From contig NSIV01000005.1 in assembly GCA_002633085.1 (NCBI GenBank), forward strand, positions 124,001-188,000: 64,000 nt of DNA. Reading direction: 5' to 3'. Each line of letters begins with the position of its first letter. Position 1 is the stretch's first letter. Position numbers and translations under genes: made by a program. The notes below the pieces were generated by a model. The model searched no databases. It worked only from the letters and a program-made list of their open reading frames with translations, and was not told the DNA's origin. Shown here piece after piece: positions 1 to 64,000 of this stretch. Source of the stretch: Curvibacter sp. PD_MW3 (GTDB lineage Bacteria; Pseudomonadota; Gammaproteobacteria; Burkholderiales; Burkholderiaceae_C).

Positions 1-46
1 GAACCCTCCGAAGCTGGATGCCACGGCAACCCGCGTGATCGGCTGA
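1..46 (+). CDS. ctaD: Cytochrome c oxidase subunit I (C-terminal end, partial)
   Basis: Only the last 14 codons and stop are in the window, in frame 2, ending PPKLDATATRVIG. The gene is called from this tail, which fits the end of betaproteobacterial CtaD, and from its place just before the small assembly protein, ctaG and ctaE. CtaD is the heme a/heme a3-CuB catalytic subunit of the aa3 oxidase in the inner membrane. With so little sequence the call rests mostly on context. Confidence 0.55.
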   Translation, partial: NPPKLDATATRVIG

Positions 47-70
47 TCGAAATCGTCTGGAGCGCAAGCC

Positions 71-184
71 ATGAAATCGCAAGAGCAAAAGAAAGCCAAT
101 CTCAAGATGGCACTGATTCTGGTGTCGGTGGTGCTGGTGTTCTTCTTCGGTTTCATGGCCAAGATGGTCCTGCTCGGCAAGTAA
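71..184 (+). CDS. Cytochrome oxidase small assembly protein
   Basis: This is a 37-residue protein with a charged, Lys/Gln-rich N-terminus and one hydrophobic segment (about residues 13-33), ending VLLGK. A GGAG-like ribosome site lies about 10 bases before the ATG. Small single-span proteins sit at this position between ctaD and ctaG in many Burkholderiales and are annotated as oxidase assembly factors; their mechanism is not known to me. It lies 25 bases after the ctaD stop and 9 bases before ctaG, so it is almost certainly cotranscribed with them. Confidence 0.75.
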   Translation: MKSQEQKKANLKMALILVSVVLVFFFGFMAKMVLLGK

Positions 185-193
185 GCAGCCAAC

Positions 194-802
194 ATGAGCT
201 TGCGGACCGAAAACGTCAAGATGGTGGGCAAGCTGGTCGTGGTAGCGGCCGGCATGTTCGGCTTCGGCTACGCCCTGGTCCCCATTTACAAGCATCTCTG
301 CGAGGCCTTGGGCATCAACATCCTGGCGCTCGGCGAACGCGAAATGCGGGGTGGCCGTGCCAGCTTGCCTGCGAATACGCAGGTCGACATGAGCCGCACC
401 ATCACGGTGGAGTTTGATGCCAATGCGCGTGGGCCCTGGAGTTTTCACCCGGCCAAGCGTTCGCTTCAGGTGCATCCTGGCGAGGTGGCGACCGTGATGT
501 ACGAATTCCAGAACGTGCAGGACCGCCGCATGTCGGCGCAAGCCATTCCGAGCTATGCGCCGCGGCAGGCCTCGGCCCATTTCAACAAGCTGGAGTGCTT
601 CTGCTTCAACGAGTACACGTTGGAGCCTGGTGAGAAGAAGGAATGGCCGGTTGCCTTTGTGATCGATCCCAAGCTGTCGAAGGACGTGACCACCATCACC
701 TTGTCCTACACTTTCTTTGAAGTGGGCAGCAAGACGCCGCCAGCGCCCGGGTCGACCCCTGGCAAGACCGTGGCCCGTCTGTCATCTGGAGCTGGGGCAT
801 GA
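194..802 (+). CDS. ctaG: Cytochrome c oxidase assembly protein CtaG/Cox11
   Basis: CtaG (Cox11) is the membrane-anchored copper chaperone that delivers Cu to the CuB site of subunit I. The 202-residue protein has a short cytoplasmic N-terminus, one transmembrane helix (about residues 12-30) and a periplasmic beta-rich domain. The copper-binding CFCF motif is at residues 135-138, and a further conserved Cys is at residue 36 just after the membrane anchor. Length is normal for the family. The stop overlaps the start of the next gene by four bases (ATGA), indicating translational coupling. Confidence 0.96.
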   Translation: MSLRTENVKMVGKLVVVAAGMFGFGYALVPIYKHLCEALGINILALGEREMRGGRASLPANTQVDMSRTITVEFDANARGPWSFHPAKRSLQVHPGEVATVMYEFQNVQDRRMSAQAIPSYAPRQASAHFNKLECFCFNEYTLEPGEKKEWPVAFVIDPKLSKDVTTITLSYTFFEVGSKTPPAPGSTPGKTVARLSSGAGA

Positions 803-1020
803 GCCAGACTCCCTCTGGCAAGAGCAGCATGCCCAAGGGTTCGTTCTGGCACACGGTCAAGGCCGTGGCTTGGTCGTTTATTGGTGTTCGCAAGAACAGC
901 AGTTTTCAGGAAGACATTGGTCGCCTGAACCCCTTTCACATCATCGTGGTGGGAATTGTTGGGGCGTTGATTTTTGTAGTGAGTTTGATTGCATTGGTGA
1001 ACTGGGTCGTGGCCAAGTGA
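799..1020 (+). CDS. DUF2970 family membrane protein
   Basis: The 73-residue protein has a basic N-terminal part with the conserved stretch FWHTVKAVAWSFIGVRK and one C-terminal transmembrane helix (about residues 48-70). This matches the DUF2970 family, which is found between ctaG and ctaE in betaproteobacteria. Position and coupling to ctaG by an ATGA overlap suggest a role in aa3 oxidase assembly or stability, but no biochemical function is known to me. Confidence 0.88.
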   Translation: MSQTPSGKSSMPKGSFWHTVKAVAWSFIGVRKNSSFQEDIGRLNPFHIIVVGIVGALIFVVSLIALVNWVVAK

Positions 1021-1073
1021 GCCCGACCCGTTGATCGGAAAAATTGAAGAGAACCGGAAGGAATGGAGCAAAA

Positions 1074-1955
1074 ATGAGTTCGACAACACACGGCGGCACC
1101 CCGTATTACTTCGTGCCCGGCCCCTCACGCCATCCTGTCATGGCTGCGATCGGCCTGTTCTTCGTCATCCTGGGCGCCGGTCAATGGGTCAATGGCGCAG
1201 AGTGGGGCAAGTACTCCCTGTTCGCCGGCATGGCCTGGTGGCTGGTGGTGCTTTACCAATGGTTCCGCGATGCCGTGTCCGAGAGCGAAGGCGGTCAGTA
1301 CGGTCACAAGATCGATCTGTCCTACCGCTGGAGCATGACCTGGTTCATCTTCTCCGAAGTCATGTTCTTCGGTGCTTTCTTCACCGCCCTGTGGTGGGCA
1401 CGTGCCCATTCGGTGCCGGCGCTGGGCAGCCTGGACAACGCCTTGCTCTGGCCTGACTTCAAGGCGGTCTGGCCGAGTTTGGCTGCCGGCGTGACGGCTT
1501 CGCCGGCCGGTATCGTCGAGCCCTTCCAGACAATGGGCCCGTTCTGGCTGCCGACCATCAATACCGCCCTGCTGCTGAGCTCCGGTGTGACGCTCACCAT
1601 CGCCCACCACGCCCTGCGTGACGGCAACCGCAGCAAGACCATCGGCTTCATGTGGATCACCGTGCTGCTGGGCATCACCTTCCTGTTCGTGCAGGGCTAC
1701 GAGTACGCACACGCCTACAGCGAGCTGAACCTCAAGCTGACGTCCGGCATCTATGGCTCGACCTTCTTCATGCTGACCGGTTTCCACGGTTTCCACGTGC
1801 TGGTTGGCATGCTGATGCTGTTGTTCATCACCCTGCGTCTGCAAAAAGGCCACTTCACGGCTGAGCGCCACTTCGGCTTCGAAGGTGCGGCCTGGTACTG
1901 GCACTTTGTGGACGTGGTGTGGCTCGGCCTGTACATCCTCGTCTACTGGATGTAA
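1074..1955 (+). CDS. ctaE: Cytochrome c oxidase subunit III
   Basis: Subunit III of the aa3-type oxidase. The 293-residue product has seven predicted membrane spans, with typical COX3 stretches such as TWFIFSEVMFFGAFF near residue 85 and GFHGFHVLVGM and WHFVDVVWLGLYI near the C-terminus. The ATG at 1074 is preferred over an in-frame start 30 bases upstream because it follows the GGAATGGAG ribosome-site region and gives the canonical MSSTTHGG N-terminus. It is the last gene of the ctaD-ctaG-ctaE unit and is followed by a dispersed repeat and a terminator. Confidence 0.97.
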   Translation: MSSTTHGGTPYYFVPGPSRHPVMAAIGLFFVILGAGQWVNGAEWGKYSLFAGMAWWLVVLYQWFRDAVSESEGGQYGHKIDLSYRWSMTWFIFSEVMFFGAFFTALWWARAHSVPALGSLDNALLWPDFKAVWPSLAAGVTASPAGIVEPFQTMGPFWLPTINTALLLSSGVTLTIAHHALRDGNRSKTIGFMWITVLLGITFLFVQGYEYAHAYSELNLKLTSGIYGSTFFMLTGFHGFHVLVGMLMLLFITLRLQKGHFTAERHFGFEGAAWYWHFVDVVWLGLYILVYWM

Positions 1956-1959
1956 AGGG

Positions 1960-2085
1960 CTACTGCGCGGGCGCATTGCGTCGTTGGGCGGTGCTCGGAA
2001 TCCTCACGTACCCCAAGGTACGTTCCGGTTCCTGCGCTCCGTCCGCCTAGCACTGCATCCCGCTCGCTACGCCCAGGTGGTGTGG
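1960..2085. repeat. Imperfect palindromic intergenic repeat (Comamonadaceae type)
   Basis: The non-coding stretch after ctaE forms a large imperfect dyad centred near 2023. GCGGTGCTCGG on the left mirrors CCGCCTAGCACTGC on the right, and CACGTACC/GGTACGT forms the inner stem around CCAA. I have seen similar elements (a GTGCTCGG..TCACGTAC core) scattered between genes in Comamonadaceae genomes, so I call it a dispersed repeat. No second copy was noticed in this window. Confidence 0.55.
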
Positions 2086-2093
2086 CAATAAAA

Positions 2094-2120
2094 ACAAAAG
2101 CCGCATGAAGCGGCTTTTGT
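2094..2120. terminator. Bidirectional rho-independent terminator
   Basis: The perfect stem ACAAAAGCCGC / GCGGCTTTTGT closes a loop of about five bases, with T-rich sequence downstream on both strands (TTTTGTTTTTG on plus, TTTTGTTTTTATT on minus). It lies between the convergent ctaE and DUF2909 genes and can end both transcripts. Confidence 0.9.
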
Positions 2121-2135
2121 TTTTGTTTGAGATGG

Positions 2136-2357
2136 TTATTTTCCGGCAGGAATGCCGGTGGGCTGGATGTAGCCGAGCTTCCAGGCGATCAGGATGCAGA
2201 GAAAGATCAGGATCGAGAAGCCGACTCTAAAAGCAAGGGCGCGGGCCATGTTGCTGCTTTTGGGCTTGCCATCGCGGCCGTCCTTCATCATGAAGAACAG
2301 GGCAGAACCCAGACTGGCGATGATGGCCAGGAAGGCAAGAGCAATCAGGTATTTCAT
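2136..2357 (-). CDS. Twin transmembrane protein, DUF2909 family
   Basis: The 73-residue protein has two transmembrane helices (about residues 3-22 and 43-62) separated by a basic loop, DGRDGKPKSSN. This layout matches the DUF2909 (twin transmembrane) family that accompanies SURF1 in oxidase clusters. It starts at 2357 and is transcribed divergently from SURF1, with only 27 bases between the starts, so the promoters must overlap. The function is unknown to me; context suggests an oxidase biogenesis helper. Confidence 0.85.
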   Translation of the reverse strand: MKYLIALAFLAIIASLGSALFFMMKDGRDGKPKSSNMARALAFRVGFSILIFLCILIAWKLGYIQPTGIPAGK

Positions 2358-2384
2358 GAGCGAGATTATCGCGTGACTGCACGT

Positions 2385-3107
2385 ATGAATGAACGTACCC
2401 GGTTCTGGTTGATCACGTTGCTGGCGTTGCTGGCGGTTGCCGTCACGGCTTCGCTCGGACGCTGGCAGCTGTCGCGGGCCGCGACCAAGGAGGCCTTGCA
2501 GGCGAGCATGGAGGCACGTTTGGCGGAGCCGGTGCTGGATGGCGCCACCTTGCGTGGCGAGGTTGCGGCAGATGCGCTGCTGCATCGCCGCATGGTGGCG
2601 CGTGGGCAGTGGCTGGCCGAGCGGACGGTGTTCCTGGACAACCGCCAGATGAATGGGCGGGTCGGTTTCTTCGTGGTCACACCGTTGCGCCTTGAAGGCA
2701 GCGATGTTGCCGTGCTGGTGCAGCGCGGCTGGGTGCCGCGCAACTTTGAAGATCGCAGCCGCGTGCCGGTGGTCGAGACACCTACCGGGCTGGTGACCGT
2801 GGTGGGGCGGATTGTCCCGCCGCCGGGCAAGCTCTATGAGCTGGGGGCAGCCGAGGTGGGGCCGATCCGGCAGAATCTCGATCTGGCGCAGTTCAGGAAC
2901 GAGACGGGACTGCCGCTGGCAGCCGTGTCGATCCAGCAGACAGATGCCGCCGCCGATGGGCTGGCGCGCGACTGGCCGCCCGGCAATACCGGCGTCGACA
3001 AACACTACGGCTACGCTTTTCAATGGTTTGGGCTTTGTGCCCTGATTGCAGTACTTTATGTCTGGTTCCAAATTGTCAGAAGATTCTTCCAACGCAAAAC
3101 CGTCTGA
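2385..3107 (+). CDS. SURF1 family cytochrome oxidase biogenesis protein
   Basis: SURF1/Shy1 proteins help insert heme a into subunit I. This 240-residue product has the family layout: an N-terminal membrane span (about residues 7-24, followed by GRWQLSRAATKEAL), a periplasmic domain with FLDNRQMNGRVGFFVVTPL and VQRGWVPR, and a C-terminal span after NTGVDKHYGYAFQWF. The ATG at 2385 is used; a GTG 12 bases upstream is an alternative. The 3' end overlaps the next gene by 50 bases. Confidence 0.95.
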   Translation: MNERTRFWLITLLALLAVAVTASLGRWQLSRAATKEALQASMEARLAEPVLDGATLRGEVAADALLHRRMVARGQWLAERTVFLDNRQMNGRVGFFVVTPLRLEGSDVAVLVQRGWVPRNFEDRSRVPVVETPTGLVTVVGRIVPPPGKLYELGAAEVGPIRQNLDLAQFRNETGLPLAAVSIQQTDAAADGLARDWPPGNTGVDKHYGYAFQWFGLCALIAVLYVWFQIVRRFFQRKTV

Positions 3108-3783
3108 TGCGGGTGGCGATCACCCGCTGGGGCTGACTGTGTATTCCCTGCCTGAGCCGGGGCAGGCCATGGCAGAGGAGGTGCGACGCACCCGTCTCGG
3201 ACGCTGGAAAATGATTGCCGTGTTGCTGGTCTGTGCCGCACCCGTGGTCGCCTCCTACTTCACCTACTACGTGATCCGGCCGGAGGGGCGGCGCAATTTC
3301 GGTGAACTGATCGACCCGCAGCGGCCGCTGCCCGATCAGGCGGGGACAGGCCTGGATGGCAAGACGGTCAATCTGGCCGAGCTCAAGGGGCAGTGGCTGC
3401 TGGTGAGCGTGGGGAGTGGCAATTGCCAGGCGGCTTGTGTGCAGCAGCTCTACCTGCAGCGCCAGCTGCGCGAGGGGCTGGGCAAGGACAAGGACCGCAT
3501 TGACCGGGTCTGGCTCGTCAGCGACGCGCAGCCCGTGGCGCCGGAGCTGTTGCCGGGGCTGAAGGAAGCCACGGTGCTGCGCGTGCCGTCGGATGTGCTG
3601 GATCGCTGGTTGACGGCGGCGGCGGGGCATTCCATCACCGAGCATTTGTACCTTGTTGATCCGCTGGGCAACCTGATGATGCGTTTCCCGGCCAACCTGG
3701 ATGTGGCCACTGCGGCCCAGGCCAAACGCGACCTGGAGCGCCTGATGCGTGCCTCCAACTCGTGGGATCAGGCCGGAAGGTAA
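3058..3783 (+). CDS. Membrane-anchored SCO-like thioredoxin-fold protein
   Basis: The 241-residue protein has a cytoplasmic N-terminus, one membrane span (about residues 51-70) and a periplasmic thioredoxin-like domain. It keeps a CxxxC pair (C123, C127) and His residues at 191 and 196 in the region matching the SCO copper-binding His, but overall it is diverged from SCO. It probably serves copper handling or disulfide reduction in aa3 assembly. It starts inside the SURF1 gene (50-base overlap) and ends six bases before ctaA, so the three are one operon. Confidence 0.8.
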   Translation: MSGSKLSEDSSNAKPSDAGGDHPLGLTVYSLPEPGQAMAEEVRRTRLGRWKMIAVLLVCAAPVVASYFTYYVIRPEGRRNFGELIDPQRPLPDQAGTGLDGKTVNLAELKGQWLLVSVGSGNCQAACVQQLYLQRQLREGLGKDKDRIDRVWLVSDAQPVAPELLPGLKEATVLRVPSDVLDRWLTAAAGHSITEHLYLVDPLGNLMMRFPANLDVATAAQAKRDLERLMRASNSWDQAGR

Positions 3784-3789
3784 GCCCAC

Positions 3790-4950
3790 ATGAACGCCGC
3801 AGCACTTTACGATCTGTCGCCCGTCATCTGGCTCATGCTGATGGGCGCGGTGCTGGCCCTCGGGCCGTTGGCCTGGGTCTGGCTGCGTAATCGGCAGGCC
3901 TCGCGGGCAAGCCGTCTGCAGGCCTTGACGGTGCTGACCTTGTTTCTGACCTTCGATCTGGTCTTGTTCGGCGCCTTCACGCGCCTGACGGATTCCGGTC
4001 TTGGCTGCCCGGACTGGCCCGGCTGCTACGGCAATGCCAGCCCGGTGGGGGCGCATGCCGAAATTTCGGCGGCGCAGCAGGCCATGCCCACCGGCCCGGT
4101 GACACACGGCAAGGCCTGGGTCGAGATGGTTCACCGCTACCTTGCCACCAGCGTCGGCGTGCTGATTCTGGTGCTGGCCGTCGTGAGCTGGCTGGACCGT
4201 CGCCGCCAAGACCGGCCGACGGCCATCAACCCCTGGTGGCCCACGTTGACCTTGCTCTGGGTGTGCATCCAGGGGGCGTTCGGTGCGCTGACGGTCACCA
4301 TGAAACTGTTTCCTGCCATCGTTACCCTGCACCTGCTCGGGGGGCTGCTGTTGCTGGCGCTGCTGTGCGTGCAGGCTGTGCGCTATGCGCAGCTGCATCG
4401 TGCTTCTGCCGTCGTTGCCGTGCGTCCTGCGCTGCGCCGCCTGCTGGGGCTGGGCCTGGTCTTGTTGTGGCTGCAGGTTGCGCTCGGTGGCTGGGTCAGC
4501 ACCAACTACGCGGTGCTGGCGTGCACCGAGTTTCCGACCTGCCAGGCCAGCTGGTGGCCCGAGATGAATTTTGCGCAGGGCTTCGAGCTGTGGCGTGAAC
4601 TGGGCCTGAGCAGCGATGGTCAGCACATCAGTTTTGCTGCGCTCACGGCCATCCACTATGTGCACCGGCTCATGGCCTATGCCGTCCTCGGCGTGTTGGC
4701 ACTGCTGGCCTGGCGCATGCGTGCCGTGGCCGGCTGGCGCCGTGCCGCCAATTGGCTGGCGGCCTTGTTGCTGCTGCAGTTCCTGACCGGCTTGAGCAAT
4801 GTGGTGCTGGGCTGGCCCTTGCTGGCGGCCGTCTTGCACACCGGCGGCGCTGCTGCCCTGGTGGTGGTGTTGACCTGGAGTCTGGCGGCAACGCGTTCTT
4901 CCGGTCAGGCTGCCACGGTCTCTCCCTCTGTTTCGAGTATCGCTGCATGA
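3790..4950 (+). CDS. ctaA: Heme A synthase (COX15/CtaA)
   Basis: CtaA oxidises the C8 methyl group of heme O to give heme A. The 386-residue product has about eight membrane helices in two homologous halves. Family features visible include [22 protein letters not shown] near residue 60 (EB-type loop with a Cys pair), [12 protein letters not shown] (heme His), [21 protein letters not shown] and [15 protein letters not shown]. It overlaps ctaB by four bases (ATGA), coupling the two heme-modifying enzymes. Confidence 0.96.
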
Positions 4951-5843
4951 GCGTCCCATCTTTTTCCCATCTGTCTTCCGTGTTCAGCCAGTTCTATGCG
5001 CTGACCAAGCCACGCGTGGTGCAGCTCATTGTGTTCTGCGCCCTGATCGGCATGGTGCTGGCGGTGCCTGGCCTGCCGGGCTGGGCCGAGTTGCGCCTGA
5101 TGCTGATCGGCAGCGTGGGCATCTGGCTGGTGGCGGGTGCCGCTGCGGCCTTCAACTGCATTGTTGAAAAAGGCATCGATGCCAAGATGAAGCGCACCGC
5201 CTGGCGGCCGACCGCCAAGGGCGAGTTGAGCGATGTGCAGACCCTGCTGTTCTCGGCCGTGCTGTGCGCCGCCGGCTCCGCGCTGCTGTACGTCTGGGTC
5301 AACCCGCTGACGATGTGGCTGACCTTCGCCACCTTCGTCGGTTATGCGGTGATCTACACCGTGATCCTCAAGCCGCTGACGCCGCAGAACATCGTCATCG
5401 GTGGTGCCTCGGGCGCCATGCCGCCGGTGCTGGGCTGGGCTGCCATGACGGGCGACGTCGGGCCCGAGGCGCTGATCCTCTTCCTCATCATCTTCTTGTG
5501 GACGCCGCCGCATTTCTGGGCACTGGCGCTGTACCGCGTGGAGGACTACCGCAAGTCCGGCCTGCCCATGCTGCCGGTGACGCACGGCAACGCATTCACG
5601 CGTCTGCAAATCCTGCTCTACACGCTGATCCTGTTTGCTGCCTGCCTGATGCCTTTCGTCTACCGCATGAGTTCCTGGCTCTACCTGGTGGCGGCCGTCG
5701 TGCTCAGCATCGGTTTCTTCCTCTATGCGTTCAGGCTCTGGCGCAACTATTCCGACGAGCTGGCACGTAAGACCTTCCGCTTTTCCCTGATTCACCTGAG
5801 CGTGCTGTTCGCGGCATTGCTGCTTGACCACTACCTGCTGTGA
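4947..5843 (+). CDS. ctaB: Protoheme IX farnesyltransferase (heme O synthase)
   Basis: CtaB transfers farnesyl to protoheme IX to make heme O, the substrate of CtaA. The 298-residue UbiA-family membrane protein shows the prenyl-diphosphate/Mg motif NxxxxxxxDxxMxRTxxRP at about residues 72-90 and the second Asp-rich region in the loop [17 protein letters not shown]. Start MSVPSF is chosen at the ATGA overlap with ctaA. Length is normal. Confidence 0.97.
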
Positions 5844-5849
5844 GCCATC

Positions 5850-6461
5850 ATGAGCAAACGAAACACTCTTAAATTGATAGCGTCTGGCGCATTATTGGCA
5901 GGGTCAATTGGCATTTTGAGTGCATGTTCCGACAGCAAGCCGCAATTCGCTGCGATCGACGTGACCGGCGCCGACTATGCCAAGGACTTCCAGCTCACCG
6001 ACCACAACGGCCAGACGCGCAGCCTGCAGGACTTCCGCGGCAAGATCGTGGTGCTGTTCTTCGGCTACACCCAGTGCCCGGACGTCTGCCCGACCTCCAT
6101 GACCGAACTGGCGGAGGTCAAGAAGCTGCTGGGCGCCGATGGCGAGAAGCTGCAGGGCCTGTTCGTCACGGTGGACCCGGCGCGTGATACGCCCGAGTTG
6201 CTGAAGGCCTACATGGCCAATTTCGACCCGACCTTCCTCGCGCTCTACGCCGCCTCGCCCGAGAAGCTGGCCGCACTGGCCAAGGACTACAAGGTTTATT
6301 ACAAGAAGGTCGAAGGCAAGACGCTCACCAGCTACACCATGGACCATTCGGCGGGCAGCTACATCTACGACACCGAGGGTCGTTTGCGGCTGTATACCCG
6401 CTATGGCAGCGGTGCGCCGGCGATGGCTTCGGACATCAAGCTTCTGCTGCAGCAGAAATAA
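5850..6461 (+). CDS. SCO1/SenC family copper chaperone lipoprotein
   Basis: SCO proteins load copper into CuA of subunit II. The 203-residue product has a lipoprotein signal with lipobox ILSAC (lipidated C26), the CPDVC copper/redox motif (C76, C80) and the conserved His (H166) in TMDHSAGSYIYD. It is six bases downstream of ctaB and ends the oxidase operon. The 5' coding region carries a degenerate copy (about 5866-5882) of the 17-base dyad seen elsewhere in the window. Confidence 0.95.
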   Translation: MSKRNTLKLIASGALLAGSIGILSACSDSKPQFAAIDVTGADYAKDFQLTDHNGQTRSLQDFRGKIVVLFFGYTQCPDVCPTSMTELAEVKKLLGADGEKLQGLFVTVDPARDTPELLKAYMANFDPTFLALYAASPEKLAALAKDYKVYYKKVEGKTLTSYTMDHSAGSYIYDTEGRLRLYTRYGSGAPAMASDIKLLLQQK

Positions 6462-6558
6462 CGACCCGCTTTTCTTCTGCTTGGGGTACTGATGGGTCAG
6501 CGTCTGTTTGGATGTGCGCCCGCCGCAGTTGCGCGGTCAAAGATGCAACAAGAAGAAC

Positions 6559-7557
6559 CTACTCTGCCTTGATGGAACGATCTGCAATGATCTTGCCCAG
6601 CACTGCGTAGTCGGCACGCATCCGGTTCGCCAGGCCTTCAGACGACGACCCGACAACCTGCCAGCCTTGCTGGAACAGCTTCTGTCGCACGTCCGGCGTG
6701 CGTGTGATGTCGCTGAACAGCTTGGACAGCTTGGCGATCACCGGCTTGGGCATGGAGGCCGGGCCGGCCACGCCGTTCCAGATCTCAAGCTGGAAGTTCT
6801 TCACACCGACTTCACTCAAGCTCGGCACGTCCGGCACCAGCGTGCTGCGCCCTGCGGAGGTGACACCCAATACCTTGATCTTGCCGGCGCGCGCCTGCGC
6901 CAAAGCCAAGCCGGGCGGCAGCATGGAGAGTTGGATCTGGCCGCCGACCATGGCCGTGACGACTTGCGGGTAGCCGGGGTAGGGCACATGGACCGGGGCC
7001 ATGCCGATGCGGGCGTTCAGCAGTTCCATGCCGATGTGGCCGACCGTGCCGACACCAGGCGAGCCGTAGCTCCATTGGGTGCCGCTGGCGCGGGCCGCGG
7101 CCAGGAAGTCGGCCGCACTGCTGCCCGGTGCGTTGACGGGCGCGGCCAGTACCAGTGGCGCGGTGCTGATCAGGCTGATGGGGGCCAGATCCTTGGCGGG
7201 GTCATACGGTGTCTTGGGGTTGAGCAGCTTGGCAATGGTGAGGTTGCCGTTGATCATGACGCCGACGGTGTGCCCGTCCTTGGCTTTGGCTACCAGGTCG
7301 GCTGCGATGTTGCCGCCGGCGCCGGGCCGGTTCTCGACGATCACCGGCTGGCCCAGCGCCTTGGACAGCGGCTCGGCCAGGGTGCGCGCCACCAGATCGG
7401 GCGAGGTGCCGGCCGGGAAGCCGACCAGGATCTTCAGTGGCTTGCTCGGCCAGGCGGCTTCAGATGGCGCAATTTTTTGGGCTGTAGCCCAGGTGGATGT
7501 TGCGCCGATAGCTATCAAAAGAAGAGCGCGTCGCAAGGGGTGGCGTGTGTGCCGCAT
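6559..7557 (-). CDS. Tripartite tricarboxylate transporter (Bug/TctC) substrate-binding protein
   Basis: The 332-residue periplasmic binding protein has a Sec signal peptide (cleavage near WATAQ, residue 27) followed by the family signatures WPSKPLKILVGFPAGTSPDLVAR and VIVENRPGAGGNIAADLVAKAKDG. Bug proteins bind small carboxylates, often without a genetically linked TctAB membrane component, as here. The ligand cannot be told from sequence. It is convergent with sco and lies downstream of rpoH beyond a terminator. A GATAGCTATC palindrome lies in its signal-peptide coding region. Confidence 0.93.
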   Translation of the reverse strand: MRHTRHPLRRALLLIAIGATSTWATAQKIAPSEAAWPSKPLKILVGFPAGTSPDLVARTLAEPLSKALGQPVIVENRPGAGGNIAADLVAKAKDGHTVGVMINGNLTIAKLLNPKTPYDPAKDLAPISLISTAPLVLAAPVNAPGSSAADFLAAARASGTQWSYGSPGVGTVGHIGMELLNARIGMAPVHVPYPGYPQVVTAMVGGQIQLSMLPPGLALAQARAGKIKVLGVTSAGRSTLVPDVPSLSEVGVKNFQLEIWNGVAGPASMPKPVIAKLSKLFSDITRTPDVRQKLFQQGWQVVGSSSEGLANRMRADYAVLGKIIADRSIKAE

Positions 7558-7571
7558 GGTGTTTTTCCCAA

Positions 7572-7604
7572 AGAAAAAGCCCCGGACTCTCGCAAGTCAG
7601 GGGC
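7572..7604 (-). terminator. Rho-independent terminator of rpoH
   Basis: Read on the minus strand, the stem GCCCCTGACT / AGTCCGGGGC (9 of 10 pairs) with a six-base loop is followed by CTTTTTCTTT. It begins about 20 bases after the rpoH stop and precedes the Bug gene, which therefore needs its own promoter. Confidence 0.85.
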
Positions 7605-7626
7605 CTGGTTGGCGTTGCGATGAAGC

Positions 7627-8568
7627 TTAGGCGTATTCTGCCAGCGCGGCCTTCATCTTCTTCATGGCAGCCACTTCGATCTGACGAATGCGCTCGGCGC
7701 TCACGCCGTATTCAGCGGCCAAGTCGTGCAGCGTCATGCCGCCCGAGCTGTCGTCGTTCACCTTGAGCCAGCGCTCTTCCACGATGCGGCGGCTGCGCGG
7801 GTCCAGCACCTCCAACGCGGCGGCGATGCCGTCGCTGGCCAGCACATCGCGCTGGTGCGCTTCGATCATGGCGGTGGGCTCGTGGTTGGCATCGGACAGG
7901 TAGGCGATCGGGCCATAAGCTTCCTCGCCGTCATCAGCCGGACCGGGGTCGAGCATGACGTCACCACCCGAGAGGCGGGTTTCCATCTCGATGACTTCCT
8001 CGCGTTTGACGTTCAACTCGCGTGCCATCAGGTCGATTTCGTACTCGCTCAAGGTCTCGCGGTGGGTGGCCGCATCGGCCGCAGCAGCGTCGGCCTTGTA
8101 GCCCTGCTTCTTGGAGCGCAGATTGAAGAACAGCTTGCGCTGGGCCTTGGTCGTGGCGACCTTGACCATGCGCCAGTTCTTCAGGATGTACTCGTGGATT
8201 TCGGCCTTGATCCAGTGCAGCGCGTAGCTCACCAGGCGCACGCCCTGGTCGGGGTCGAAGCGCTTGACGGCTTTCATCAGGCCGATATTGCCTTCCTGGA
8301 TCAGGTCGCCGTGCGGCAGGCCGTAGCCCAGGTACTGACGTGAAACCGACACCACCAGACGTAAGTGAGAGAGCACTAACTTACCGGCAGCTTCAATGTC
8401 TCCGGTGTCGCGAAACTTGCGTGCAAACTCCTGCTCTTCCTCTTGGGTGAGCATGGGCAGGCGGTTGGCGGCCGTGATGTAGGCGTCCAGATTGCCCAGC
8501 GGTGGCACCAGCGCCCAGGGATTGGCCACCGTCAGTGCGGAAGCGGAAACTCCAGTTTGAGTGGTCAT
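7627..8568 (-). CDS. rpoH: RNA polymerase heat-shock sigma factor RpoH (sigma-32)
   Basis: A 313-residue group 3 sigma-70 factor that directs heat-shock promoters. It shows region 2 (YLGYGLPHGDLIQEGNIGLMKAVKRFDP), the RpoH box QRKLFFNLR near residue 145, and a C-terminal region 4 HTH (LHDLAAEYGVSAERIRQIEVAAMKKMK). The start at 8568 is set by an AAGGAG ribosome site seven bases upstream; an in-frame ATG at 8589 lies closer to the promoter and is less likely. A perfect CIRCE element lies 32 bases upstream, so HrcA should repress it. Its terminator is at 7572-7604. Confidence 0.97.
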   Translation of the reverse strand: MTTQTGVSASALTVANPWALVPPLGNLDAYITAANRLPMLTQEEEQEFARKFRDTGDIEAAGKLVLSHLRLVVSVSRQYLGYGLPHGDLIQEGNIGLMKAVKRFDPDQGVRLVSYALHWIKAEIHEYILKNWRMVKVATTKAQRKLFFNLRSKKQGYKADAAAADAATHRETLSEYEIDLMARELNVKREEVIEMETRLSGGDVMLDPGPADDGEEAYGPIAYLSDANHEPTAMIEAHQRDVLASDGIAAALEVLDPRSRRIVEERWLKVNDDSSGGMTLHDLAAEYGVSAERIRQIEVAAMKKMKAALAEYA

Positions 8569-8599
8569 ACCAGAACTCCTTGTCGTCATATTTCTAATA

Positions 8600-8626
8600 T
8601 TAGCACTCTCTTGGTTTGAGTGCTAA
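8600..8626 (-). promoter_or_regulatory. CIRCE element (HrcA operator) upstream of rpoH
   Basis: TTAGCACTC-N9-GAGTGCTAA is a perfect match to the CIRCE consensus bound by the heat-shock repressor HrcA. On the minus strand it overlaps plausible promoter hexamers (TTAGCA, 18 bases, TAATAT), so repressor binding would block RNA polymerase. It lies 32 bases before the rpoH start codon. Confidence 0.92.
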
Positions 8627-8682
8627 TCCTTGGGTTCCATCAGGGTGATGACCTGTCGGCCATGGATGCCTTGTAGAACCTA

Positions 8683-8702
8683 TACTGTACATATGATCAG
8701 TA
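8683..8702 (+). promoter_or_regulatory. LexA (SOS) box at umuDC
   Basis: TACTGTACATATGATCAGTA matches 16 of 20 positions of the LexA consensus TACTG(TA)5CAGTA, including both CTG/CAG arms. It overlaps a -10-like TATACT (8681-8686) and the umuD start codon at 8693. LexA would block initiation of umuDC until DNA damage. Confidence 0.82.
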
Positions 8703-9133
8703 TCCATCCAAAAAGTTCCCCGGTCTTCATGAGCATGCCGGAGCAGGGCATGCCGCCCTTGGTGGGCCGTGTGCAGGCCGGTTTTCCGTCGCCGGCCGAA
8801 GACCTGGGGGCGCAGCCGATCGACCTGACCCGAGAGCTCATCAGCCACCCGCAGGCCACTTTCCTGCTGCGCGCCCGCGGGAACTCAATGGTTGAGGCAG
8901 GCATCTTCAACAACGACATCCTGGTGGTGGACCGGGCCCTCCCGCCGCGCCATGGGCAGATCGTGGTGGCGGTGCTGGAGGGCGAGTTCACGGTCAAGAC
9001 CCTGATCCAGCGTGGTGCCGCCGTGCGGCTGCAGGCCGCCAACCCGGCTTTCCCCGACATCGTGCCGGCGCCTGGGCAGAGCCTGGAGATCTGGGGTGTG
9101 GTCACGGCGTCCATCCGGCAATTTGCCGTCTGA
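8693..9133 (+). CDS. umuD: Error-prone repair protein UmuD (S24 autopeptidase)
   Basis: UmuD is cleaved at RecA filaments to UmuD', the partner of UmuC in translesion polymerase V. The 146-residue product has the A29-G30 cleavage site in [10 protein letters not shown] and the Ser/Lys dyad S65 (RGNSMVEAG) and K102 (EFTVKTL). The ATG at 8693 lies inside the LexA box; MSMPEQG at 8729 is an alternative start. It is followed 11 bases later by umuC. Confidence 0.93.
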
Positions 9134-9144
9134 GGCCTTGTGCC

Positions 9145-10449
9145 ATGTACGCCCTGATCGACGGCAACAACTTCTATGTGAGCTGCGAACGCGTGTTCCG
9201 GCCCGACCTGCGTGGCCGGCCGGTGGTGGTGCTGAGCAACAACGACGGCTGCGCCATCTCACGCAGCAATGAGGCCAAGGCCCTGGGCATCCGCATGGGG
9301 GCGCCCTGGTACCAGCTCCGGCCGCTGGTACAGAGCCACGGCTTGGTGGCGCTGTCGGCCAACTTCGCGCTGTATGGCGACATGTCCGACCGCATGATGA
9401 GCCTGCTGGCCACCCTGGGGGCACAACAGGAGGTCTATTCCATCGACGAGTGCTTTGTTGATCTGGCGGGTGTGGGTGGCGACCTGACACAGCGCGGCCA
9501 CCGCATGCGCGAGCAACTGCTGCAATGGGTCGGCATTCCCAGCTGCGTCGGCATCGGGCCGACCAAGACGCTGGCCAAGCTGGCTAATCACATTGCCAAG
9601 ACCGCCACGTATCAGTCAGGGCGCTATCCGGCGCAACTGGCGCAGGTCTGCAACCTGAGTGCCCTGTCACCTTCGGCGTGGCAGGCGGTTCTGGCGGCGA
9701 CTCGGGTGGGCGAAGTCTGGGGTGTCGGCCGGCGGCTGGGGGCTCAGCTTGAGGCCTATGGCATCCGCAGTGCGCTCGACCTGGCGCAACTCGACCCCAC
9801 CACGGTCCGGCGCCGCTGGTCGGTGGTGCTAGAGCGCACGGTGCGTGAACTGCAGGGAACAGCCAGCATCGAGCTGGAAGAGGGCGGCCATGGCAAACGG
9901 CAGATTGCCGTGACCCGTTCTTTTGGCCAGCCGGTGACGGCGTTGCCCGATCTGGAGGAGGCGGTCACTGTGTTCGCCAGTCGCGCCGCCGAAAAGCTGC
10001 GCCGCCAGCACGGTGCGGCTGCGCAGGTGATGACCTACATCCGCACCAGTCCGTTCCGGCAGGCGCCGCAGTATTCGCGCGCCAGCGTGATGCCGCTGCA
10101 GCGGCCGAGTGGCGAGACGGGGGCCATCGTGCGTGCGGCGCTCGCGGGCTTGCGTGCCGCCTACCGGCCGGGGTTCAGCTATGCCAAGGCCGGGGTGTTC
10201 CTGCTGGATCTGCAGACCGGCGAGGCACAGCAGGGCGAGCTCGGGTTCGATGAGCGCGAACCGGTGCCTCGGCATGGCGCGCGCTTGAGCAACGTGCTCG
10301 ACCGCCTGAACCAGCGCTACGGTCAGGACACAGTCTTTGTGGCCAGCGCCGGGCTGGGGGGCGTGCAGCGCGTGTGGTCAATGAAACAGGAACACCGCTC
10401 CCCGCGCTACACGACGTGTTGGAATGAGCTGCCCGTTGCCCATGCTTGA
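9145..10449 (+). CDS. umuC: Y-family DNA polymerase V catalytic subunit UmuC
   Basis: This is a 434-residue Y-family polymerase for translesion synthesis. Catalytic carboxylates are seen in [18 protein letters not shown] (D6) and [13 protein letters not shown]. The HhH region ([25 protein letters not shown]), the little-finger domain and a clamp-binding-like QGELGF near residue 353 follow, with the usual UmuC C-terminal extension. It forms an SOS operon with umuD. Confidence 0.96.
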
Positions 10450-10540
10450 ATCCGGTCTCCTCCATGGATTCAATTTTTTTGAACTCAATCAACAACACTA
10501 TTCAAAAACAGGTCATCGATCGCAGCCTAGACTTGTCGCC

Positions 10541-11104
10541 ATGTCATCGCATCACTCTTCTCCCGAGCGTTACAGCGGCACGGCCATCGTGCTGCACTGG
10601 CTGCTCGGCTTCGCCCTGATCGGTCTCTTCATGGTCGGTCTGTACATGACCGACCTGCCGTTTTCGCCGCAGCGTCTCAAGCTCTACAACTGGCACAAAT
10701 GGGCTGGCGTCACCATCCTCACGCTGTCGTTGCTGCGCCTGCTGTGGCGCCTGACGCACCGTCCGCCGGCGTTGCCCGACGCGATGGCCGCCGCCATGCC
10801 GCGCTGGCAGCACTGGGCCCACCACGGCACGCACCATGCGTTGTATGCGCTGTTTTTCGCCGTGCCGCTGCTGGGCTGGGCCTACAGCTCGGCGGCCGGT
10901 TTTCCCATCGTGTTGTTCGGCGTGCTGCCCTTGCCCGACTTCGTGTCGGCCGACAAGGCGCTGGCCGAACTGATCAAGCCCTGGCACAAGTTCAGTGCCT
11001 ACGCCATGGCCGCGCTGGTGGTGCTGCATGTGGCGGCTGCGCTCAAGCACCAGTTGATCGACCGTGACGGTTTGCTCCTGCGCATGTTGCCGGGCCGTCG
11101 TTGA
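10541..11104 (+). CDS. Cytochrome b561 family protein
   Basis: The 187-residue protein has four membrane helices with paired histidines for two b hemes: IVLHWLLGF near residue 18, YNWHKWAGV near residue 50, and HKFSAYAMAALVVLHVAAALKHQ near the C-terminus. Bacterial b561 proteins of this type oxidise quinol or superoxide, and they are commonly paired with YceI proteins, as here. No strong ribosome site precedes the ATG. The next gene follows after 19 bases. Confidence 0.92.
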   Translation: MSSHHSSPERYSGTAIVLHWLLGFALIGLFMVGLYMTDLPFSPQRLKLYNWHKWAGVTILTLSLLRLLWRLTHRPPALPDAMAAAMPRWQHWAHHGTHHALYALFFAVPLLGWAYSSAAGFPIVLFGVLPLPDFVSADKALAELIKPWHKFSAYAMAALVVLHVAAALKHQLIDRDGLLLRMLPGRR

Positions 11105-11123
11105 ATTTTCCCAAGGAGTTTTC

Positions 11124-11699
11124 ATGAACCTCATTCAATCCGCTTCCCGTCTGCTGCTGGTGTTGGCCGCACTCGGCGGCTCCGGCGTCGTGCTGGCCCA
11201 GCAGAAACTGGTGCCGGCGCAAAGCGAGATCGTCTTCGTCAGCAAGCAGATGGGTGTGCCGGTCGAAGGCCGCTTCAAGAAATTTGACGCGCAGATCAGC
11301 TTTAACCCCGCCAAGCCCGACACCAGCAAGATCGCCTTCACGGTGGACACCGGCAGCGCCACGCTGGGTGTGCCTGAGACCGATGCCGAATTGCCCAAGC
11401 CCACCTGGTTCAACGTGCCCAAGTTCCCGCAGGCCACCTTCCAGTCCAGCAGCGTCAAGGGGCTGGGGGCCGGCAAGTTCGAAGTGGCCGGCAAGCTCAG
11501 CATCAAGGGCTTCAGCCGCGACGTGGTGGTGCCGGTGACGCTGACGCAGAACGGCGCAGCCACCACGGCCACGGGCACCTTCTCGCTCAAGCGCCTGGCT
11601 TTCAAGATCGGCGAGAACGAGTGGTCTGACACCTCCATGGTGGCCGACGACGTGCAGGTCAAGTTCAAGCTTGCGCTCACCGGCGTGGGCAAGCTGTAA
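11124..11699 (+). CDS. YceI family periplasmic protein
   Basis: YceI proteins are lipocalin-like beta barrels that bind polyisoprenoids such as ubiquinone-8. The 191-residue product has a Sec signal peptide (cleavage near VVLAQQ, residue 24) and family stretches KLVPAQSEIVFVSKQMGVPVEGRF and FNVPKFPQATF. An AAGGAG site precedes the start. It lies between a cytochrome b561 gene and a second YceI gene, suggesting a shared quinone-linked periplasmic role. Confidence 0.92.
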   Translation: MNLIQSASRLLLVLAALGGSGVVLAQQKLVPAQSEIVFVSKQMGVPVEGRFKKFDAQISFNPAKPDTSKIAFTVDTGSATLGVPETDAELPKPTWFNVPKFPQATFQSSSVKGLGAGKFEVAGKLSIKGFSRDVVVPVTLTQNGAATTATGTFSLKRLAFKIGENEWSDTSMVADDVQVKFKLALTGVGKL

Positions 11700-11735
11700 T
11701 CATTTTTTCAACCCTTCAAACGAGGAGTCTTTCCC

Positions 11736-12317
11736 ATGCGCAAATCCAAGTTCGCTTTTGCTGTCGTTGCTGCAGCTACCCTGCTGGCGGGCGCTGCCCA
11801 AGCCCAGACGGCTTCCTACGCCATCGACCCGACCCACACCTTCGCGACCTTTGAGATCAGCCACTTCGGAGCCTCGGTCAACCGCGGCCGCTTCGACAAG
11901 AAAGAAGGCTCGGTGCAGTTCGACAAAGCCGGCAAGAGCGGCAAGGTGGAACTGACGATTGACGTCACCTCCATCAACACCGGCACCGCTGCCTTCGACA
12001 AGCACTTGCAGAGCGCCGACCTGTTCGACATCGCCAAGCACCCGACCGCCAAGTTCGTGGCTGACAAGTTCAGCTTCAACGGCGACAAGGTGACCGAAGT
12101 AGCCGGCACTCTGACCCTGCTGGGCAAGACCAACCCTGTGACCCTGAAAGCCAATCAGTTCAACTGCTACCAGAGCCCCATGCTCAAGCGTGAAGTGTGC
12201 GGTGGCGATTTTGAAACCGTCATCGACCGTACGGCCTACGGCATGAACTACGGCGTGGACTGGGGCTTCCCCAAGAACGTGCGCATCGTGGTGCAGGTGG
12301 AAGCCGTCAAGCAGTAA
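11736..12317 (+). CDS. YceI family periplasmic protein (second copy)
   Basis: The 193-residue YceI-domain protein has a signal peptide ending near AAQAQT (residue 25) and canonical features YAIDPTHTFATFEISHFG, FDKHLQSADLFDIAKHPTAKF and TLKANQFNCYQSPM. It is closer to the YceI family core than the preceding paralogue. A GAGGAG ribosome site lies before the ATG. It ends the b561-yceI-yceI unit, with a strong terminator 23 bases after its stop. Confidence 0.94.
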   Translation: MRKSKFAFAVVAAATLLAGAAQAQTASYAIDPTHTFATFEISHFGASVNRGRFDKKEGSVQFDKAGKSGKVELTIDVTSINTGTAAFDKHLQSADLFDIAKHPTAKFVADKFSFNGDKVTEVAGTLTLLGKTNPVTLKANQFNCYQSPMLKREVCGGDFETVIDRTAYGMNYGVDWGFPKNVRIVVQVEAVKQ

Positions 12318-12339
12318 GTCACTGGTCGCGACATCCGCA

Positions 12340-12370
12340 AAGCCGGTCTGGCAACAGGCCGGCTTTTTTT
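12340..12370 (+). terminator. Rho-independent terminator after yceI
   Basis: The stem AGCCGGTCT...AGGCCGGCT with a short loop is followed by an uninterrupted run of eight T. It ends the b561-yceI-yceI transcript and isolates the downstream iron gene. Confidence 0.92.
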
Positions 12371-12400
12371 TGATCTGGCGCAATCGGGCAGGGTTGGCGC

Positions 12401-12445
12401 TTGACATCTGGCCCTAAGATTTGTTTAATGGGAATCATTCTTATT
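12401..12445 (+). promoter_or_regulatory. Fur-controlled sigma-70 promoter of the FTR1 gene
   Basis: TTGACA (12401-12406), a 17-base spacer and TTTAAT (12424-12429) form a good sigma-70 promoter. AATGGGAATCATTCTTATT at 12427-12445 matches 17 of 19 positions of the Fur-box form AATGAGAATNATTCTCATT and overlaps the -10. Iron-loaded Fur would repress the downstream iron permease. Confidence 0.87.
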
Positions 12446-12464
12446 TGAAGCCGTCTGGACAGCT

Positions 12465-13277
12465 ATGTTGGAAACACTGGTCATCGCCCTGCGTGAAGGC
12501 ATCGAAGCCTTTCTCATCGTCGCCATCACTCTGGCTTATTTGCGCAAGACGGGGCGCACGGCGCTGGCGCCTGCTGTCTATGTCGGCACCGGTCTGGCGC
12601 TGGTCCTGAGCGTCACGGCTGCGGTGCTGCTGCGCGAGATGGTGGTCACGCCCCTGTACGAAGGGGCGCTGGCCTTGGTGGCGGCCGTGCTGGTCATCAC
12701 CATGATGGTCTACATGACCCGCGCGGCGCGGCACATGAGCCGCAACATCGGCCACAAGATCGAGGCCGCCGCGGCACATCAGACCGGGGCCGCCTCGTTT
12801 CTTGCCATTGCCGGTTTCACCACACTGATGATCACGCGTGAAGGAATGGAAACGGTTTTCATGATCACCTCGCTCATGGGACAAGCCGATACCTCCGCCA
12901 TGACAATGGGTGCCTTGATCGGTGTGCTGCTGGCGGCGATGCTGGCTTGGGGCTGGTCGCGTTATGGCCACCGCATCAACCTGGGCCGCTTCTTCCAGGT
13001 GACGACGATCTTCCTCGGTCTCTTCATCATCCAACTGGTGATCTATGCTTTCCATGAATTAACGGAAGCCGGCGTGCTGCCGCTGGACAACGCCTACTGG
13101 CACATTGCGACCGAGCCCTACGGCCCCGAAGGTCAATACGGCGCCTGGTTGTCCTATGCCCTGGTGCTGATTCCGCTGGCATGGCTGGCACTGACCGTCT
13201 GGCGCGACCGCGCATCGGTGCGCGCGCAGGCCGAAAGTCGCGCTGCTTCTGACGCAAGCACCCGACAGCACGCATGA
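12465..13277 (+). CDS. FTR1 family iron permease
   Basis: The 270-residue membrane protein has about seven helices and both diagnostic iron motifs, REGIE at residues 10-14 and REGME at residues 125-129. FTR1/EfeU permeases import ferric or freshly oxidised iron across the inner membrane. Neither efeO nor efeB is nearby. It is preceded by a Fur box and overlaps the next gene by four bases (ATGA), so the TAXI protein is its likely partner. Confidence 0.92.
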   Translation: MLETLVIALREGIEAFLIVAITLAYLRKTGRTALAPAVYVGTGLALVLSVTAAVLLREMVVTPLYEGALALVAAVLVITMMVYMTRAARHMSRNIGHKIEAAAAHQTGAASFLAIAGFTTLMITREGMETVFMITSLMGQADTSAMTMGALIGVLLAAMLAWGWSRYGHRINLGRFFQVTTIFLGLFIIQLVIYAFHELTEAGVLPLDNAYWHIATEPYGPEGQYGAWLSYALVLIPLAWLALTVWRDRASVRAQAESRAASDASTRQHA

Positions 13278-14230
13278 CCGCCCCCAGCCTGGTTCGCCGC
13301 GCCGTCTGCTTGCTGCCCTTGCTGGCCGGTCTGCCGGCCCGGGCGCAGTTGCCGATCGTCGTGTCGCTGGGCACGGCCACGCCCGGCGGCGGTTTTCCGG
13401 TCTATGGCGACGCGGTGGCACGCACGATCCATCGCATCGACGCCGGGCTGCAGGTCCAGACGCGCCACACCAAAGGCAGTACCGAAAATATCCCGCTGCT
13501 CGAAACTGGCCAGCTCGATCTCGGTCTGGTGCAGGGCGAGGCCGTGCATGAGGCCTTGGCCGGCATCGGCCGTGCGCCGGCCAGGTTGTCGGTGGTGGCG
13601 GCCATGTATTCAACCGCCGGCATGTTCGTGGTGCGCGCCGACAGCCCCTACCGCAGCATCAGCGATCTCAAGGGCCAGCGTATTGCCTTCGGTGCCAAAG
13701 GCTCAGGCCTGGTGATCCTGGCGCGTTACGTGCTCGATGGCCTGGGGCTGGATGCGGACAAGGATTTCCAGGCGGTCTACCTTGATCGCGCAGGAGACGG
13801 CCCGGCCATGTTGGCGGATGGCCGCGTGGCTGCGCTTTGGGGTGGCGGCTCGCAGTGGCCAGGTTTCGTCGCCGCCATGAATGCACCGGGCGGTGGCCGC
13901 TTCATCGTGCCGTCGGACCCGGAGATCAACCGCATCCTCGCCAAGCATGCGTTCCTGAAGCGGCAGACACTGGCGGCCGGCAGTTACCCGGGGCAGGCGC
14001 AGGTGCTGGCATCGGTCGGCTCGTGGAGCTTCATCCTGGCCCGGCCCACGCTGGACGACGAGATCGCCTACCGTTTCACGCGTGCCCTGCATCTGGGTGA
14101 ACAGGCGCTGGCGCATGAACTGCCACAGGCCAGCGAGACCCGCGCCGTCAATACTGCGCGCCATGTGCCGCAACCGGCGTTGCTGCACCCGGGCACGCGC
14201 CGCTACTTGCAGGAAATCGGCGCGCTTTAG
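13274..14230 (+). CDS. TAXI family TRAP-type solute-binding protein
   Basis: The 318-residue periplasmic protein has a signal peptide ending near ARAQL. The TAXI features are SLGTATPGGGFPVYGDAVA and TKGSTENIPLLETGQLDLGLVQGEA, followed by IAFGAKGSGLVILARYVL. TAXI proteins normally feed TRAP DctQM or fused permeases, but none is encoded here. Instead the gene is translationally coupled to a Fur-regulated FTR1 permease, which suggests, by context only, a role in iron or ferric-chelate delivery. Confidence 0.88.
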   Translation: MTAPSLVRRAVCLLPLLAGLPARAQLPIVVSLGTATPGGGFPVYGDAVARTIHRIDAGLQVQTRHTKGSTENIPLLETGQLDLGLVQGEAVHEALAGIGRAPARLSVVAAMYSTAGMFVVRADSPYRSISDLKGQRIAFGAKGSGLVILARYVLDGLGLDADKDFQAVYLDRAGDGPAMLADGRVAALWGGGSQWPGFVAAMNAPGGGRFIVPSDPEINRILAKHAFLKRQTLAAGSYPGQAQVLASVGSWSFILARPTLDDEIAYRFTRALHLGEQALAHELPQASETRAVNTARHVPQPALLHPGTRRYLQEIGAL

Positions 14231-14249
14231 TAAGAAGGTGCGCGCTGGT

Positions 14250-14702
14250 TTACCAGCGGATACCAACCTTCTCGAACAGCTTGCTCAGTACGAACAGCGG
14301 CCCGACCCAGAGGTACTGGACGTCTTCGAAGAAAGAAGGCTTCTTGCCTTCGAGCTTGTGGCCGATGAACTGGAAGATCCAGGCCACGACGAAGATGCCG
14401 GCACACAGCACCAGGCGCTGCTCGCCCATGGCATGCACCAGCGCCAGCACCAGGGCCGAGCCAGCCAGCATGGTGATGAAGAACACCAGCGACAGGCGCA
14501 CGTAATAGACCATGCTGGCGGCGATGAAGGCATAGGCCACCAGTGGGTGCAAGGCGTACATCAGGCCGACCAGGCTGAGCATGATCAGCGGGATGGCAAT
14601 GAAGTGGATCAACTCGTTGGTCGCGTGCCGGTGGCTCTCGCTGTAGTGCGCCAGCAATTGGTCAACGCGGCGTTCCTGCGTGTCATGGACAGCGGTGTTC
14701 AT
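14250..14702 (-). CDS. DUF962 (Mpo1-like) membrane protein
   Basis: The 150-residue protein has the N-terminal feature LLAHYSESHRHATNELIHFIAIPLI, several hydrophobic segments, and IFQFIGHKLEGKKPSFFEDVQYLWVGP. This is the DUF962/Mpo1 family; yeast Mpo1 is an Fe-dependent dioxygenase acting on 2-hydroxy fatty acids, and the His residues in SHRHATNE and GHKLEGK are the conserved metal ligands. The start is supported by a GGAGGAG ribosome site. It is convergent with the TAXI gene and divergent from egtD. Confidence 0.85.
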   Translation of the reverse strand: MNTAVHDTQERRVDQLLAHYSESHRHATNELIHFIAIPLIMLSLVGLMYALHPLVAYAFIAASMVYYVRLSLVFFITMLAGSALVLALVHAMGEQRLVLCAGIFVVAWIFQFIGHKLEGKKPSFFEDVQYLWVGPLFVLSKLFEKVGIRW

Positions 14703-14841
14703 GGTGGTCTCCTCCAAATTTTGTTGTGCGGCGATTCTCGCACCGGCCGGGCGGGTGCGCCAGCCGTGCAAACACCGATGACGGGCAGGGGCAATAACAT
14801 ACGGCCCGGGGTAATGGGGCCGCTCGGCTATAGTGCCGCGG

Positions 14842-15807
14842 ATGAACCCGCCCCCCATGCGCCAGCCGCAGTTCGTCCAGCTGTACCGGGAAGACCGTGC
14901 GGTCGTGCATGCCGAGCTGGCGGCCGGTCTGCTGGCACCGCAGGCCGGCCTGGCACCCAAGTACCTGTACGACCCGCTGGGCTCGCGTCTGTTCGACGCC
15001 ATCACCGAGTTGCCCGAGTACTACCCGACGCGCACCGAAGCCGCCCTGCTGGCAGCGCATGGCGCCGCCATCGCGGCCCAGTTGCCGCAGGGTGCGACGC
15101 TGGTCGACCTGGGGGCCGGCAACTGCGAGAAGGCGGCAGGCCTGTTTGATCTGCTGAAACCGGCGCGTTATGTGGCGGTGGATATCTCGGTGGAGTTCCT
15201 GCGCACGGCGTTGCAATGTCTGCAGCGTCGGTTCCCAGCGCTCGACATGCTGGGGGTGGGGCTCGATTTCTCGTCTGAACTGACACTGCCGCCCGAGGTC
15301 GGAGCTGGGCCGCGCCTGCTGTTCTACCCGGGCTCCAGCATCGGCAACTTCACGCCGCAGCAGGCGCTGGGTTTCCTGCGCCAGGTGCGCGCGGTAACCC
15401 AGGGCGGCGGCTTGCTGATCGGCGTCGACCTGGTGAAGCCGCTGGACATTCTGGAGCCGGCCTACGACGATGCATTGGGTGTCACCGCAGCCTTCAACAA
15501 GAACCTGCTGCTGCACGTCAACAGCCTGCTCGGCAGCGACTTCCGCGTGCAGGACTGGCAGCACCTCGCCTTCTTCAACACCGAGCAGTCACGCATCGAG
15601 ATGCATCTGCAGGCGCTGCGTGATCTTGTGGTGCGCTGGCCCGGGGCCGAGCGTCGTTTCAAAGCGGGTGAGCGCATTCACACCGAGAACTCCTACAAGT
15701 ACCAGGCGGCGAACTTCGAGGCCTTGTTGCGCGAAGCCGGCTTCAGTCAGACCCGGGTCTGGACCGATGCCCTCGGCTGGTTTGCGGTGTTCTGGGCGCA
15801 AGCTTGA
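14842..15807 (+). CDS. egtD: L-histidine N-alpha-methyltransferase (EgtD)
   Basis: EgtD trimethylates histidine with SAM to give hercynine, the precursor of ergothioneine and selenoneine. The 321-residue product shows KYLYDPLGSRLFDAITELPEYYPTR near the N-terminus, the SAM site VDLGAGNCEKA, PGSSIGNFTPQQA, and the C-terminal ENSYKYQ. A GTG nine bases upstream is an alternative start. The next gene (senB) starts five bases after the stop. No egtB or senA is present in the window. Confidence 0.93.
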   Translation: MNPPPMRQPQFVQLYREDRAVVHAELAAGLLAPQAGLAPKYLYDPLGSRLFDAITELPEYYPTRTEAALLAAHGAAIAAQLPQGATLVDLGAGNCEKAAGLFDLLKPARYVAVDISVEFLRTALQCLQRRFPALDMLGVGLDFSSELTLPPEVGAGPRLLFYPGSSIGNFTPQQALGFLRQVRAVTQGGGLLIGVDLVKPLDILEPAYDDALGVTAAFNKNLLLHVNSLLGSDFRVQDWQHLAFFNTEQSRIEMHLQALRDLVVRWPGAERRFKAGERIHTENSYKYQAANFEALLREAGFSQTRVWTDALGWFAVFWAQA

Positions 15808-15811
15808 TGGC

Positions 15812-16795
15812 ATGAGAAAGCCCCTGGTCCTCATCGTCAGCCCGGCGCTGGCGGATGCCAACAACGGCAACTGGCAGACCGCCTGGCGCTGGTCGCGTCT
15901 GCTGGCGGGCCACTACCAAACCCGCATCGTCAAGGACTGGCAGGCCGGGCAAGGCGAGGAGGCCGTTGCCCTGCTGGCCCTGCATGCGCGCCGTTCGGCG
16001 GCCTCGATCCAGGCGTGGGCGCAGGCGCATCCGGGCCGCGGCCTGGGGGTCGTGCTCACCGGCACCGATCTGTACCGCGACATCCAGACGGATCCCGCCG
16101 CACAGCGCTCACTGGCCCTGGCGCAGCGGCTGGTGGTGCTGCAGGCGCAGGGGCCACAGGCTTTGCCACCGGAGTACCGCGACAAGACCCGCGTCATCTT
16201 CCAGTCCACGTCAGCGCGGCGCGTGCTGCGCAAGAGTGATCGTCATCTGCGTGCCGTCATGGTGGGGCACCTGCGCGAAGAAAAGTCCCCCGAGACCCTG
16301 TTCAAGGCCGCGCGTCTGCTCACGCACCGTGCTGACATTCACATCGACCACATTGGCGCTGCATTGAACCCGGCCCTGGGTGAGCTGGCACGCCAGACCG
16401 CTGCCGACTGTCCGCATTACCGCTGGCTTGGCAGCCTCGACCACGAGGCGACGCGGCGGCGCATCCAACGTGCCCATGTGCTGGTGCACACCAGCCGGAT
16501 GGAAGGCGGAGCCCATGCCATTTTGGAGGCTGTGTGCTGCGGCACACCGGTGCTGGCTTCGCGCATCGACGGCAACGTCGGCATGCTGGGTGACGACTAC
16601 GCCGGCTACTTCCCCTGGGGTGATGCGACCGCATTGGCTGAGCTGTTGCAGCGCTGCCGCGAGGGCCTGGGATCGGGCACCAGCATGATGGCGGCCTTGC
16701 AGGCACAATGCAGTCTGCGTGCGCCGCTCTTCGAGCCGGCGGCCGAGCGTGCTGCCTTGCTGGCACTGCTCACCGAATTGATACACACACCATGA
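15812..16795 (+). CDS. senB: Selenosugar synthase SenB-type glycosyltransferase
   Basis: The 327-residue GT4-like protein carries features typical of the SenB family: NNGNWQTAWRWSRLL near residue 17, LHARRSAASI, and LTGTDLYRDI near residue 83, with a C-terminal EGGAHAILEAVCCGTPVLAS glycosyltransferase motif. SenB makes a selenosugar from selenophosphate and a UDP-sugar in selenoneine synthesis. Its stop overlaps selD by four bases, and egtD lies immediately upstream, which supports the assignment. Confidence 0.87.
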   Translation: MRKPLVLIVSPALADANNGNWQTAWRWSRLLAGHYQTRIVKDWQAGQGEEAVALLALHARRSAASIQAWAQAHPGRGLGVVLTGTDLYRDIQTDPAAQRSLALAQRLVVLQAQGPQALPPEYRDKTRVIFQSTSARRVLRKSDRHLRAVMVGHLREEKSPETLFKAARLLTHRADIHIDHIGAALNPALGELARQTAADCPHYRWLGSLDHEATRRRIQRAHVLVHTSRMEGGAHAILEAVCCGTPVLASRIDGNVGMLGDDYAGYFPWGDATALAELLQRCREGLGSGTSMMAALQAQCSLRAPLFEPAAERAALLALLTELIHTP

Positions 16796-17856
16796 CTGCC
16801 AACACCTCCTCCAAGCCCGAACCTCGTCTGACTTCGCTCTCGCATGGCGGCGGCTGCGGCTGCAAGATCGCCCCCGGCGTGCTGTCGGACATCCTCAAGA
16901 GTGGCGTCGGCATGCCGGTGCCACCGGAGTTGCTGGTGGGCATCGAGACCGCCGACGATGCGGCCGTCTACCAGCTCAACGATGAGCAGGCGCTGATCGC
17001 CACCACCGACTTCTTCATGCCGATCGTCGACGATCCGTTCGACTTCGGCCGCATTGCCGCCACCAACGCCATTTCCGATGTGTATGCCATGGGAGGCAAA
17101 CCCATCATGGCGTTGGCTCTCGTTGGTATGCCGATCAACGTGCTGTCGACCGACACCATCGGCAAGATCCTGGCCGGCGGCCAGGCGGTGTGCCGCGAAG
17201 CCGGCATTCCGATTGCCGGTGGCCACACCATCGACTCGGTCGAGCCGATCTACGGCCTGGTGGCCATGGGCCTGGTGCACCCCAAGCGTGTGAAACGCAA
17301 TGCCGATGCCCGCGTGGGCGACCGCCTGATCCTGGGCAAGCCGCTGGGTGTGGGCGTGCTGTCGGCCGCGCTGAAAAAAGAGGCGCTGGATGCCGCCGGT
17401 TACGCGCAGATGATCGCCACCACCACCCAACTCAACACACCGGGCCCGGAGTTGGCCGCCCTTGATGGCGTGCATGCGCTGACCGATGTCACCGGTTTCG
17501 GCCTGGCCGGCCACGCGCTGGAACTGGCGCGCGGCGCGAGTTGCACGGTGCAGATCGACTGGGCACGCGTGCCCTTGCTCAAAGGCGTGCGCGACTTGGC
17601 CGCGCAGGGCATGGTGACTGGTGCCTCCGGTCGCAACTGGGCCGGTTATGGAGCGTCGGTCACGCTGCCGGCTGGCTTTGCTACGGTGGACCAGGCGTTG
17701 CTGAGTGATCCGCAGACCAGTGGTGGCCTGCTGGTGTCGTGTGCGCCGGCGGCGGTGGACGAGGTGCTGGCGATCTTCCGCCGGCACGGCTTTGATGCCG
17801 CTGCCGAAATCGGTGAGATCACGGCCGACGGCGCCGGCCGCTTGGTGGTGCGCTAA
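16792..17856 (+). CDS. selD: Selenide, water dikinase (selenophosphate synthase)
   Basis: SelD makes selenophosphate from selenide and ATP. The 354-residue product has the glycine-rich N-terminal GGGCGCKI with catalytic Cys and Lys, and ATP/Mg-binding stretches such as DDAAVYQLND, TTDFFMPIVDDPFDFGRIAATNAISDVYAMGG and GGHTIDSVEPIYGL. The first position of the catalytic pair is Cys, not selenocysteine. ATGA coupling to senB makes it a senC-type selD dedicated at least in part to selenoneine-type synthesis. It could also supply tRNA 2-selenouridine. Confidence 0.95.
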   Translation: MTANTSSKPEPRLTSLSHGGGCGCKIAPGVLSDILKSGVGMPVPPELLVGIETADDAAVYQLNDEQALIATTDFFMPIVDDPFDFGRIAATNAISDVYAMGGKPIMALALVGMPINVLSTDTIGKILAGGQAVCREAGIPIAGGHTIDSVEPIYGLVAMGLVHPKRVKRNADARVGDRLILGKPLGVGVLSAALKKEALDAAGYAQMIATTTQLNTPGPELAALDGVHALTDVTGFGLAGHALELARGASCTVQIDWARVPLLKGVRDLAAQGMVTGASGRNWAGYGASVTLPAGFATVDQALLSDPQTSGGLLVSCAPAAVDEVLAIFRRHGFDAAAEIGEITADGAGRLVVR

Positions 17857-17898
17857 ATCCAACTACGCTAAAGACGGACTGGCCGGCAAGCGGCCGGC

Positions 17899-18327
17899 TC
17901 AGCCCCTGGGTGTCAGCACCGCCATGGTGATGCGCGAGGTGCAGGTCATGTCGCCGTCCTCGTTGCGCAGGTCGATCTGCCAGACCTGGGTCGTGCGGCC
18001 GATGTGCACCGGCCGCGCGGTGCCCGTGACCCAGCCGCTTTTCACGCCACGCAGGTGGTTTGCATTGATGTCCAGTCCCACGGCCCGATGGCCTTCGGGG
18101 GCGGCGAACGCAGCGCCGCAGGAGCCCAGCGTCTCGGCCAGAACCACGCTCACCCCACCATGCAGCAGCCCATAGGGCTGGCGCGTACGGTCATCCACCG
18201 GGATGCGGCCGACGATGAAGTCGTCGCCAACTTCCAGGAACTCGAGACCGAGGTGCGCGCCGGCCGTGTTGGGCATGAGCCCGCTCAGGATCTCGACGGA
18301 GATGGGTTTTTTCCAGATCGATGGCAT
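17899..18327 (-). CDS. PaaI-type hotdog-fold thioesterase
   Basis: The 142-residue single-domain hotdog protein shows GLLHGGVSVVLAETLGSCGAA and a C-terminal TTQVWQIDLRNEDGDMTCTSRITMAVL, as in the ComA/EntH/PaaI group that hydrolyses aryl- or acyl-CoA thioesters. The start MPSIWKK gives a normal length. It is only 25 bases from the acetyl-CoA hydrolase gene upstream on the same strand and is probably cotranscribed. The physiological CoA ester is not evident. Confidence 0.9.
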   Translation of the reverse strand: MPSIWKKPISVEILSGLMPNTAGAHLGLEFLEVGDDFIVGRIPVDDRTRQPYGLLHGGVSVVLAETLGSCGAAFAAPEGHRAVGLDINANHLRGVKSGWVTGTARPVHIGRTTQVWQIDLRNEDGDMTCTSRITMAVLTPRG

Positions 18328-18352
18328 GTGGTGCAGTTCGCTCGGGGTGGTC

Positions 18353-19888
18353 TCAGGCCTTGGGCAACATGCGCCCTTCGCGTTCGTAGCGGCTGTGCCA
18401 CGACAGCGCCTCGTCCAGCAGGTGCGGCGTGTGCATGCCGGCAAAGCCATTGAGGGCGTGGCGCTCGGCGCGCGCCACGTAGTCGCGCAGTGCGGGCTGG
18501 AAGTCGGGGTGGGCGCAGTGCTCGATCACCACCGAGGCGCGCTGGCGCGGGGCCAGGCCGCGCAGATCGGCCAGCCCCTGCTCGGTGACGATGATCTGCA
18601 CATCGTGTTCGGTGTGGTCCACATGCGAGGCCATAGGCACGATGCAGGAGATGGCGCCGCCCTTGGCGGTGGACGGCGTCATGAACATCGACAGGTAGGC
18701 GTTGCGGGCGAAGTCGCCCGAGCCGCCGATGCCGTTCATGATGCGCGTGCCCATCAGGTGGGTGGAGTTGACGTTGCCGTAGATGTCGGCCTCGATCATG
18801 CCGTTCATCGAGATCACGCCCAGGCGCCGGATGATCTCCGGGTGGTTGCTGATCTCCTGCGGGCGCAGCACGATGCGCTGGCGGTAGAAGTCGATGTTGG
18901 CCAGAAAGTCTTCCATCGCTGCCGGGCTGAGCGACAGCGCGGTGGCCGAGGCCATGCGCATCTTGCCCGAGCGCAGCATCTCCAGCATGCCGTCCTGCAG
19001 CACCTCGGTGTAGCCGGTCAGGTTGTCGAATGGCCCCTGGTTCAGGCCCGACAGCACGGCGTTGGCGATGTTGCCCACGCCCGACTGCAGCGGCAGCAGT
19101 TCGCGCGGCAGCCGGTCTTTCTTGACTTCGTGTTCCAGGAATTCCAGGATGTGGCCGGCAATGCGCTGCGACATCTCATCCGGCGGCGTGAAGGTGGTGT
19201 TGCGGTCCGGCAGGTGCGTCTCCACGATGGCCACGATCTTGGCCGGGTCGCAGCGCAGGTAGTTGTCGCCGATGCGGTCGCCGGGGCCGGTCATCGGGAT
19301 CGGCTTGCGGTTCGGCGGCAATTCGGTGCCGTAGTAGATGTCGTGCATGCCCTCCAGGCCCAGCGGCTGCATGGAGTTGACTTCCAGAATCACCTTGTCG
19401 GCCTGGTCCAGCCAGGTCTTGTTGTTGCCGACCGACGAGGCGGGAATCAGCCGGCCGTCTTCCAGGATGCCGGCGACTTCCACCACCGCCACGTTGAGCT
19501 TGCCGAGGAAACCGAACCAGACGAACTGCGCCACATGCGAGAGGTGGATGTCGATGTAGTCCATCTGCCCGGCATTGATGCGCTCACGGCAGGTCGGATC
19601 CGACTGGTAGGGCAGGCGCATCTCGATGCCGCCGACCTTGGCCAGCGCGCCGTCCAGTTCGGGCGCGGTGGAGGCGCCGGTCCAGACGCCGATGCGGAAG
19701 TGGTTGCCGCCCTGGTTGGCCCGCTCGATCTGGCGCGCCAGCGCCTGCGGAATCACCTTGGGGTAACCGGCCCCGGTGAAGCCGCTCATGCCGACGTGGT
19801 CGCCGTGTTGAATGAAGGCGGCTGCCGCTTCGGCAGACATGACTTTCTGGCGCAGACCCGGATGGGCAATGCGTGCGTTCTGGCTCAT
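18353..19888 (-). CDS. Acetyl-CoA hydrolase / succinate CoA-transferase family
   Basis: A 511-residue CoA-transferase of the Cat1/ScpC/AarC type, with GMSGFTGAGYPKVIP near the N-terminus, PLQSGVGNIANAV, NSTHLMGTRIMNGIGGSGDFARNA, and the C-terminal VTEQGLADLRGLAPRQRA. Members transfer CoA between succinate, acetate and related acids, or hydrolyse acetyl-CoA; sequence alone does not separate these. Length is normal. It is followed on the same strand by a thioesterase, suggesting acyl-CoA turnover. Confidence 0.93.
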   Translation of the reverse strand: MSQNARIAHPGLRQKVMSAEAAAAFIQHGDHVGMSGFTGAGYPKVIPQALARQIERANQGGNHFRIGVWTGASTAPELDGALAKVGGIEMRLPYQSDPTCRERINAGQMDYIDIHLSHVAQFVWFGFLGKLNVAVVEVAGILEDGRLIPASSVGNNKTWLDQADKVILEVNSMQPLGLEGMHDIYYGTELPPNRKPIPMTGPGDRIGDNYLRCDPAKIVAIVETHLPDRNTTFTPPDEMSQRIAGHILEFLEHEVKKDRLPRELLPLQSGVGNIANAVLSGLNQGPFDNLTGYTEVLQDGMLEMLRSGKMRMASATALSLSPAAMEDFLANIDFYRQRIVLRPQEISNHPEIIRRLGVISMNGMIEADIYGNVNSTHLMGTRIMNGIGGSGDFARNAYLSMFMTPSTAKGGAISCIVPMASHVDHTEHDVQIIVTEQGLADLRGLAPRQRASVVIEHCAHPDFQPALRDYVARAERHALNGFAGMHTPHLLDEALSWHSRYEREGRMLPKA

Positions 19889-19899
19889 ACGAAAAACTT

Positions 19900-20919
19900 T
19901 CAGGAAAGCAGGGCTTGTGCGAATTCGCGCGCGTTGAAGGTTTCCAGCTCGTCGAGCTTTTCACCCACGCCGATGAAATAGACCGGGACCGGCCGCTCGC
20001 GTGCAATCGCCGCCAGCACGCCGCCTTTGGCGGTGCCGTCGAGCTTGGTCACGATCAGTCCCGTGAGTTGCAGTGCGTCGTCAAAGGCGCGCACCTGGGC
20101 CAGTGCGTTCTGGCCGGTGTTGCCGTCGATCACCAGCAGCACCTCATGCGGCGCTGTCTCATCGGCCTTCTGCACCACGCGCTTGATTTTGCGCAGCTCC
20201 TCCATCAGGTGCAGCTGCGTCGGCAGGCGCCCGGCGGTGTCCACCAGCACCACGTCCTTGCCGCGTGCACGGCCGGCGCTCACCGCATCAAAGCAGACCG
20301 CGGCCGGGTCGGCGCCTTCCTGGCTGATGATCTCTACCCGGTTGCGGTCGGCCCAGATCTCAAGCTGTTCGCGCGCTGCGGCGCGGAAGGTGTCGGCCGC
20401 GGCCAACAGCACCGTGGCGCCCTCGTTGGAGAGGTGGTGCGTGAGCTTGCCGATGGAGGTGGTCTTGCCGGCACCGTTGACGCCGGCCACCATGATGACG
20501 GTGGGCTTGTGTTCGCCGATCAGCAGCGGCTTTTCCAGCGGCGCCAGCAACTCGGCCAGGGCATCGGCCAGCAGGCCCTTGACGGCGGCCGGCTCGGTGG
20601 TCTTGCTCTCCTTCACGCGGCGCTTGAGATCCTCCAGCAAGTGCTCGGTGGCCTTGACGCCGGTGTCGGCCATCAGTAGCGCGGCTTCCAGCTCCTCGTA
20701 CAACGCATCGTCGATCTGCGTGCCGGTGAACACCGTGGTGATGCTGGAGCCGGTCTTGCGCAGGCCGGACTTGAGCTTGTCGAGCCAGGACTGCCGCGCC
20801 GGTGCCGCAACGGGCGCCGCCGCCGGGGCAGCCGCAGGCGTCGCCGGAGCTGTCACACTGGGGGTTACAGCGTCGGCGGGTGCCGGTGCAGGGGATTTCT
20901 TCTTGAAAAAACTGAACAT
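19900..20919 (-). CDS. ftsY: Signal recognition particle receptor FtsY
   Basis: FtsY is the SRP receptor GTPase that docks ribosome-SRP complexes at the inner membrane. The 339-residue protein starts MFSFFKKK, has a short Ala/Pro-rich linker in place of the long acidic domain of enteric FtsY, then the NG domain with GVNGAGKTTSIGKL (G1), LLAAADTFRAAAREQL, DTAGRLPTQ (G3) and VTKLDGTAKGG (G4). It is divergent from the M16 peptidase pair with 28 bases between starts. Confidence 0.96.
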   Translation of the reverse strand: MFSFFKKKSPAPAPADAVTPSVTAPATPAAAPAAAPVAAPARQSWLDKLKSGLRKTGSSITTVFTGTQIDDALYEELEAALLMADTGVKATEHLLEDLKRRVKESKTTEPAAVKGLLADALAELLAPLEKPLLIGEHKPTVIMVAGVNGAGKTTSIGKLTHHLSNEGATVLLAAADTFRAAAREQLEIWADRNRVEIISQEGADPAAVCFDAVSAGRARGKDVVLVDTAGRLPTQLHLMEELRKIKRVVQKADETAPHEVLLVIDGNTGQNALAQVRAFDDALQLTGLIVTKLDGTAKGGVLAAIARERPVPVYFIGVGEKLDELETFNAREFAQALLS

Positions 20920-20947
20920 GTGGGGCGTTCTTAGAATCCCCAATTCT

Positions 20948-22333
20948 ATGAAACGCATCCTCTCCCTCGTTTTCTGCGCTTTTCTGGGCCTTCCGGCCGC
21001 TGCGCAAGGACCGGCCAAAGCCGAACAATTCACCCTTGCCAACGGCATGACACTCATCGTCGCGCCCGACCGGCGTGCCCCCACCGCCGTGCACATGCTG
21101 TGGGTGCGCGTGGGCGCCATGGACGAAGTGGACGGCACCACCGGCGTGGCCCACGTGCTGGAACACATGATGTTCAAGGGCACACGCAAACTCAAACCGG
21201 GCGAGTTCTCGCGCCGCGTGGCTGCCCTGGGGGGGCGCGAGAATGCCTTTACCAACCAGGACTACACCGGCTACTACCAGCAGATTCCGGCCGCCCGGCT
21301 GCGTGACGTGATGCAGCTGGAGGCCGACCGCTTTGCCAACAACCACTGGTCTGACGCCGAATTCCGCAAGGAGCTGGAAGTGGTGAAGGAAGAGCGCCGC
21401 ATGCGCACCGAAGACAACCCGCGCGCCTTGCTGTCCGAGTCGCTCAACGCCGCCACCTTCCAGGCTTCGCCCTACCGCCGCCCGGTGGTGGGCTGGATGA
21501 GTGACCTGGACGCCATGACACCTGACGATGCGCGCGCCTTCTACCGCCGCTGGTACGTGCCGGCCAACGCCGCCGTGGTGGTGGCGGGCGATGTGGATGT
21601 GCAGCAGGTCAAGCGCCTGGCCGAACAGACCTATGGCCGCATTCCTGCGCGCGCCGTGCCCGCGCGCAAGCCGCGCAGTGAGCCGCTGCAGGCGGGCTTG
21701 CGTCGCATCGAGGTCAAGGCGCCGGCCGAGCAGGCCTATGTGGCGCTGGCCTTCAAGGTACCGGGCCTGCAGTCGCTCGACCAGCCGACCGCCCAGGACG
21801 ACGACGCCCTGGCACTGACGGTGCTGGCCGCTGTGCTCGACGGCTACAGCGGCGCCCGCCTGGAGCGGGCGCTCACCCAAGGGCCGGATCGCGTGGCCGA
21901 TGGTGCTGGCGCCTCCAATGGCCTGGCGGGCCGCGGGCCGCAGCTGTTTGTGCTCGACGGCGTGCCCATCAAGGGCAAAACCACCGCGCAGGTGGAGGCC
22001 GCCTTGCGCGAACAGGTGGCGCGCGTGGCACGCGAAGGCATTTCGGCCGCCGAGCTGGAACGCGTCAAGACCCAGTGGGTGGCCAGCGAGGTCTACAAGC
22101 GCGACTCGCTGATGTACCAGGCGCAGGAACTCGGCAGTCACTGGGTGCAGGGTTTGCCGCTCGATACCAACGAACGCCTGCTGGCCCGTCTGCGCGCCAT
22201 CACGGCCGAGCAGGTGCAGGCGGTGGCGGCACGTTACTTTGGCGACGATCAGCTCACGGTGGGGCAGCTGTTGCCGCAGCCGCTCGACCCCAATCGCCCA
22301 CGGCGCCAGGCACCGGCCGGTAGTCGCCACTGA
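20948..22333 (+). CDS. M16 family zinc metallopeptidase (catalytic subunit)
   Basis: The 461-residue secreted pitrilysin-family protease has a signal peptide (cleavage near PAAAQ, residue 20) and the inverted zinc motif HVLEH (H69, E72, H73), with the distal Glu at about residue 147 in VVKEERRM. It has two homologous M16 halves. It is followed nine bases later by a paralogue lacking the zinc motif; such pairs form an active/inactive heterodimer in the periplasm. The substrate is unknown. Confidence 0.93.
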   Translation: MKRILSLVFCAFLGLPAAAQGPAKAEQFTLANGMTLIVAPDRRAPTAVHMLWVRVGAMDEVDGTTGVAHVLEHMMFKGTRKLKPGEFSRRVAALGGRENAFTNQDYTGYYQQIPAARLRDVMQLEADRFANNHWSDAEFRKELEVVKEERRMRTEDNPRALLSESLNAATFQASPYRRPVVGWMSDLDAMTPDDARAFYRRWYVPANAAVVVAGDVDVQQVKRLAEQTYGRIPARAVPARKPRSEPLQAGLRRIEVKAPAEQAYVALAFKVPGLQSLDQPTAQDDDALALTVLAAVLDGYSGARLERALTQGPDRVADGAGASNGLAGRGPQLFVLDGVPIKGKTTAQVEAALREQVARVAREGISAAELERVKTQWVASEVYKRDSLMYQAQELGSHWVQGLPLDTNERLLARLRAITAEQVQAVAARYFGDDQLTVGQLLPQPLDPNRPRRQAPAGSRH

Positions 22334-22342
22334 GGAATTTTC

Positions 22343-23686
22343 ATGTTTGCTATTAAATATGTAGCTGTTCGCACCGTTTTTGCGGGGGCGTTGGCCCTGT
22401 TTGGCATGCAATCCGCGCAGGCGGCGTTGCCCATCCAGCACTGGGTGCAACCCTCCGGCGTGGCGGTCTACCTGGTGGAAAGTCCGGCCGTGCCGATGGT
22501 GGATGTGCAGGTTGACTTCGACGCCGGTGGCCGGCGCGACCCGGCGGAGAAAGCCGGCCTGGCCAGTGTGACCGCCGGCATGACGACCAAGGGCGTGCGA
22601 GCGATTGAGGGCGCCCCGGCGCTGGATGAGAATGCCCTGGGCGAGGCCTGGGCCGACCTGGGTGCCGCCTTCGCGGCCAACGCCAGCAGCGACCGCATGA
22701 GCTTCTCGCTGCGCTCGCTCACCTACCCCGATCTGCTGGCCCGTGCCGTCGCCTTGGCGTCACGCCAGCTGGCCGAACCCACCTTCCCGCAAGACGTCTG
22801 GCTGCGCGAGCGTGAGCGCCTGGCCGCTGCGATTCGCGAGGCCAACACCCGGCCTGGCACGGTGGCCGCGCGGGCCTTTGCGCAAGCGGTTTATGGTGCG
22901 CATCCTTATGGCTACGAGATGACCGAGGAAACACTGGCCCGCATCAGCGTGACCGACATGCAGACGCTGCATGCGCGCGCGCTGCAGCCCTGCCGCGCCA
23001 AGGTCAGCATCGTCGGCGCCGTGACGCGTGCGCAGGTCGATGCCCTGGTGCAGCAGCTATTTGCACGGCTGCCGATGACCGCCTGCGAGGCGCAACCGGC
23101 CGTGGGCGAGGTGGCGCCACTGGCCGCTGCCGCGCAGCAGAACATCCCATTCGACTCGGCGCAGGCCCATGTGCTGATCGGCCAGCCCGGTTACAAACGC
23201 GACGACCCAGACTTTTTCCCACTGCTGGTGGGCAACTACATCCTGGGGGGCGGCGGTTTCGTCTCACGCCTGACCACCGAGGTGCGCGAGAAGCGCGGCT
23301 TGAGCTACAGCGTCTACAGCTACTTCGCCCCCGGCCTGCACGCCGGCGCCTACACCGTGGGTCTGCAAACCCGGCCCGACCAGGCCGCGCAGGCGGTGCA
23401 GGTGGCGCGCGAGGTGGTGCGCAAGTTCGTGGCCGAAGGCCCGACCGCAGACGAATTGAAGGCGGCGAAAGACAACCTCATCGGCGGCTTCGCGCTGCGC
23501 ATCGACAGCAACCGCAAGCTGCTCGACAACGTGGCCAACATCGCCTGGAACAACTTGCCGCTGGACTACCTTGACACTTGGACGCAGCAGGTGGCGCGCG
23601 TGACGGTGGCCGACATCAAGGCCGCCTTTGCGCGCAAGCTGCAGCCCGAGCGTATGGTGACAGTGGTGGTGGGAGGCAAACCATGA
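22343..23686 (+). CDS. M16 family peptidase-like protein (non-catalytic partner)
   Basis: The 447-residue secreted paralogue of the preceding protease has a signal peptide ending near AQAAL. Where the active subunit has HxxEH, this protein has GLASVTAGM, so it cannot bind zinc there. It keeps the substrate-gripping GGGGFVSRLTTEVREKRGLSYSVYSYF region. This is the usual inactive beta subunit of the pair. Its signal-peptide coding region contains a 17-base GCTAT-N7-GTAGC dyad. It overlaps rsmD by four bases. Confidence 0.92.
   Translation: MFAIKYVAVRTVFAGALALFGMQSAQAALPIQHWVQPSGVAVYLVESPAVPMVDVQVDFDAGGRRDPAEKAGLASVTAGMTTKGVRAIEGAPALDENALGEAWADLGAAFAANASSDRMSFSLRSLTYPDLLARAVALASRQLAEPTFPQDVWLRERERLAAAIREANTRPGTVAARAFAQAVYGAHPYGYEMTEETLARISVTDMQTLHARALQPCRAKVSIVGAVTRAQVDALVQQLFARLPMTACEAQPAVGEVAPLAAAAQQNIPFDSAQAHVLIGQPGYKRDDPDFFPLLVGNYILGGGGFVSRLTTEVREKRGLSYSVYSYFAPGLHAGAYTVGLQTRPDQAAQAVQVAREVVRKFVAEGPTADELKAAKDNLIGGFALRIDSNRKLLDNVANIAWNNLPLDYLDTWTQQVARVTVADIKAAFARKLQPERMVTVVVGGKP
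22349..22365. repeat. 17-base dyad GCTAT-N7-GTAGC
   Basis: GCTATTAAATATGTAGC lies six bases inside the coding region of the inactive M16 peptidase, within the signal-peptide codons. It is one of four copies in the window of the form GCTAT-N7-RTAGC, all close to gene starts. Confidence 0.6.
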
Positions 23687-24318
23687 AACCATCAACCCAA
23701 CACAAGCCCAACAAGCCCGCCGCCAAGAAACCCGGCGCCGCGCCAGCGCGTTCTGCACGCGCAGCCGCAGGCGAGGTGCGCATCATCGGCGGCCAGTGGA
23801 AGCGCAGCAAGCTGCCGGTGGCCGACAAGCCCGGCCTGCGCCCCACGCCCGACCGCGTGCGCGAGACGCTGTTCAACTGGCTCGGGCAGGATCTGACTGG
23901 CTGGCGTTGTGTGGACGCCTTTGCCGGCACCGGCGCGCTTGGCTTCGAGGCCGCCTCGCGTGGCGCGCAGCAGGTGCAGTTGGTGGAGCAGGACACGATG
24001 CTCATTGCCCTGCTGAAGAAGATCAAGGAGCAGCTCAAGGCCGATGCCGTGCAGGTGCAGCGCGGGGACGGCATCGCCGCCCTCAAGCAATTGCCGCCGG
24101 CCAGTGCCGATCTGATTTTTCTCGATCCGCCGTTCGACGCCGAACTGTTCGACGCCGCCGTGCAGGCCGCCGCGCGTGCCGTGGCATCCGGTGGCTACAT
24201 TTACCTGGAGGCGCCGAGCGCCTGGGGGGAAGAACAACTTACCCCGCTGAGGCTGACGCTGTACCGCCACCTCAAGGCCGGGGCGGTGCATGCGCACTTG
24301 TTGCAGCCTCTGGCCTGA
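23683..24318 (+). CDS. rsmD: 16S rRNA m2G966 methyltransferase RsmD
   Basis: RsmD methylates G966 of 16S rRNA. The 211-residue product has a basic low-complexity N-terminal extension of about 25 residues (KPNKPAAKKPGAAPARSARA), then VRIIGGQWKRSKLPV, LRPTPDRVRETLFNWL, the SAM motif DAFAGTGALGFEAASRGA and the catalytic IFLDPPFDAEL (DPPF). It is coupled to the M16 pair by an ATGA overlap, a common betaproteobacterial arrangement upstream of coaD. Confidence 0.94.
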   Translation: MKPSTQHKPNKPAAKKPGAAPARSARAAAGEVRIIGGQWKRSKLPVADKPGLRPTPDRVRETLFNWLGQDLTGWRCVDAFAGTGALGFEAASRGAQQVQLVEQDTMLIALLKKIKEQLKADAVQVQRGDGIAALKQLPPASADLIFLDPPFDAELFDAAVQAAARAVASGGYIYLEAPSAWGEEQLTPLRLTLYRHLKAGAVHAHLLQPLA

Positions 24319-24391
24319 TCCGCTTTCATGAGGTGCCTGGTGAACGGACAAGGAACAGCCCAGACCATCTGCCACCGGGAGCACGAATAGC

Positions 24392-24946
24392 ATGCCCACT
24401 TTCTTCAAGACAGCGGCCGAGTTCGGTGCCTGGCTTGCCAAGCATGCGGCGACGGAGTCCGAGCTGATCGTCGGTTTTTACAAGCGCGACAGTGGCCAGC
24501 CGAGCATGAGCTGGCCGGAGTCGGTTGACGAGGCGCTGTGCCATGGCTGGATTGATGGCGTGCGCAAACGCATTGATGAACATGCGTACCAGATCCGGTT
24601 CACGCCCCGCAAGCCGACCTCGACCTGGAGCGCGATCAACATCGGGCGAGTGCATGTTCTTCAGCGCGAGGGACGGATGACAGAAGCCGGCTTGCTGGCG
24701 TACTCACATCGGCGCGAGACGAAGTCGAAGATCTACGCTTACGAGCAGGCTGACAACGCCAGCCTGGAGCCGGCGCAAGAGGCGTTGTTTCGCAAGAACA
24801 AAAAGGCCTGGAAGTTTTTCGATGCGCAAACGCCGCGATACCGCCACCAGATGATCTGGCGCATCATCAGTGCCAAGCGGGCCGAGACACGCCAAGCGCG
24901 CTTGGCCAAGCTGATCGCGGCCTCGGAAAACGGTCTTCGGCTCTGA
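24392..24946 (+). CDS. YdeI/OmpD-associated family protein
   Basis: The 184-residue protein starts FFKTAAEFGAWLAKHAATESELIVGFYKRDSG and contains DEALCHGWIDGVRKRIDEHAYQIRFTPRKPTSTWSAINIGRV, which is the signature of the YdeI/OmpD-associated family, followed by a helical C-terminal region rich in Lys and Arg. The family is widespread but biochemically uncharacterised. It stands alone between rsmD and a Fur-regulated siderophore locus. No strong ribosome site is seen. Confidence 0.82.
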   Translation: MPTFFKTAAEFGAWLAKHAATESELIVGFYKRDSGQPSMSWPESVDEALCHGWIDGVRKRIDEHAYQIRFTPRKPTSTWSAINIGRVHVLQREGRMTEAGLLAYSHRRETKSKIYAYEQADNASLEPAQEALFRKNKKAWKFFDAQTPRYRHQMIWRIISAKRAETRQARLAKLIAASENGLRL

Positions 24947-25006
24947 AACTGCGTACACAGCCCGTTCACCTGTGAGGCCTTGAGCACCTGAAAAACCAGC
25001 CTTCTA

Positions 25007-25035
25007 TTGCAAATAGGAATTATTCTCAATAGAAT
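25007..25035 (+). promoter_or_regulatory. Fur-controlled promoter of the TonB receptor gene
   Basis: TTGCAA (25007-25012), a 17-base spacer and TAGAAT (25030-25035) form a sigma-70 promoter. The spacer holds AATAGGAATTATTCTCAAT (25012-25030), which matches 16 of 19 positions of the Fur-box form AATGAGAATTATTCTCATT. Fe-Fur bound here would cover both hexamers. Confidence 0.85.
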
Positions 25036-25110
25036 AGACATCTTTCATCAACCAGCCAGCAACCCAGGAATCTCCGGAGGCAGCCAGCTAACGCCTTTAG
25101 GAGTTTCTGT

Positions 25111-27273
25111 ATGCGTAGCTGCGCAAGCTTGGCGCTTGTTTTCCGTCGCCAGCCCCTGGCCGTCCTGGTTGCCGCCCTGTGTGCCTCGGGCGCGCAGGCC
25201 GCCGATGCCTCCGCCGATAAGGAGGTCAACCTGGGCACCGTCACGGTGACAGGCAATTCGGACTACCAGCCCCCGACCGAGGGCACCGGGCTTTACACCA
25301 CGCGCAAGAGCAGTTCGGCCACTGGCCTGAAGCTGAGCCTGAAGGAGACGCCGCAGACGGTGTCGGTGGTATCGCGCAGCCAGATGGATGACTTCGGGCT
25401 CAACAGCGTTAACGACGCACTGGCCGTGACCTCGGGGATACGGGTGGAAAAGGTCGAGACGGACCGGACCTACTACACCGCGCGCGGCTTCGACGTCACG
25501 AACTTCCAGATCGACGGCGTGGGCCTGCCCATGATGTACGGCAATGTCTATGGCGATCTGGACACCGCGCTCTACGACCGCATCGACGTGGTCTACGGCG
25601 CCAACGGCCTGAGCACGGCGTCGGGTTACCCCTCGGCCACGGTGAACTTCGTGCGCAAGCGCACGCTGGGCGACTTCGCGGCCAAGGCGGCCATCAAGGT
25701 CGGCTCCTGGAACCGCGTCCGCTTCGATGGCGACATCAACACGAAACTCAATGAGGACGGCAGCGTGCGCGCCCGCATCGTGGTGGCCAAGGAGAAGGGC
25801 GACTCCTACCTGGACCGCTACAAGCAGGACAAGACCTTGTTCTACGGCGTGATCGAGGCCGATCTCGACAACGGCACCCAGCTCGCCCTGGGGCACACGT
25901 GGCAGGAGAGCAAGTCCACCGCCGCCATGTGGGGCACCCTGCCGATGCTCTATTCCAACGGCACGCGCACCAACTACGACATCTCCACCAGCTCGGCCGC
26001 CGACTGGACCTACTGGAACAACACGACCAGCAACACCTTTGCCGAACTGAGCCGCGAGCTCGGCGAAGGCTGGAAGGGCAAGGTCACGTTCACGCACACT
26101 GAACGCACCAGCCGGGGCGCGCTTTATTACCTGTCGGGGCAACCGAGTCCGGCCACCGGCACCGGCCTGTCCAGCTTCTCGTCGCTGTTCGCGACGGACA
26201 GCCGCGAGGACACGCTGAACCTGACGGCCGACGGCAGCTACACCCTGGCCGGGCGCAAGCATGAGCTGAACGTGGGTATGAGTGCCGGCCTGGCCAAGCA
26301 CCGCGATGCGTCTTACTACACCGTCACAGGCGGCGCGGCGAACCCGCCCGCCGTGGACCTGGACCGCTGGGACGGCAGCACCAACACGCCGGTTTTTGCC
26401 AGCACACCGGGTGGCAGCGCCGACTTCAAGCAGTCGGTTTACACAGCCCACGCCGCAACACGCCTGAACCTGAGCGACGACCTGCACCTGATCGGCGGTG
26501 TGCGGCAGACCAGTTACGACCAGGACGGCACGTCGTATGGGGAGGGCCGGCGGGCCTCGCATGCGCGCGCTACGTGGTACGGCGGTGCCACCTACGACCT
26601 GACCAAGGACCAAGCACTCTATGCCAGTTATGCCGAGATCTTCAACCCGCAGTACCAGATCGATGTGAACCGGCAGATCCTCAAGCCGGTGGAGGGCAAC
26701 AGCGCCGAGATCGGCTTCAAGCAGGAACTTCAGGGCGGCAAGGGCAACGCTTCGGTGGCCCTGTTCCGCAGCGAGCAGAACAACCTGGCCGATGCCGGTG
26801 GCAATTTCGCCGACGGCACCGCCTACTACCGCGGCATCAATGCCATCGCGCAAGGCCTGCAGGCCGATGTCACCGGGCAGCTCAGCGAACGCCTGCAGGC
26901 CGGCCTGGGCTACACCACGATGACGATCAAGGACCCGGCCGGCAACGAGGCACGCACCTTCATGCCGCGCCAGATGCTGCGCCTGAGTGCCACCTACCGC
27001 GTACCGGGCCTCGAGCAGCTCAAGGTAGGCGGCAACCTGAGCTGGCAGGACGACACCTATGCCAGGTACCAGGGCTCCGAAATCCGGCAGAAGGCCTATG
27101 CGTTGCTCAACCTGATGGCGCGCTACGACATCAGCAAGAAGGTCTACGCAACCATGAACCTGAACAACGCCACCAATGAGAAGTACCTCAACAGCCTGTA
27201 CTGGGGTTCGTGGGGCCAGGGCTTCTACGGCGCGCCGCGCAACGCCAGCGTGGCGCTCAATTGGACCTATTGA
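25111..27273 (+). CDS. TonB-dependent siderophore receptor
   Basis: A 720-residue outer-membrane receptor for a ferric siderophore. It has a signal peptide ending near SGAQA, a plug domain (about residues 60-210) with TPQTVSVVSRSQMDDFGLNSVNDAL and RGFDVTNFQIDGVGLP, and a 22-strand-type barrel ending in the typical aromatic residue (NWTY). The sequence resembles FhuE/FpvA-type ferric-siderophore receptors. A TTTAGGAG ribosome site precedes the ATG. A PepSY reductase-like gene follows after 21 bases. No siderophore synthesis genes are present, so it may use siderophores made by others. Confidence 0.94.
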   Translation: MRSCASLALVFRRQPLAVLVAALCASGAQAADASADKEVNLGTVTVTGNSDYQPPTEGTGLYTTRKSSSATGLKLSLKETPQTVSVVSRSQMDDFGLNSVNDALAVTSGIRVEKVETDRTYYTARGFDVTNFQIDGVGLPMMYGNVYGDLDTALYDRIDVVYGANGLSTASGYPSATVNFVRKRTLGDFAAKAAIKVGSWNRVRFDGDINTKLNEDGSVRARIVVAKEKGDSYLDRYKQDKTLFYGVIEADLDNGTQLALGHTWQESKSTAAMWGTLPMLYSNGTRTNYDISTSSAADWTYWNNTTSNTFAELSRELGEGWKGKVTFTHTERTSRGALYYLSGQPSPATGTGLSSFSSLFATDSREDTLNLTADGSYTLAGRKHELNVGMSAGLAKHRDASYYTVTGGAANPPAVDLDRWDGSTNTPVFASTPGGSADFKQSVYTAHAATRLNLSDDLHLIGGVRQTSYDQDGTSYGEGRRASHARATWYGGATYDLTKDQALYASYAEIFNPQYQIDVNRQILKPVEGNSAEIGFKQELQGGKGNASVALFRSEQNNLADAGGNFADGTAYYRGINAIAQGLQADVTGQLSERLQAGLGYTTMTIKDPAGNEARTFMPRQMLRLSATYRVPGLEQLKVGGNLSWQDDTYARYQGSEIRQKAYALLNLMARYDISKKVYATMNLNNATNEKYLNSLYWGSWGQGFYGAPRNASVALNWTY

Positions 27274-27294
27274 GCACCAGGCAAGGGGAAGATC

Positions 27295-28515
27295 ATGCGT
27301 TCCATTCTCGTGTTGCTGCACCGCTGGTTCGGGTTGGCCACGGCCCTGTTCCTGTTCGTGGCCGGCGCCACCGGCGGCGTGATCTCGTGGGATCACGAGC
27401 TGGACGAATGGCTCAACCCCCATCTCTACCAGACCCGGGCAGAAGGCCAGCCGCTGGACGCGCTGACGCTGGCGGCGCGGCTGGAAGCAGCCGACCCGCG
27501 CCTGCGCGTGCGTTACCTGCCGCTCCATGTGGAAGCCGGCCACAGCCTGCTGCTCATGGTTGACCCGAAGACCGACCCCGCCAGCGGCAAGCCTCATGTG
27601 CTGGGCTTCAATCAGGTCGCGCTCGACCCCGTCAGCGGCGAGGTGCTGGGCCGGCGCGAGTGGGGCAAGGTGGCGCTGGACCGCGAGAACCTGCTGCCCT
27701 TCCTCTACAAGCTGCACTACAGCCTGCACATCCCCGACGCCTTCGGCCTGCCGCTGGGCACGCTGTTCATGGGAATCGTGGCCATCGTCTGGGTGTTCGA
27801 CAGCCTAGTCGCGTTGTGGATCGCCTTTCCGAACCGGGCCGCCTGGCGCCAGTCCTTCACCTTCCGCTGGCGCACCGGCGGCTACCGCCTGGTGTTCGAC
27901 CTGCACCGCTCGGGCGGCGTCTGGCTTTTTCTGCTGGTGCTGATGCTGGCCGTGACCTCGGTGTCGATGAACCTGCGGGAGCAGGTCATGCGCCCGGTGG
28001 TGGCGTGGTTCTCCGAGCTGACACCGTCACCCTTTGCCAGCCGCACCCTGAGCGCACAGCCCATCGAACCCAAGCTCTCGGCGGCGCAGGTGCTGGTGTT
28101 GGCGCAAGCGGAGGCACAACGCCGGCAGCTCAACACGCCGGCTGGCGGCGTGTTCCTTTCCTCCGAGTTCGGCCTTTACGGTGTCGGCCTGTTCGAGGGT
28201 GACAACAGCCACGGTGACGGCGGCCTGGGCAACCCCTGGCTCTACTTCGACGCCCAGACCGGCGCACCACTCGGCGCCGATGTGCCGGGCCGTGGCACGG
28301 CGGGCGACATCTTCCTGCAAGCCATGTTCCCTCTGCACTCCGGCCGCATCCTCGGCGTGCCGGGGCGGGTGCTGATCTCGTTTTGCGGTCTGGCCGTGGC
28401 CGCCTTCAGCGTGACGGGTGTGATGATCTGGGCCAAGAAGCGACGGGCGCGGTTGAAGCAGGCTGGCAAGGTCTTATTGCCTGCCAGCAACGGTCGCCGC
28501 AAAGTGTTGACCTGA
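27295..28515 (+). CDS. PepSY-associated transmembrane protein (putative ferrisiderophore reductase)
   Basis: The 406-residue protein starts with MRSILVLLHRWFGLATALFLFVAGATGGVI, has about four membrane spans and a large periplasmic PepSY-type region. Paired histidines flank the spans (LHRWFG, LHIPDAFGLP, DLHRSGGVW, PLHSGRILG), as in PepSY_TM proteins such as FoxB/FsrB-like siderophore-iron reductases. Cotranscription with the Fur-controlled siderophore receptor supports release of iron from the siderophore in the periplasm. Confidence 0.88.
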   Translation: MRSILVLLHRWFGLATALFLFVAGATGGVISWDHELDEWLNPHLYQTRAEGQPLDALTLAARLEAADPRLRVRYLPLHVEAGHSLLLMVDPKTDPASGKPHVLGFNQVALDPVSGEVLGRREWGKVALDRENLLPFLYKLHYSLHIPDAFGLPLGTLFMGIVAIVWVFDSLVALWIAFPNRAAWRQSFTFRWRTGGYRLVFDLHRSGGVWLFLLVLMLAVTSVSMNLREQVMRPVVAWFSELTPSPFASRTLSAQPIEPKLSAAQVLVLAQAEAQRRQLNTPAGGVFLSSEFGLYGVGLFEGDNSHGDGGLGNPWLYFDAQTGAPLGADVPGRGTAGDIFLQAMFPLHSGRILGVPGRVLISFCGLAVAAFSVTGVMIWAKKRRARLKQAGKVLLPASNGRRKVLT

Positions 28516-28607
28516 CTGCGCAGGGCTTTCGTTCGCGGTTGCATAGATTGATGCAGCGTGACCGCTGGTCGTGCGCATGATGTGCGCGCATGTCATTCAG
28601 TGTATGG

Positions 28608-28629
28608 GCGGATTGCCTTCGGCATCCGC
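28608..28629. other. Hairpin in the convergent gap before ureG
   Basis: The 214-base gap (28516-28729) between the PepSY gene and the convergent ureG holds the stem GCGGAT / ATCCGC extended by GCC/GGC around TTC. There is no T-run, so it is at best a weak terminator. I see nothing else in this gap. Confidence 0.35.
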
Positions 28630-28729
28630 TTGCTTCAGACGTTAAGCGCCTGCTTTCACCGCGAGCGACCGTCCGTATTGGGCTGATAGCGGATCGTCGG
28701 ACCCCAATGCTCAGCCCAGGCTCCTAGCC

Positions 28730-29383
28730 TCAACCCTGCAACAACCCCCGTGTCTCGATGAACCGCACGACCTCATCCACCCCCGCCAGCGTCTTGAGGT
28801 TGGTCATGACAAACGGTTTAAGCCCTTGCGCGTTGGTGCGCATGCGGCGGGTGTCGGCTTCCATCACGGCGAGATCGGCGCCGACGTAAGGCGCGAGGTC
28901 GGTCTTGTTGATGACGAAGAGGTCGCTCTTGGTGATGCCGGGGCCGCCCTTGCGCGGGATCTTTTCGCCGGCGGCCACATCAATCACGTAGATCGTCAGG
29001 TCGCTCAGTTCGGGGCTGAAGGTGGCGGCCAGGTTGTCGCCGCCGGATTCGATGAACGCGATGTCGGCATCGGGGAAGTCGGCCAGCATGCGGTCGATGG
29101 CCTCCAGGTTGATGGAGGCGTCTTCGCGGATGGCGGTGTGCGGGCAGCCGCCGGTTTCCACACCCATGATGCGCTCGGCCGGCAGCGCGCCGCTGACCGT
29201 CAGCAGGCGCTGGTCTTCCTTGGTGTAGATGTCGTTGGTGATGGCCACTAGGTCGTACTGCTCACGCATGGCCTTGCACAGCATTTCCAGCAGCGTGGTC
29301 TTGCCGGAGCCGACCGGGCCGCCGATGCCCACGCGCAGCGGTGGCAGGGTCTTGGTGCGATTCGGGATGTGGTGCAGGGTCAT
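28730..29383 (-). CDS. ureG: Urease accessory GTPase UreG
   Basis: UreG is the SIMIBI GTPase that drives nickel delivery to apo-urease. The 217-residue protein has the P-loop [11 protein letters not shown], the nickel-binding CPH motif in [34 protein letters not shown] and the base-recognition [13 protein letters not shown]. It is the last gene of the urease unit, four bases after ureF. Confidence 0.97.
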
Positions 29384-29387
29384 GGTG

Positions 29388-30089
29388 TCAGGAGCGGAAC
29401 AGGCGTGAATATTGGGTTTCGTGCTGGCTGGAAAGAATGGCCAGCATCGGGCTGAAGGCTTGCCAGTCGGCTTCGGGCAACTGGCCGGCATGTTCGACGG
29501 CGGCGGGAATGTCAGCCGCCAGCCGGGCCAGGATGCGCTGGCCGGCGCTCTGCCCCAGCGGCACCGATTTGATGGCGGCCTGCATCATGTTCTCGGCCCA
29601 GCCGAAGGCGTAGGCCAGCAGGCAGTCGCGCACCGGGGCTTGGGTGCTGGCGGCAGCCAGTGCAAAGGCAATGGGGTAGCTCGGCTCCAGCGCGGCGCAG
29701 GCCTGCAGTTGCGCTGGCGCCATGCCGTCGTGGTTGCGCAGCCACTCCAGGAGCGAGCGGCCCATCTGCACCGTCTGCGCCCGAATTTCGCTGGTTTCGC
29801 GTGTCTGCAGCAGCCAGCTGTTGAGTGCGCGCAGGGCGACTTGGTCGTTGGCGCGCCAGGCGCTGATGGCCCGTGCCAGCACCGGCAGGTCAGCGCGCGC
29901 CAGTGTCAGGTGTAGCTGGTCGGCCAGCCAGTCGGCTGCTTCACTTTCTGTAGCTACTCGCGCTGTATCCACGGCGGCTTCCAGCCCTTCGGAGTAGGAA
30001 AAACCGCCCACTGGCAGTGCCGGCGAGGCGAGCCAGATCAGTTGCAGCAGACTGGCGGCCGGCAGTGGTGTGTCAGTGCGCATGTCCAT
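29388..30089 (-). CDS. ureF: Urease accessory protein UreF
   Basis: UreF acts in the UreD-UreF-UreG nickel-insertion complex. The 233-residue helical protein shows [24 protein letters not shown] near the N-terminus and a C-terminal IDxxSxxHE-related ending ([16 protein letters not shown]). The start is uncertain: MDM at 30089 or MRT at 30083; both overlap the end of ureE by a few codons. A longer in-frame extension upstream would be translated from the ureE His-tail region and is not credible. Confidence 0.93.
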
Positions 30090-30666
30090 GATCGTGGCCA
30101 TGGCCATGGTGTTCATGCGGGTGGTCGTGGTCATGGTCGTGTGCATGCTCGTGCGGGTGCGCATGCGCCTCTTCATGGCCGTGCGCGTGGCCATGCCCAT
30201 GACTGTGGCCGCCTTGTGCATAAGCGCCGCCCTCGGGCTCGAAGGCGGCCTGCTGTTCCACCACCGTCAGGTGCATGGCGCGCAGCATGTCGGCCAGCAC
30301 GTGGTCGGGTTCGATCTTCAGGTGGTCGGGTTGCAGCTCAATGGGCACGTGTCGGTTGCCCAGGTGGTAGGCGGCGCGCGTCAGGTCGAAGGGTGTGCCG
30401 TGCTCAGTACAGGCGGTGATGCGCAGCACTGCTTGCGGTGCCGCAATCACTTGGATGAGTGAGCCGTCTTCGGCCACCAGCACGTCGCCGCCGCGCACCA
30501 CGGTGCCGCGCGGCAGGAAGATGCCCAACTCGCGGCCTAAGGAATCAGTGGCGGCAAAGCGGCTTTTCTGGCGCACGTCCCAATCAAGCTCCACCATAGC
30601 GGCGCGTTTGAGCAGCGGCGCCGCCAGGCCCTGGCCGCGCGGGATGAGTTTGGAGATCTGGAGCAT
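30073..30666 (-). CDS. ureE: Urease nickel chaperone UreE with long His-rich tail
   Basis: UreE binds Ni(II) and hands it to UreG. The 197-residue product has an N-terminal peptide-binding domain, the metal-binding domain with [13 protein letters not shown] and [13 protein letters not shown], and a C-terminal tail of about 46 residues (from about 152) containing 22 histidines, alternating with Gly, Ala, Asp and Glu. The tail suggests substantial nickel storage. It lies between ureC (2-base gap) and ureF (overlap). Confidence 0.96.
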
Positions 30667-30668
30667 GG

Positions 30669-32411
<1,743 letters not shown>

Positions 32412-32413
32412 AG

Positions 32414-32719
32414 CTAGACTTTTCCTTGGATGAGGCCGCGAAAGCCGTACACCATGCGGTCGCCCGCGTAATCCACCAGCTCCACCGTGCGCTGCTGGCC
32501 GGGCTCAAAGCGCACCGCCAGGCCAGAAGCGATGTTCAGCCGCATGCCGCGTGCAGCAGTACGGTCGAAACCCAAGGCGCCATTGGTTTCGGCAAAGTGG
32601 TAGTGCGAGCCGACCTGGATCGGCCGGTCGCCGGTGTTCCTCACCACCAGGGTCAGGGTGCGGCGCCCGGGGTTGAGCTGGTGCGCGCCCTCATCGATCA
32701 GGAATTCGCCGGGAATCAT
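32414..32719 (-). CDS. ureB: Urease beta subunit
   Basis: The 101-residue beta subunit begins [19 protein letters not shown] and contains [22 protein letters not shown] and [17 protein letters not shown], all canonical. It packs against UreC in the urease trimer. It is two bases upstream of ureC and preceded by a small unknown gene instead of directly by ureA. Confidence 0.97.
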
Positions 32720-32726
32720 GCCGGCC

Positions 32727-32912
32727 TCACTTCCGGCCTTGCCAGATGGCCACGGCCAGCACCACACCGATGACGACAAAACCCCAGAGGTCGGTGGCGT
32801 GCCAGTGGCTGCCTTGCAGGCCGTGGCCGTCATGGGCAAAAGTGATGCTGGCGCTCATCAAATATGCGCCAGTCGCTATGAATTTGATAGCTTTTCGGAA
32901 GGTGCGCAACAT
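32727..32912 (-). CDS. Small secreted or membrane protein in the urease operon
   Basis: The 61-residue protein starts [19 protein letters not shown], with a signal-peptide-like segment ending near TFAHDG, a His-containing central part ([18 protein letters not shown]) and a C-terminal hydrophobic helix ([16 protein letters not shown]). An AGGAG ribosome site precedes the start. It sits between ureA and ureB with short gaps on both sides. I do not recognise a family; His-rich periplasmic loops suggest nickel or another metal, but this is inference. A 17-base dyad lies in its 5' coding part. Confidence 0.75.
32875..32891. repeat. 17-base dyad GCTAT-N7-ATAGC
   Basis: GCTATGAATTTGATAGC lies near the 5' end of the small urease-operon gene, within its signal-peptide codons. 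It is the most symmetrical of the four copies in the window. Confidence 0.6.
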
Positions 32913-32934
32913 AAGAGCTCCTGTCGGTGGGTGA

Positions 32935-33237
32935 TCAAACAATGGGCTGGTGCACGGTGACGAGCTTGGTGCCGTCGGGGAAGGTGGCTTCCACCTGGAT
33001 GTCGGGGATCATCTCGGCAATGCCATCCATCACGTCGTTGCGCGTGAGCAGGGTGCGTCCTTCGCTCATGAGCTGGGCCACGGTCTTGCCATCGCGTGCG
33101 CCCTCCATCACGGCGGCACTGATGTAGGCCACCGCCTCCGGGTAGTTGAGCTTGAGGCCGCGCGCACGGCGGCGCTCGGCCAGCAGGGCGGCGGTGAACA
33201 GCAGCAGCTTGTCTTTTTCACGGGGCGTTAGTTCCAT
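32935..33237 (-). CDS. ureA: Urease gamma subunit
   Basis: The 100-residue gamma subunit begins [23 protein letters not shown] and contains [31 protein letters not shown] and [18 protein letters not shown], all canonical. It is the first urease structural gene of the block; ureD, usually just upstream, is absent. A hairpin lies about 30 bases before the start. Confidence 0.98.
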
Positions 33238-33266
33238 ATCGCTTCGCTTCAAATTCAAAATCAGAC

Positions 33267-33294
33267 CGTTCGGCCGCAAAAGCCGGCCGAACGC
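33267..33294 (-). other. Hairpin upstream of ureA
   Basis: CGTTCGGCCG and CGGCCGAACG form a perfect 10-base stem with an 8-base loop (33267-33294). Read on the minus strand it is followed by TCTGATTTTGAATTTG, a moderately T-rich run. It may end transcripts from the amide genes or act as an attenuator before ureA. Confidence 0.5.
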
Positions 33295-33434
33295 GGGGCG
33301 TGAGTTCCATGGCGTGGCCGTTCGAGTCTGACGCAGGCTATGCAATAGCCGTGCCGCTGCACAAGGCATCCGTCATGTGCGGGTACGGGGCCGGTGGTGG
33401 CGCGCTACAGCGGGCGGGAAGCAGGACGCAATAA

Positions 33435-33467
33435 GGTGGTGCATGCGACCGTGCGTCATGCACCACC
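33435..33467 (-). terminator. Hairpin after the amidase gene
   Basis: GGTGGTGCATG and CATGCACCACC form a perfect 11-base stem with an 11-base loop, starting 18 bases after the amiE stop. On the minus strand it is followed only by TTATTG, so termination would be partial or the hairpin may protect the upstream mRNA. The rest of the 247-base gap to ureA holds only the second hairpin. Confidence 0.5.
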
Positions 33468-33484
33468 ATGAGGCGCGGCCAGCG

Positions 33485-34519
33485 TTACGGTGTGCCGGCC
33501 GGGTTGGGGATGCCCGGGATCGGGCATTCTTCGGTGCCGACCATCGGGCGCGTGAGGGCCTCCACCTGCTTTTGCGTGCCTTCCGGGTCCTTCACCCACT
33601 GGGCGTAGAAGTCGTAGGGGCAGGCCGCCACGCCCTTGTTGCCTTCGCCGGAGTTGATCTTGCCGGTGTAGCCGCGGTGCAGCAGCTTGAACAGGTGGTT
33701 CTCCGACTGCGCGTTCTTGCGGAAGTCGCGGATCAGGTGCTTGCTCAGTGCCGCGTACTGCACACCGTTGTCTTCTTCGCCGCATTCGCCCAGGGTGCGG
33801 CCGTCGAAGCCGATGATGGCGCTGTGGCCGAAGTAACTGTAGACGCCGTCGAAGCCTGCGGCATTGGCCACCGCCACGTACGTGTTGTTGGCCCAGGCCA
33901 TCGCCTTGGCCATCAGCACCTGCTGGTCCTTGGCTGGGTACATGTAACCCTGGCAGCGCACGATCAGTTCGGCGCCTTTCATGGCACAGTCGCGCCAGAT
34001 CTCGGGGTAGTTGCCGTCGTCGCAGATGATCAGGCTGACCTTCAGACCCTTGGGGCCATCCGACACATAGGTGGTGTCGCCCGGGTACCAGCCCTCGATC
34101 GGCGTCCACGGCATGATCTTGCGGTACTTCTGCACGATCTCGCCCTGGTCGTTCATCAGGATCAGCGTGTTGTAGGGCACCTTCTTCGGGTGCTCCTCAT
34201 GCCGCTCGCCGGTGAGCGAGAACACGCCCCAGACCTTGGCCTTGCGACAGGCCTCGGCAAAGATAGCGGTCTCCTCGCCGGGGATGGTGGCCGCAGTCTC
34301 CATCATCTCCTTGGCGTCGTACATGATGCCGTGCGTGCTGTACTCGGGGAAGATCACCAGGTCCATGCCGGGCAGGCCGGTCTTCATGCCAACCACCATG
34401 TCGGCGATCTTGCGTGCATTGGCCAGCACCTCGGCCTTGGTGTGCAGGCGCGGCATCTTGTAGTTGACGACGGCAACGCCGACGGTGTCGTTGCTGCTCG
34501 AGATATCTCCGTGATTCAT
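33485..34519 (-). CDS. amiE: Aliphatic amidase
   Basis: AmiE hydrolyses short aliphatic amides (acetamide, propionamide) to acid plus ammonia. The 344-residue nitrilase-superfamily protein is closely similar to known AmiE from its N-terminus ([20 protein letters not shown]) on. The catalytic Glu-Lys-Cys triad is seen in [11 protein letters not shown] (E59), QKYRKIMPW (K134) and [12 protein letters not shown] (C166). Length matches the family (about 345). It lies 9 bases downstream of the FmdB gene in the urea/amide block. Confidence 0.95.
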
Positions 34520-34528
34520 GAAAAACTC

Positions 34529-34879
34529 CTAATGGCTGATCATCCAGGGGCGCTTGGATGGGAAGGTCTTGGCCCCACTGGGGGCAGTGACCGTGGCCCC
34601 GCGTTTGCTGCCGCTGGAACAACACCCACAACCCGCCGGGTGCTTGAGCCGCCCGTACGAGCCGTCCCGCGAGGAGCGCGGCGCATGGGACGCCCGCTCG
34701 TTGGTCTCGTGCGCGCGGCGTGTCTCGCTGCTCAGGCAGGCCAGACGCGGTGCGGCTACGAACACACGCGTGGAGGCGGTGCCGCAGTCCGGGCAGGCGC
34801 AGGGCTCGTTGCGTTGTGCCAGGCTGCGCAGGGTTTCAAACCCTCCGCAGCTCGGGCACGCATAGTCATAGGTCGGCAT
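34529..34879 (-). CDS. fmdB: FmdB-type zinc ribbon protein
   Basis: The 116-residue protein starts MPTYDYACPSCGGFETLRSLAQRNEPCACPDCG, two CxxC knuckles forming the FmdB/putative regulatory zinc ribbon. The C-terminal half is basic and low-complexity and holds a second Cys cluster (GCGCCSSG). FmdB was named as a possible regulator of formamidase expression; the mechanism is not established. It lies between fmdA and amiE, as in other fmd loci. Confidence 0.88.
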   Translation of the reverse strand: MPTYDYACPSCGGFETLRSLAQRNEPCACPDCGTASTRVFVAAPRLACLSSETRRAHETNERASHAPRSSRDGSYGRLKHPAGCGCCSSGSKRGATVTAPSGAKTFPSKRPWMISH

Positions 34880-34894
34880 ACGCGTGCTCCCGGC

Positions 34895-36127
34895 TTATTT
34901 GACGTCGGGCGAGATCGGCATCTGCACGCTGCCGTCGAGCATCTTGATCGGGCCGGCGGCCGTCGGGTTGATGTCGAACTCGAAGATCTCGGTCGGTAGC
35001 CAGAGCGTGGCGCAGGCGTTGGGCACGTCCACCACGCCGCTGATGTGGCCCTGTACCGGTGCCGTACCCAGGATGGAATAAGCCTGGGCGCCGCTGTAGC
35101 CGAACTTCTTCAGGTACTCGATGGCGTTCAGGCAGGCTTGGCGGTAGGCGACGTTGACGTCCAGGTAATGCTGCTTGCCTTGCTCGTCGACCGAGATGCC
35201 TTCGAAGATCAGGTAGTCCTTGTAGTTGGGCGTCATCGGGCTCGGCTTGAACACCGGGTTCTTGATGCCGTACTTGGCCATGCCGCCCTTGATCAGGTTC
35301 ACGCGCATGTGCACCCAGCCGGCCATCTCGATGGCGCCGCAGAAGGTGATCTCGCCGTCGCCCTGGCTGAAGTGCAGGTCACCCACACTCAGGCCGGCAC
35401 CATCCACATAGACCGGGAAGTAGACCTTGGAGCCGCGCGACAGGTCCTTGATGTCGCAGTTGCCGCCGTGTTCGCGCGGCGGCACGGTGCGGGCGCCCTC
35501 GGCAGCAGCCTTGGCCTTGGCCTCGCCGCTGAGCTTGCCCATGTGGGCGGTGGCGGCAAAGGGCGGGTTGGCCAGGCCGGGCACACGGTCCGGGTCGGTG
35601 GCCAGCAGTTCAGCTTCGCGCGCGTTCCAGGCGTCGAGCATCTTCTTGTCGGGCAGGCAGCCGATCAGGCCGGGGTGGATCAGGCCGGCGTATTCGACGC
35701 CGGGCACGTGACGGCTCTTGGTGAACATGCCGTTGAAGTCCCAGATCGACTTCTGCGCCAGCGGGAAGTGGTCGGTCAGGAAGCCGCCACCGTTTTTCTT
35801 GCTGAAGAAACCGTTGAAGCCCCAGGGGCTCTCGTCTTTGGCGCCGATGTCCAGCAGGTCCACCACCAGCAGGTCGCCGGGCTCGGCGCCCTTCACGCCC
35901 ACCGGGCCGGACAGGAAGTGGACGATGGACAGGTCGATGTCGCGCACGTCGTCCGCGCTGTCGTTGTTCTTGATGAAGCCGCCGGTCCAGTCGTAGGTCT
36001 CCAGGATGAAGTCGTCGCCGGGGTTGACCCAGCAGGCCATCGGCACATCCGGGTGCCAGCGGTTGTGGACCTGTTCGTTCTGGTAAGCAGATTGCTTGAG
36101 GTCGACTTTGATGAGGGTTTCAGCCAT
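34895..36127 (-). CDS. fmdA: Formamidase (acetamidase/formamidase family)
   Basis: FmdA hydrolyses formamide (and less well other short amides) to formate and ammonia. The 410-residue product shows VHNRWHPDVPMACWVNPGDDFILETYDWTGGFIKNNDSADDVR at the N-terminus and KVYFPVYVDGAGLSVGDLHFSQGDGEITFCGAIEM mid-protein, both typical. It sits just downstream of urtE on the same strand, so ammonia release is coupled to amide uptake. Confidence 0.95.
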   Translation of the reverse strand: MAETLIKVDLKQSAYQNEQVHNRWHPDVPMACWVNPGDDFILETYDWTGGFIKNNDSADDVRDIDLSIVHFLSGPVGVKGAEPGDLLVVDLLDIGAKDESPWGFNGFFSKKNGGGFLTDHFPLAQKSIWDFNGMFTKSRHVPGVEYAGLIHPGLIGCLPDKKMLDAWNAREAELLATDPDRVPGLANPPFAATAHMGKLSGEAKAKAAAEGARTVPPREHGGNCDIKDLSRGSKVYFPVYVDGAGLSVGDLHFSQGDGEITFCGAIEMAGWVHMRVNLIKGGMAKYGIKNPVFKPSPMTPNYKDYLIFEGISVDEQGKQHYLDVNVAYRQACLNAIEYLKKFGYSGAQAYSILGTAPVQGHISGVVDVPNACATLWLPTEIFEFDINPTAAGPIKMLDGSVQMPISPDVK

Positions 36128-36184
36128 GGTGCTACTCCTTGAAGGCGAGGGACAAAAAAATAGGTGATGAATCGGTGGATAGGG

Positions 36185-36874
36185 TCAGACCGAGAGGTAG
36201 GACTTGATGCGGTTGACATCGGTCTGCGCGCGCAGCGTTTCGTGCACCAGGCGGCCGCCTTCGATCACGAACAGCCGGTCGGCTACGTCCATGGCGAACG
36301 ACAGCACCTGCTCGGAGACGACGATGGTGATCTCGCGCAGCTTGCGGATCTCGTTGAGCGCTTTCGCGATGTCCTTGATGATGGACGGCTGGATGCCTTC
36401 GGTCGGCTCGTCCAGCAGCAGCACCTTGGGGTCGGTCACCAGCGCGCGGGCAATCGCCAGCTGTTGCTGTTGCCCGCCCGACAGGTTGCCGCCCTTGCGT
36501 CGGCGCATGTCCCACAGCACCGGGAACAGCGCGTAGATCTCGTCCGGGATCTGCTTGGTTTTCGAGTTCTCCAGGCCGGTCTGGATGTTCTCTTCCACAG
36601 TGAGGGTGGGGAAGATCATGCGGCCCTGCGGCACGTAGGCAATGCCCTTGGCGACGCGGCGGTAGCTTTCGTCCTTCGAGACATCCTGGCCGGCCACCTC
36701 GATCTGGCCGGACTTGAGCGGCAGCACGCCCATCAGGCCCTTGAACAGCGTGGTCTTGCCCATGCCGTTGCGGCCCATGATGGCGATGGTTTCGTTCGTG
36801 CGGCCCTCAAAAGAGATGCCGTGCAAGGCTTCACTCTGGCCGTAGGCCACGAACATGTCGTTGACTTTGAGCAT
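36185..36874 (-). CDS. urtE: Urea/short-chain amide ABC transporter ATPase UrtE
   Basis: The 229-residue ABC ATPase of the LivF group has Walker A GRNGMGKTTL, signature LSGGQQQQLAIARALVTDPKVLLLDEPTEGIQP (Walker B included) and an H-loop Ser variant at IVVSEQ. It energises uptake through UrtBC. Whether urea or amides are the main substrate cannot be decided; the linked fmdA and amiE point to both. Confidence 0.93.
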   Translation of the reverse strand: MLKVNDMFVAYGQSEALHGISFEGRTNETIAIMGRNGMGKTTLFKGLMGVLPLKSGQIEVAGQDVSKDESYRRVAKGIAYVPQGRMIFPTLTVEENIQTGLENSKTKQIPDEIYALFPVLWDMRRRKGGNLSGGQQQQLAIARALVTDPKVLLLDEPTEGIQPSIIKDIAKALNEIRKLREITIVVSEQVLSFAMDVADRLFVIEGGRLVHETLRAQTDVNRIKSYLSV

Positions 36875-36892
36875 GGTGTTTCTCCTGTGAAA

Positions 36893-37636
<744 letters not shown>

Positions 37637-37659
37637 GGTGTGCTCCTGGTGAACTCGGT

Positions 37660-38856
37660 TCAGGCGGCCTGTCCGCTCACGTGGCCGGGCAGGGAGGTGT
37701 TGGCGGTATGGGCCGGTGCATCCGAGGCATCGAGGGCGGCGTCAGCCTTCACGGCGCGTTGGATGGCCAGGCGTTCGGCCTGCTTACGTTTCCACCAGGG
37801 CACGACCTTCTGGCTCCACACGCCGGCCAGTCCGTCGGGGAGGGCCATGGTCACGCCAATGAAGAGCGCGGCCATCAGGAACAGCCAGAGGTCGGGGAAG
37901 CTCTCGGAGAAGTAGGTCTTGCCGAAGTTCACCAAGAGCGTGCCGTAGACCGCGCCCACCAGGCTCATGCGCCCGCCCACGGCGGCGTAGATCACCATCT
38001 CGATCGAGGGCACGATGCCGACGAAGGACGGCGACATGAAACCCACCTGCAGCGTGAACAGCGCGCCGCCGATGCCCGACAGCGCGGCGGCCAGGCAGAA
38101 CACGAAGACCTTGAAGCTGGCCACGTCGTAGCCGGAGAAGCGCACGCGGTCTTCCTTGTCGCGCATGGCCAGCAGCAGCGTGCCGAGCTTGCTCTTCTGG
38201 ATCCACAGGCACAGCAGCACGCTGCCCAGTAGCATGGCACTGCAGACGTAGTACAGGATGTACTTGGCGCTGTCGGTGCGGATGTCCCAGCCCAGCAGGG
38301 TCTTGAGGTCGGTCATGCCGTTGACACCACCCGTGAAACCCTGCTGGCCGATGATCAGCACCGTCAGGATCAGCGCCACGGCCTGCGTGATGATGGCGAA
38401 GTACACGCCGCCCACGCGCCGCTTGAACATGGCGTAGCTGATGATGAAGGCCAGCAGCGTGGGGATGGCGATGACGGCGATCAGCGCGAACGGCAGGTGC
38501 TCGAACGGCTTCCACCAGATGGGCAGAGCGGTGAGCTGGTTCCAGTCCATGAAGTCCGGGATGCCGGGGGTGGACTGGATCTTGGTGGTGATGGGGTCGG
38601 ACGCTTCCAGCTTGAGGAACATGGCCATGGCGTAGCCGCCCAGGCCGAAGAAGACGCCTTGGCCCAGGCTCAGGATGCCGCCGTAGCCCCAGACCATCAC
38701 CAGCCCGAGGGCGACGAAGCCGTAGGTCAGGTACTTGCCCACCAGGTTGAGACGGAAGATGTCGAAGGCGAGCGGGAAAACCACCAGCAGCAGCATCGCC
38801 AGCAGGGCCACGCTGCCCAAGCCTTTTTTGTTGATCCAGGTCGTGAGGTTGTTCAT
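37660..38856 (-). CDS. urtC: Urea/short-chain amide ABC transporter permease UrtC
   Basis: The 398-residue LivM-type permease has about ten membrane spans, with the family features GYGGILSLGQGVFFGLGGYAMAMFLKLE and GGRMSLVGAVYGTLLVNFGKTYFSESFPDLW. The C-terminal 40 residues after the last span are cytoplasmic and basic, then Ala-rich. It pairs with UrtB to form the channel. Confidence 0.93.
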   Translation of the reverse strand: MNNLTTWINKKGLGSVALLAMLLLVVFPLAFDIFRLNLVGKYLTYGFVALGLVMVWGYGGILSLGQGVFFGLGGYAMAMFLKLEASDPITTKIQSTPGIPDFMDWNQLTALPIWWKPFEHLPFALIAVIAIPTLLAFIISYAMFKRRVGGVYFAIITQAVALILTVLIIGQQGFTGGVNGMTDLKTLLGWDIRTDSAKYILYYVCSAMLLGSVLLCLWIQKSKLGTLLLAMRDKEDRVRFSGYDVASFKVFVFCLAAALSGIGGALFTLQVGFMSPSFVGIVPSIEMVIYAAVGGRMSLVGAVYGTLLVNFGKTYFSESFPDLWLFLMAALFIGVTMALPDGLAGVWSQKVVPWWKRKQAERLAIQRAVKADAALDASDAPAHTANTSLPGHVSGQAA

Positions 38857-38884
38857 GGTGTTACTCCGTTGTGTTGCGGGCCGA

Positions 38885-39799
38885 TCAGCGGCGCACCTTG
38901 CTGGCGAACAGGCCTTGCGGGCGGATCATCAGGATCACCACGATCAAGGACAAGGTCAGCACCTTGGCCATGGAGCCGGTCATGAAGAATTCGGCGATCG
39001 ATTGCGTCTGTGCGATGCCGAAGGCCGAGGCCACCGTGCCCAGCAGGCTGGCGGCGCCGCCGAAGGTCACGACCAGGAAGGCGTCCACGATGTAGAGCGA
39101 ACCCGAGGTCGGCCCGGTGGAGCCGATGGTGGTGAAGGCCGCACCGGCGATGCCGGCCACGCCGCAGCCGATGGCGAAGGTCAGGCGGTCGGTCTTTTGC
39201 GTGTTGATGCCGATGGCGTTGGCCATCACGCGGTTGCTTACCGTGGCGCGCACCCGCAGGCCCCAGCGGCTTTTGTAGAGCGCCAGCAGCACGGCACCGG
39301 TGACCAGCGCGGTCAGGCCGAGCACGAACAGGCCGTTGATCGGGATGTCCAAGCCCTCATGCGGTGCCCAGGAGCCCATCAGCCACTCCGGCAGTGTCGG
39401 GCTGACTTCCTTGGGGCCGATGGCGGTGCGGAACACCTGCTGGATGCCCAGGCTCAGGCCCCAGGTGGCCAGGAGCGTGTCGAGCGGGCGCTTGTAGAGG
39501 TGGCGGATCAGTCCCCACTCCACCAGCCAGCCAGCGATGAAGGCCAGGCCGAACGCTACCGCAATCGACAGCGGAAAGTAATAGGGCATGAAGCTGGGAG
39601 CCAGGTGCTCCACCAACGTGGAGAACATGAAGACCGTGTAGGCGCCGATGGTCATGAACTCGCCATGCGCCATGTTGATCACGCCCATCTGGCCGAAGAT
39701 GATGGCCAGGCCCAGGCCCATGAGGAGCAGGACCGAGAACAGGCTGAGTCCCGCGAAGCCCTGCATCAGGGTAATGTTGAGGATTTCTGAAAATTCCAT
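38885..39799 (-). CDS. urtB: Urea/short-chain amide ABC transporter permease UrtB
   Basis: The 304-residue LivH-type permease has about eight spans and the family stretch LGLAIIFGQMGVINMAHGEFMTIGAYTVFMF near the N-terminus, then GCGVAGIAGAAFTTIGSTGPTSGSLYIVDAFLVVTFGG. It lacks the long N-terminal periplasmic extension found in some UrtB. It is separated from urtA by 94 bases that hold a strong hairpin. Confidence 0.93.
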   Translation of the reverse strand: MEFSEILNITLMQGFAGLSLFSVLLLMGLGLAIIFGQMGVINMAHGEFMTIGAYTVFMFSTLVEHLAPSFMPYYFPLSIAVAFGLAFIAGWLVEWGLIRHLYKRPLDTLLATWGLSLGIQQVFRTAIGPKEVSPTLPEWLMGSWAPHEGLDIPINGLFVLGLTALVTGAVLLALYKSRWGLRVRATVSNRVMANAIGINTQKTDRLTFAIGCGVAGIAGAAFTTIGSTGPTSGSLYIVDAFLVVTFGGAASLLGTVASAFGIAQTQSIAEFFMTGSMAKVLTLSLIVVILMIRPQGLFASKVRR

Positions 39800-39835
39800 G
39801 GCGTCACCTGCCTGTCTGTCTGTGTACCAATCTGG

Positions 39836-39870
39836 GGTGGCGACCCCCGAACCGCCAGGCGGTCGCCACC
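39836..39870 (-). other. Intra-operon hairpin between urtA and urtB
   Basis: GGTGGCGACC and GGTCGCCACC form a perfect 10-base stem with a 15-base loop, without a T-run. Placed just after the binding-protein gene, it likely protects the urtA message from 3' decay or partly terminates it, giving more binding protein than permease. Confidence 0.6.
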
Positions 39871-39893
39871 TTGTGTCCCTTCAACCGAGCTGA

Positions 39894-41168
39894 TTACTGG
39901 TAACCCTTCGGGAACGGGTTGGGTTCGATCAGGTTGGGCGACTCGGCCACCACCTTGAAGGTGGCGTCCTTGTTGCCGATGGCGATGCGCGACTTGCTCC
40001 ACAGGTGGTGGTTCTCGTGCAGCTTGACGTAGCCTTCCGGCGCGGTCTTGAGCTCGATGCCGGGCGAGGCGGCCACGACCTTGTCCACGTCGAAGCTGCC
40101 GGCCTTCTCCACGGCGGCCTTCCACAGCCAGGGGCCCAGGTAACCGGCCTGGGTCACGTCGCCGATCACGGCGTCCTTGCCGTACTTGGCCTTGAAGGCG
40201 GCAACAAACTTCTTGTTGTTCTCGTTGTCCAGCGACTGGAAGTACTTCATCGAGCTGTAGAAGCCGGCGAAGTTCTCGCCGCCCACGCCCGTCATCTCGT
40301 CCTCGGTCACCGACAGCGTCAGCAGGAACTGCTTGTCACCGGTGATGCCGGCCGCCTTGAGCTGCTTGTAGAACGCCACGTTGGAGCCGCCCACCACGGC
40401 CGCGAAGATGCAGTCCGGCTTGGCGACCTTGATCTTGTTGATCAGCGAGTTGAAGTTGGTGTTGCCCAGCGGGTAGTACTCCTCGCCGACCACCTTGCCC
40501 AGCTTGCCCACGGTCTCGATGTGTTTGCGTGCGATCTTCATCGAGGTGCGCGGCCAGATGTAGTCTGAGCCGACCAGGAAGAAGGTCTTGGCTTTCTTCT
40601 CCTTGGCGCCCCAGTCCAGGCCGTAGATGATCTGCTGCGTGGCTTCCTGGCCGGTGTAGATCACGTTCTTGCTCTGCTCCAGGCCTTCGTAGAAGGTCGG
40701 GTAGTAGAGCAGGCCGTTTTCTTTCTCGAACACCGGCAGCACGGCCTTGCGCGAGGCACTGGTCCAGCAGCCGAAGACGGCGGCCACGTGGTCGTTGACC
40801 AGCAGCTTCTTCGACTTCTCGGCGAAGGTCGGCCAGTCGGAGGCGCCGTCTTCCTTGATGACGCGGATCTTGCGGCCCAGGATGCCGCCCATGGCGTTGA
40901 TCTGGTCAATGGCCAACTGCTCGGCCTGGATCGAACCAGTTTCCGAAATGGCCATGGTGCCGGAGGAGGAGTGCAGCTGGCCCACCACCACCTCGGTGTC
41001 GGTCACGGCGAGCTTGGTCGTGTTGACCTTGGCGGTGGGGAACTGCTGGGCCATGGCCAGGCCGGGCAGACCGACCATGGACATGGCGCCCAGGCCTTGC
41101 AGCAGGCGGCGACGCGCAAGCGCATCGGCATCCAGGTGGGCGGGGGACGAGGCGGGCTGTTTTTTCAT
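39894..41168 (-). CDS. urtA: Urea/short-chain amide ABC transporter substrate-binding protein UrtA
   Basis: The 424-residue periplasmic protein has a Tat-like twin-Arg signal (ARRRLLQGLGAMSMVGLPGLAMA, residues 18-40) and the Peripla_BP_5/UrtA features VVVGQLHSSSGTMAISETG, GCWTSASRKAVLPVFEKENGLLYYPTFYEGLEQSKNVIYTG and NFNSLINKIK. The start at 41168 has an AGGAG-like site upstream. It is the first gene of the 12.4-kb minus-strand block and is divergent from the NCS1-kinase gene. Formamide-binding FmdD-type proteins are very similar. Confidence 0.94.
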   Translation of the reverse strand: MKKQPASSPAHLDADALARRRLLQGLGAMSMVGLPGLAMAQQFPTAKVNTTKLAVTDTEVVVGQLHSSSGTMAISETGSIQAEQLAIDQINAMGGILGRKIRVIKEDGASDWPTFAEKSKKLLVNDHVAAVFGCWTSASRKAVLPVFEKENGLLYYPTFYEGLEQSKNVIYTGQEATQQIIYGLDWGAKEKKAKTFFLVGSDYIWPRTSMKIARKHIETVGKLGKVVGEEYYPLGNTNFNSLINKIKVAKPDCIFAAVVGGSNVAFYKQLKAAGITGDKQFLLTLSVTEDEMTGVGGENFAGFYSSMKYFQSLDNENNKKFVAAFKAKYGKDAVIGDVTQAGYLGPWLWKAAVEKAGSFDVDKVVAASPGIELKTAPEGYVKLHENHHLWSKSRIAIGNKDATFKVVAESPNLIEPNPFPKGYQ

Positions 41169-41276
41169 GAAGCACTCCTGAAATGAAAGGTGGGAACCAA
41201 GAACACCTGCAACAGGTGCTGGGCGACGGGGTGTCACCACGGCCTTGAGATTAGGGAGAACCCGTAAATGCGCCCA

Positions 41277-41292
41277 TACGTCATTCGACGTA
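41277..41292. promoter_or_regulatory. Inverted repeat TACGTC-N4-GACGTA in the urtA/kinase divergent region
   Basis: A perfect 6-base inverted repeat lies in the 202-base gap between urtA and the sensor kinase. A second perfect repeat, CACCTG-N3-CAGGTG, is at 41204-41218, 36 bases from the urtA start. Either could be the operator of the linked LuxR-type response regulator; nothing else is evident in the gap. Confidence 0.4.
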
Positions 41293-41370
41293 CGCAGGGG
41301 GGAGCGGCCAAGTGAGAACGGTTCTTGCATGTGCACCAGGGATGACCACCAATGCACCAAAACCGCGCGC

Positions 41371-44300
41371 ATGAAAAACGCACCCCAACGCATCTTTCGC
41401 ATCCGGCGCGACTACAACTCCTGGGTTGCCAACGAAACCCTGGAGGACTACGCGCTGCGCTACACGCCGCACAGTGCACGCAAATGGAGCGAATTCCGGG
41501 TCGCCAACACTGCGCTGGGCGGCATGTCATTCCTGGCGCTGGAGGCCATCGGCGGCGCCATCGCGCTCAATTACGGCTTCAGCAATGCGTTGTGGGCCAT
41601 CCTGGTGATGGGTCTCATCACCTTTCTCACCGGCTTGCCGATCGCCATCTACGCGGCGCGTTACGGGCTGGACATGGACCTGCTCACCCGCGGTGCCGGC
41701 TTCGGCTACCTGGGCTCCACCGTCACCTCGCTGGTCTATGCCTCGTTCACCTTCATCTTCTTTGCGCTGGAGGCGGCCATCATGGCGCTGGCGCTGCAGC
41801 TGGCGTTCGACTGGCCGCTGGTGTGGTGTTATGTGCTGTCGTCACTGATCATCATTCCGCTGGTGCTGTACGGCATCACGTTCATCTCGCGCCTGCAGAC
41901 CTGGACCCAGCCGCTGTGGGTTGTGCTGCTGTTCTGGCCCTTCGTCTGGTTTGCCGTGGCGCAGCCCGAGCTGTACCGCGAATTCACCGGCCTGTCGGGC
42001 CTGACCTCGGGCAGCAACGGGTTCGAGCCGCTGATGTTCGGCGCTGCCGCTGCGGTGGCGTTCTCGCTGGTGCTGCAGATCGGCGAGCAGGTCGACTACC
42101 TGCGCTTCATGCCCGAACGCACCGCCGCCAACCGCTGGCGCTGGTGGGGCGGCGTGCTGGCGGCCGGGCCGGGCTGGATTGTGCTGGGCATGCTCAAGAT
42201 GGTGGGCGGTGCCTTTCTGGCCTTCGTGGCACTGCAGTACGGCGCGGCGCCGGCGCAGGCGGCGGAACCCACGCAGATGTACCTGGTCGGCTACATGCGT
42301 TCGCTGGGCGACGCCACCGTGGCAACGGTGCTCACTGTGCTGTTCGTGGTGATCTCGCAGGTCAAGATCAACGTCACCAATGCCTACGCCGGCTCGCTGG
42401 CCTGGTCCAACTTCTTTGCACGGCTCACGCGCAGCCACCCGGGGCGCGTGGTGTGGCTGGTGTTCAACGTCATCATCGCCATGCTGCTGATGACGCTGGG
42501 CGTCTTCGGTGCACTGGAGAAGGTGCTGGGCCTGTACAGCAACGTGGCGATCGCCTGGGTTGGTGCGCTGGTGGCGGACCTGGTCATCAACAAACCACTG
42601 GGCCTGAGCCCCAAGCACGTGGAGTTCCGCCGCGCCTACCTGTATGACATCAACCCCGTCGGCCTGGGCGCCATGGGGCTGGCGGTGCTGCTGTCCGTCA
42701 CCGCCCATGCCGGGCTGCTGGGCGAGTACGCGGCCGCTTTCTCGCCCTTCATTGCGCTGGGCACGGCCCTGGTCGCCGCACCGCTGATCGCCTGGGCCAC
42801 GGGCGGCCGCTACTACCTGGCGCGCAAGGACGCCTCGCCCTGGGCGCCGGGCGAGGTGGTGCGCTGCTCGGTGTGCGAAAACCAGTTCGAGAGCACCGAC
42901 ATGGCCAGTTGCCCGGCCTACGGCGCGCCGATCTGCTCGCTGTGCTGTTCGCTCGAATCGCGCTGCCACGACCGCTGCAAGACCCATTCGCGGGTCGCAG
43001 ACCAGGTGCGCCAGGCCATGGCCGCCATCTTGCCGGCCAGCCTGAACAACCGCTTCAACTTCCGCGTCGGCCAGTACTTCACGGTGTTCCTCTCGCTGTG
43101 CGCCGTGTTGGCGTTTGTGCTGGGTGTTGTCTACATGCAGGAAAGCCTGCAGGCGCCGGTGGGTGTCCTGCGCCTGCCTTTCATCAAGGTCTTTTCGCTG
43201 CTGGCGGTGTTGGCGGCAGTGTGGGCCTGGTGGATCGTTCTGGCCAACGAAAGCCGGCGCATGGCGCACGATGAGTCCGAACGTCAGACCCAGTTGCTGC
43301 AAAAGGAAATCGACGCCCACCAGCGCACCGACGAGGCGCTGCAAAACGCCAAGGAGGTGGCCGAAGCCGCCAGCCAGGCCAAGACGCGTTATGTGGCCGG
43401 CATGACGCACGAGCTGCGCACGCCGCTCAACAGCATCCTGGGTTATGCGCAGATCCTGCTGCGCAATGCCGAGTTGAAGGGGGGCCTGCGCGAAGCGGTC
43501 ACCACCATCCAGCAAAGCGGCCAGCACATGCATGCGCTGATCGACGGCCTGCTGGACCTGGCGCGCATCGAAGCCGGCCGGCTGCGGCTGGACATGGCGC
43601 CGCTGCCGTTTGCCGAATTCCTGTCGGAGCTGGCGCGCATGGTGAAGCCGCAGGCCGAAGGCAAGGGCTTGTCGTTCCGGCTGGAGACGCAAGGGCGCGT
43701 GCCCGCCTGGGTGCAGGCCGACGCCAAGCGACTGCGGCAGATCCTCATCAACCTGCTGGCCAATGCAGTGCGCTTCACCGATGCCGGTGGCATCGTCTTT
43801 CGCGTCGATTGCCGGCACGAAGTGGTGCGCTTCGAGGTGGAAGACAGCGGCATCGGCATTGCACCGCAAGACCAGGAACGCATCTTCATGCCGTTCGAGC
43901 GCGGCAGTGCCGGGCGGCGCGCCAGCGAGTCGGGTACCGGACTGGGCCTGACCATCACCCACCTGTTGACCGAACTCATGGGTGGCGAACTTACGCTGCG
44001 CAGCGCGGTCAAGCAGGGCAGCACCTTCACCGTGCGGCTCTACCTGCGCGAGATCGAGCCGCCGGCCGCGCAGCTGGTGCGCCACCTGCGCCCCATCGTC
44101 GGCTACCTGGCGCCGCGGCGCACCCTGCTGGTGGTGGACGACCAGCCGATCCAGCGCCAGTTGCTGGCCAGCCTGCTGGTGCCGCTGGGCTTCATCATGC
44201 GCGAGGCGGCCAGCGGCCGCGAATGCCTGGAAATTCTGCAGCAGCACAAGCCCGATGCGGTGCTGCTCGACATCAACATGGACGACCTCAACGGCTGGCA

Positions 44301-44751
44301 GACCGCGCAACTGATTCGCAGCAACGTCGGGCCCGAGTTGCCGATCGTTTTCGTCTCGGCCGACCCGTTCGAGAACCGGCCCGAGCTGCTGGAAGCCGTC
44401 GGCTGCCAGGGTTTTGTGAGCAAGCCGGTGATCGAGTCCGAACTGCTGGATCTGCTGGCGCGCGTGCTGCAGCTGGAATGGGTGCACGAGAGCAACCTGC
44501 TGCCCAGCCCGGAGGCGCCACCGGCGGAACGCGAGCCGGCCGGCAAGCTGCCGCTGCCGGATGAGCTGCGCCACAGCCTGATCGGCCTGGCGCGCATGGG
44601 CAACGCCAGCGGCTTGCGCAGTCTGCTGCGCAGCAGCGCCGAGTCGGAGCCGGCGATTGCCGACGTGCTGCAAAGCCTGGTGGTGCACGTGGACCGTTTT
44701 GACTTCTCTGCCCTGATAGAACGCCTGAAAGAAACTGAAGATGAAAGCTGA
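41371..44751 (+). CDS. NCS1-type permease / hybrid histidine kinase fusion sensor
   Basis: This 1126-residue protein joins a complete membrane transporter-like domain to a signalling kinase. Residues about 20-480 form some 12 helices resembling nucleobase:cation symporter-1 permeases (ARKWSEFRVANTALGGMSFLALEAIGG). Residues 499-537 hold a Cys-rich knuckle (CSVC...CSLCCSLESRCHDRC), followed by two more helices. Then come a coiled segment, HisKA with H680 (MTHELRTPLNSILGYAQ), an HATPase (NLLANAVRF; GTGLGLTITHLL) and a receiver with D967. The Cys region could bind metal or a redox cofactor. It is divergent from urtA and overlaps its response regulator, so it probably senses urea, amides or a related nitrogen compound. 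Confidence 0.9.
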   Translation: MKNAPQRIFRIRRDYNSWVANETLEDYALRYTPHSARKWSEFRVANTALGGMSFLALEAIGGAIALNYGFSNALWAILVMGLITFLTGLPIAIYAARYGLDMDLLTRGAGFGYLGSTVTSLVYASFTFIFFALEAAIMALALQLAFDWPLVWCYVLSSLIIIPLVLYGITFISRLQTWTQPLWVVLLFWPFVWFAVAQPELYREFTGLSGLTSGSNGFEPLMFGAAAAVAFSLVLQIGEQVDYLRFMPERTAANRWRWWGGVLAAGPGWIVLGMLKMVGGAFLAFVALQYGAAPAQAAEPTQMYLVGYMRSLGDATVATVLTVLFVVISQVKINVTNAYAGSLAWSNFFARLTRSHPGRVVWLVFNVIIAMLLMTLGVFGALEKVLGLYSNVAIAWVGALVADLVINKPLGLSPKHVEFRRAYLYDINPVGLGAMGLAVLLSVTAHAGLLGEYAAAFSPFIALGTALVAAPLIAWATGGRYYLARKDASPWAPGEVVRCSVCENQFESTDMASCPAYGAPICSLCCSLESRCHDRCKTHSRVADQVRQAMAAILPASLNNRFNFRVGQYFTVFLSLCAVLAFVLGVVYMQESLQAPVGVLRLPFIKVFSLLAVLAAVWAWWIVLANESRRMAHDESERQTQLLQKEIDAHQRTDEALQNAKEVAEAASQAKTRYVAGMTHELRTPLNSILGYAQILLRNAELKGGLREAVTTIQQSGQHMHALIDGLLDLARIEAGRLRLDMAPLPFAEFLSELARMVKPQAEGKGLSFRLETQGRVPAWVQADAKRLRQILINLLANAVRFTDAGGIVFRVDCRHEVVRFEVEDSGIGIAPQDQERIFMPFERGSAGRRASESGTGLGLTITHLLTELMGGELTLRSAVKQGSTFTVRLYLREIEPPAAQLVRHLRPIVGYLAPRRTLLVVDDQPIQRQLLASLLVPLGFIMREAASGRECLEILQQHKPDAVLLDINMDDLNGWQTAQLIRSNVGPELPIVFVSADPFENRPELLEAVGCQGFVSKPVIESELLDLLARVLQLEWVHESNLLPSPEAPPAEREPAGKLPLPDELRHSLIGLARMGNASGLRSLLRSSAESEPAIADVLQSLVVHVDRFDFSALIERLKETEDES

Positions 44752-45652
44752 ACCCGTGATGCCGCCTGCCGTCTCCAGTGTCGTGCTGGTGGTGGACGAC
44801 GCACCCGACACCCTGCGCATGCTGTGTGATGCGCTGGCCATCGAGGGCTACACCGTGCTGGTGGCGCGCGACGCCATCGAAGCACTGGAGCGCTTCGAGA
44901 TGGCGGTGCCCGATGCCGTGCTGCTCGATGCCATCATGCCGGGCGAGAACGGTTTTGCCCTGTGCCGCCGCCTCAAGACCGAGCCCGCCTGGGCGCACGT
45001 GCCGGTGATCTTCATGACCGGCCTGACCGAGACCGAGCAGATCGTCGAAGGTTTTGCCAGCGGCGGCGTCGACTACGTGGTCAAGCCGCTGAAGATCCCC
45101 GAGGTGCTGGCGCGTCTGGCCACCCACCTGCGCAACGCGCACGTCAGCCGGCTGGCACGCGAGGCGGTGGACGTGGCCGGCCTGGGCGTGGTGCTGCTCG
45201 ATTCGCAGGGGCGCATCGCCTGGCGCTCGCCGCAGGCCATGCGCTGGCTGGACGAGGCACTCGGGCCGCAGGACGACGCGGCGCCACTGAAGCACTGGCT
45301 GCAGGCCGCCGTCACGCAGGGCGAGACGCTGACCGCGCTGCCCGATGGCAACCAGCTGCAGGCCCAGTACCTGGGGCAGACCGGCCCGGGCGAGACCATG
45401 ATCCTGCTGCGCCAGACCGGGCCGGCGGTGGATGCTGCGCACAAGCGTTTGAGCGGGGCGGCCCTCACACCGCGCGAGACCGAGGTGCTGTCCTGGCTGG
45501 CCAAGGGCAAGACCAACCGTGACATCGCCGACATCCTGGGCATGAGTCCGCGCACGGTGAACAAACACCTGGAACACATCTTCGAGAAGCTGGGTGTGGA
45601 AACGCGCACGGCGGCCGCGGCGATTGCGAGCAGCCTGCTGCAGGAGAGCTGA
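44741..45652 (+). CDS. LuxR/NarL-type response regulator
   Basis: The 303-residue protein has an N-terminal receiver with phospho-acceptor D63 (VLLDAIMPGENG) and switch residues in VIFMTG and VVKPLKIPEVL. A middle PAS-like region (about 145-225) and a C-terminal LuxR HTH (LTPRETEVLSWLAKGKTNRDIADILGMSPRTVNKHLEHIFEKLGV) follow. It overlaps the kinase gene by 11 bases. It most likely controls the divergent urt-fmd-amiE-ure genes. MPPAVSS at 44759 is an alternative start. Confidence 0.93.
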   Translation: MKAEPVMPPAVSSVVLVVDDAPDTLRMLCDALAIEGYTVLVARDAIEALERFEMAVPDAVLLDAIMPGENGFALCRRLKTEPAWAHVPVIFMTGLTETEQIVEGFASGGVDYVVKPLKIPEVLARLATHLRNAHVSRLAREAVDVAGLGVVLLDSQGRIAWRSPQAMRWLDEALGPQDDAAPLKHWLQAAVTQGETLTALPDGNQLQAQYLGQTGPGETMILLRQTGPAVDAAHKRLSGAALTPRETEVLSWLAKGKTNRDIADILGMSPRTVNKHLEHIFEKLGVETRTAAAAIASSLLQES

Positions 45653-45777
45653 CAAGCGACCCGGAGTGGACCGATGCCGTGTGGCAAGAGCCGAAGCGCA
45701 GGCATTCCGGATTTGTCTGCGCACCCCATGGCGCTTGCTACAGATGATTTCCGCATGAGCAAATGAAAACATGTTGG

Positions 45778-45806
45778 TTGGTTTCCGACGGCATGACGCC
45801 TAGCAT
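45778..45806 (+). promoter_or_regulatory. Possible sigma-70 promoter of the second ABC operon
   Basis: TTGGTT (45778-45783), a 17-base spacer and TAGCAT (45801-45806) lie 28 bases before the start codon of the binding-protein gene. Both hexamers are imperfect; it is the best candidate in the 181-base gap. Confidence 0.35.
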
Positions 45807-45833
45807 CGTGTTTTCATTATTCCGTTGGGCATC

Positions 45834-47045
45834 ATGCGTACTCATAAATTTTCCTTGGCGTTGCAAGCACTCCTTGTTGCGGGCACCGTCCTTGCCTCTG
45901 TCTCGTCCTTCGCGGCTGACCAGATCATCAAGATCGGCGCACCGCTGCCCCTGACCGGCGCCTTGTCGCCGGAGGGCACCAAGTTACGCCAGGGTTATGA
46001 CCTCTGGCTGGATCAGGTCAATGCCCAGGGTGGCATCAAGGTCGGCAAGGAGCGCCACAAGGTTCAGCTGTTTTTCTACGACTACCAGTCGAGCACGCCC
46101 AAGGCGGTTCAACTGGCCGAGAAGCTGATCACTGACGACAAGGTGGACTTTCTCTTCTCGCCTTTCGGCTCTGGCGCCACCAAGGCCGCCAGCACGGTGG
46201 CCGAGAAAAACGGTGTGCCGTTGATCGCCTCCAGCGCCTCGTCGGCCGAGGTGTTTGACCAAGGCTACAAGAACCTCTTTGGCTTGTATACCGACAACAG
46301 CAGCCTGACCGAGCCCATTGCCGATCTGGTCAAGACCAACCTGCCGCAGGCCAAGCGCGTGGCCATCCTGGCGCGCAATGACCTGTACCCGCTGTCCCTG
46401 GCCCAGGAGTTCGAGAAGTCTGCCAAGAAGCGCGGCCTCGAAGTGGTCTATTTCGAGCGCTATGCCATCGGCACACTGGACCACGCTGCCGCGCTGGCCA
46501 AGCTGGGCGCCACCAAGCCGGACTGGATCGTCGCCACCGGCTATATCAACGACCTGATCCTGGTGCGCAAGCAGCTCGCCGATGCGCGCATCGACGCCAA
46601 GGTGCTGACGCTCATCAACGGACCGGCTTATGACGAATGGGCCAAGGCCGTGGGCAAGCTGGCAGAGAACGTCACCACCGCCAGCTGGTTCCACCCCGTG
46701 CTCAACTACAAGAGCGACGACGTCTTCGGCTCCACCAAGAACTTCGTTGAGCTGTTCCGCAAGAAGTACGGCACCGAGCCGGATTTCACCCAGGCTTCCG
46801 GTGCTGCTGTGGGCGTGATCATCCAGCAGGCCATCGAGCGCGCCGGCAGCACTTCGCGCGACGCGGTGCGCGCCGAGTTGCAGAAGGGGGGCTTCAAGAC
46901 CTTCTTCGCGCCGATCTCCTTCGACAAGACCGGCATCGCGAACTCCTACATCCCACCGGTGTACCAGCTGCAGAACGGCAAGGTCACCGTGGTCTACCCG
47001 GCCAACATCGCTACCAGCCAGTTCCGTACCGGCCTGGGCAACTGA
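45834..47045 (+). CDS. Branched-chain amino acid-type ABC transporter substrate-binding protein
   Basis: The 403-residue periplasmic binding protein (Peripla_BP_6/LivK type) has a signal peptide ending near SSFAADQ (residue 26) and then IIKIGAPLPLTGALSPEGTKLRQGYDLWLDQVNAQGGIKV. ATG at 45834 is preferred; a TTG nine bases upstream is in frame. The following genes give a full Liv-type importer. The ligand is not evident; the terminal isomerase gene of the operon hints at an aromatic compound. Confidence 0.92.
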   Translation: MRTHKFSLALQALLVAGTVLASVSSFAADQIIKIGAPLPLTGALSPEGTKLRQGYDLWLDQVNAQGGIKVGKERHKVQLFFYDYQSSTPKAVQLAEKLITDDKVDFLFSPFGSGATKAASTVAEKNGVPLIASSASSAEVFDQGYKNLFGLYTDNSSLTEPIADLVKTNLPQAKRVAILARNDLYPLSLAQEFEKSAKKRGLEVVYFERYAIGTLDHAAALAKLGATKPDWIVATGYINDLILVRKQLADARIDAKVLTLINGPAYDEWAKAVGKLAENVTTASWFHPVLNYKSDDVFGSTKNFVELFRKKYGTEPDFTQASGAAVGVIIQQAIERAGSTSRDAVRAELQKGGFKTFFAPISFDKTGIANSYIPPVYQLQNGKVTVVYPANIATSQFRTGLGN

Positions 47046-47062
47046 AGCGGGCCCCGGCCCGG

Positions 47063-47087
47063 CACCCCGGGGCGTATGCCCCGGGTG
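47063..47087 (+). other. Intra-operon hairpin after the binding-protein gene
   Basis: CACCCCGGGGC and GCCCCGGGTG form a GC-rich stem (one bulged C) with a GTAT loop, 18 bases after the binding-protein stop. There is no T-run. It probably stabilises the upstream message relative to the permease genes. Confidence 0.6.
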
Positions 47088-47106
47088 AATCTGCATCGGA
47101 TCTCAC

Positions 47107-47973
47107 GTGATTTACCTGCAAGTCCTGCTGAGTGGACTGGCGTTGGGCGGGCTTTATGCCTGCATCGCCGCCGGCTTCTCCCTGATCTGGGGGGTGTTGA
47201 ACATTGTCAACATCCTCCACGGCTCCCTGATCATTCTTGGGGCCTACCTGGCCTACTTCGCTCATCAGTTCTATGGCATCAACCCCTTTGTCTTCGCGCC
47301 CTTCGGCGGTCTTCTGCTCTTCGTCCTGGGTTACGTGCTGCAGCGCACGCTGATCAAGCGCGTCATGGGTGAGGCGGTGCTGATGACGTTGACGCTCACC
47401 TTCGGTCTGAACCTGCTGCTCGACAACCTGATGCTCAAGTTCTTCCGGGCCGATTTCCGCAAGATCACCTTCGATCCGCCGCTGGGCATCCTGGACTTGG
47501 GCCCGCTGGGCGTGCCGGTGGACCGGCTGCTGGCCACGGGTGTGGGGCTGCTCATTGTGGGTGTGCTTTGGCTGCTGCTGCGCACCACCCAGTTCGGTCG
47601 CGCCATCGTGGCTGTGCGCATGGACCGCCAGACCGCCGCGCTCATGGGGGTGCGGGTCGATCACACCTATGCCCTGGCTTTTGGCCTGGGTGCTTTCATG
47701 GCGGGTGCGTCCGGCGCCTTGCTGGCCGCCATCTTCCCGATTTCGCCAGTGGCCTCCGGAGCCTACCTGGGCAAGGCTTTCGTGATCTGCGTGCTCGGTG
47801 GTCTGGGGAGCGTGCCGGGCGTGGTGCTGGGCGGCTTCGCGCTGGGCATCATCGAGAGCTTCGGCACGCTGGCGTTCGGCCCAGAGCATGCGCTCACCTT
47901 GTCTTTCCTGCTGCTGATCGGTCTGTTGATGTTCCGTCCCTCGGGGCTGTTGGGTCGTCGGGGGTTTCAATGA
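47107..47973 (+). CDS. Branched-chain amino acid-type ABC transporter permease (LivH)
   Basis: The 288-residue LivH-family permease starts with GTG and has about eight spans, with GLALGGLYACIAAGFSLIWGVLNIVNILHGSLIILGAYLAYF and AFVICVLGGLGSVPGVVLGGFALGIIE as family stretches. It overlaps the LivM gene by four bases. Confidence 0.93.
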   Translation: MIYLQVLLSGLALGGLYACIAAGFSLIWGVLNIVNILHGSLIILGAYLAYFAHQFYGINPFVFAPFGGLLLFVLGYVLQRTLIKRVMGEAVLMTLTLTFGLNLLLDNLMLKFFRADFRKITFDPPLGILDLGPLGVPVDRLLATGVGLLIVGVLWLLLRTTQFGRAIVAVRMDRQTAALMGVRVDHTYALAFGLGAFMAGASGALLAAIFPISPVASGAYLGKAFVICVLGGLGSVPGVVLGGFALGIIESFGTLAFGPEHALTLSFLLLIGLLMFRPSGLLGRRGFQ

Positions 47974-48932
47974 AATTACGCAACTTCGTGATCCCCGCCG
48001 TGCTGGCCTTGCTGGGCCTGCTGGCCTGGCAGGCCGACAACTACGTGCTGCGCTTGAGCACCACAGTGTGCATGTACGCTGCGCTGGCAACGTCGTGGAA
48101 CCTGATCGGTGGTTACGCGGGCTACCCCTCGTTCGCAACGGCCGCCTTCTTTGGCCTGGGGGCCTATGTTGCCGGCGTCTTGCAGACCCACGGCCTGGCC
48201 TTCGGCTGGGCGTGGACGGCGGCGACCTTCCTCGTGGCCCTCTTCGCTGGCCTGTTGGGCCGGGCCATCCTGCACCTGCGCGGCCACTATTTCGCCATCG
48301 CGAGCCTCGTGGTGGCCGACGTGCTGCGCGAAGTCAGCAACTCCTGGACCAGCCTCACCGGTGGTGGCATGGGGCTGAACCTGCCTTTGCTCAAGCTCGG
48401 CAACGTGAATCAGCACGCCCTATTCTATTTCGCTGCGATGCTTGTCGTGGCCGTGCTCGCGCTGTTGCTCTCCTGGCACGTGAACCGCTCGCGTCTGGGC
48501 TGGGCCCTGCGCTGCATTGAGCAGAACGAGGACGCCGCCCTGGTCATCGGTGTCGATGCCCGCCGCGCCAAGGTGACTGCCTTTGCACTCTCGGGCTGGA
48601 TCGCAGGTGCGGCCGGTGCAGTCTATGCCTCATGGGTTACCTACATCGATCCGACCGATGTGTTCGACACGCTGCTCTCCGTCAAGCCCATCATCATGGC
48701 GCTGCTCGGTGGTGTGGGCACGGTCACCGGGCCGGTCATCGGCGCCGTGGTCTACCTTGGGCTAGAGGAATTGCTCTGGCGCAATGTGCTGGAGTTTCAT
48801 GCGGGCCTGCTGGGTATCTTGGTGGTGTTGCTGGTGCTGTTCCTGTCCGGCGGGTTGCATGACGCCCGTTTGCAGAGAGCCTATGTTTGGTTGCGCTCCC
48901 GTCTGGGCCGACAGGGCGAGGTGAACGCATGA
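47970..48932 (+). CDS. Branched-chain amino acid-type ABC transporter permease (LivM)
   Basis: The 320-residue LivM-family permease has about nine to ten spans and family stretches SWNLIGGYAGYPSFATAAFFGLGAYVAGVLQ, HYFAIASLVVADVLREVSNSW and KPIIMALLGGVGTVTGPVIGAVVYLGLEELLW. ATGA overlaps at both ends show tight coupling with its neighbours. Confidence 0.93.
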   Translation: MKLRNFVIPAVLALLGLLAWQADNYVLRLSTTVCMYAALATSWNLIGGYAGYPSFATAAFFGLGAYVAGVLQTHGLAFGWAWTAATFLVALFAGLLGRAILHLRGHYFAIASLVVADVLREVSNSWTSLTGGGMGLNLPLLKLGNVNQHALFYFAAMLVVAVLALLLSWHVNRSRLGWALRCIEQNEDAALVIGVDARRAKVTAFALSGWIAGAAGAVYASWVTYIDPTDVFDTLLSVKPIIMALLGGVGTVTGPVIGAVVYLGLEELLWRNVLEFHAGLLGILVVLLVLFLSGGLHDARLQRAYVWLRSRLGRQGEVNA

Positions 48933-49681
48933 ATGCCCTGCTCGAACTCAAAGGCGTGACGCAGCGCTTCGGCGGCATCACGGCGCTGCAACAGCTCGAC
49001 TTTTCCCTGGGGCAGGGCGAGATCGTGGGTGTCATCGGCCCCAACGGCGCGGGCAAGACCACGCTGGTGAACGCCGTCACGGGTGTGACCCGCATGAGCG
49101 CGGGCGAGGTGTGGTTCGAGGGGCGCTCCATCACCGGGCTGCGCTCCGACCAGATCGCCCGCCTGGGCATTGCCCGCACCTTCCAGATCGTCCAGCCCTT
49201 TCCGCGCATGAGCGTGCTCGACAACGTGGCCGCTGCCGCCCTGTTCGCCGGCGGCAGCCGCACACCGGACGCCGCGCGCGAGCAGGCCCGTGAACACTTG
49301 CGCTTCTGCGGTCTGGACGCCCAGGCCGACAAGCCGGCGGCGGCCCTGACGCTGGCCGGCCGCAAGCGGCTGGAATTGGCCAAGAGCCTGGCACTCAAGC
49401 CGCGCCTGCTCTTTCTGGACGAAGTCAATGCCGGCCTCAACCCGGCCGAGGTGGAGCACGCCCTGTCGCTGATCCAGCAGATCGCAGCGAGCGGCGTCAC
49501 CATCGTGCTGATCGAACACCTGATGAAGGTGGTGGTCAACTCCTGCACCCGCGTGATGGTGCTGCACCAGGGACAGCTGATTGCCAACGGCACGCCGCAG
49601 GAAGTCGTGGCCAACGAGAAAGTCATCGAGGCCTATCTGGGCCAGCGTTATGCGCGCCGCGCACAGGAGGCCGCCACATGA
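48929..49681 (+). CDS. ABC transporter ATPase (LivG type)
   Basis: The 250-residue ATPase has Walker A GPNGAGKTTLVNAVTG, a diverged signature (LTLAGRKRLELAKSLALKPRLLFLDEVNAGLNPAE) and IEHLMKVV. The signature is LAGRK where most ABC proteins have LSGGQ, and the Walker B is followed by EV instead of EP; both are common in the LivG group. It overlaps livM and livF genes by four bases. Confidence 0.93.
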   Translation: MNALLELKGVTQRFGGITALQQLDFSLGQGEIVGVIGPNGAGKTTLVNAVTGVTRMSAGEVWFEGRSITGLRSDQIARLGIARTFQIVQPFPRMSVLDNVAAAALFAGGSRTPDAAREQAREHLRFCGLDAQADKPAAALTLAGRKRLELAKSLALKPRLLFLDEVNAGLNPAEVEHALSLIQQIAASGVTIVLIEHLMKVVVNSCTRVMVLHQGQLIANGTPQEVVANEKVIEAYLGQRYARRAQEAAT

Positions 49682-50415
49682 GTGCAGCACACAAGCCGAT
49701 CCCGCCACTGCTTTCGGTCTCGTCTCTGGAGGTCGCCTATGGCGATGTGCAGGTGCTGTGGGACGTGAGTCTGGACATTCGCCCGGGGGAAATCGTCTGC
49801 CTGATCGGTTCCAACGGCGCCGGCAAGACCACGCTGTTGCGCACCCTGTCGGGCCTGATGCCGGTGCAGAGCGGCACGCTGCAGTGGGGCGGCCAGGATG
49901 CCCGAAGCTGGTCTCCGTCCGAGCGTGTCGCACGGGGGATCGCACATGTGCCCGAGGGGCGCCGCCTCTTTGCTGGCCTGTCCGTCTACGACAACCTGCT
50001 GCTCGGTGCCTACAGCCGCACCGATGGCCGCGCCGCCATTCAACGCGACATTGAGCGGATGTATGAATTGTTCCCCCGCCTCGTGGAGCGGCGTCGGCAG
50101 GATGCCACCACCCTCTCTGGCGGCGAGCAGCAGATGTGCGCCATTGCGCGCGGCCTCATGGCCTCGCCCAAGCTGTTGCTGATCGATGAGTTGTCTCTGG
50201 GGCTGGCGCCCAAGGTCGTGGACGAGCTCGTCCAGACCCTGGGCCGCGTGCGTGACGCAGGCACCAGCTTGCTGATTGTCGAGCAGGACGTGGCCACAGC
50301 CCTGGAATTGGCCGACCGGGGTTATGTGATTGATCAGGGCCGCACCGTGGCCGAAGGGCTGGCGTCTGCACTGCAGAACAACCCCACGGTTCGGGCCGCC
50401 TACCTGGGGGCCTGA
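49678..50415 (+). CDS. ABC transporter ATPase (LivF type)
   Basis: The 245-residue ATPase has Walker A GSNGAGKTTLLRTLSGLM, signature LSGGEQQMCAIARGLMASPKLLLIDELSLGLAP and VEQDVATALELADRGYVIDQGRTV, typical of LivF. It is the last transporter gene; the isomerase-like gene follows after 39 bases. Confidence 0.94.
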   Translation: MSAAHKPIPPLLSVSSLEVAYGDVQVLWDVSLDIRPGEIVCLIGSNGAGKTTLLRTLSGLMPVQSGTLQWGGQDARSWSPSERVARGIAHVPEGRRLFAGLSVYDNLLLGAYSRTDGRAAIQRDIERMYELFPRLVERRRQDATTLSGGEQQMCAIARGLMASPKLLLIDELSLGLAPKVVDELVQTLGRVRDAGTSLLIVEQDVATALELADRGYVIDQGRTVAEGLASALQNNPTVRAAYLGA

Positions 50416-50454
50416 GGCCGGCACACCACCCCCGATTTGAAGGACATCCAAAGC

Positions 50455-51090
50455 ATGAGCACAACCAAACCGCAAGTCACTTATTACTTCAGCTTCATTT
50501 CGCTCTGGAGCTATGTGGGCAGCCTGCATTTCCAGGAACTGGTGGCCAAGCACGATCTTGATGTTGTCTACAAGCCCATCGATTTGCTGGCCGTGTTCGC
50601 CGCCGGCGGTGGCAAGCCCGTGAAGGAGCGGCCCTTGCAGCGCCAAGCCTACCGCCTGGTGGAGATGCAGCGCTGGCGGGCCCAACGCAAGATCGACCTG
50701 GTGCTGCACCCCAAGTACTACCCCGCCGATCCCGCTCTGGGGCACCGACTGCTGCTCGCGGCCCTGCGCAACGGACAGGACGTGGGGGCCTTTGTCCATG
50801 CCAGCTTGCGCGCAGTCTGGGCCGACGAACTCAACATCGAAGACCCCGAGACCCTGGTCGGCCTGGCCGATCGCAGTGGTCTGAACGGGCGGGAGCTGCT
50901 CGCACAGGCTAATGACCCGGCGCTTTTTGCGCAGTCGGATGCCTTGACGCAGGAAGCGATCGAGCGGCAGCTCTTTGGTGCGCCGTTTTACTTCTACAAC
51001 GGTGAACCTTTCTGGGGGCAGGACCGCCTGGACATGCTGGATACGGCCATCGCCGAGTCGCGGCCACCTTTTCTGCCGCCGACGCTCTGA
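50455..51090 (+). CDS. 2-hydroxychromene-2-carboxylate isomerase family (DsbA-fold) protein
   Basis: The 211-residue protein has a DsbA-like GST-kappa fold, starting VTYYFSFISLWSYVGSLHFQEL and containing KPIDLLAVFAAGGGKPVKERPLQRQAYRLVEMQRWR and FGAPFYFYNGEPFWGQDRLDML. The family isomerises 2-hydroxychromene-2-carboxylate in naphthalene degradation, usually with glutathione. The usual catalytic Ser is plausible in FSFISLWSY. Its place behind a Liv-type importer suggests the transporter brings in an aromatic acid, as inference. Confidence 0.85.
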   Translation: MSTTKPQVTYYFSFISLWSYVGSLHFQELVAKHDLDVVYKPIDLLAVFAAGGGKPVKERPLQRQAYRLVEMQRWRAQRKIDLVLHPKYYPADPALGHRLLLAALRNGQDVGAFVHASLRAVWADELNIEDPETLVGLADRSGLNGRELLAQANDPALFAQSDALTQEAIERQLFGAPFYFYNGEPFWGQDRLDMLDTAIAESRPPFLPPTL

Positions 51091-51197
51091 GCCTGCTACC
51101 TCTTGCGGCGAGGCTCGTAAGTTCAGGTCTTGGCGGCGTCATCCGGCTCTGTTATAAACATTTCTGGCCTCTAGCCCTCATGAAACAAGCGGGAGCA

Positions 51198-51214
51198 GCT
51201 ATATGTTTGATAGC
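51198..51214. repeat. 17-base dyad GCTAT-N7-ATAGC overlapping a start codon
   Basis: GCTATATGTTTGATAGC contains the ATG (51203) of the patatin gene. It is one of four window copies of GCTAT-N7-RTAGC, and folding would sequester the start codon. Confidence 0.6.
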
Positions 51215-52219
51215 AAATCAGGGCCGATCAACCTGGCGCTGCAAGGCGGTGGCGCGCATGGCGCCTTCACCTGGGGTGTGCTCGATGCGCTGTTGGCGGA
51301 CCCGCGTGTGCAGTTCGAAGGCATCAGCGGCAGCAGCGCCGGTGCCATGAACGCGGTGGTGCTGGCCGACGGCTGGCTCAAGGGCGGGCGCGAGGGTGCG
51401 CGCAAGGCGCTGGCGGACTTCTGGAACGAACTGGGCCGCCAGATGCCCTGGGGCCTGCTGACGCGCCGCAAGGGCGACGTGATCACCATGGCGCCGGCCA
51501 GCCGGCTGCTGGCCAGCTGGGCCGGCTACTTCTCGCCCTCGCAGCTGAACCCGTTCGACCTCAACCCCTTGCGCGATCTGCTGAACCGCCAGATCGACTT
51601 CGAGCAGCTGCGCACGCGCTGCCCGTTCAAGCTCTTCATCGGCACCACGCAGGTGAGCACCGGCAAGCTGCGCCTGTTTCGCGAGCACGAGCTGACGGTC
51701 GATGTGCTGCTGGCCTCGGCCTGCCTGCCCAAGATCCACCGCACGGTGGAGATTGACGGCGAAGGCTACTGGGACGGCGGCTACAGCGCCAACCCGGCGG
51801 TGTTCCCGCTGGCCTACGACTGCACCGCGCGCGACATCCTGCTGGTGCTGCTGAACCCGCTCAAGCGCGAAGGCATACCGCACACCGTGGAAGAGATCGA
51901 GTCGCGCATCGTCGAGCTGGCCTTCAGCGCCAACTTCATGCGCGAGATGCGCATGTTCGCGCACGCGGCCGAGTTCTCCGGCTCGGCCTTGCGACCCAAG
52001 GGCCGGCTGGAGCGCCGCCTGCAGGAGCTGCGCTTTCACATGATCGATGCCAGCCAGCTCGACACCCTGCTGCGCACCGACACCAAACTGCTGGCGCACG
52101 GCCCGTTCTTCGACCTGTTGCAGGAACAGGGGCACACCTGTGCAGACGCGTGGCTGGCAAAGGAGTACCATGCCGTCGGGCGTCGCTCAAGCATCGATGT
52201 AAAACAGTTGTTCGGCTAG
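51203..52219 (+). CDS. Patatin-like phospholipase
   Basis: The 338-residue protein has the oxyanion motif LQGGGAHGAFTWGVLD near residue 12, the nucleophile elbow GISGSSAGAMNAVVLADG (G-S-S-A-G) and the dyad Asp in YWDGGYSANP. This RssA-type group hydrolyses phospholipids or acylglycerols in the cytoplasm; no signal peptide is present. The start codon is inside a 17-base dyad and lacks a clear ribosome site beyond GGGAG 10 bases upstream. It is monocistronic or reads into the methyltransferase gene 26 bases on. Confidence 0.93.
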   Translation: MFDSKSGPINLALQGGGAHGAFTWGVLDALLADPRVQFEGISGSSAGAMNAVVLADGWLKGGREGARKALADFWNELGRQMPWGLLTRRKGDVITMAPASRLLASWAGYFSPSQLNPFDLNPLRDLLNRQIDFEQLRTRCPFKLFIGTTQVSTGKLRLFREHELTVDVLLASACLPKIHRTVEIDGEGYWDGGYSANPAVFPLAYDCTARDILLVLLNPLKREGIPHTVEEIESRIVELAFSANFMREMRMFAHAAEFSGSALRPKGRLERRLQELRFHMIDASQLDTLLRTDTKLLAHGPFFDLLQEQGHTCADAWLAKEYHAVGRRSSIDVKQLFG

Positions 52220-52245
52220 GCGCCACCAAGCTCTGGGAGGAGCCC

Positions 52246-52917
52246 ATGCGTGACGACTCAGCTCACTCTGCCGGCCACGATGCCTCGCGGGCCATGTACC
52301 GCTGGCGCGCCTACTCCTACGACCTGCAACTCGCCCCCTACGAATTCATCCGCCGACATGCGGTCGAGCGGCTGCAGTTGTTACCCGGCCAGTGCGTACT
52401 CGATCTCGGCTGCGGCACCGGCATGAGCCTGGACCTGCTGCGCCAGGCTGTGGGTGCCCAAGGCCGCGTCATCGCCGTCGACCAATGCCCCGAGATGATT
52501 GCACTGGCGCGCAGCCGCGTCAGTCAGGCGGGCTGGACCAACGTAGAACTCATCTGTGCCGCGGTGGAAGACACGCCCTTGCCCGATGCCGCTGACGCCG
52601 CCTTCTTCCACCTCGTGCACGACATCCTGCAAAACCCGCAGGCGGTGGCGCATGTGCTGCACCACCTCAAGCCCGGCGCGCGCATCGCCGCCACCGGCCT
52701 GAAGTGGACCGCGCCCTGGTTGGTGCCATGGAACGCGCTGGTGGGCATGTTTGCCGCGCAGTCGATCACCAATTTCGACCGCTTGGCCGCGCCCTGGCAA
52801 CCTCTGCTTGATCAAGGCGCGGCGCTGGAACTGGAGTCGGTGCTCATGGGCACGCTGTATGTGGCCAGCGGCACGGCGCCGCCCGCCCGCCCGCGCCAGG
52901 GACATCGCACGCATTGA
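52246..52917 (+). CDS. Class I SAM-dependent methyltransferase
   Basis: The 223-residue protein has the SAM motif CVLDLGCGTGMSLDLLRQAVG near residue 48, the acidic loop VIAVDQCPEMIALAR and a post-motif AADAAFFHLVHDILQNPQAVAHVLHHLKPGARIAATGLKW, as in UbiE/Methyltransf_11-type enzymes. The substrate is unknown. A GGGAGGAG ribosome site supports the start. It follows the patatin gene closely. Confidence 0.87.
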   Translation: MRDDSAHSAGHDASRAMYRWRAYSYDLQLAPYEFIRRHAVERLQLLPGQCVLDLGCGTGMSLDLLRQAVGAQGRVIAVDQCPEMIALARSRVSQAGWTNVELICAAVEDTPLPDAADAAFFHLVHDILQNPQAVAHVLHHLKPGARIAATGLKWTAPWLVPWNALVGMFAAQSITNFDRLAAPWQPLLDQGAALELESVLMGTLYVASGTAPPARPRQGHRTH

Positions 52918-52975
52918 TATGCTTGCGGCCTGAAAATCAACTTGGCCGGGCCCACCCGCCAACCCAGGAGTTTCC

Positions 52976-53338
52976 ATGCCCTACATGCTGCTGATGATGG
53001 AGCCGCCCGGCCAGCGGCGCACGCGTACCGAGGCCGAAGGCCGCGAGGTGTATGCGCGCATGCAGCGTTTTGCCGAGGAGTTGCAAGCACGCGGCCAGTT
53101 GCTGGCGGTCGAGTCGCTCGGCTCGCAGGCCAACGCCGTGCGCGTGCAGGTGCGCGGCGGGCAGGCCCAGCTGCTCGACGGCCCCTTCGCCGAAGCCAAG
53201 GAAATGGTAGGAGGCTTCTTTTTGGTTGACTGCCAGACCCGGGCCGAGGCGGTGGCCATTGCCCAGCAATGCCCGGCGGCCGAGTGGTGCACCGTCGAAG
53301 TGCGCGGCGTCGGGCCGTGCTACGAGGACGCCGTTTGA
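52976..53338 (+). CDS. YCII/DGPF-domain protein
   Basis: The 120-residue protein contains MPYMLLMMEPPGQRRTR and LLDGPFAEAKEMVGGFFLVDCQTRAEAVAIAQQCPAAEWCTVEVRGV, the DGPF motif of the YCII-related family. The fold is a ferredoxin-like dimer; no enzymatic activity is established. It precedes the ECF42-type operon but is separated by a 120-base gap, and may be a separate target of the same sigma factor. Confidence 0.88.
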   Translation: MPYMLLMMEPPGQRRTRTEAEGREVYARMQRFAEELQARGQLLAVESLGSQANAVRVQVRGGQAQLLDGPFAEAKEMVGGFFLVDCQTRAEAVAIAQQCPAAEWCTVEVRGVGPCYEDAV

Positions 53339-53379
53339 GGCGGGGTGGCTAGCCTAGGGTTTTTACCTAGTCACCAGGT

Positions 53380-53406
53380 GGTCGATTTCGTACCGCTTCG
53401 TTCGTC
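53380..53406 (+). promoter_or_regulatory. Candidate ECF42-type promoter
   Basis: GGTCGA (53380-53385), a 17-base spacer and CGTC (53403-53406) resemble the published ECF42 promoter form (TGTCGA, then CGA/TC). It lies 52 bases before the second DGPF gene, the first gene of the operon that encodes the ECF42-like sigma factor. Confidence 0.4.
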
Positions 53407-53458
53407 GTGGGAATGCAAGCCAGAGTTTGGCTGACCAACCCCATGAAGGAGTGCAGAT

Positions 53459-53842
53459 ATGCGATACATGATCATTGTCAAAGCCACGCCCCAGTCTGAA
53501 GCCGGCGTCTTCCCGCCCAATATGGCCGAACTCATGGCCGTGATGGGCACCTTCCACGAAGAGCTGGCCCGCGCCGGCGTGCTGCTCGACGCGTCGGGCC
53601 TCCAACCCAGCTCGCAGGGCTGGCGCATTCGCTACGACGGCAAGGCGCGCCAGGTCATCGACGGACCTTTCACCGAGAGCAAGGAGCTCATTGCCGGCTA
53701 CACCCTGATCCAGGTGCGCTCGCGCGACGAGGCGCTGGAGTGGACACGCCGTTTCCCCAACCCGGTGGGCGAGGGCATGGCCGCCGAGATCGAAGTGCGC
53801 CGCCTCTACGAAGAGGAAGACTTCGCCGGCATCGGCCAGTGA
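53459..53842 (+). CDS. YCII/DGPF-domain protein
   Basis: The 127-residue protein starts MRYMIIVKATPQSEAG and contains RQVIDGPFTESKELIAGYTLIQVRSRDEALEWTRRFPNP, with the DGPF motif near residue 69. DGPF proteins are the standard genomic neighbours of ECF42 sigma factors. A GAAGGAG ribosome site precedes the start. It heads the six-gene operon that includes the sigma factor gene. Confidence 0.9.
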   Translation: MRYMIIVKATPQSEAGVFPPNMAELMAVMGTFHEELARAGVLLDASGLQPSSQGWRIRYDGKARQVIDGPFTESKELIAGYTLIQVRSRDEALEWTRRFPNPVGEGMAAEIEVRRLYEEEDFAGIGQ

Positions 53843-53854
53843 AGGAGCCGCACC

Positions 53855-54403
53855 ATGGTCAAAAGCATCCTCATCATCGCCGTGCTGGCCCTGGCCGGCC
53901 TGCTGCTGTTTGCCGCCACGCGGCCCGACACCTTCAGCCTGCAGCGCAGCATCGTCATCCAGGCGCGGCCGGACAAGCTCCACGCGCTCATCAACGATCT
54001 GCATCAGTTCAACACCTGGAACCCCTACGACAAGAAAGACCCTGCCATGCAGGGCAGCTACCGCGGTCCGGCCGCCGGCCCGGGGGCGCGTTACGAGTTC
54101 AAGGGCAACAAGGAGGTGGGCGAGGGCAGCCTGGAGATCACCGCCAGCACCCCCGCCCAGGTGACGATGCGGCTCGACATGCGCGCGCCCATGCAGGGCA
54201 GCAACACCATTGATTTCACCCTGGTGCCGCGCGGCGACGTCACCGAAGTCACCTGGGCCATGCAGGGCGCTTGCCCCTTTGTTGCCAAGTTGATGGGCGT
54301 CTTCATCAACATGGACGCCATGATCGGCCGCGACTTCGAAGCCGGCCTGGCCAGCCTCAAGACGATTGCCGAGAAAAATCAGATATCCGGGAGAGCACCA
54401 TGA
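53855..54403 (+). CDS. SRPBCC family polyketide cyclase-like membrane-anchored protein
   Basis: The 182-residue protein has an N-terminal hydrophobic segment (residues 3-22, SILIIAVLALAGLLLFAAT) and then an SRPBCC/Bet v1-like domain, with IQARPDKLHALINDLHQFNTWNPYDKKDP and DFTLVPRGDVTEVTWAMQG. Such domains bind hydrophobic ligands. The signal-like segment suggests periplasmic exposure or membrane anchoring. It overlaps the next gene by four bases. Confidence 0.87.
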   Translation: MVKSILIIAVLALAGLLLFAATRPDTFSLQRSIVIQARPDKLHALINDLHQFNTWNPYDKKDPAMQGSYRGPAAGPGARYEFKGNKEVGEGSLEITASTPAQVTMRLDMRAPMQGSNTIDFTLVPRGDVTEVTWAMQGACPFVAKLMGVFINMDAMIGRDFEAGLASLKTIAEKNQISGRAP

Positions 54404-54882
54404 CCACATCATCCACAGAAACCGAGGCGGCGCAAGCCGCGCGCGAGATTGTCAGTACCCGCCATTTCGCGCAGCCGCGCGAGCAGCTCTGGGCCGCCTT
54501 TGCCGATGCGCAGCGCCTGGCGCGCTGGTGGGGACCGGCGGGGTTTCGCAACACCTTCGAGCTGTGCGAGTTCCGCCCCGGTGGCCACTGGCGCTTCACC
54601 ATGCATGGCCCCGACGGCCAGGACTATCCCAACCGCAGCGTGTTCCACACCGTCGAGGCGCCCGCGCGCATCGTGCTGGAGCATGAGAACGCCCCGCACT
54701 TCCACCTGCACATCACGCTGATCGACGAGGCCGGCGGCACCCGGCTGGGTTGGCGCATGTGTTTCGACGACGCCGCCACACGCGAGGCGGTAGCCCGCTA
54801 CGCCGTGCCCGCCAATGAGCAGGTCTTTGACCGTCTGCAGGCGGAACTCACTCGCAACACCCTCCAGGGAGAACCCACATGA
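54400..54882 (+). CDS. SRPBCC/AHSA1 family protein
   Basis: The 160-residue protein contains VSTRHFAQPREQLWAAFADAQRLARWWGPAGFRNTFELCEFRPGGHWRFTMHGPDG, typical of the activator-of-Hsp90-like (AHSA1/CalC) SRPBCC group. It is cytoplasmic, with a ligand-binding or chaperone-like role not established. ATGA overlaps at both ends tie it to its neighbours. Confidence 0.9.
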   Translation: MTTSSTETEAAQAAREIVSTRHFAQPREQLWAAFADAQRLARWWGPAGFRNTFELCEFRPGGHWRFTMHGPDGQDYPNRSVFHTVEAPARIVLEHENAPHFHLHITLIDEAGGTRLGWRMCFDDAATREAVARYAVPANEQVFDRLQAELTRNTLQGEPT

Positions 54883-55298
54883 GCCAGCAAATCTACGTCA
54901 ACCTGCCCGTGCGCGACCTGGCACGCTCCAGGGCCTTCTTCGGCGCCCTGGGCTACAGCTTCAACCCGCAGTTCAGCAACGAGCAGGGCGCCTGCATGGT
55001 GATCAGCGACGACATCTACGTCATGCTGCTGACCGAACCCTTCTGCCAGACCTTCACCAGCAAGCCCCTGGCCGATGCCCGCAAGACGACCGAGGTGCTG
55101 ATCTGCCTGTCGTGTGCCAGCCGCGCCGAGGTTGACCAGCTGGTGGCCAAGGCCCGTGCGGCCGGTGGCACGGTGCCGCGTGCGTCGCAAGACCATGGTT
55201 TCATGTACCAGCACGGCTTCGAAGACCTGGACGGCCACATCTGGGAGCTGGCCTACATGGACATGGCCGCCTGTCCGGCCACACCGGCGCAAGCCTGA
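54879..55298 (+). CDS. VOC family (glyoxalase-like) protein
   Basis: The 139-residue VOC-fold protein starts QIYVNLPVRDLARSRAFFGALGYSFNPQFS and ends with QDHGFMYQHGFEDLDGHIWELAYMD, where H and E are possible metal ligands. It resembles the lactoylglutathione lyase-like group without a known substrate. It is in the same operon as the ECF42-like sigma factor. Confidence 0.88.
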   Translation: MSQQIYVNLPVRDLARSRAFFGALGYSFNPQFSNEQGACMVISDDIYVMLLTEPFCQTFTSKPLADARKTTEVLICLSCASRAEVDQLVAKARAAGGTVPRASQDHGFMYQHGFEDLDGHIWELAYMDMAACPATPAQA

Positions 55299-55313
55299 GC
55301 ACCTGGCCGCCTG

Positions 55314-56606
55314 ATGCACTCCGCCACCCACCAGGCCATTGCCGCTGTCTGGCGCATCGAGTCCGCGCGCATCGTGGCGGCCGTGGCGCGCCTGCTGCGC
55401 GACATCGGCCAGGCCGAGGAGGTGGCGCAGGACGCGCTGGTGGCGGCGCTGGAGCATTGGCCCACCAAGGGCGTGCCCGACAACCCCGGTGCCTGGCTCA
55501 TGGCCACCGCCAAGAACCGTGCGCTCGACCGCCTGCGCCGCGACAAGGTGCAGAGCAGCAAGTTCGAGCAGATTGGCCACGAGCTGGAGGCGCAGCAAGC
55601 ACTGGTGGTGCCCGACTTCGTGGACGCGCTCGACGCAGCGCGCGCCGACGAGATTGGCGACGACCTGCTGCGCCTGATCTTCACTGCCTGCCACCCGGTG
55701 CTCAGCGCCGAGATGCGCGCGGCGCTCACGCTCAAGCTGCTGGCGGGCCTGAGCACACACGAGATTGCGCGCGCCTTCCTGGTGACCGAGCCCACGCTGG
55801 CGCAGCGCATCGTGCGTGCCAAGCGCACCCTGCGCGAAGCGCGCGTGCCCTTCGAGCTGCCGCGTGGCGCCGTGCTGGGCGAGCGGCTGGCCTCGGTGCT
55901 GGAGGTGGTGTACCTGGTCTTCAACGAAGGCTACACAGCGACGGCCGGCGAGGACTGGATGCGCCCGGCCCTGGTGGACGAAGCCTTGCGCCTGGGCCGC
56001 ATGCTGGCCGAACTGGCCGCCGACGAGCCCGAAGTGCACGGCCTGCTGGCGCTGATGGAGTTGCAGGCCTCGCGCACCGCCGCCCGCACCGATGCCAGCG
56101 GCCGCCCCGTGCTGCTGCTGGCGCAGGACCGCACGCGCTGGGACCATCTGCTCATCCGCCGCGGGCTGGCGGCGCTGGCGCGGGCCGAGGCCTTGTGCGC
56201 CGCCCAGGGCCAGCCGCTCGGGGCCTATGCGCTGCAAGGCGCCATTGCCGCCTGCCATGCGCGCGCCGTTCAGGCTGCCGACACCGACTGGGTGCGCATT
56301 GCCTCGCTCTACGAGGCGCTGGCGCAGACCACGCCGTCGCCGGTGGTGGAACTCAACCGTGCCGTGGCTGTGGCCATGGCCTACGGGCCGGCCGCTGGTC
56401 TAACCCTCATCGACGCGCTGCGTGAAGACCGCGCCCTGCAAAACTACCAGTGGCTGCCCAGCGTGCGCGGCGACCTGCTGGCCAAGCTGGGCCGGCTGGC
56501 AGAAGCGCGTGCCGAGTTCGCACACGCCGCCACGCTGACGCACAACCTGCGCGAGCGCGAGCTGCTGCTGGCGCGGGCGCAGACCCTTGGTGAGACCGGG
56601 GCCTGA
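55314..56606 (+). CDS. ECF42-type RNA polymerase sigma factor with C-terminal extension
   Basis: The 430-residue protein has ECF region 2 (IAAVARLLRDIGQAEEVAQDALVAALEHWP) and region 4 (LLAGLSTHEIARAFLVTEPTLAQRIVRAKRTLREA), then a TPR-like C-terminal domain of about 250 residues (DEALRLGRMLAEL through PSPVVELNRAVAVAMAYGP). ECF42 factors carry this extension, lack an anti-sigma gene and are linked to DGPF proteins, as here. It probably autoregulates the operon. Confidence 0.9.
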   Translation: MHSATHQAIAAVWRIESARIVAAVARLLRDIGQAEEVAQDALVAALEHWPTKGVPDNPGAWLMATAKNRALDRLRRDKVQSSKFEQIGHELEAQQALVVPDFVDALDAARADEIGDDLLRLIFTACHPVLSAEMRAALTLKLLAGLSTHEIARAFLVTEPTLAQRIVRAKRTLREARVPFELPRGAVLGERLASVLEVVYLVFNEGYTATAGEDWMRPALVDEALRLGRMLAELAADEPEVHGLLALMELQASRTAARTDASGRPVLLLAQDRTRWDHLLIRRGLAALARAEALCAAQGQPLGAYALQGAIAACHARAVQAADTDWVRIASLYEALAQTTPSPVVELNRAVAVAMAYGPAAGLTLIDALREDRALQNYQWLPSVRGDLLAKLGRLAEARAEFAHAATLTHNLRERELLLARAQTLGETGA

Positions 56607-56651
56607 GCGCCTGCACCGTTTCTTGTGTCTTCCTTCTGAAGGAGGTCTCTC

Positions 56652-57146
56652 ATGCTGAACCCGCTCAAGATCACCCCCTGCCTGTGGTTCGACCACCAGG
56701 CCGAAGAAGCCGCTGCGTTCTACACGGCCATCTTCCCCAACTCGCGCATCACCGGCGTGAGCCGTTTCCCCGATGCCGGGCAAGAGATTCACGGCAAGCC
56801 GGCTGGCTCGGTGATGACGGTGAGCTTCGAACTCGACGGCCAGCCCTTTGTGGCCTTGAACGGCGGCCCGGAGTTCCACTTCAGCGAAGCAGTCTCGCTG
56901 CAAATCCATTGTGTCGATCAAGCCGATGTGGATTACTACTGGGACAAACTAGGTGTTGGCGGCGACGAGCGCGCGCAGCAGTGCGGCTGGCTGAAAGACC
57001 GCTACGGCCTGTCGTGGCAGGTGGTGCCCACGGTGTTGCTGGCGCTGATGCAGCACCCGGATCCGGCGACAACGCGTCGTGTCATGCAGGCATTGCTGCA
57101 GATGAAGAAGCTGGACATCGACGGTCTGAAGCAAGCGGCCGCGTGA
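56652..57146 (+). CDS. PhnB-like VOC family protein
   Basis: The 164-residue protein starts KITPCLWFDHQAEEAAAFYTAIFPNSRI and contains GSVMTVSFELDGQPFVALNGGPEFHFSEAVSLQIHC and CGWLKDRYGLSWQVVP, the PhnB/3-demethylubiquinone methyltransferase-like VOC group. Despite that family name it has no SAM site. It follows the sigma factor gene by 45 bases with a GAAGGAGG ribosome site, and closes the operon. Confidence 0.9.
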   Translation: MLNPLKITPCLWFDHQAEEAAAFYTAIFPNSRITGVSRFPDAGQEIHGKPAGSVMTVSFELDGQPFVALNGGPEFHFSEAVSLQIHCVDQADVDYYWDKLGVGGDERAQQCGWLKDRYGLSWQVVPTVLLALMQHPDPATTRRVMQALLQMKKLDIDGLKQAAA

Positions 57147-57194
57147 AGTTCATGGTGTTTTTGGCCTCCAGACCTTGATTCATCTGCGCGACAA

Positions 57195-57211
57195 GCTATA
57201 GAATTTGTAGC
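57195..57211. repeat. 17-base dyad GCTAT-N7-GTAGC
   Basis: GCTATAGAATTTGTAGC lies 42 bases before the start of the Cys-rich protein gene, in its leader. It is one of four copies of this form in the window. Confidence 0.6.
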
Positions 57212-57253
57212 AATAACTTGCTGCCAACTGCTGGCCCGCTCAAGGAATCAACG

Positions 57254-57616
57254 ATGAACCACCCGCTGTCTTACTTGTGCTCGATATTGCTCTTGGGGCT
57301 GGCCTTGCCGCTGGCGGCCGAGGCCCGCTGCGTCACCACCCGCTATGGGGAAACGCTGTGTGCGCCGGCCGAGAGCCGCTGCGTCAACGACCGTTATGGC
57401 GACCCCCATTGTTCCGGCAGCGGCGGCGATGCCGTGCTGGACCGCTACGGCGCCGCGGTCTGCGGCGTCGGGCGCTGCGTGATGGAGCGCGATGGCAATG
57501 TAATGTGCTCAACCGAGCCGCGGGGCAGCGCAGCGCTCGATCGGTATTCCCAAGCCGTCTGCACTGGGGGTTGCGAACCGGCACAGGCCAGCCGCTGCAA
57601 GCCGCTCACCAAGTAG
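57254..57616 (+). CDS. Secreted Cys-rich repeat protein
   Basis: The 120-residue protein has a signal peptide (cleavage near AAEARC, residue 24) and a mature part built of about five units of the type RCxxxRYGxxxC (RCVTTRYGETLC, RCVNDRYGDPHC, DAVLDRYGAAVC, RCVMERDGNVMC, SAALDRYSQAVC), then GGCEPAQASRCKPLTK. The paired Cys suggest disulfides and periplasmic location. I do not recognise a named family. A truncated copy of its C-terminal part lies at 60781-60879, on the other side of the sigF module. Confidence 0.78.
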   Translation: MNHPLSYLCSILLLGLALPLAAEARCVTTRYGETLCAPAESRCVNDRYGDPHCSGSGGDAVLDRYGAAVCGVGRCVMERDGNVMCSTEPRGSAALDRYSQAVCTGGCEPAQASRCKPLTK

Positions 57617-57625
57617 GCCGGGCGG

Positions 57626-57683
57626 GGCAAGGGGGCGGCGGAGCGTTCGCCGCGTGAGGAACGGCTTGCTCCGGCCCCTTGCC
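57626..57683. terminator. Long stem-loop between convergent genes
   Basis: GGCAAGGGG (57626-57634) pairs with CCCCTTGCC (57675-57683), with GGCGG/CCGCC-type pairing inside. It lies between the Cys-rich gene and the convergent MxKDx gene. There is no good T-run, so its terminator role is uncertain. Confidence 0.4.
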
Positions 57684-57691
57684 TGACAGAC

Positions 57692-57943
57692 TTATTTCTT
57701 CATCGCATCCTTGCCCATGGCGTCCTTGGCCATGCTGTCCTTTTTCATGTTGTCTTTCGCCATGCTGTCCTTGGCCATGGTGTCTTTTTTCATGCTGTCC
57801 TTGCCCATCGCGTCTTTGGCCATGGTGTCTTTCGTCATGGCATCCTTGGCCATGCTGTCCTTCTTCATCGCATCTTGCGCAAAGGTACCGCTGCCGGCCA
57901 GCAGCAGGGTAACGGCCAAAAGGGTCGAGCTGATCGTTTTCAT
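57692..57943 (-). CDS. mrpX: Methionine-rich MxKDx pentapeptide repeat protein (MrpX-like)
   Basis: The 83-residue precursor has a signal peptide (MKTISSTLLAVTLLLAGSGTFAQ). The mature part is almost entirely tandem pentads of the form xKDxM, eleven in a row, giving 12 methionines with Lys and Asp between them. The DNA shows the matching 15-base periodicity. In Azospira such a Met-rich periplasmic protein next to yedY1/yedZ1/sigF/nrsF acts as a sacrificial hypochlorite scavenger that the molybdoenzyme re-reduces. The gene lies 70 bases after the YedY-like gene and is likely in the same operon. Confidence 0.88.
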   Translation of the reverse strand: MKTISSTLLAVTLLLAGSGTFAQDAMKKDSMAKDAMTKDTMAKDAMGKDSMKKDTMAKDSMAKDNMKKDSMAKDAMGKDAMKK

Positions 57944-58013
57944 AGTGAACTCCATTGAAGTGATGATGAGATGGCGTTAGTGCCGATTTTTCAGGGCGTC
58001 CGAGTTGTCACAC

Positions 58014-58799
58014 TCAGCTGCCTCCGAACCAGTTGTACCCCTGGTCTTCCCAGTAGCCTCCGGGGTAGGTATTCGTGACGAAAATCGCCTGAATGTGTTT
58101 TGGATTTTTGTAGCCCAGCTTGGTGGGCATGCGCAATTTCATGGGGAAGCCGTACTTGGGCGGCAAGGGCTGGCCGTCGTAGGTCAGCGCCAGCACGGTT
58201 TGCGGATGCAGTGCCGTGGGCATGTCGATGCTGGTGAAATAGTCGTCGGCACATTTGAAGCCCACGTACTTGGCACTGAGGTCGGCGCCCACCTGGCGCA
58301 GAAAGCTGCCGAATGACACGCCGCCCCACTTGCCAATGGCGCTCCAGCCTTCCACGCAAATGTGGCGGGTGACCTGGTCGGTCTGCGGCATGGCGCGCAG
58401 CTCGGCGAGCGTCCATTTGCGCTTGTCGGCGACCAGGCCCGTCACTTCAAGGCGGTAGCTGCTTTCCTCGACGGCCCGGACTTCGTCTTCGCCGTAATAG
58501 GCGTTGAAGGGAAACGGGCGCGTGATCATCGACTCGGGGTAGGTCGGCGCCAGCCGGTTGGGATCAAACAGCCAGCCTTGTACGTCGTCGTTCAGGCGCG
58601 AGATCCTGGTCAGTGCCGTTTCAACGCTGGTTTCATCAACCAGCGAACAACCGCTGAGCATGGCCAGGCCGCCCAGCGTGAGCGAGCGGCGCAGGAAATC
58701 GCGTCGCGCGGTCTGGCCGATGCGTTGCACGGCTTCCTTCAGAACGGCATCGCCGTCGATGCGCCAAGTGGATGTGATGGGTGTGGGTTGAGCGGTCAT
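58014..58799 (-). CDS. yedY1: YedY/MsrP-like molybdopterin oxidoreductase
   Basis: The 261-residue sulfite-oxidase-fold enzyme has a twin-Arg signal (ARRDFLRRSLTLGG, about residues 31-44) followed by LSGC at 48-51, which could be a lipobox. The catalytic domain has the Mo-ligand C148 in RHICVEGWSAIGKWGGVSF and the family stretch YGFPMKLRMPTKLGYKNPKHIQAIFV. YedY-type enzymes reduce methionine sulfoxide in periplasmic proteins. It is 12 bases after the cytochrome b gene. The likely substrate is the oxidised MxKDx protein. Confidence 0.9.
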   Translation of the reverse strand: MTAQPTPITSTWRIDGDAVLKEAVQRIGQTARRDFLRRSLTLGGLAMLSGCSLVDETSVETALTRISRLNDDVQGWLFDPNRLAPTYPESMITRPFPFNAYYGEDEVRAVEESSYRLEVTGLVADKRKWTLAELRAMPQTDQVTRHICVEGWSAIGKWGGVSFGSFLRQVGADLSAKYVGFKCADDYFTSIDMPTALHPQTVLALTYDGQPLPPKYGFPMKLRMPTKLGYKNPKHIQAIFVTNTYPGGYWEDQGYNWFGGS

Positions 58800-58811
58800 G
58801 GTGTGCTCTCC

Positions 58812-59408
58812 TTAGCGGCCGCGGATCATGTGGATCAGCGTGCGCGGCACCAGCGCCACCATCGCCAGATGAACGGCCACGAAGGCGGCAAGTGCGGCCA
58901 TGGCGAAGAAATGGACCCGACGAGCGCCTTCATAACCGGCCATCAGTTCGCGCAGCAGCGGGAACTGCACGGATTTCCAGAGCACCAGGCCGGACAGCAC
59001 CAGCAGGACGCTGTCAAACATCACGAACAGATACGCCAGCCGCTGCACCGCGTTGTAATGCTGCGGGTCGGCATGGGCCAGCCGGCCTTGGAGGGCCGCC
59101 AGCAGATCGGCCAGCAAGGCGCGTGGGGACAGGGGAAAGAACCGGTGCCACAGGCGCCCGGTGGCCAGATTGAAGCCCAGGTACAACAGCCCATTGCCCG
59201 CCAGCAGCCACATGGCGGCAAAGTGCCACTGAAGTGCCCCGCCCAGCCAGCCGCCCAAGGTGATGTCCTTGGGAAACGCAAAGCCGAGGAAGGCCGTGGC
59301 GTTGTAGATTCGCCAGCCGCTCATCATGAGAACCACCACCGCCAGGGCATTGAGCCAGTGCGCGGTGCGCAACCAGGCGGGGTGAACGACCTCTGTTTGT
59401 GAACGCAT
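58812..59408 (-). CDS. yedZ1: Cytochrome b561-type membrane electron donor (YedZ1-like)
   Basis: The 198-residue protein has four membrane helices with His residues for b hemes (LRTAHWLNALA near residue 12, LQWHFAAMWLLAG, RRVHFFAMAALAAFVAVHLAM). It passes electrons from quinol to the adjacent YedY-like enzyme. The start at 59408 follows GGAG with an 8-base spacer; an upstream in-frame ATG at 59423 has no such site. A SigF-type promoter lies about 55 bases upstream. Confidence 0.88.
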   Translation of the reverse strand: MRSQTEVVHPAWLRTAHWLNALAVVVLMMSGWRIYNATAFLGFAFPKDITLGGWLGGALQWHFAAMWLLAGNGLLYLGFNLATGRLWHRFFPLSPRALLADLLAALQGRLAHADPQHYNAVQRLAYLFVMFDSVLLVLSGLVLWKSVQFPLLRELMAGYEGARRVHFFAMAALAAFVAVHLAMVALVPRTLIHMIRGR

Positions 59409-59463
59409 CAAGAGAGACTCCATTGATTGCCAGGCGGACGGAACGCCGCTGCTTGAGGGGTAG

Positions 59464-59489
59464 TTCGTCGGAACTTGGCCGCGGGTTAC
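59464..59489 (-). promoter_or_regulatory. SigF-type ECF promoter for the yedZ1-yedY1-mrpX unit
   Basis: On the minus strand GTAACC (59489-59484), exactly 16 bases, then CGAA (59467-59464). This is the form GTAACC-N16-CGAA known for Caulobacter-type SigF. It lies 55 bases upstream of the yedZ1 start codon. Confidence 0.8.
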
Positions 59490-59531
59490 AGTTCTCGGCA
59501 AAATCCGGCGAAATATTTTTTTCGGCACGCT

Positions 59532-59557
59532 GTAACCTGAAGCCGCCATGGAACGAA
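59532..59557 (+). promoter_or_regulatory. SigF-type ECF promoter for sigF-nrsF
   Basis: GTAACC (59532-59537), exactly 16 bases, then CGAA (59554-59557), the same form and spacing as the divergent minus-strand promoter. Its -10 lies downstream of the first ATG of the sigF reading frame (59548), which implies that translation begins further in. Confidence 0.72.
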
Positions 59558-60123
59558 TAGAAGAAAGAGATGTTCGGTTCGCGACCAGCGAAAACCAGTT
59601 GCGCGAGTTGCTGGTGCAGGGGCTGGACGGCGATGCCGCCGCCTACCACCGCTTCCTGAAAGCGCTGAGCGCGCATTTGCGGGCGTATTTCAGAAAGCGG
59701 CTTTTTCAGCGACCCGACGAAGTGGAGGACCTCGTGCAGGAAACATTGCTTGCCGTGCACAACCAGCGACACACCTACCGCCTCGACCTGCCCCTGACCG
59801 CCTGGGTGCATGCGATCGCGCGCTACAAGCTGGTCGATCTGTTGCGGGCCCACACGTCGCGCGAGGCCCTGACCGACCCGCTGGACGACGAGCTCGAACT
59901 CTTTGCCGCGTCCGACACCGAGGCAGACGAGGCCCGGAAAGACCTGAACAAGCTGCTGGCCGGCTTGCCCGAGCGGCAACGCCTGCCCATCGTGCACGTC
60001 AAGCTGGAGGGCCTGTCGGTGGTGGAGGCGGCGCAGCTCACCGGCATGTCGGAGTCGGCCATCAAGATCGGCGTGCACCGGGGCCTGAAGGCGCTGGCGG
60101 CCAAAATCAGGGGAATTGCATGA
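59548..60123 (+). CDS. sigF: ECF sigma factor SigF
   Basis: The longest frame encodes 191 residues, with ECF region 2 ([52 protein letters not shown]) and region 4 ([44 protein letters not shown]). It is coupled to the NrsF-type anti-sigma gene by ATGA. The start is doubtful: the SigF-like promoter overlaps the ATG at 59548, so TTG at 59599 or GTG at 59614 may be the true start, still leaving the full sigma-2 domain from about [14 protein letters not shown]. Confidence 0.9.
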
Positions 60124-60761
60124 AGACCGATGAACTTGTTTCGCTGCTGGCGGCCGGTGCCGAGCCGGTGCCTGTGAATGCGGTGGGCCGGCGCTTTGCC
60201 GTGGCCCTGGGCTGGAGTGTGCCGGCCGCCGCCTTGGTGATGGCCGTCATGTTTGGCATTCGCCATGACTTGGCGCAGGCCATGACGGGATGGCTGTTCT
60301 GGACGAAGCTGCTCTTTGCGGGCAGCCTCGCGCTGGCCGGTGTCGTCGCAACCGAACGGCTGGGCCGGCCTGGCATGCGGCTGACCGGCATCTGGATGGC
60401 ATTGGCCGCGCCCGTGCTGCTGTTGTGGCTGGCCGCAGCCGCGGCGTTGCTTGAAGCGGAACCGGCGCAACGCGCTGACCTCATTCTCGGGACGACCTGG
60501 AAGACCTGTCCTTTCAACATCGCGCTGATCTCGCTGCCGCTGTTGGCGGCGACGCTCTGGACCATGAAGGGGCTGGCCCCGACCCGTCTGACGCTGGCCG
60601 GCGCCGGCGCCGGTCTGTTGGCCGGGGCGCTGAGTGCGCTGGTCTATGCGCTGCACTGCCCGGAGTCGGCCGTGCCCTTCATCGGTATCTGGTACGTGCT
60701 GGGCATCGCCATGCCGACGCTGGCCGGCGCGCTGCTGGGGCCGCGGGTGTTGCGCTGGTAG
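60120..60761 (+). CDS. nrsF: NrsF family (DUF1109) anti-sigma factor
   Basis: The 213-residue protein has six predicted helices and the DUF1109 layout: a short cytoplasmic N-terminus ([17 protein letters not shown]) followed by membrane spans, ending [35 protein letters not shown]. NrsF proteins hold SigF at the membrane and release it on oxidative, heavy-metal or chlorine stress. A Cys at WKTCPFN and one in HCPES are the conserved pair thought to sense stress. It is translationally coupled to sigF. Confidence 0.9.
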
Positions 60762-60780
60762 TACGCAAGCAACGGCAAGG

Positions 60781-60879
60781 GTTGACGGCGATGCCGTGCT
60801 GGACTGTTATGCCAAAGCGGTTTGCACCGGAGAGTGTGAACCTGCGCAGGCCAGTCGTTGCAAGCCGCTGACGAAGTGA
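60781..60879 (+). pseudogene. Truncated 3' copy of the Cys-rich secreted protein gene
   Basis: This fragment encodes VDGDAVLDCYAKAVCTGECEPAQASRCKPLTK then stop. Its last 23 residues match 20 of 23 residues of the C-terminus of the Cys-rich protein at 57254-57616. There is no signal peptide and no credible start, so it is a remnant. It lies 19 bases after nrsF, in the same orientation as the full gene on the other side of the sigF module. Confidence 0.72.
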
Positions 60880-60922
60880 GGGGCTGCAAGCGACCCATTG
60901 TTGCTTCACTGGGGGCGCCAAT

Positions 60923-61246
60923 TCACAGCGTTGGTTCTTTGGGCTCGACTGGCCGAACTATGCCGCCGTCGCCACCATTTTTCGGCTTCTGCCCTCTCAG
61001 TAAGTTCCGGATGTCGACAAGGAGGAGGATTGGTCCCGTGACCACAGAGAGAGCTAAAAACGTAGCGACAGCCGAAAAAAGAGTCCCGTAGATTTTCCAA
61101 CCTGTTTTATTCTCAAGAATCCAGCCGGAAGCCTCAAGTATTGGAACGGTGTAGTTGTAGCCCGCGACACAAGCCACCAAGAGCATGAACCACAGTGAAA
61201 TCTCGATGATCCAGACATAAAGGTTCGCTATTAACTTAGTAAGCAT
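60923..61246 (-). CDS. Small membrane protein of unknown function
   Basis: The 107-residue protein has two or three hydrophobic segments (about residues 8-28, 33-45 and 53-77, ending ALSVVTGPILLLVDIRNLL) and a basic, Pro/Gly-rich cytoplasmic tail. An AAGGGG ribosome site precedes the ATG. I do not recognise a family. The base composition is lower in GC than the core genes to the left, and it lies next to an attC-like dyad, so it is probably part of an acquired segment. Confidence 0.7.
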   Translation of the reverse strand: MLTKLIANLYVWIIEISLWFMLLVACVAGYNYTVPILEASGWILENKTGWKIYGTLFSAVATFLALSVVTGPILLLVDIRNLLRGQKPKNGGDGGIVRPVEPKEPTL

Positions 61247-61298
61247 ACGGCCCCTTCTTGATAACAGTTTACTGATCCTGCGTCGCCAAGGTGGCCTA

Positions 61299-61438
61299 GC
61301 CTAACGGAACTTCGGCTTGCGACCCAAGGCGGACCTCACAATCCAGCAAAGCAGACGCTCAACGTCTGAATTCACCGGCCTGTGCGGTGGACGTAAGGGT
61401 ACGAAGGGACATTTGGGACGTCGCTCGAGGGGTTAGGC
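61299..61438 (-). other. attC-like dyad downstream of the zinc-ribbon protein gene
   Basis: GCCTAAC (61299-61305) and its exact complement GTTAGGC (61432-61438) are 140 bases apart end to end and fit the integron boxes RYYYAAC and GTTRRRY on both strands. On the minus strand the first box contains the TAA stop codon of the upstream gene, as in many gene cassettes. An internal perfect hairpin, CAGACG-N5-CGTCTG, is at 61352-61368. Inner L-box pairing is only partial, and no integrase gene is in the window. Confidence 0.4.
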
Positions 61439-62305
61439 CCCGGCATCACCTAAGGCTTTCTGTATGGCCGCCTTGGCAGCAGATATCTTTTGCGCACGTT
61501 CGCGTTGATCGAGGCGCTCATCTAAGATCAATTCGATGCCGATGCGCAGAGTTTCAAAGTGCTTTAGGCATTCATCCTCTGAAAGCTCATGAATTCCTTT
61601 GCTGAGCAAGGAGTACATACCAGGGTGTTCGGACAAGAAGTTGGGCAAGTGCGATTTCAGATGCGCTATTCGTTCACTCATTCGGAGTCTTTGGTAGGCA
61701 CCTTCGTCCCATCCAGGATCGGCGACAGCACTTTGATGCGCCTCTTCCACGAGCGTCTCAAAGATGCGGCGCAAGTAGACATACGCGCCAACCCCTACGT
61801 CATGGGATGCCAGACCTATTGCCCGGGTTAGCTCGCTAAGCTGCTCATTTGAAAGTACGTGGGTGTATTTCTTCACCTGTGTGATGTGAAGATCGCCATA
61901 CGATGGTTGCTGGCCAACCTTCTGGATTGTTCTGAGGACCTTTGGCGGGGCATGGTCGGGCACCACTTCACGATCGACGAAGAAGACGAAGTCCTGCTTG
62001 TGAGAGTTCGTCCTGGTGCAATGCGCGTGGACGACATATAACCCGGGCTCAAGAGACGGGACCTTCGGATCGATACCGTTTTGCTTATCTAATCTTTCGT
62101 GCGCAAGATTCCTTTGATACGCCGCCGGCCGCTCGACGACTTTGGCTTGGAACGTTGATTCGCGGCGGCACTTCGCGCAGTAACTGTCGTATGTCCCGTT
62201 GAAGTAGAGCACGTCGAGTACGGCCCAAACCTCGTCACCTTCGTAGGCGGTCTTGGCGTAGAGAGGAGTACCCAGCAGAAAGGTAGTTGGCTTTGGTATG
62301 GGCAT
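61433..62305 (-). CDS. Unknown protein with zinc-ribbon-like N-terminal part
   Basis: The 290-residue protein has a possible zinc ribbon formed by YCAKC (C43, C46) and HAHCTRTNSH (C96, H102), and a helical C-terminal half with HVLSNEQLSELTRAIGLASHDVGVGAYVYLRRIFETLVEE and MYSLLSKGIHELSEDECLKHFETLRIGIELILDERL. The C-terminal part resembles the helical domain of DUF4145-like proteins found in defence loci, but I am not certain. It is 24 bases after the ATPase gene on the same strand. Lower GC suggests transfer. Confidence 0.7.
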   Translation of the reverse strand: MPIPKPTTFLLGTPLYAKTAYEGDEVWAVLDVLYFNGTYDSYCAKCRRESTFQAKVVERPAAYQRNLAHERLDKQNGIDPKVPSLEPGLYVVHAHCTRTNSHKQDFVFFVDREVVPDHAPPKVLRTIQKVGQQPSYGDLHITQVKKYTHVLSNEQLSELTRAIGLASHDVGVGAYVYLRRIFETLVEEAHQSAVADPGWDEGAYQRLRMSERIAHLKSHLPNFLSEHPGMYSLLSKGIHELSEDECLKHFETLRIGIELILDERLDQRERAQKISAAKAAIQKALGDAGA

Positions 62306-62329
62306 GAGGCTTACTCGAAGGGCTATACG

Positions 62330-63925
62330 TTAGTCGACGCCAGTGAACTCGCGTCCAAGATTCAAAGCCTTGTAGAGACCGTAGAAGACCTGATACTCGA
62401 CGCCATCCTTGACCTTGGGCGAAATGTTTGCATAGCTGCGCTCGCGGAAGCACCATCTCGGATACGGTCGCTCGTCTTTAGGCGTTTCGATGTAGCAGAT
62501 GATGTTGAGGTCATACAGGAACTGCAGAAAGACGTTTGAAGATCGGAGGAAGTCGGGCAGATCTTCATCGGACTTACCAACGAGTTGGCGGAACTTGGCG
62601 TAAATATCAAGGTACTCGTTATGCGTGAATCGGCCTTTGCCGTTCGCTACCTCGAAGAACTTCAGTAGCAGCTCGTACTCCTCGACACGATAGTAAAAGG
62701 CCAGCTGATCCTTAATTTCGCCAAGTAGATAGTCTGCGTATTGACGCTTGAAGGATGCGCTGTCGAATGCTTCGAACGTGAACGTATCCTCTCGCCCGAT
62801 GCCTTGCCGCTGCAAATCCTGCAGGATGGCAAGCATGGTCAGGATATCGCGCGGCCGATAGTACGACCAGCGAAGAAAGGCAACGAAGCTGCTTGGTCGA
62901 TCGAACTGTTCCCGAACATTGGAGGCATCCCATGGAAAGTAGTGGTCCCATGCGTCGCCATCTGCCATGGGCTCCTCTTGTTGTGTGGCCAACAGGCGAT
63001 CTATGACCCTGAAGAGCTCCGAGCCTCTGTGGTGCAGATAGTCCACGCGCCAATCAAGAAAGACAGAATTGTCTCGGCTCTTCGTATTCTGATTTTGCAG
63101 CCCAAGCGACGCGAAGATATCCGGGCGGACAAGTAGTACGGCACGCAAGCGACCGCCGCCCCCCTTGATCGTTGGGAAAAAGTCATTGTTGATCTCCCAG
63201 ACGGCATTCGCGAGACCCTTAATACACTCCAGATAGTCGGGATACGGGATAGAAGCGGGACGGATATCGATTCCATCAATGAAGAGTATGTGGCTGCGCG
63301 TGCAGCGAACTTGGCGAAGAGCGTCTTCAAACTGTCGCTGAATGTAGAAGAGATTGGTCTGGAAGCGACTCTCCGAGAACTTCAGCGCTTCTTTCTGCTC
63401 GCCCGCCACTTTGGCATGCTTCGCGAACAGCTCCGCAGCTACCTTGGACTCCTGAACCAACTCAAGAGCTTGCAGAATCTCAGGCGAGAAAGCACGGTTG
63501 TAGTACTCGTCAATCGCTTCCTGCACATCGCCCATGCGCGTGAAGCGCTGAAGGAACTCTGGCCCCCCTTCGGTTTCGACAACATGCTGTGAAAGCAACA
63601 AGTAGATGATGACCTTCCAGATGCTCGTGTAGTCCGACAGCTGAAGATGGCGCTCGCGCTTCAGGGTGATGAACTTCTGATAATCGGTCTCGCGGATGTA
63701 ACGCAGCGAGCCGCGTGTCTCTTTGTGGTCGTTGTTCGTCATGTACACGGCGTATGCCGTCTTACCAGTTCCCTTCTCACCAACGAGGAAAGAGATGGCG
63801 GGTTCGCAGAGGCGATCCAGGTGGCGATTTCGGATGAAGACCAGATTAAAGAGGTCTCGATTCTCGCGCCGTTTGTAGTTCTCGGCGTCTGGAAAGCCAA
63901 GTACGAGTTCAGGTACGGTCTTCAT
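62330..63925 (-). CDS. P-loop ATPase (Sll1717-like STAND/AAA family)
   Basis: The 531-residue protein has Walker A GEKGTGKT (residues 49-56) in PAISFLVGEKGTGKTAYAVYM and Walker B HILFIDGID (212-220), with further conserved stretches LVRPDIFASLGLQNQN and FLRWSYYRPRDILTML (sensor-like RPRDI). The layout fits P-loop ATPases of the Sll1717 family. The GGGAGG ribosome site sets the start at 63925. It forms a two-gene unit with the zinc-ribbon protein. Such stand-alone ATPase plus helical-domain pairs occur in mobile and anti-phage islands; that role is inference. Confidence 0.85.
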   Translation of the reverse strand: MKTVPELVLGFPDAENYKRRENRDLFNLVFIRNRHLDRLCEPAISFLVGEKGTGKTAYAVYMTNNDHKETRGSLRYIRETDYQKFITLKRERHLQLSDYTSIWKVIIYLLLSQHVVETEGGPEFLQRFTRMGDVQEAIDEYYNRAFSPEILQALELVQESKVAAELFAKHAKVAGEQKEALKFSESRFQTNLFYIQRQFEDALRQVRCTRSHILFIDGIDIRPASIPYPDYLECIKGLANAVWEINNDFFPTIKGGGGRLRAVLLVRPDIFASLGLQNQNTKSRDNSVFLDWRVDYLHHRGSELFRVIDRLLATQQEEPMADGDAWDHYFPWDASNVREQFDRPSSFVAFLRWSYYRPRDILTMLAILQDLQRQGIGREDTFTFEAFDSASFKRQYADYLLGEIKDQLAFYYRVEEYELLLKFFEVANGKGRFTHNEYLDIYAKFRQLVGKSDEDLPDFLRSSNVFLQFLYDLNIICYIETPKDERPYPRWCFRERSYANISPKVKDGVEYQVFYGLYKALNLGREFTGVD

Positions 63926-64000
63926 TTGCCTCCCCTTCAGAAATCTGGGTTTGTGATGTATAGGGAATAATAAGTCCAAACCCTATCTAACCGGCCTCGG

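Follow-up and report, generated by a model that had tools for sequence, protein, structure and literature searches.

A putative SigF/NrsF-controlled methionine-cycling module in a Curvibacter genome, with a sigma-F promoter lying over the sigF start

Gene content of the locus

The window analyzed here is a stretch of 64,000 nucleotides from Curvibacter sp. PD_MW3 (contig NSIV01000005.1, positions 124,001 to 188,000; genome of 3.37 Mb, 94.8% complete), and all positions below refer to it. At 57692-60761 it carries mrpX (57692-57955), yedY1 (58014-58799) and yedZ1 (58812-59408) on the minus strand and, divergent from these on the plus strand, sigF (59548-60123) and nrsF (60120-60761). All five genes had been named in a first-pass annotation made from the sequence alone; each was found where that annotation had placed it, and each is backed by a protein family (TIGR02953, PF00174, PF01292, NF009188 and PF06532, respectively).

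Based on profile searches, MrpX (87 amino acids) belongs to the penta_MxKDx family TIGR02953 (98.9 bits, cut-off 41). It contains 14 methionines in all and 11 M-x-K-D-x units, and a signal peptide was recognized by eye, so that the exported methionine-rich MxKDx protein typical of this kind of module is represented; mrpX was the only match of its kind found in the 94.8% complete genome. YedY1 is a molybdoenzyme of the YedY/sulfite-oxidase type (PF00174, 107.9 bits). Its presumed molybdenum-ligand cysteine, Cys148 (HICVEGWS), aligned with the cysteine of RMRCVEAWS in 1xdq over a weak stretch scoring 15.8 bits. The score of YedY1 against the MsrP equivalog model was 76.4 bits, far under the cut-off of 207 that marks the MsrP of the E. 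coli-type MsrPQ pair; a true MsrP is encoded elsewhere in the genome (C5:958737-959693, 480.5 bits). The N-terminus of YedY1 shows, by eye, a twin-arginine signal (ARRDFLRR) followed by a lipobox-like LSGC, and the protein may therefore be membrane-anchored. YedZ1 is a membrane protein of the cytochrome b561 type (PF01292, 83.1 bits over residues 8-197) and represents the membrane haem electron donor of the module; from the gene order, it is likely to donate electrons to YedY1. The 245-amino-acid open reading frame under which yedZ1 was listed has an unlikely gene start, since it opens upstream of its own promoter. The more likely start is the ATG at 59408, which is preceded by GGAG.

SigF (191 amino acids counted from ATG 59548) is an ECF sigma factor which scored 306.2 bits against NF009188 (cut-off 250) and also matched PF04542 and PF08281. 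NrsF, the anti-sigma factor, scored 241 bits against PF06532 and 157.7 bits against the equivalog model NF042994, below its cut-off of 300. An ECF protein with sigma2 and sigma4 regions (PF04542, PF08281) beside an NrsF/DUF1109 anti-sigma factor (PF06532) is the pair characteristic of ECF16. NrsF has exactly two cysteines, Cys130 and Cys180, which lie 50 residues apart as do C131/C181 of Caulobacter and C129/C179 of Brucella and which, judged by this spacing, correspond to the two conserved cysteines of ECF16 anti-sigma factors. The ATG of nrsF overlaps the sigF stop codon (ATGA), and the gene has a ribosome site of its own, AGGGGA, with a Shine-Dalgarno energy of -6.5 kcal/mol. Among related loci the median for nrsF was -6.5 kcal/mol in the 26 where a downstream sigF start is missing, compared with -5.9 kcal/mol in 51 others.

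The outward-facing promoters

The motif GTAACC-N16-CGAA is the sigma-F motif of Caulobacter, where 5' ends have been mapped and lacZ fusions are described as motif-dependent (PMC3511200). Close variants are reported for Bradyrhizobium EcfF (PMC3420878), Sinorhizobium RpoE7 (PMC6180224) and Brucella BcrS (PMC8315932). In the window one site, at 59464-59489 on the minus strand, is the putative promoter of the yedZ1-yedY1-mrpX unit, and the other, at 59532-59557 on the plus strand, is the sigF-side promoter. The first-pass annotation had described two exact divergent sites between the units. Both are indeed exact and face outward, but the plus-strand site runs into the sigF reading frame. The motif expected of an ECF16 factor is therefore present for its own operon as well as for a target, with the own-operon site overlapping the sigF start.

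Allowing spacers of 14-18, two matches were found in the window against 0.22 expected, and two of 100 shuffles reached two; since both belong to a single outward-facing pair placed at this gene boundary, we reason that chance is much less likely. An exact divergent partner was also present in 56 of 79 related loci having the exact sigF-side motif. A genome search for the exact motif, which had been suggested as a means of defining the regulon, returned four matches, as did a backward control pattern. Two of the four are this pair; the others lie well inside open reading frames of 231 amino acids (same strand, near the 3' end) and 767 amino acids (opposite strand). No clear further regulon member emerged from this genome-wide exact-motif search, because the remaining matches are inside reading frames and the control was equally frequent, although the sigF-side site shows that a position inside a reading frame is no proof against a promoter. 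One motif-like site, with one mismatch and a spacer of N17, occurs 1.4 kb upstream in the MsrP region of the genome.

The claim that all five genes are tied to one regulator can be kept in part. The paired promoters plausibly place both units under SigF, but simple positive autoregulation cannot be assumed, given the overlap of the promoter with the sigF start. No consensus sigma-70 pair which might serve basal sigF transcription was seen in a consensus scan of 59300-60850. Between the -35 boxes of the two promoters, a T-rich tract contains TATTTT (59514-59519, plus strand), which could be an UP element or the -10 of an upstream promoter. In 9 of the 11 loci of the window's clade and in 3 of the 11 of its sister clade, TATTTT precedes GTAACC by 17-19 nt; the tract is ambiguous because T-rich tracts occur in the sister clade too.

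The sigF start within its promoter

The presumed full-length start of sigF, the in-frame ATG at 59548-59550, sits in the 16-nt spacer of the plus-strand promoter, 16 nt into the promoter, and the CGAA of that promoter (59554-59557) falls in sigF codons 3-4. After this ATG, the frame first offers starts at TTG 59599, TTG 59608 and GTG 59614. In Bradyrhizobium EcfF, transcription is described as starting 6 bp past the -10 box (PMC3420878); by analogy, SigF-dependent RNA should here begin after ATG 59548.

Loci were collected for comparison (157, of which 150 had a sigF match and 135 were distinct). The motif was present with at most one mismatch in 99 and exact with N16 in 80 of the 135, and 79 of these 80 had it in range, at the corresponding distance from sigF; the exact-motif filter picks intact promoters. 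An ATG at the same place in the spacer was found in 34 of the 79 loci and was in frame in 33, whereas that frame was found in 17 of the 45 loci without a spacer ATG (Fisher p 1.4e-8, uncorrected for relatedness). Among 56 partner promoters none had an ATG at that place and four had one elsewhere in the spacer. After clustering at 80% identity the spacer ATG was present in 14 of 36 clusters (in frame in 13), and at 70% in 3 of 12 (in frame in 2). From +4 to about residue 15, no ATG, GTG or TTG was available in 27 of the 79 loci, including 15 of the 33 with an in-frame spacer ATG; from +4 to +60 the corresponding numbers were 10 and 3.

In all 11 loci of the window's clade (SH-aLRT 95 on a quick tree) the spacer ATG is present and the downstream sequence offers no start up to about residue 15. 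The sister clade of 11 lacks the spacer ATG and has an ATG at +16 to +20 instead. The trait requires nine changes on the quick tree and at least three on supported branches; an independent-pairs test, for which supported branches supplied four pairs (10 when all branches were used), was not significant. Two wider samples (up to 30 loci each) added 36 loci with a sigF match; the motif, allowing one mismatch, was present in 28 of these and an in-frame spacer ATG in one, which indicates that the trait is mainly confined to the order of the window. That a spacer ATG recurs in frame speaks for full-length SigF being made from RNA begun farther upstream.

The spacer ATG has no Shine-Dalgarno sequence (median -0.2 kcal/mol, n=33, against a coding background of -2.1 kcal/mol, n=790). 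Starts at +14 to +23 had a median of -5.2 kcal/mol (n=29). Coding constraint on the N-terminal segment of sigF is weak. Over eight sequences, pN/pS for codons 5-16 was 0.61 in frame, against 1.03 and 1.30 out of frame; for a close trio the N-terminal values were 0.61 in frame and 0.63 and 1.04 in the others, and a Polaromonas trio had zero synonymous differences. Column shuffles gave a pN/pS as low in 33 of 500 cases for codons 5-17 and in 24 of 500 for codons 5-20, and were likewise free of in-frame stops in 100 of 500 and 84 of 500, respectively.

Comparison with known systems and proposed function

To judge by its genes and motifs, the locus is a further case of the already known SigF/NrsF - YedYZ - MrpX kind. 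The likeness to the reactive-chlorine gene set of Azospira, which the first-pass annotation had drawn, holds for the kinds of genes, since sigF, nrsF, yedYZ and mrpX are also those described for the hypochlorite response of Azospira suillum (Melnyk 2015, as related in PMC4623255 and PMC5748585); the two were likened by description. Azospira respires perchlorate, whereas the 94.8% complete Curvibacter genome gave no match to the chlorite dismutase family, so that no internal source of hypochlorite is evident. The known kind of chlorine defence thus gains a genome of the Curvibacter/Hylemonella type in which perchlorate respiration is not indicated by this one marker.

The BcrS/AbcS - BcrXQP system of Brucella melitensis is likewise described as an ECF16 pair with two conserved cysteines, a methionine-rich MXKDX protein and an Msr-like pair, and its promoters, both its own and that of the target, contain TGTAAC and CGAA, are HOCl-induced and have mapped starts (PMC8315932). 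It differs in that BcrQP are presented as MsrQP homologues, while YedY1 scores well short of the MsrP cut-off and YedZ1 is a PF01292 protein, and in that the neighbor of the sigma gene is the methionine-rich gene in Brucella and yedZ1 here (PMC8315932). The SigF-NrsF system of Caulobacter with CC3254-CC3257 shares the regulator pair, GTAACC-N16-CGAA, an adjacent target operon and the NrsF cysteine pair, but it responds to Cr/Cd, and its target operon has the composition DUF2282-DUF692-DUF2063-DoxX (PMC3511200). Stimuli reported for SigF/NrsF-type systems thus vary (Cr/Cd in Caulobacter, H2O2 in Bradyrhizobium), and the signal is unreadable from the pair alone.

The same five genes, together with the same genes beyond mrpX, were found in a Hylemonella MAG (L005) and in Curvibacter delicatus (L007), with identities of 94.8-98.4% for YedY1, SigF and NrsF; on the nrsF side homology stops at or before 60898. 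NrsF matches were found in 4 of 6 sampled genomes of the window's genus and in 82 of 399 of the family. A yedZ1-like gene was present in at least 11 of the 79 distinct exact-motif sigF loci (some stretches being short), which shows that the regulator is not confined to this module. At the divergent place, two close relatives of SigF (83% and 85%) have DUF2282 and MbnB/TglH/ChrH-like genes, one of them also a DUF2063 gene, as in the Caulobacter-type operon. Close SigF/NrsF pairs therefore adjoin different operons, for methionine cycling or DUF2282/MbnB-like, and this again means that the signal cannot be deduced from the pair alone.

The preferred reading is a SigF/NrsF-controlled periplasmic methionine-cycling module, to which, for module and regulator and excluding the feedback logic, we assign a probability of about 0.8. 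By analogy with the systems above, the five-gene set is likely to scavenge bleach-like oxidants on the outer side of the inner membrane, and hypochlorite is the best-supported candidate signal. Starting from the genes, motifs, overlap and conservation observed at the locus, we infer the signal, enzyme activities, 5' ends and feedback as follows. In the unstressed cell SigF would be held by membrane-bound NrsF. Oxidation around Cys130/Cys180 of NrsF would release it, and SigF would initiate transcription at both outward promoters. One promoter would yield YedZ1, YedY1 and MrpX; hypochlorite would oxidize the methionines of MrpX, sparing vital proteins, and YedY1, with electrons from YedZ1, would turn the methionine sulfoxide back. 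RNA from the second promoter, on the sigF start, should carry nrsF intact.

The main signal might instead be another stress, such as a metal or peroxide, with the operon serving general methionine repair and not hypochlorite scavenging. The responses of Caulobacter SigF to Cr/Cd (PMC3511200) and of Bradyrhizobium EcfF to H2O2 (PMC3420878) are in line with this, as are the two close SigF relatives adjoining DUF2282 and MbnB-like genes, but operons of the yedYZ plus mrpX type have been linked to hypochlorite in Azospira and in Brucella (PMC4623255, PMC5748585, PMC8315932), and we regard another main signal as unlikely. It is far more improbable that the plus-strand site, being in coding sequence, is a chance or inactive one. 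It does overlap a reading frame, and the two other exact matches in the genome are inside genes, but of 135 distinct sigF loci 80 carry the exact motif, 79 of them at the corresponding distance, and in 56 of these 79 it is accompanied by an exact divergent partner.

The single oddity of the locus is that the regulator's own promoter lies on its start codon, and SigF may not act as a simple self-amplifier. Ordinary positive autoregulation would nevertheless operate if induced SigF started at the internal TTG 59599, about 35 nt past the expected 5' end, with ATG 59548 a relic or an annotation trap; this is compatible with the module reading, and we put it somewhat short of an even chance. It has a precedent in Bradyrhizobium ecfF, whose mapped start lies over the annotated ATG and for which a distal start has been suggested (PMC3420878). 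A SigF begun at residue 18 would retain the conserved LL.QG..GDA.AY part, and the weak N-terminal constraint, the missing Shine-Dalgarno sequence of the spacer ATG and the ATG, GTG or TTG between +4 and +60 in 30 of 33 loci with an in-frame spacer ATG all point the same way. Set against it are the frame of the spacer ATGs (33 of 34, compared with 17 of 45 loci without one), the codon at position 18, which varies within the clade between TTG, CTG and TTA, and the 10 loci of 79, three of them with a spacer ATG, that have no start from +4 to +60. A more doubtful, though possible, reading is that in the window's clade the self-dependent promoter on the sigF start codon lets SigF boost NrsF without SigF, or with a shortened SigF only, so that a brake would replace self-amplification and full-length SigF would come from a basal transcript only. 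Counterpoints to such a brake are the spacer ATG without a ribosome site, the weak coding constraint, the non-significant pairs test, the lack of a recognized basal promoter and the possible starts up to +60 in those 30 loci; in Bradyrhizobium, too, the upstream ATG was judged mis-annotated in favor of the distal start (PMC3420878).

If this reading of the overlap were true, ECF16 self-regulation in these lineages might brake and not amplify, and the start codons annotated for ECF16 genes would have to be re-examined. SigR/SigR' of Streptomyces, an ECF sigma factor whose product differs between its separate basal and self-dependent promoters, is a described precedent for promoter-dependent isoforms; there the self-dependent promoter lies upstream and gives the longer, unstable form (PMC4921905), whereas its counterpart in the window would yield a shorter SigF or no SigF.

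Flanks of the module

Homology with the window on the nrsF side stops at 60898 in the Hylemonella MAG and at 60812 in Curvibacter delicatus. A small Cys-rich repeat ORF, apparently secreted, is located beyond mrpX (57254-57616, + strand), and its C-terminal end is duplicated directly 3' of nrsF (60783-60879, + strand; 85 nt, 75%), so that the module is flanked by two copies. Another sigma gene, encoding a protein of 430 aa with sigma regions and DUF6596 and presumably belonging to group ECF42, lies within 54879-57146 (+ strand) between a glyoxalase-like gene and a 3-demethylubiquinone-methyltransferase-like gene. This arrangement is kept next to the module in the Hylemonella locus (L005) and the C. 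delicatus loci (L007 and L140).

SigF relatives at other loci

In the loci of a more distant SigF group (L114, L106, L115, L092, L087, L117 and L122) the ATG of sigF is found immediately 3' of CGAA. Here, too, the ATG coincides with the expected transcript start or precedes it; no further sigF start was identified in these loci ahead of about residue 15. At two loci of close SigF/NrsF relatives (L012 and L143), DUF2282 and MbnB/TglH/ChrH-like genes, preceded by a divergent promoter pair of the same kind as that of the window, replace yedZ1-yedY1-mrpX. A DUF2063 gene is additionally present in L012.

MsrP and irregular NrsF matches

The same genome encodes a true MsrP (G000:C5:958737-959693; L165, L170; 480.5 bits), which is distinct from YedY1, and the exact sigma-F motif was absent from the stretch examined around it. 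Pairs of neighbouring NrsF-type matches were observed in two of the sampled genomes (G515:C23:19611-20966 and G572:C1:3702773-3704640). In a third, the NrsF match was in three overlapping pieces (G003:C1:3808595-3809204), as if the frame had been shifted.
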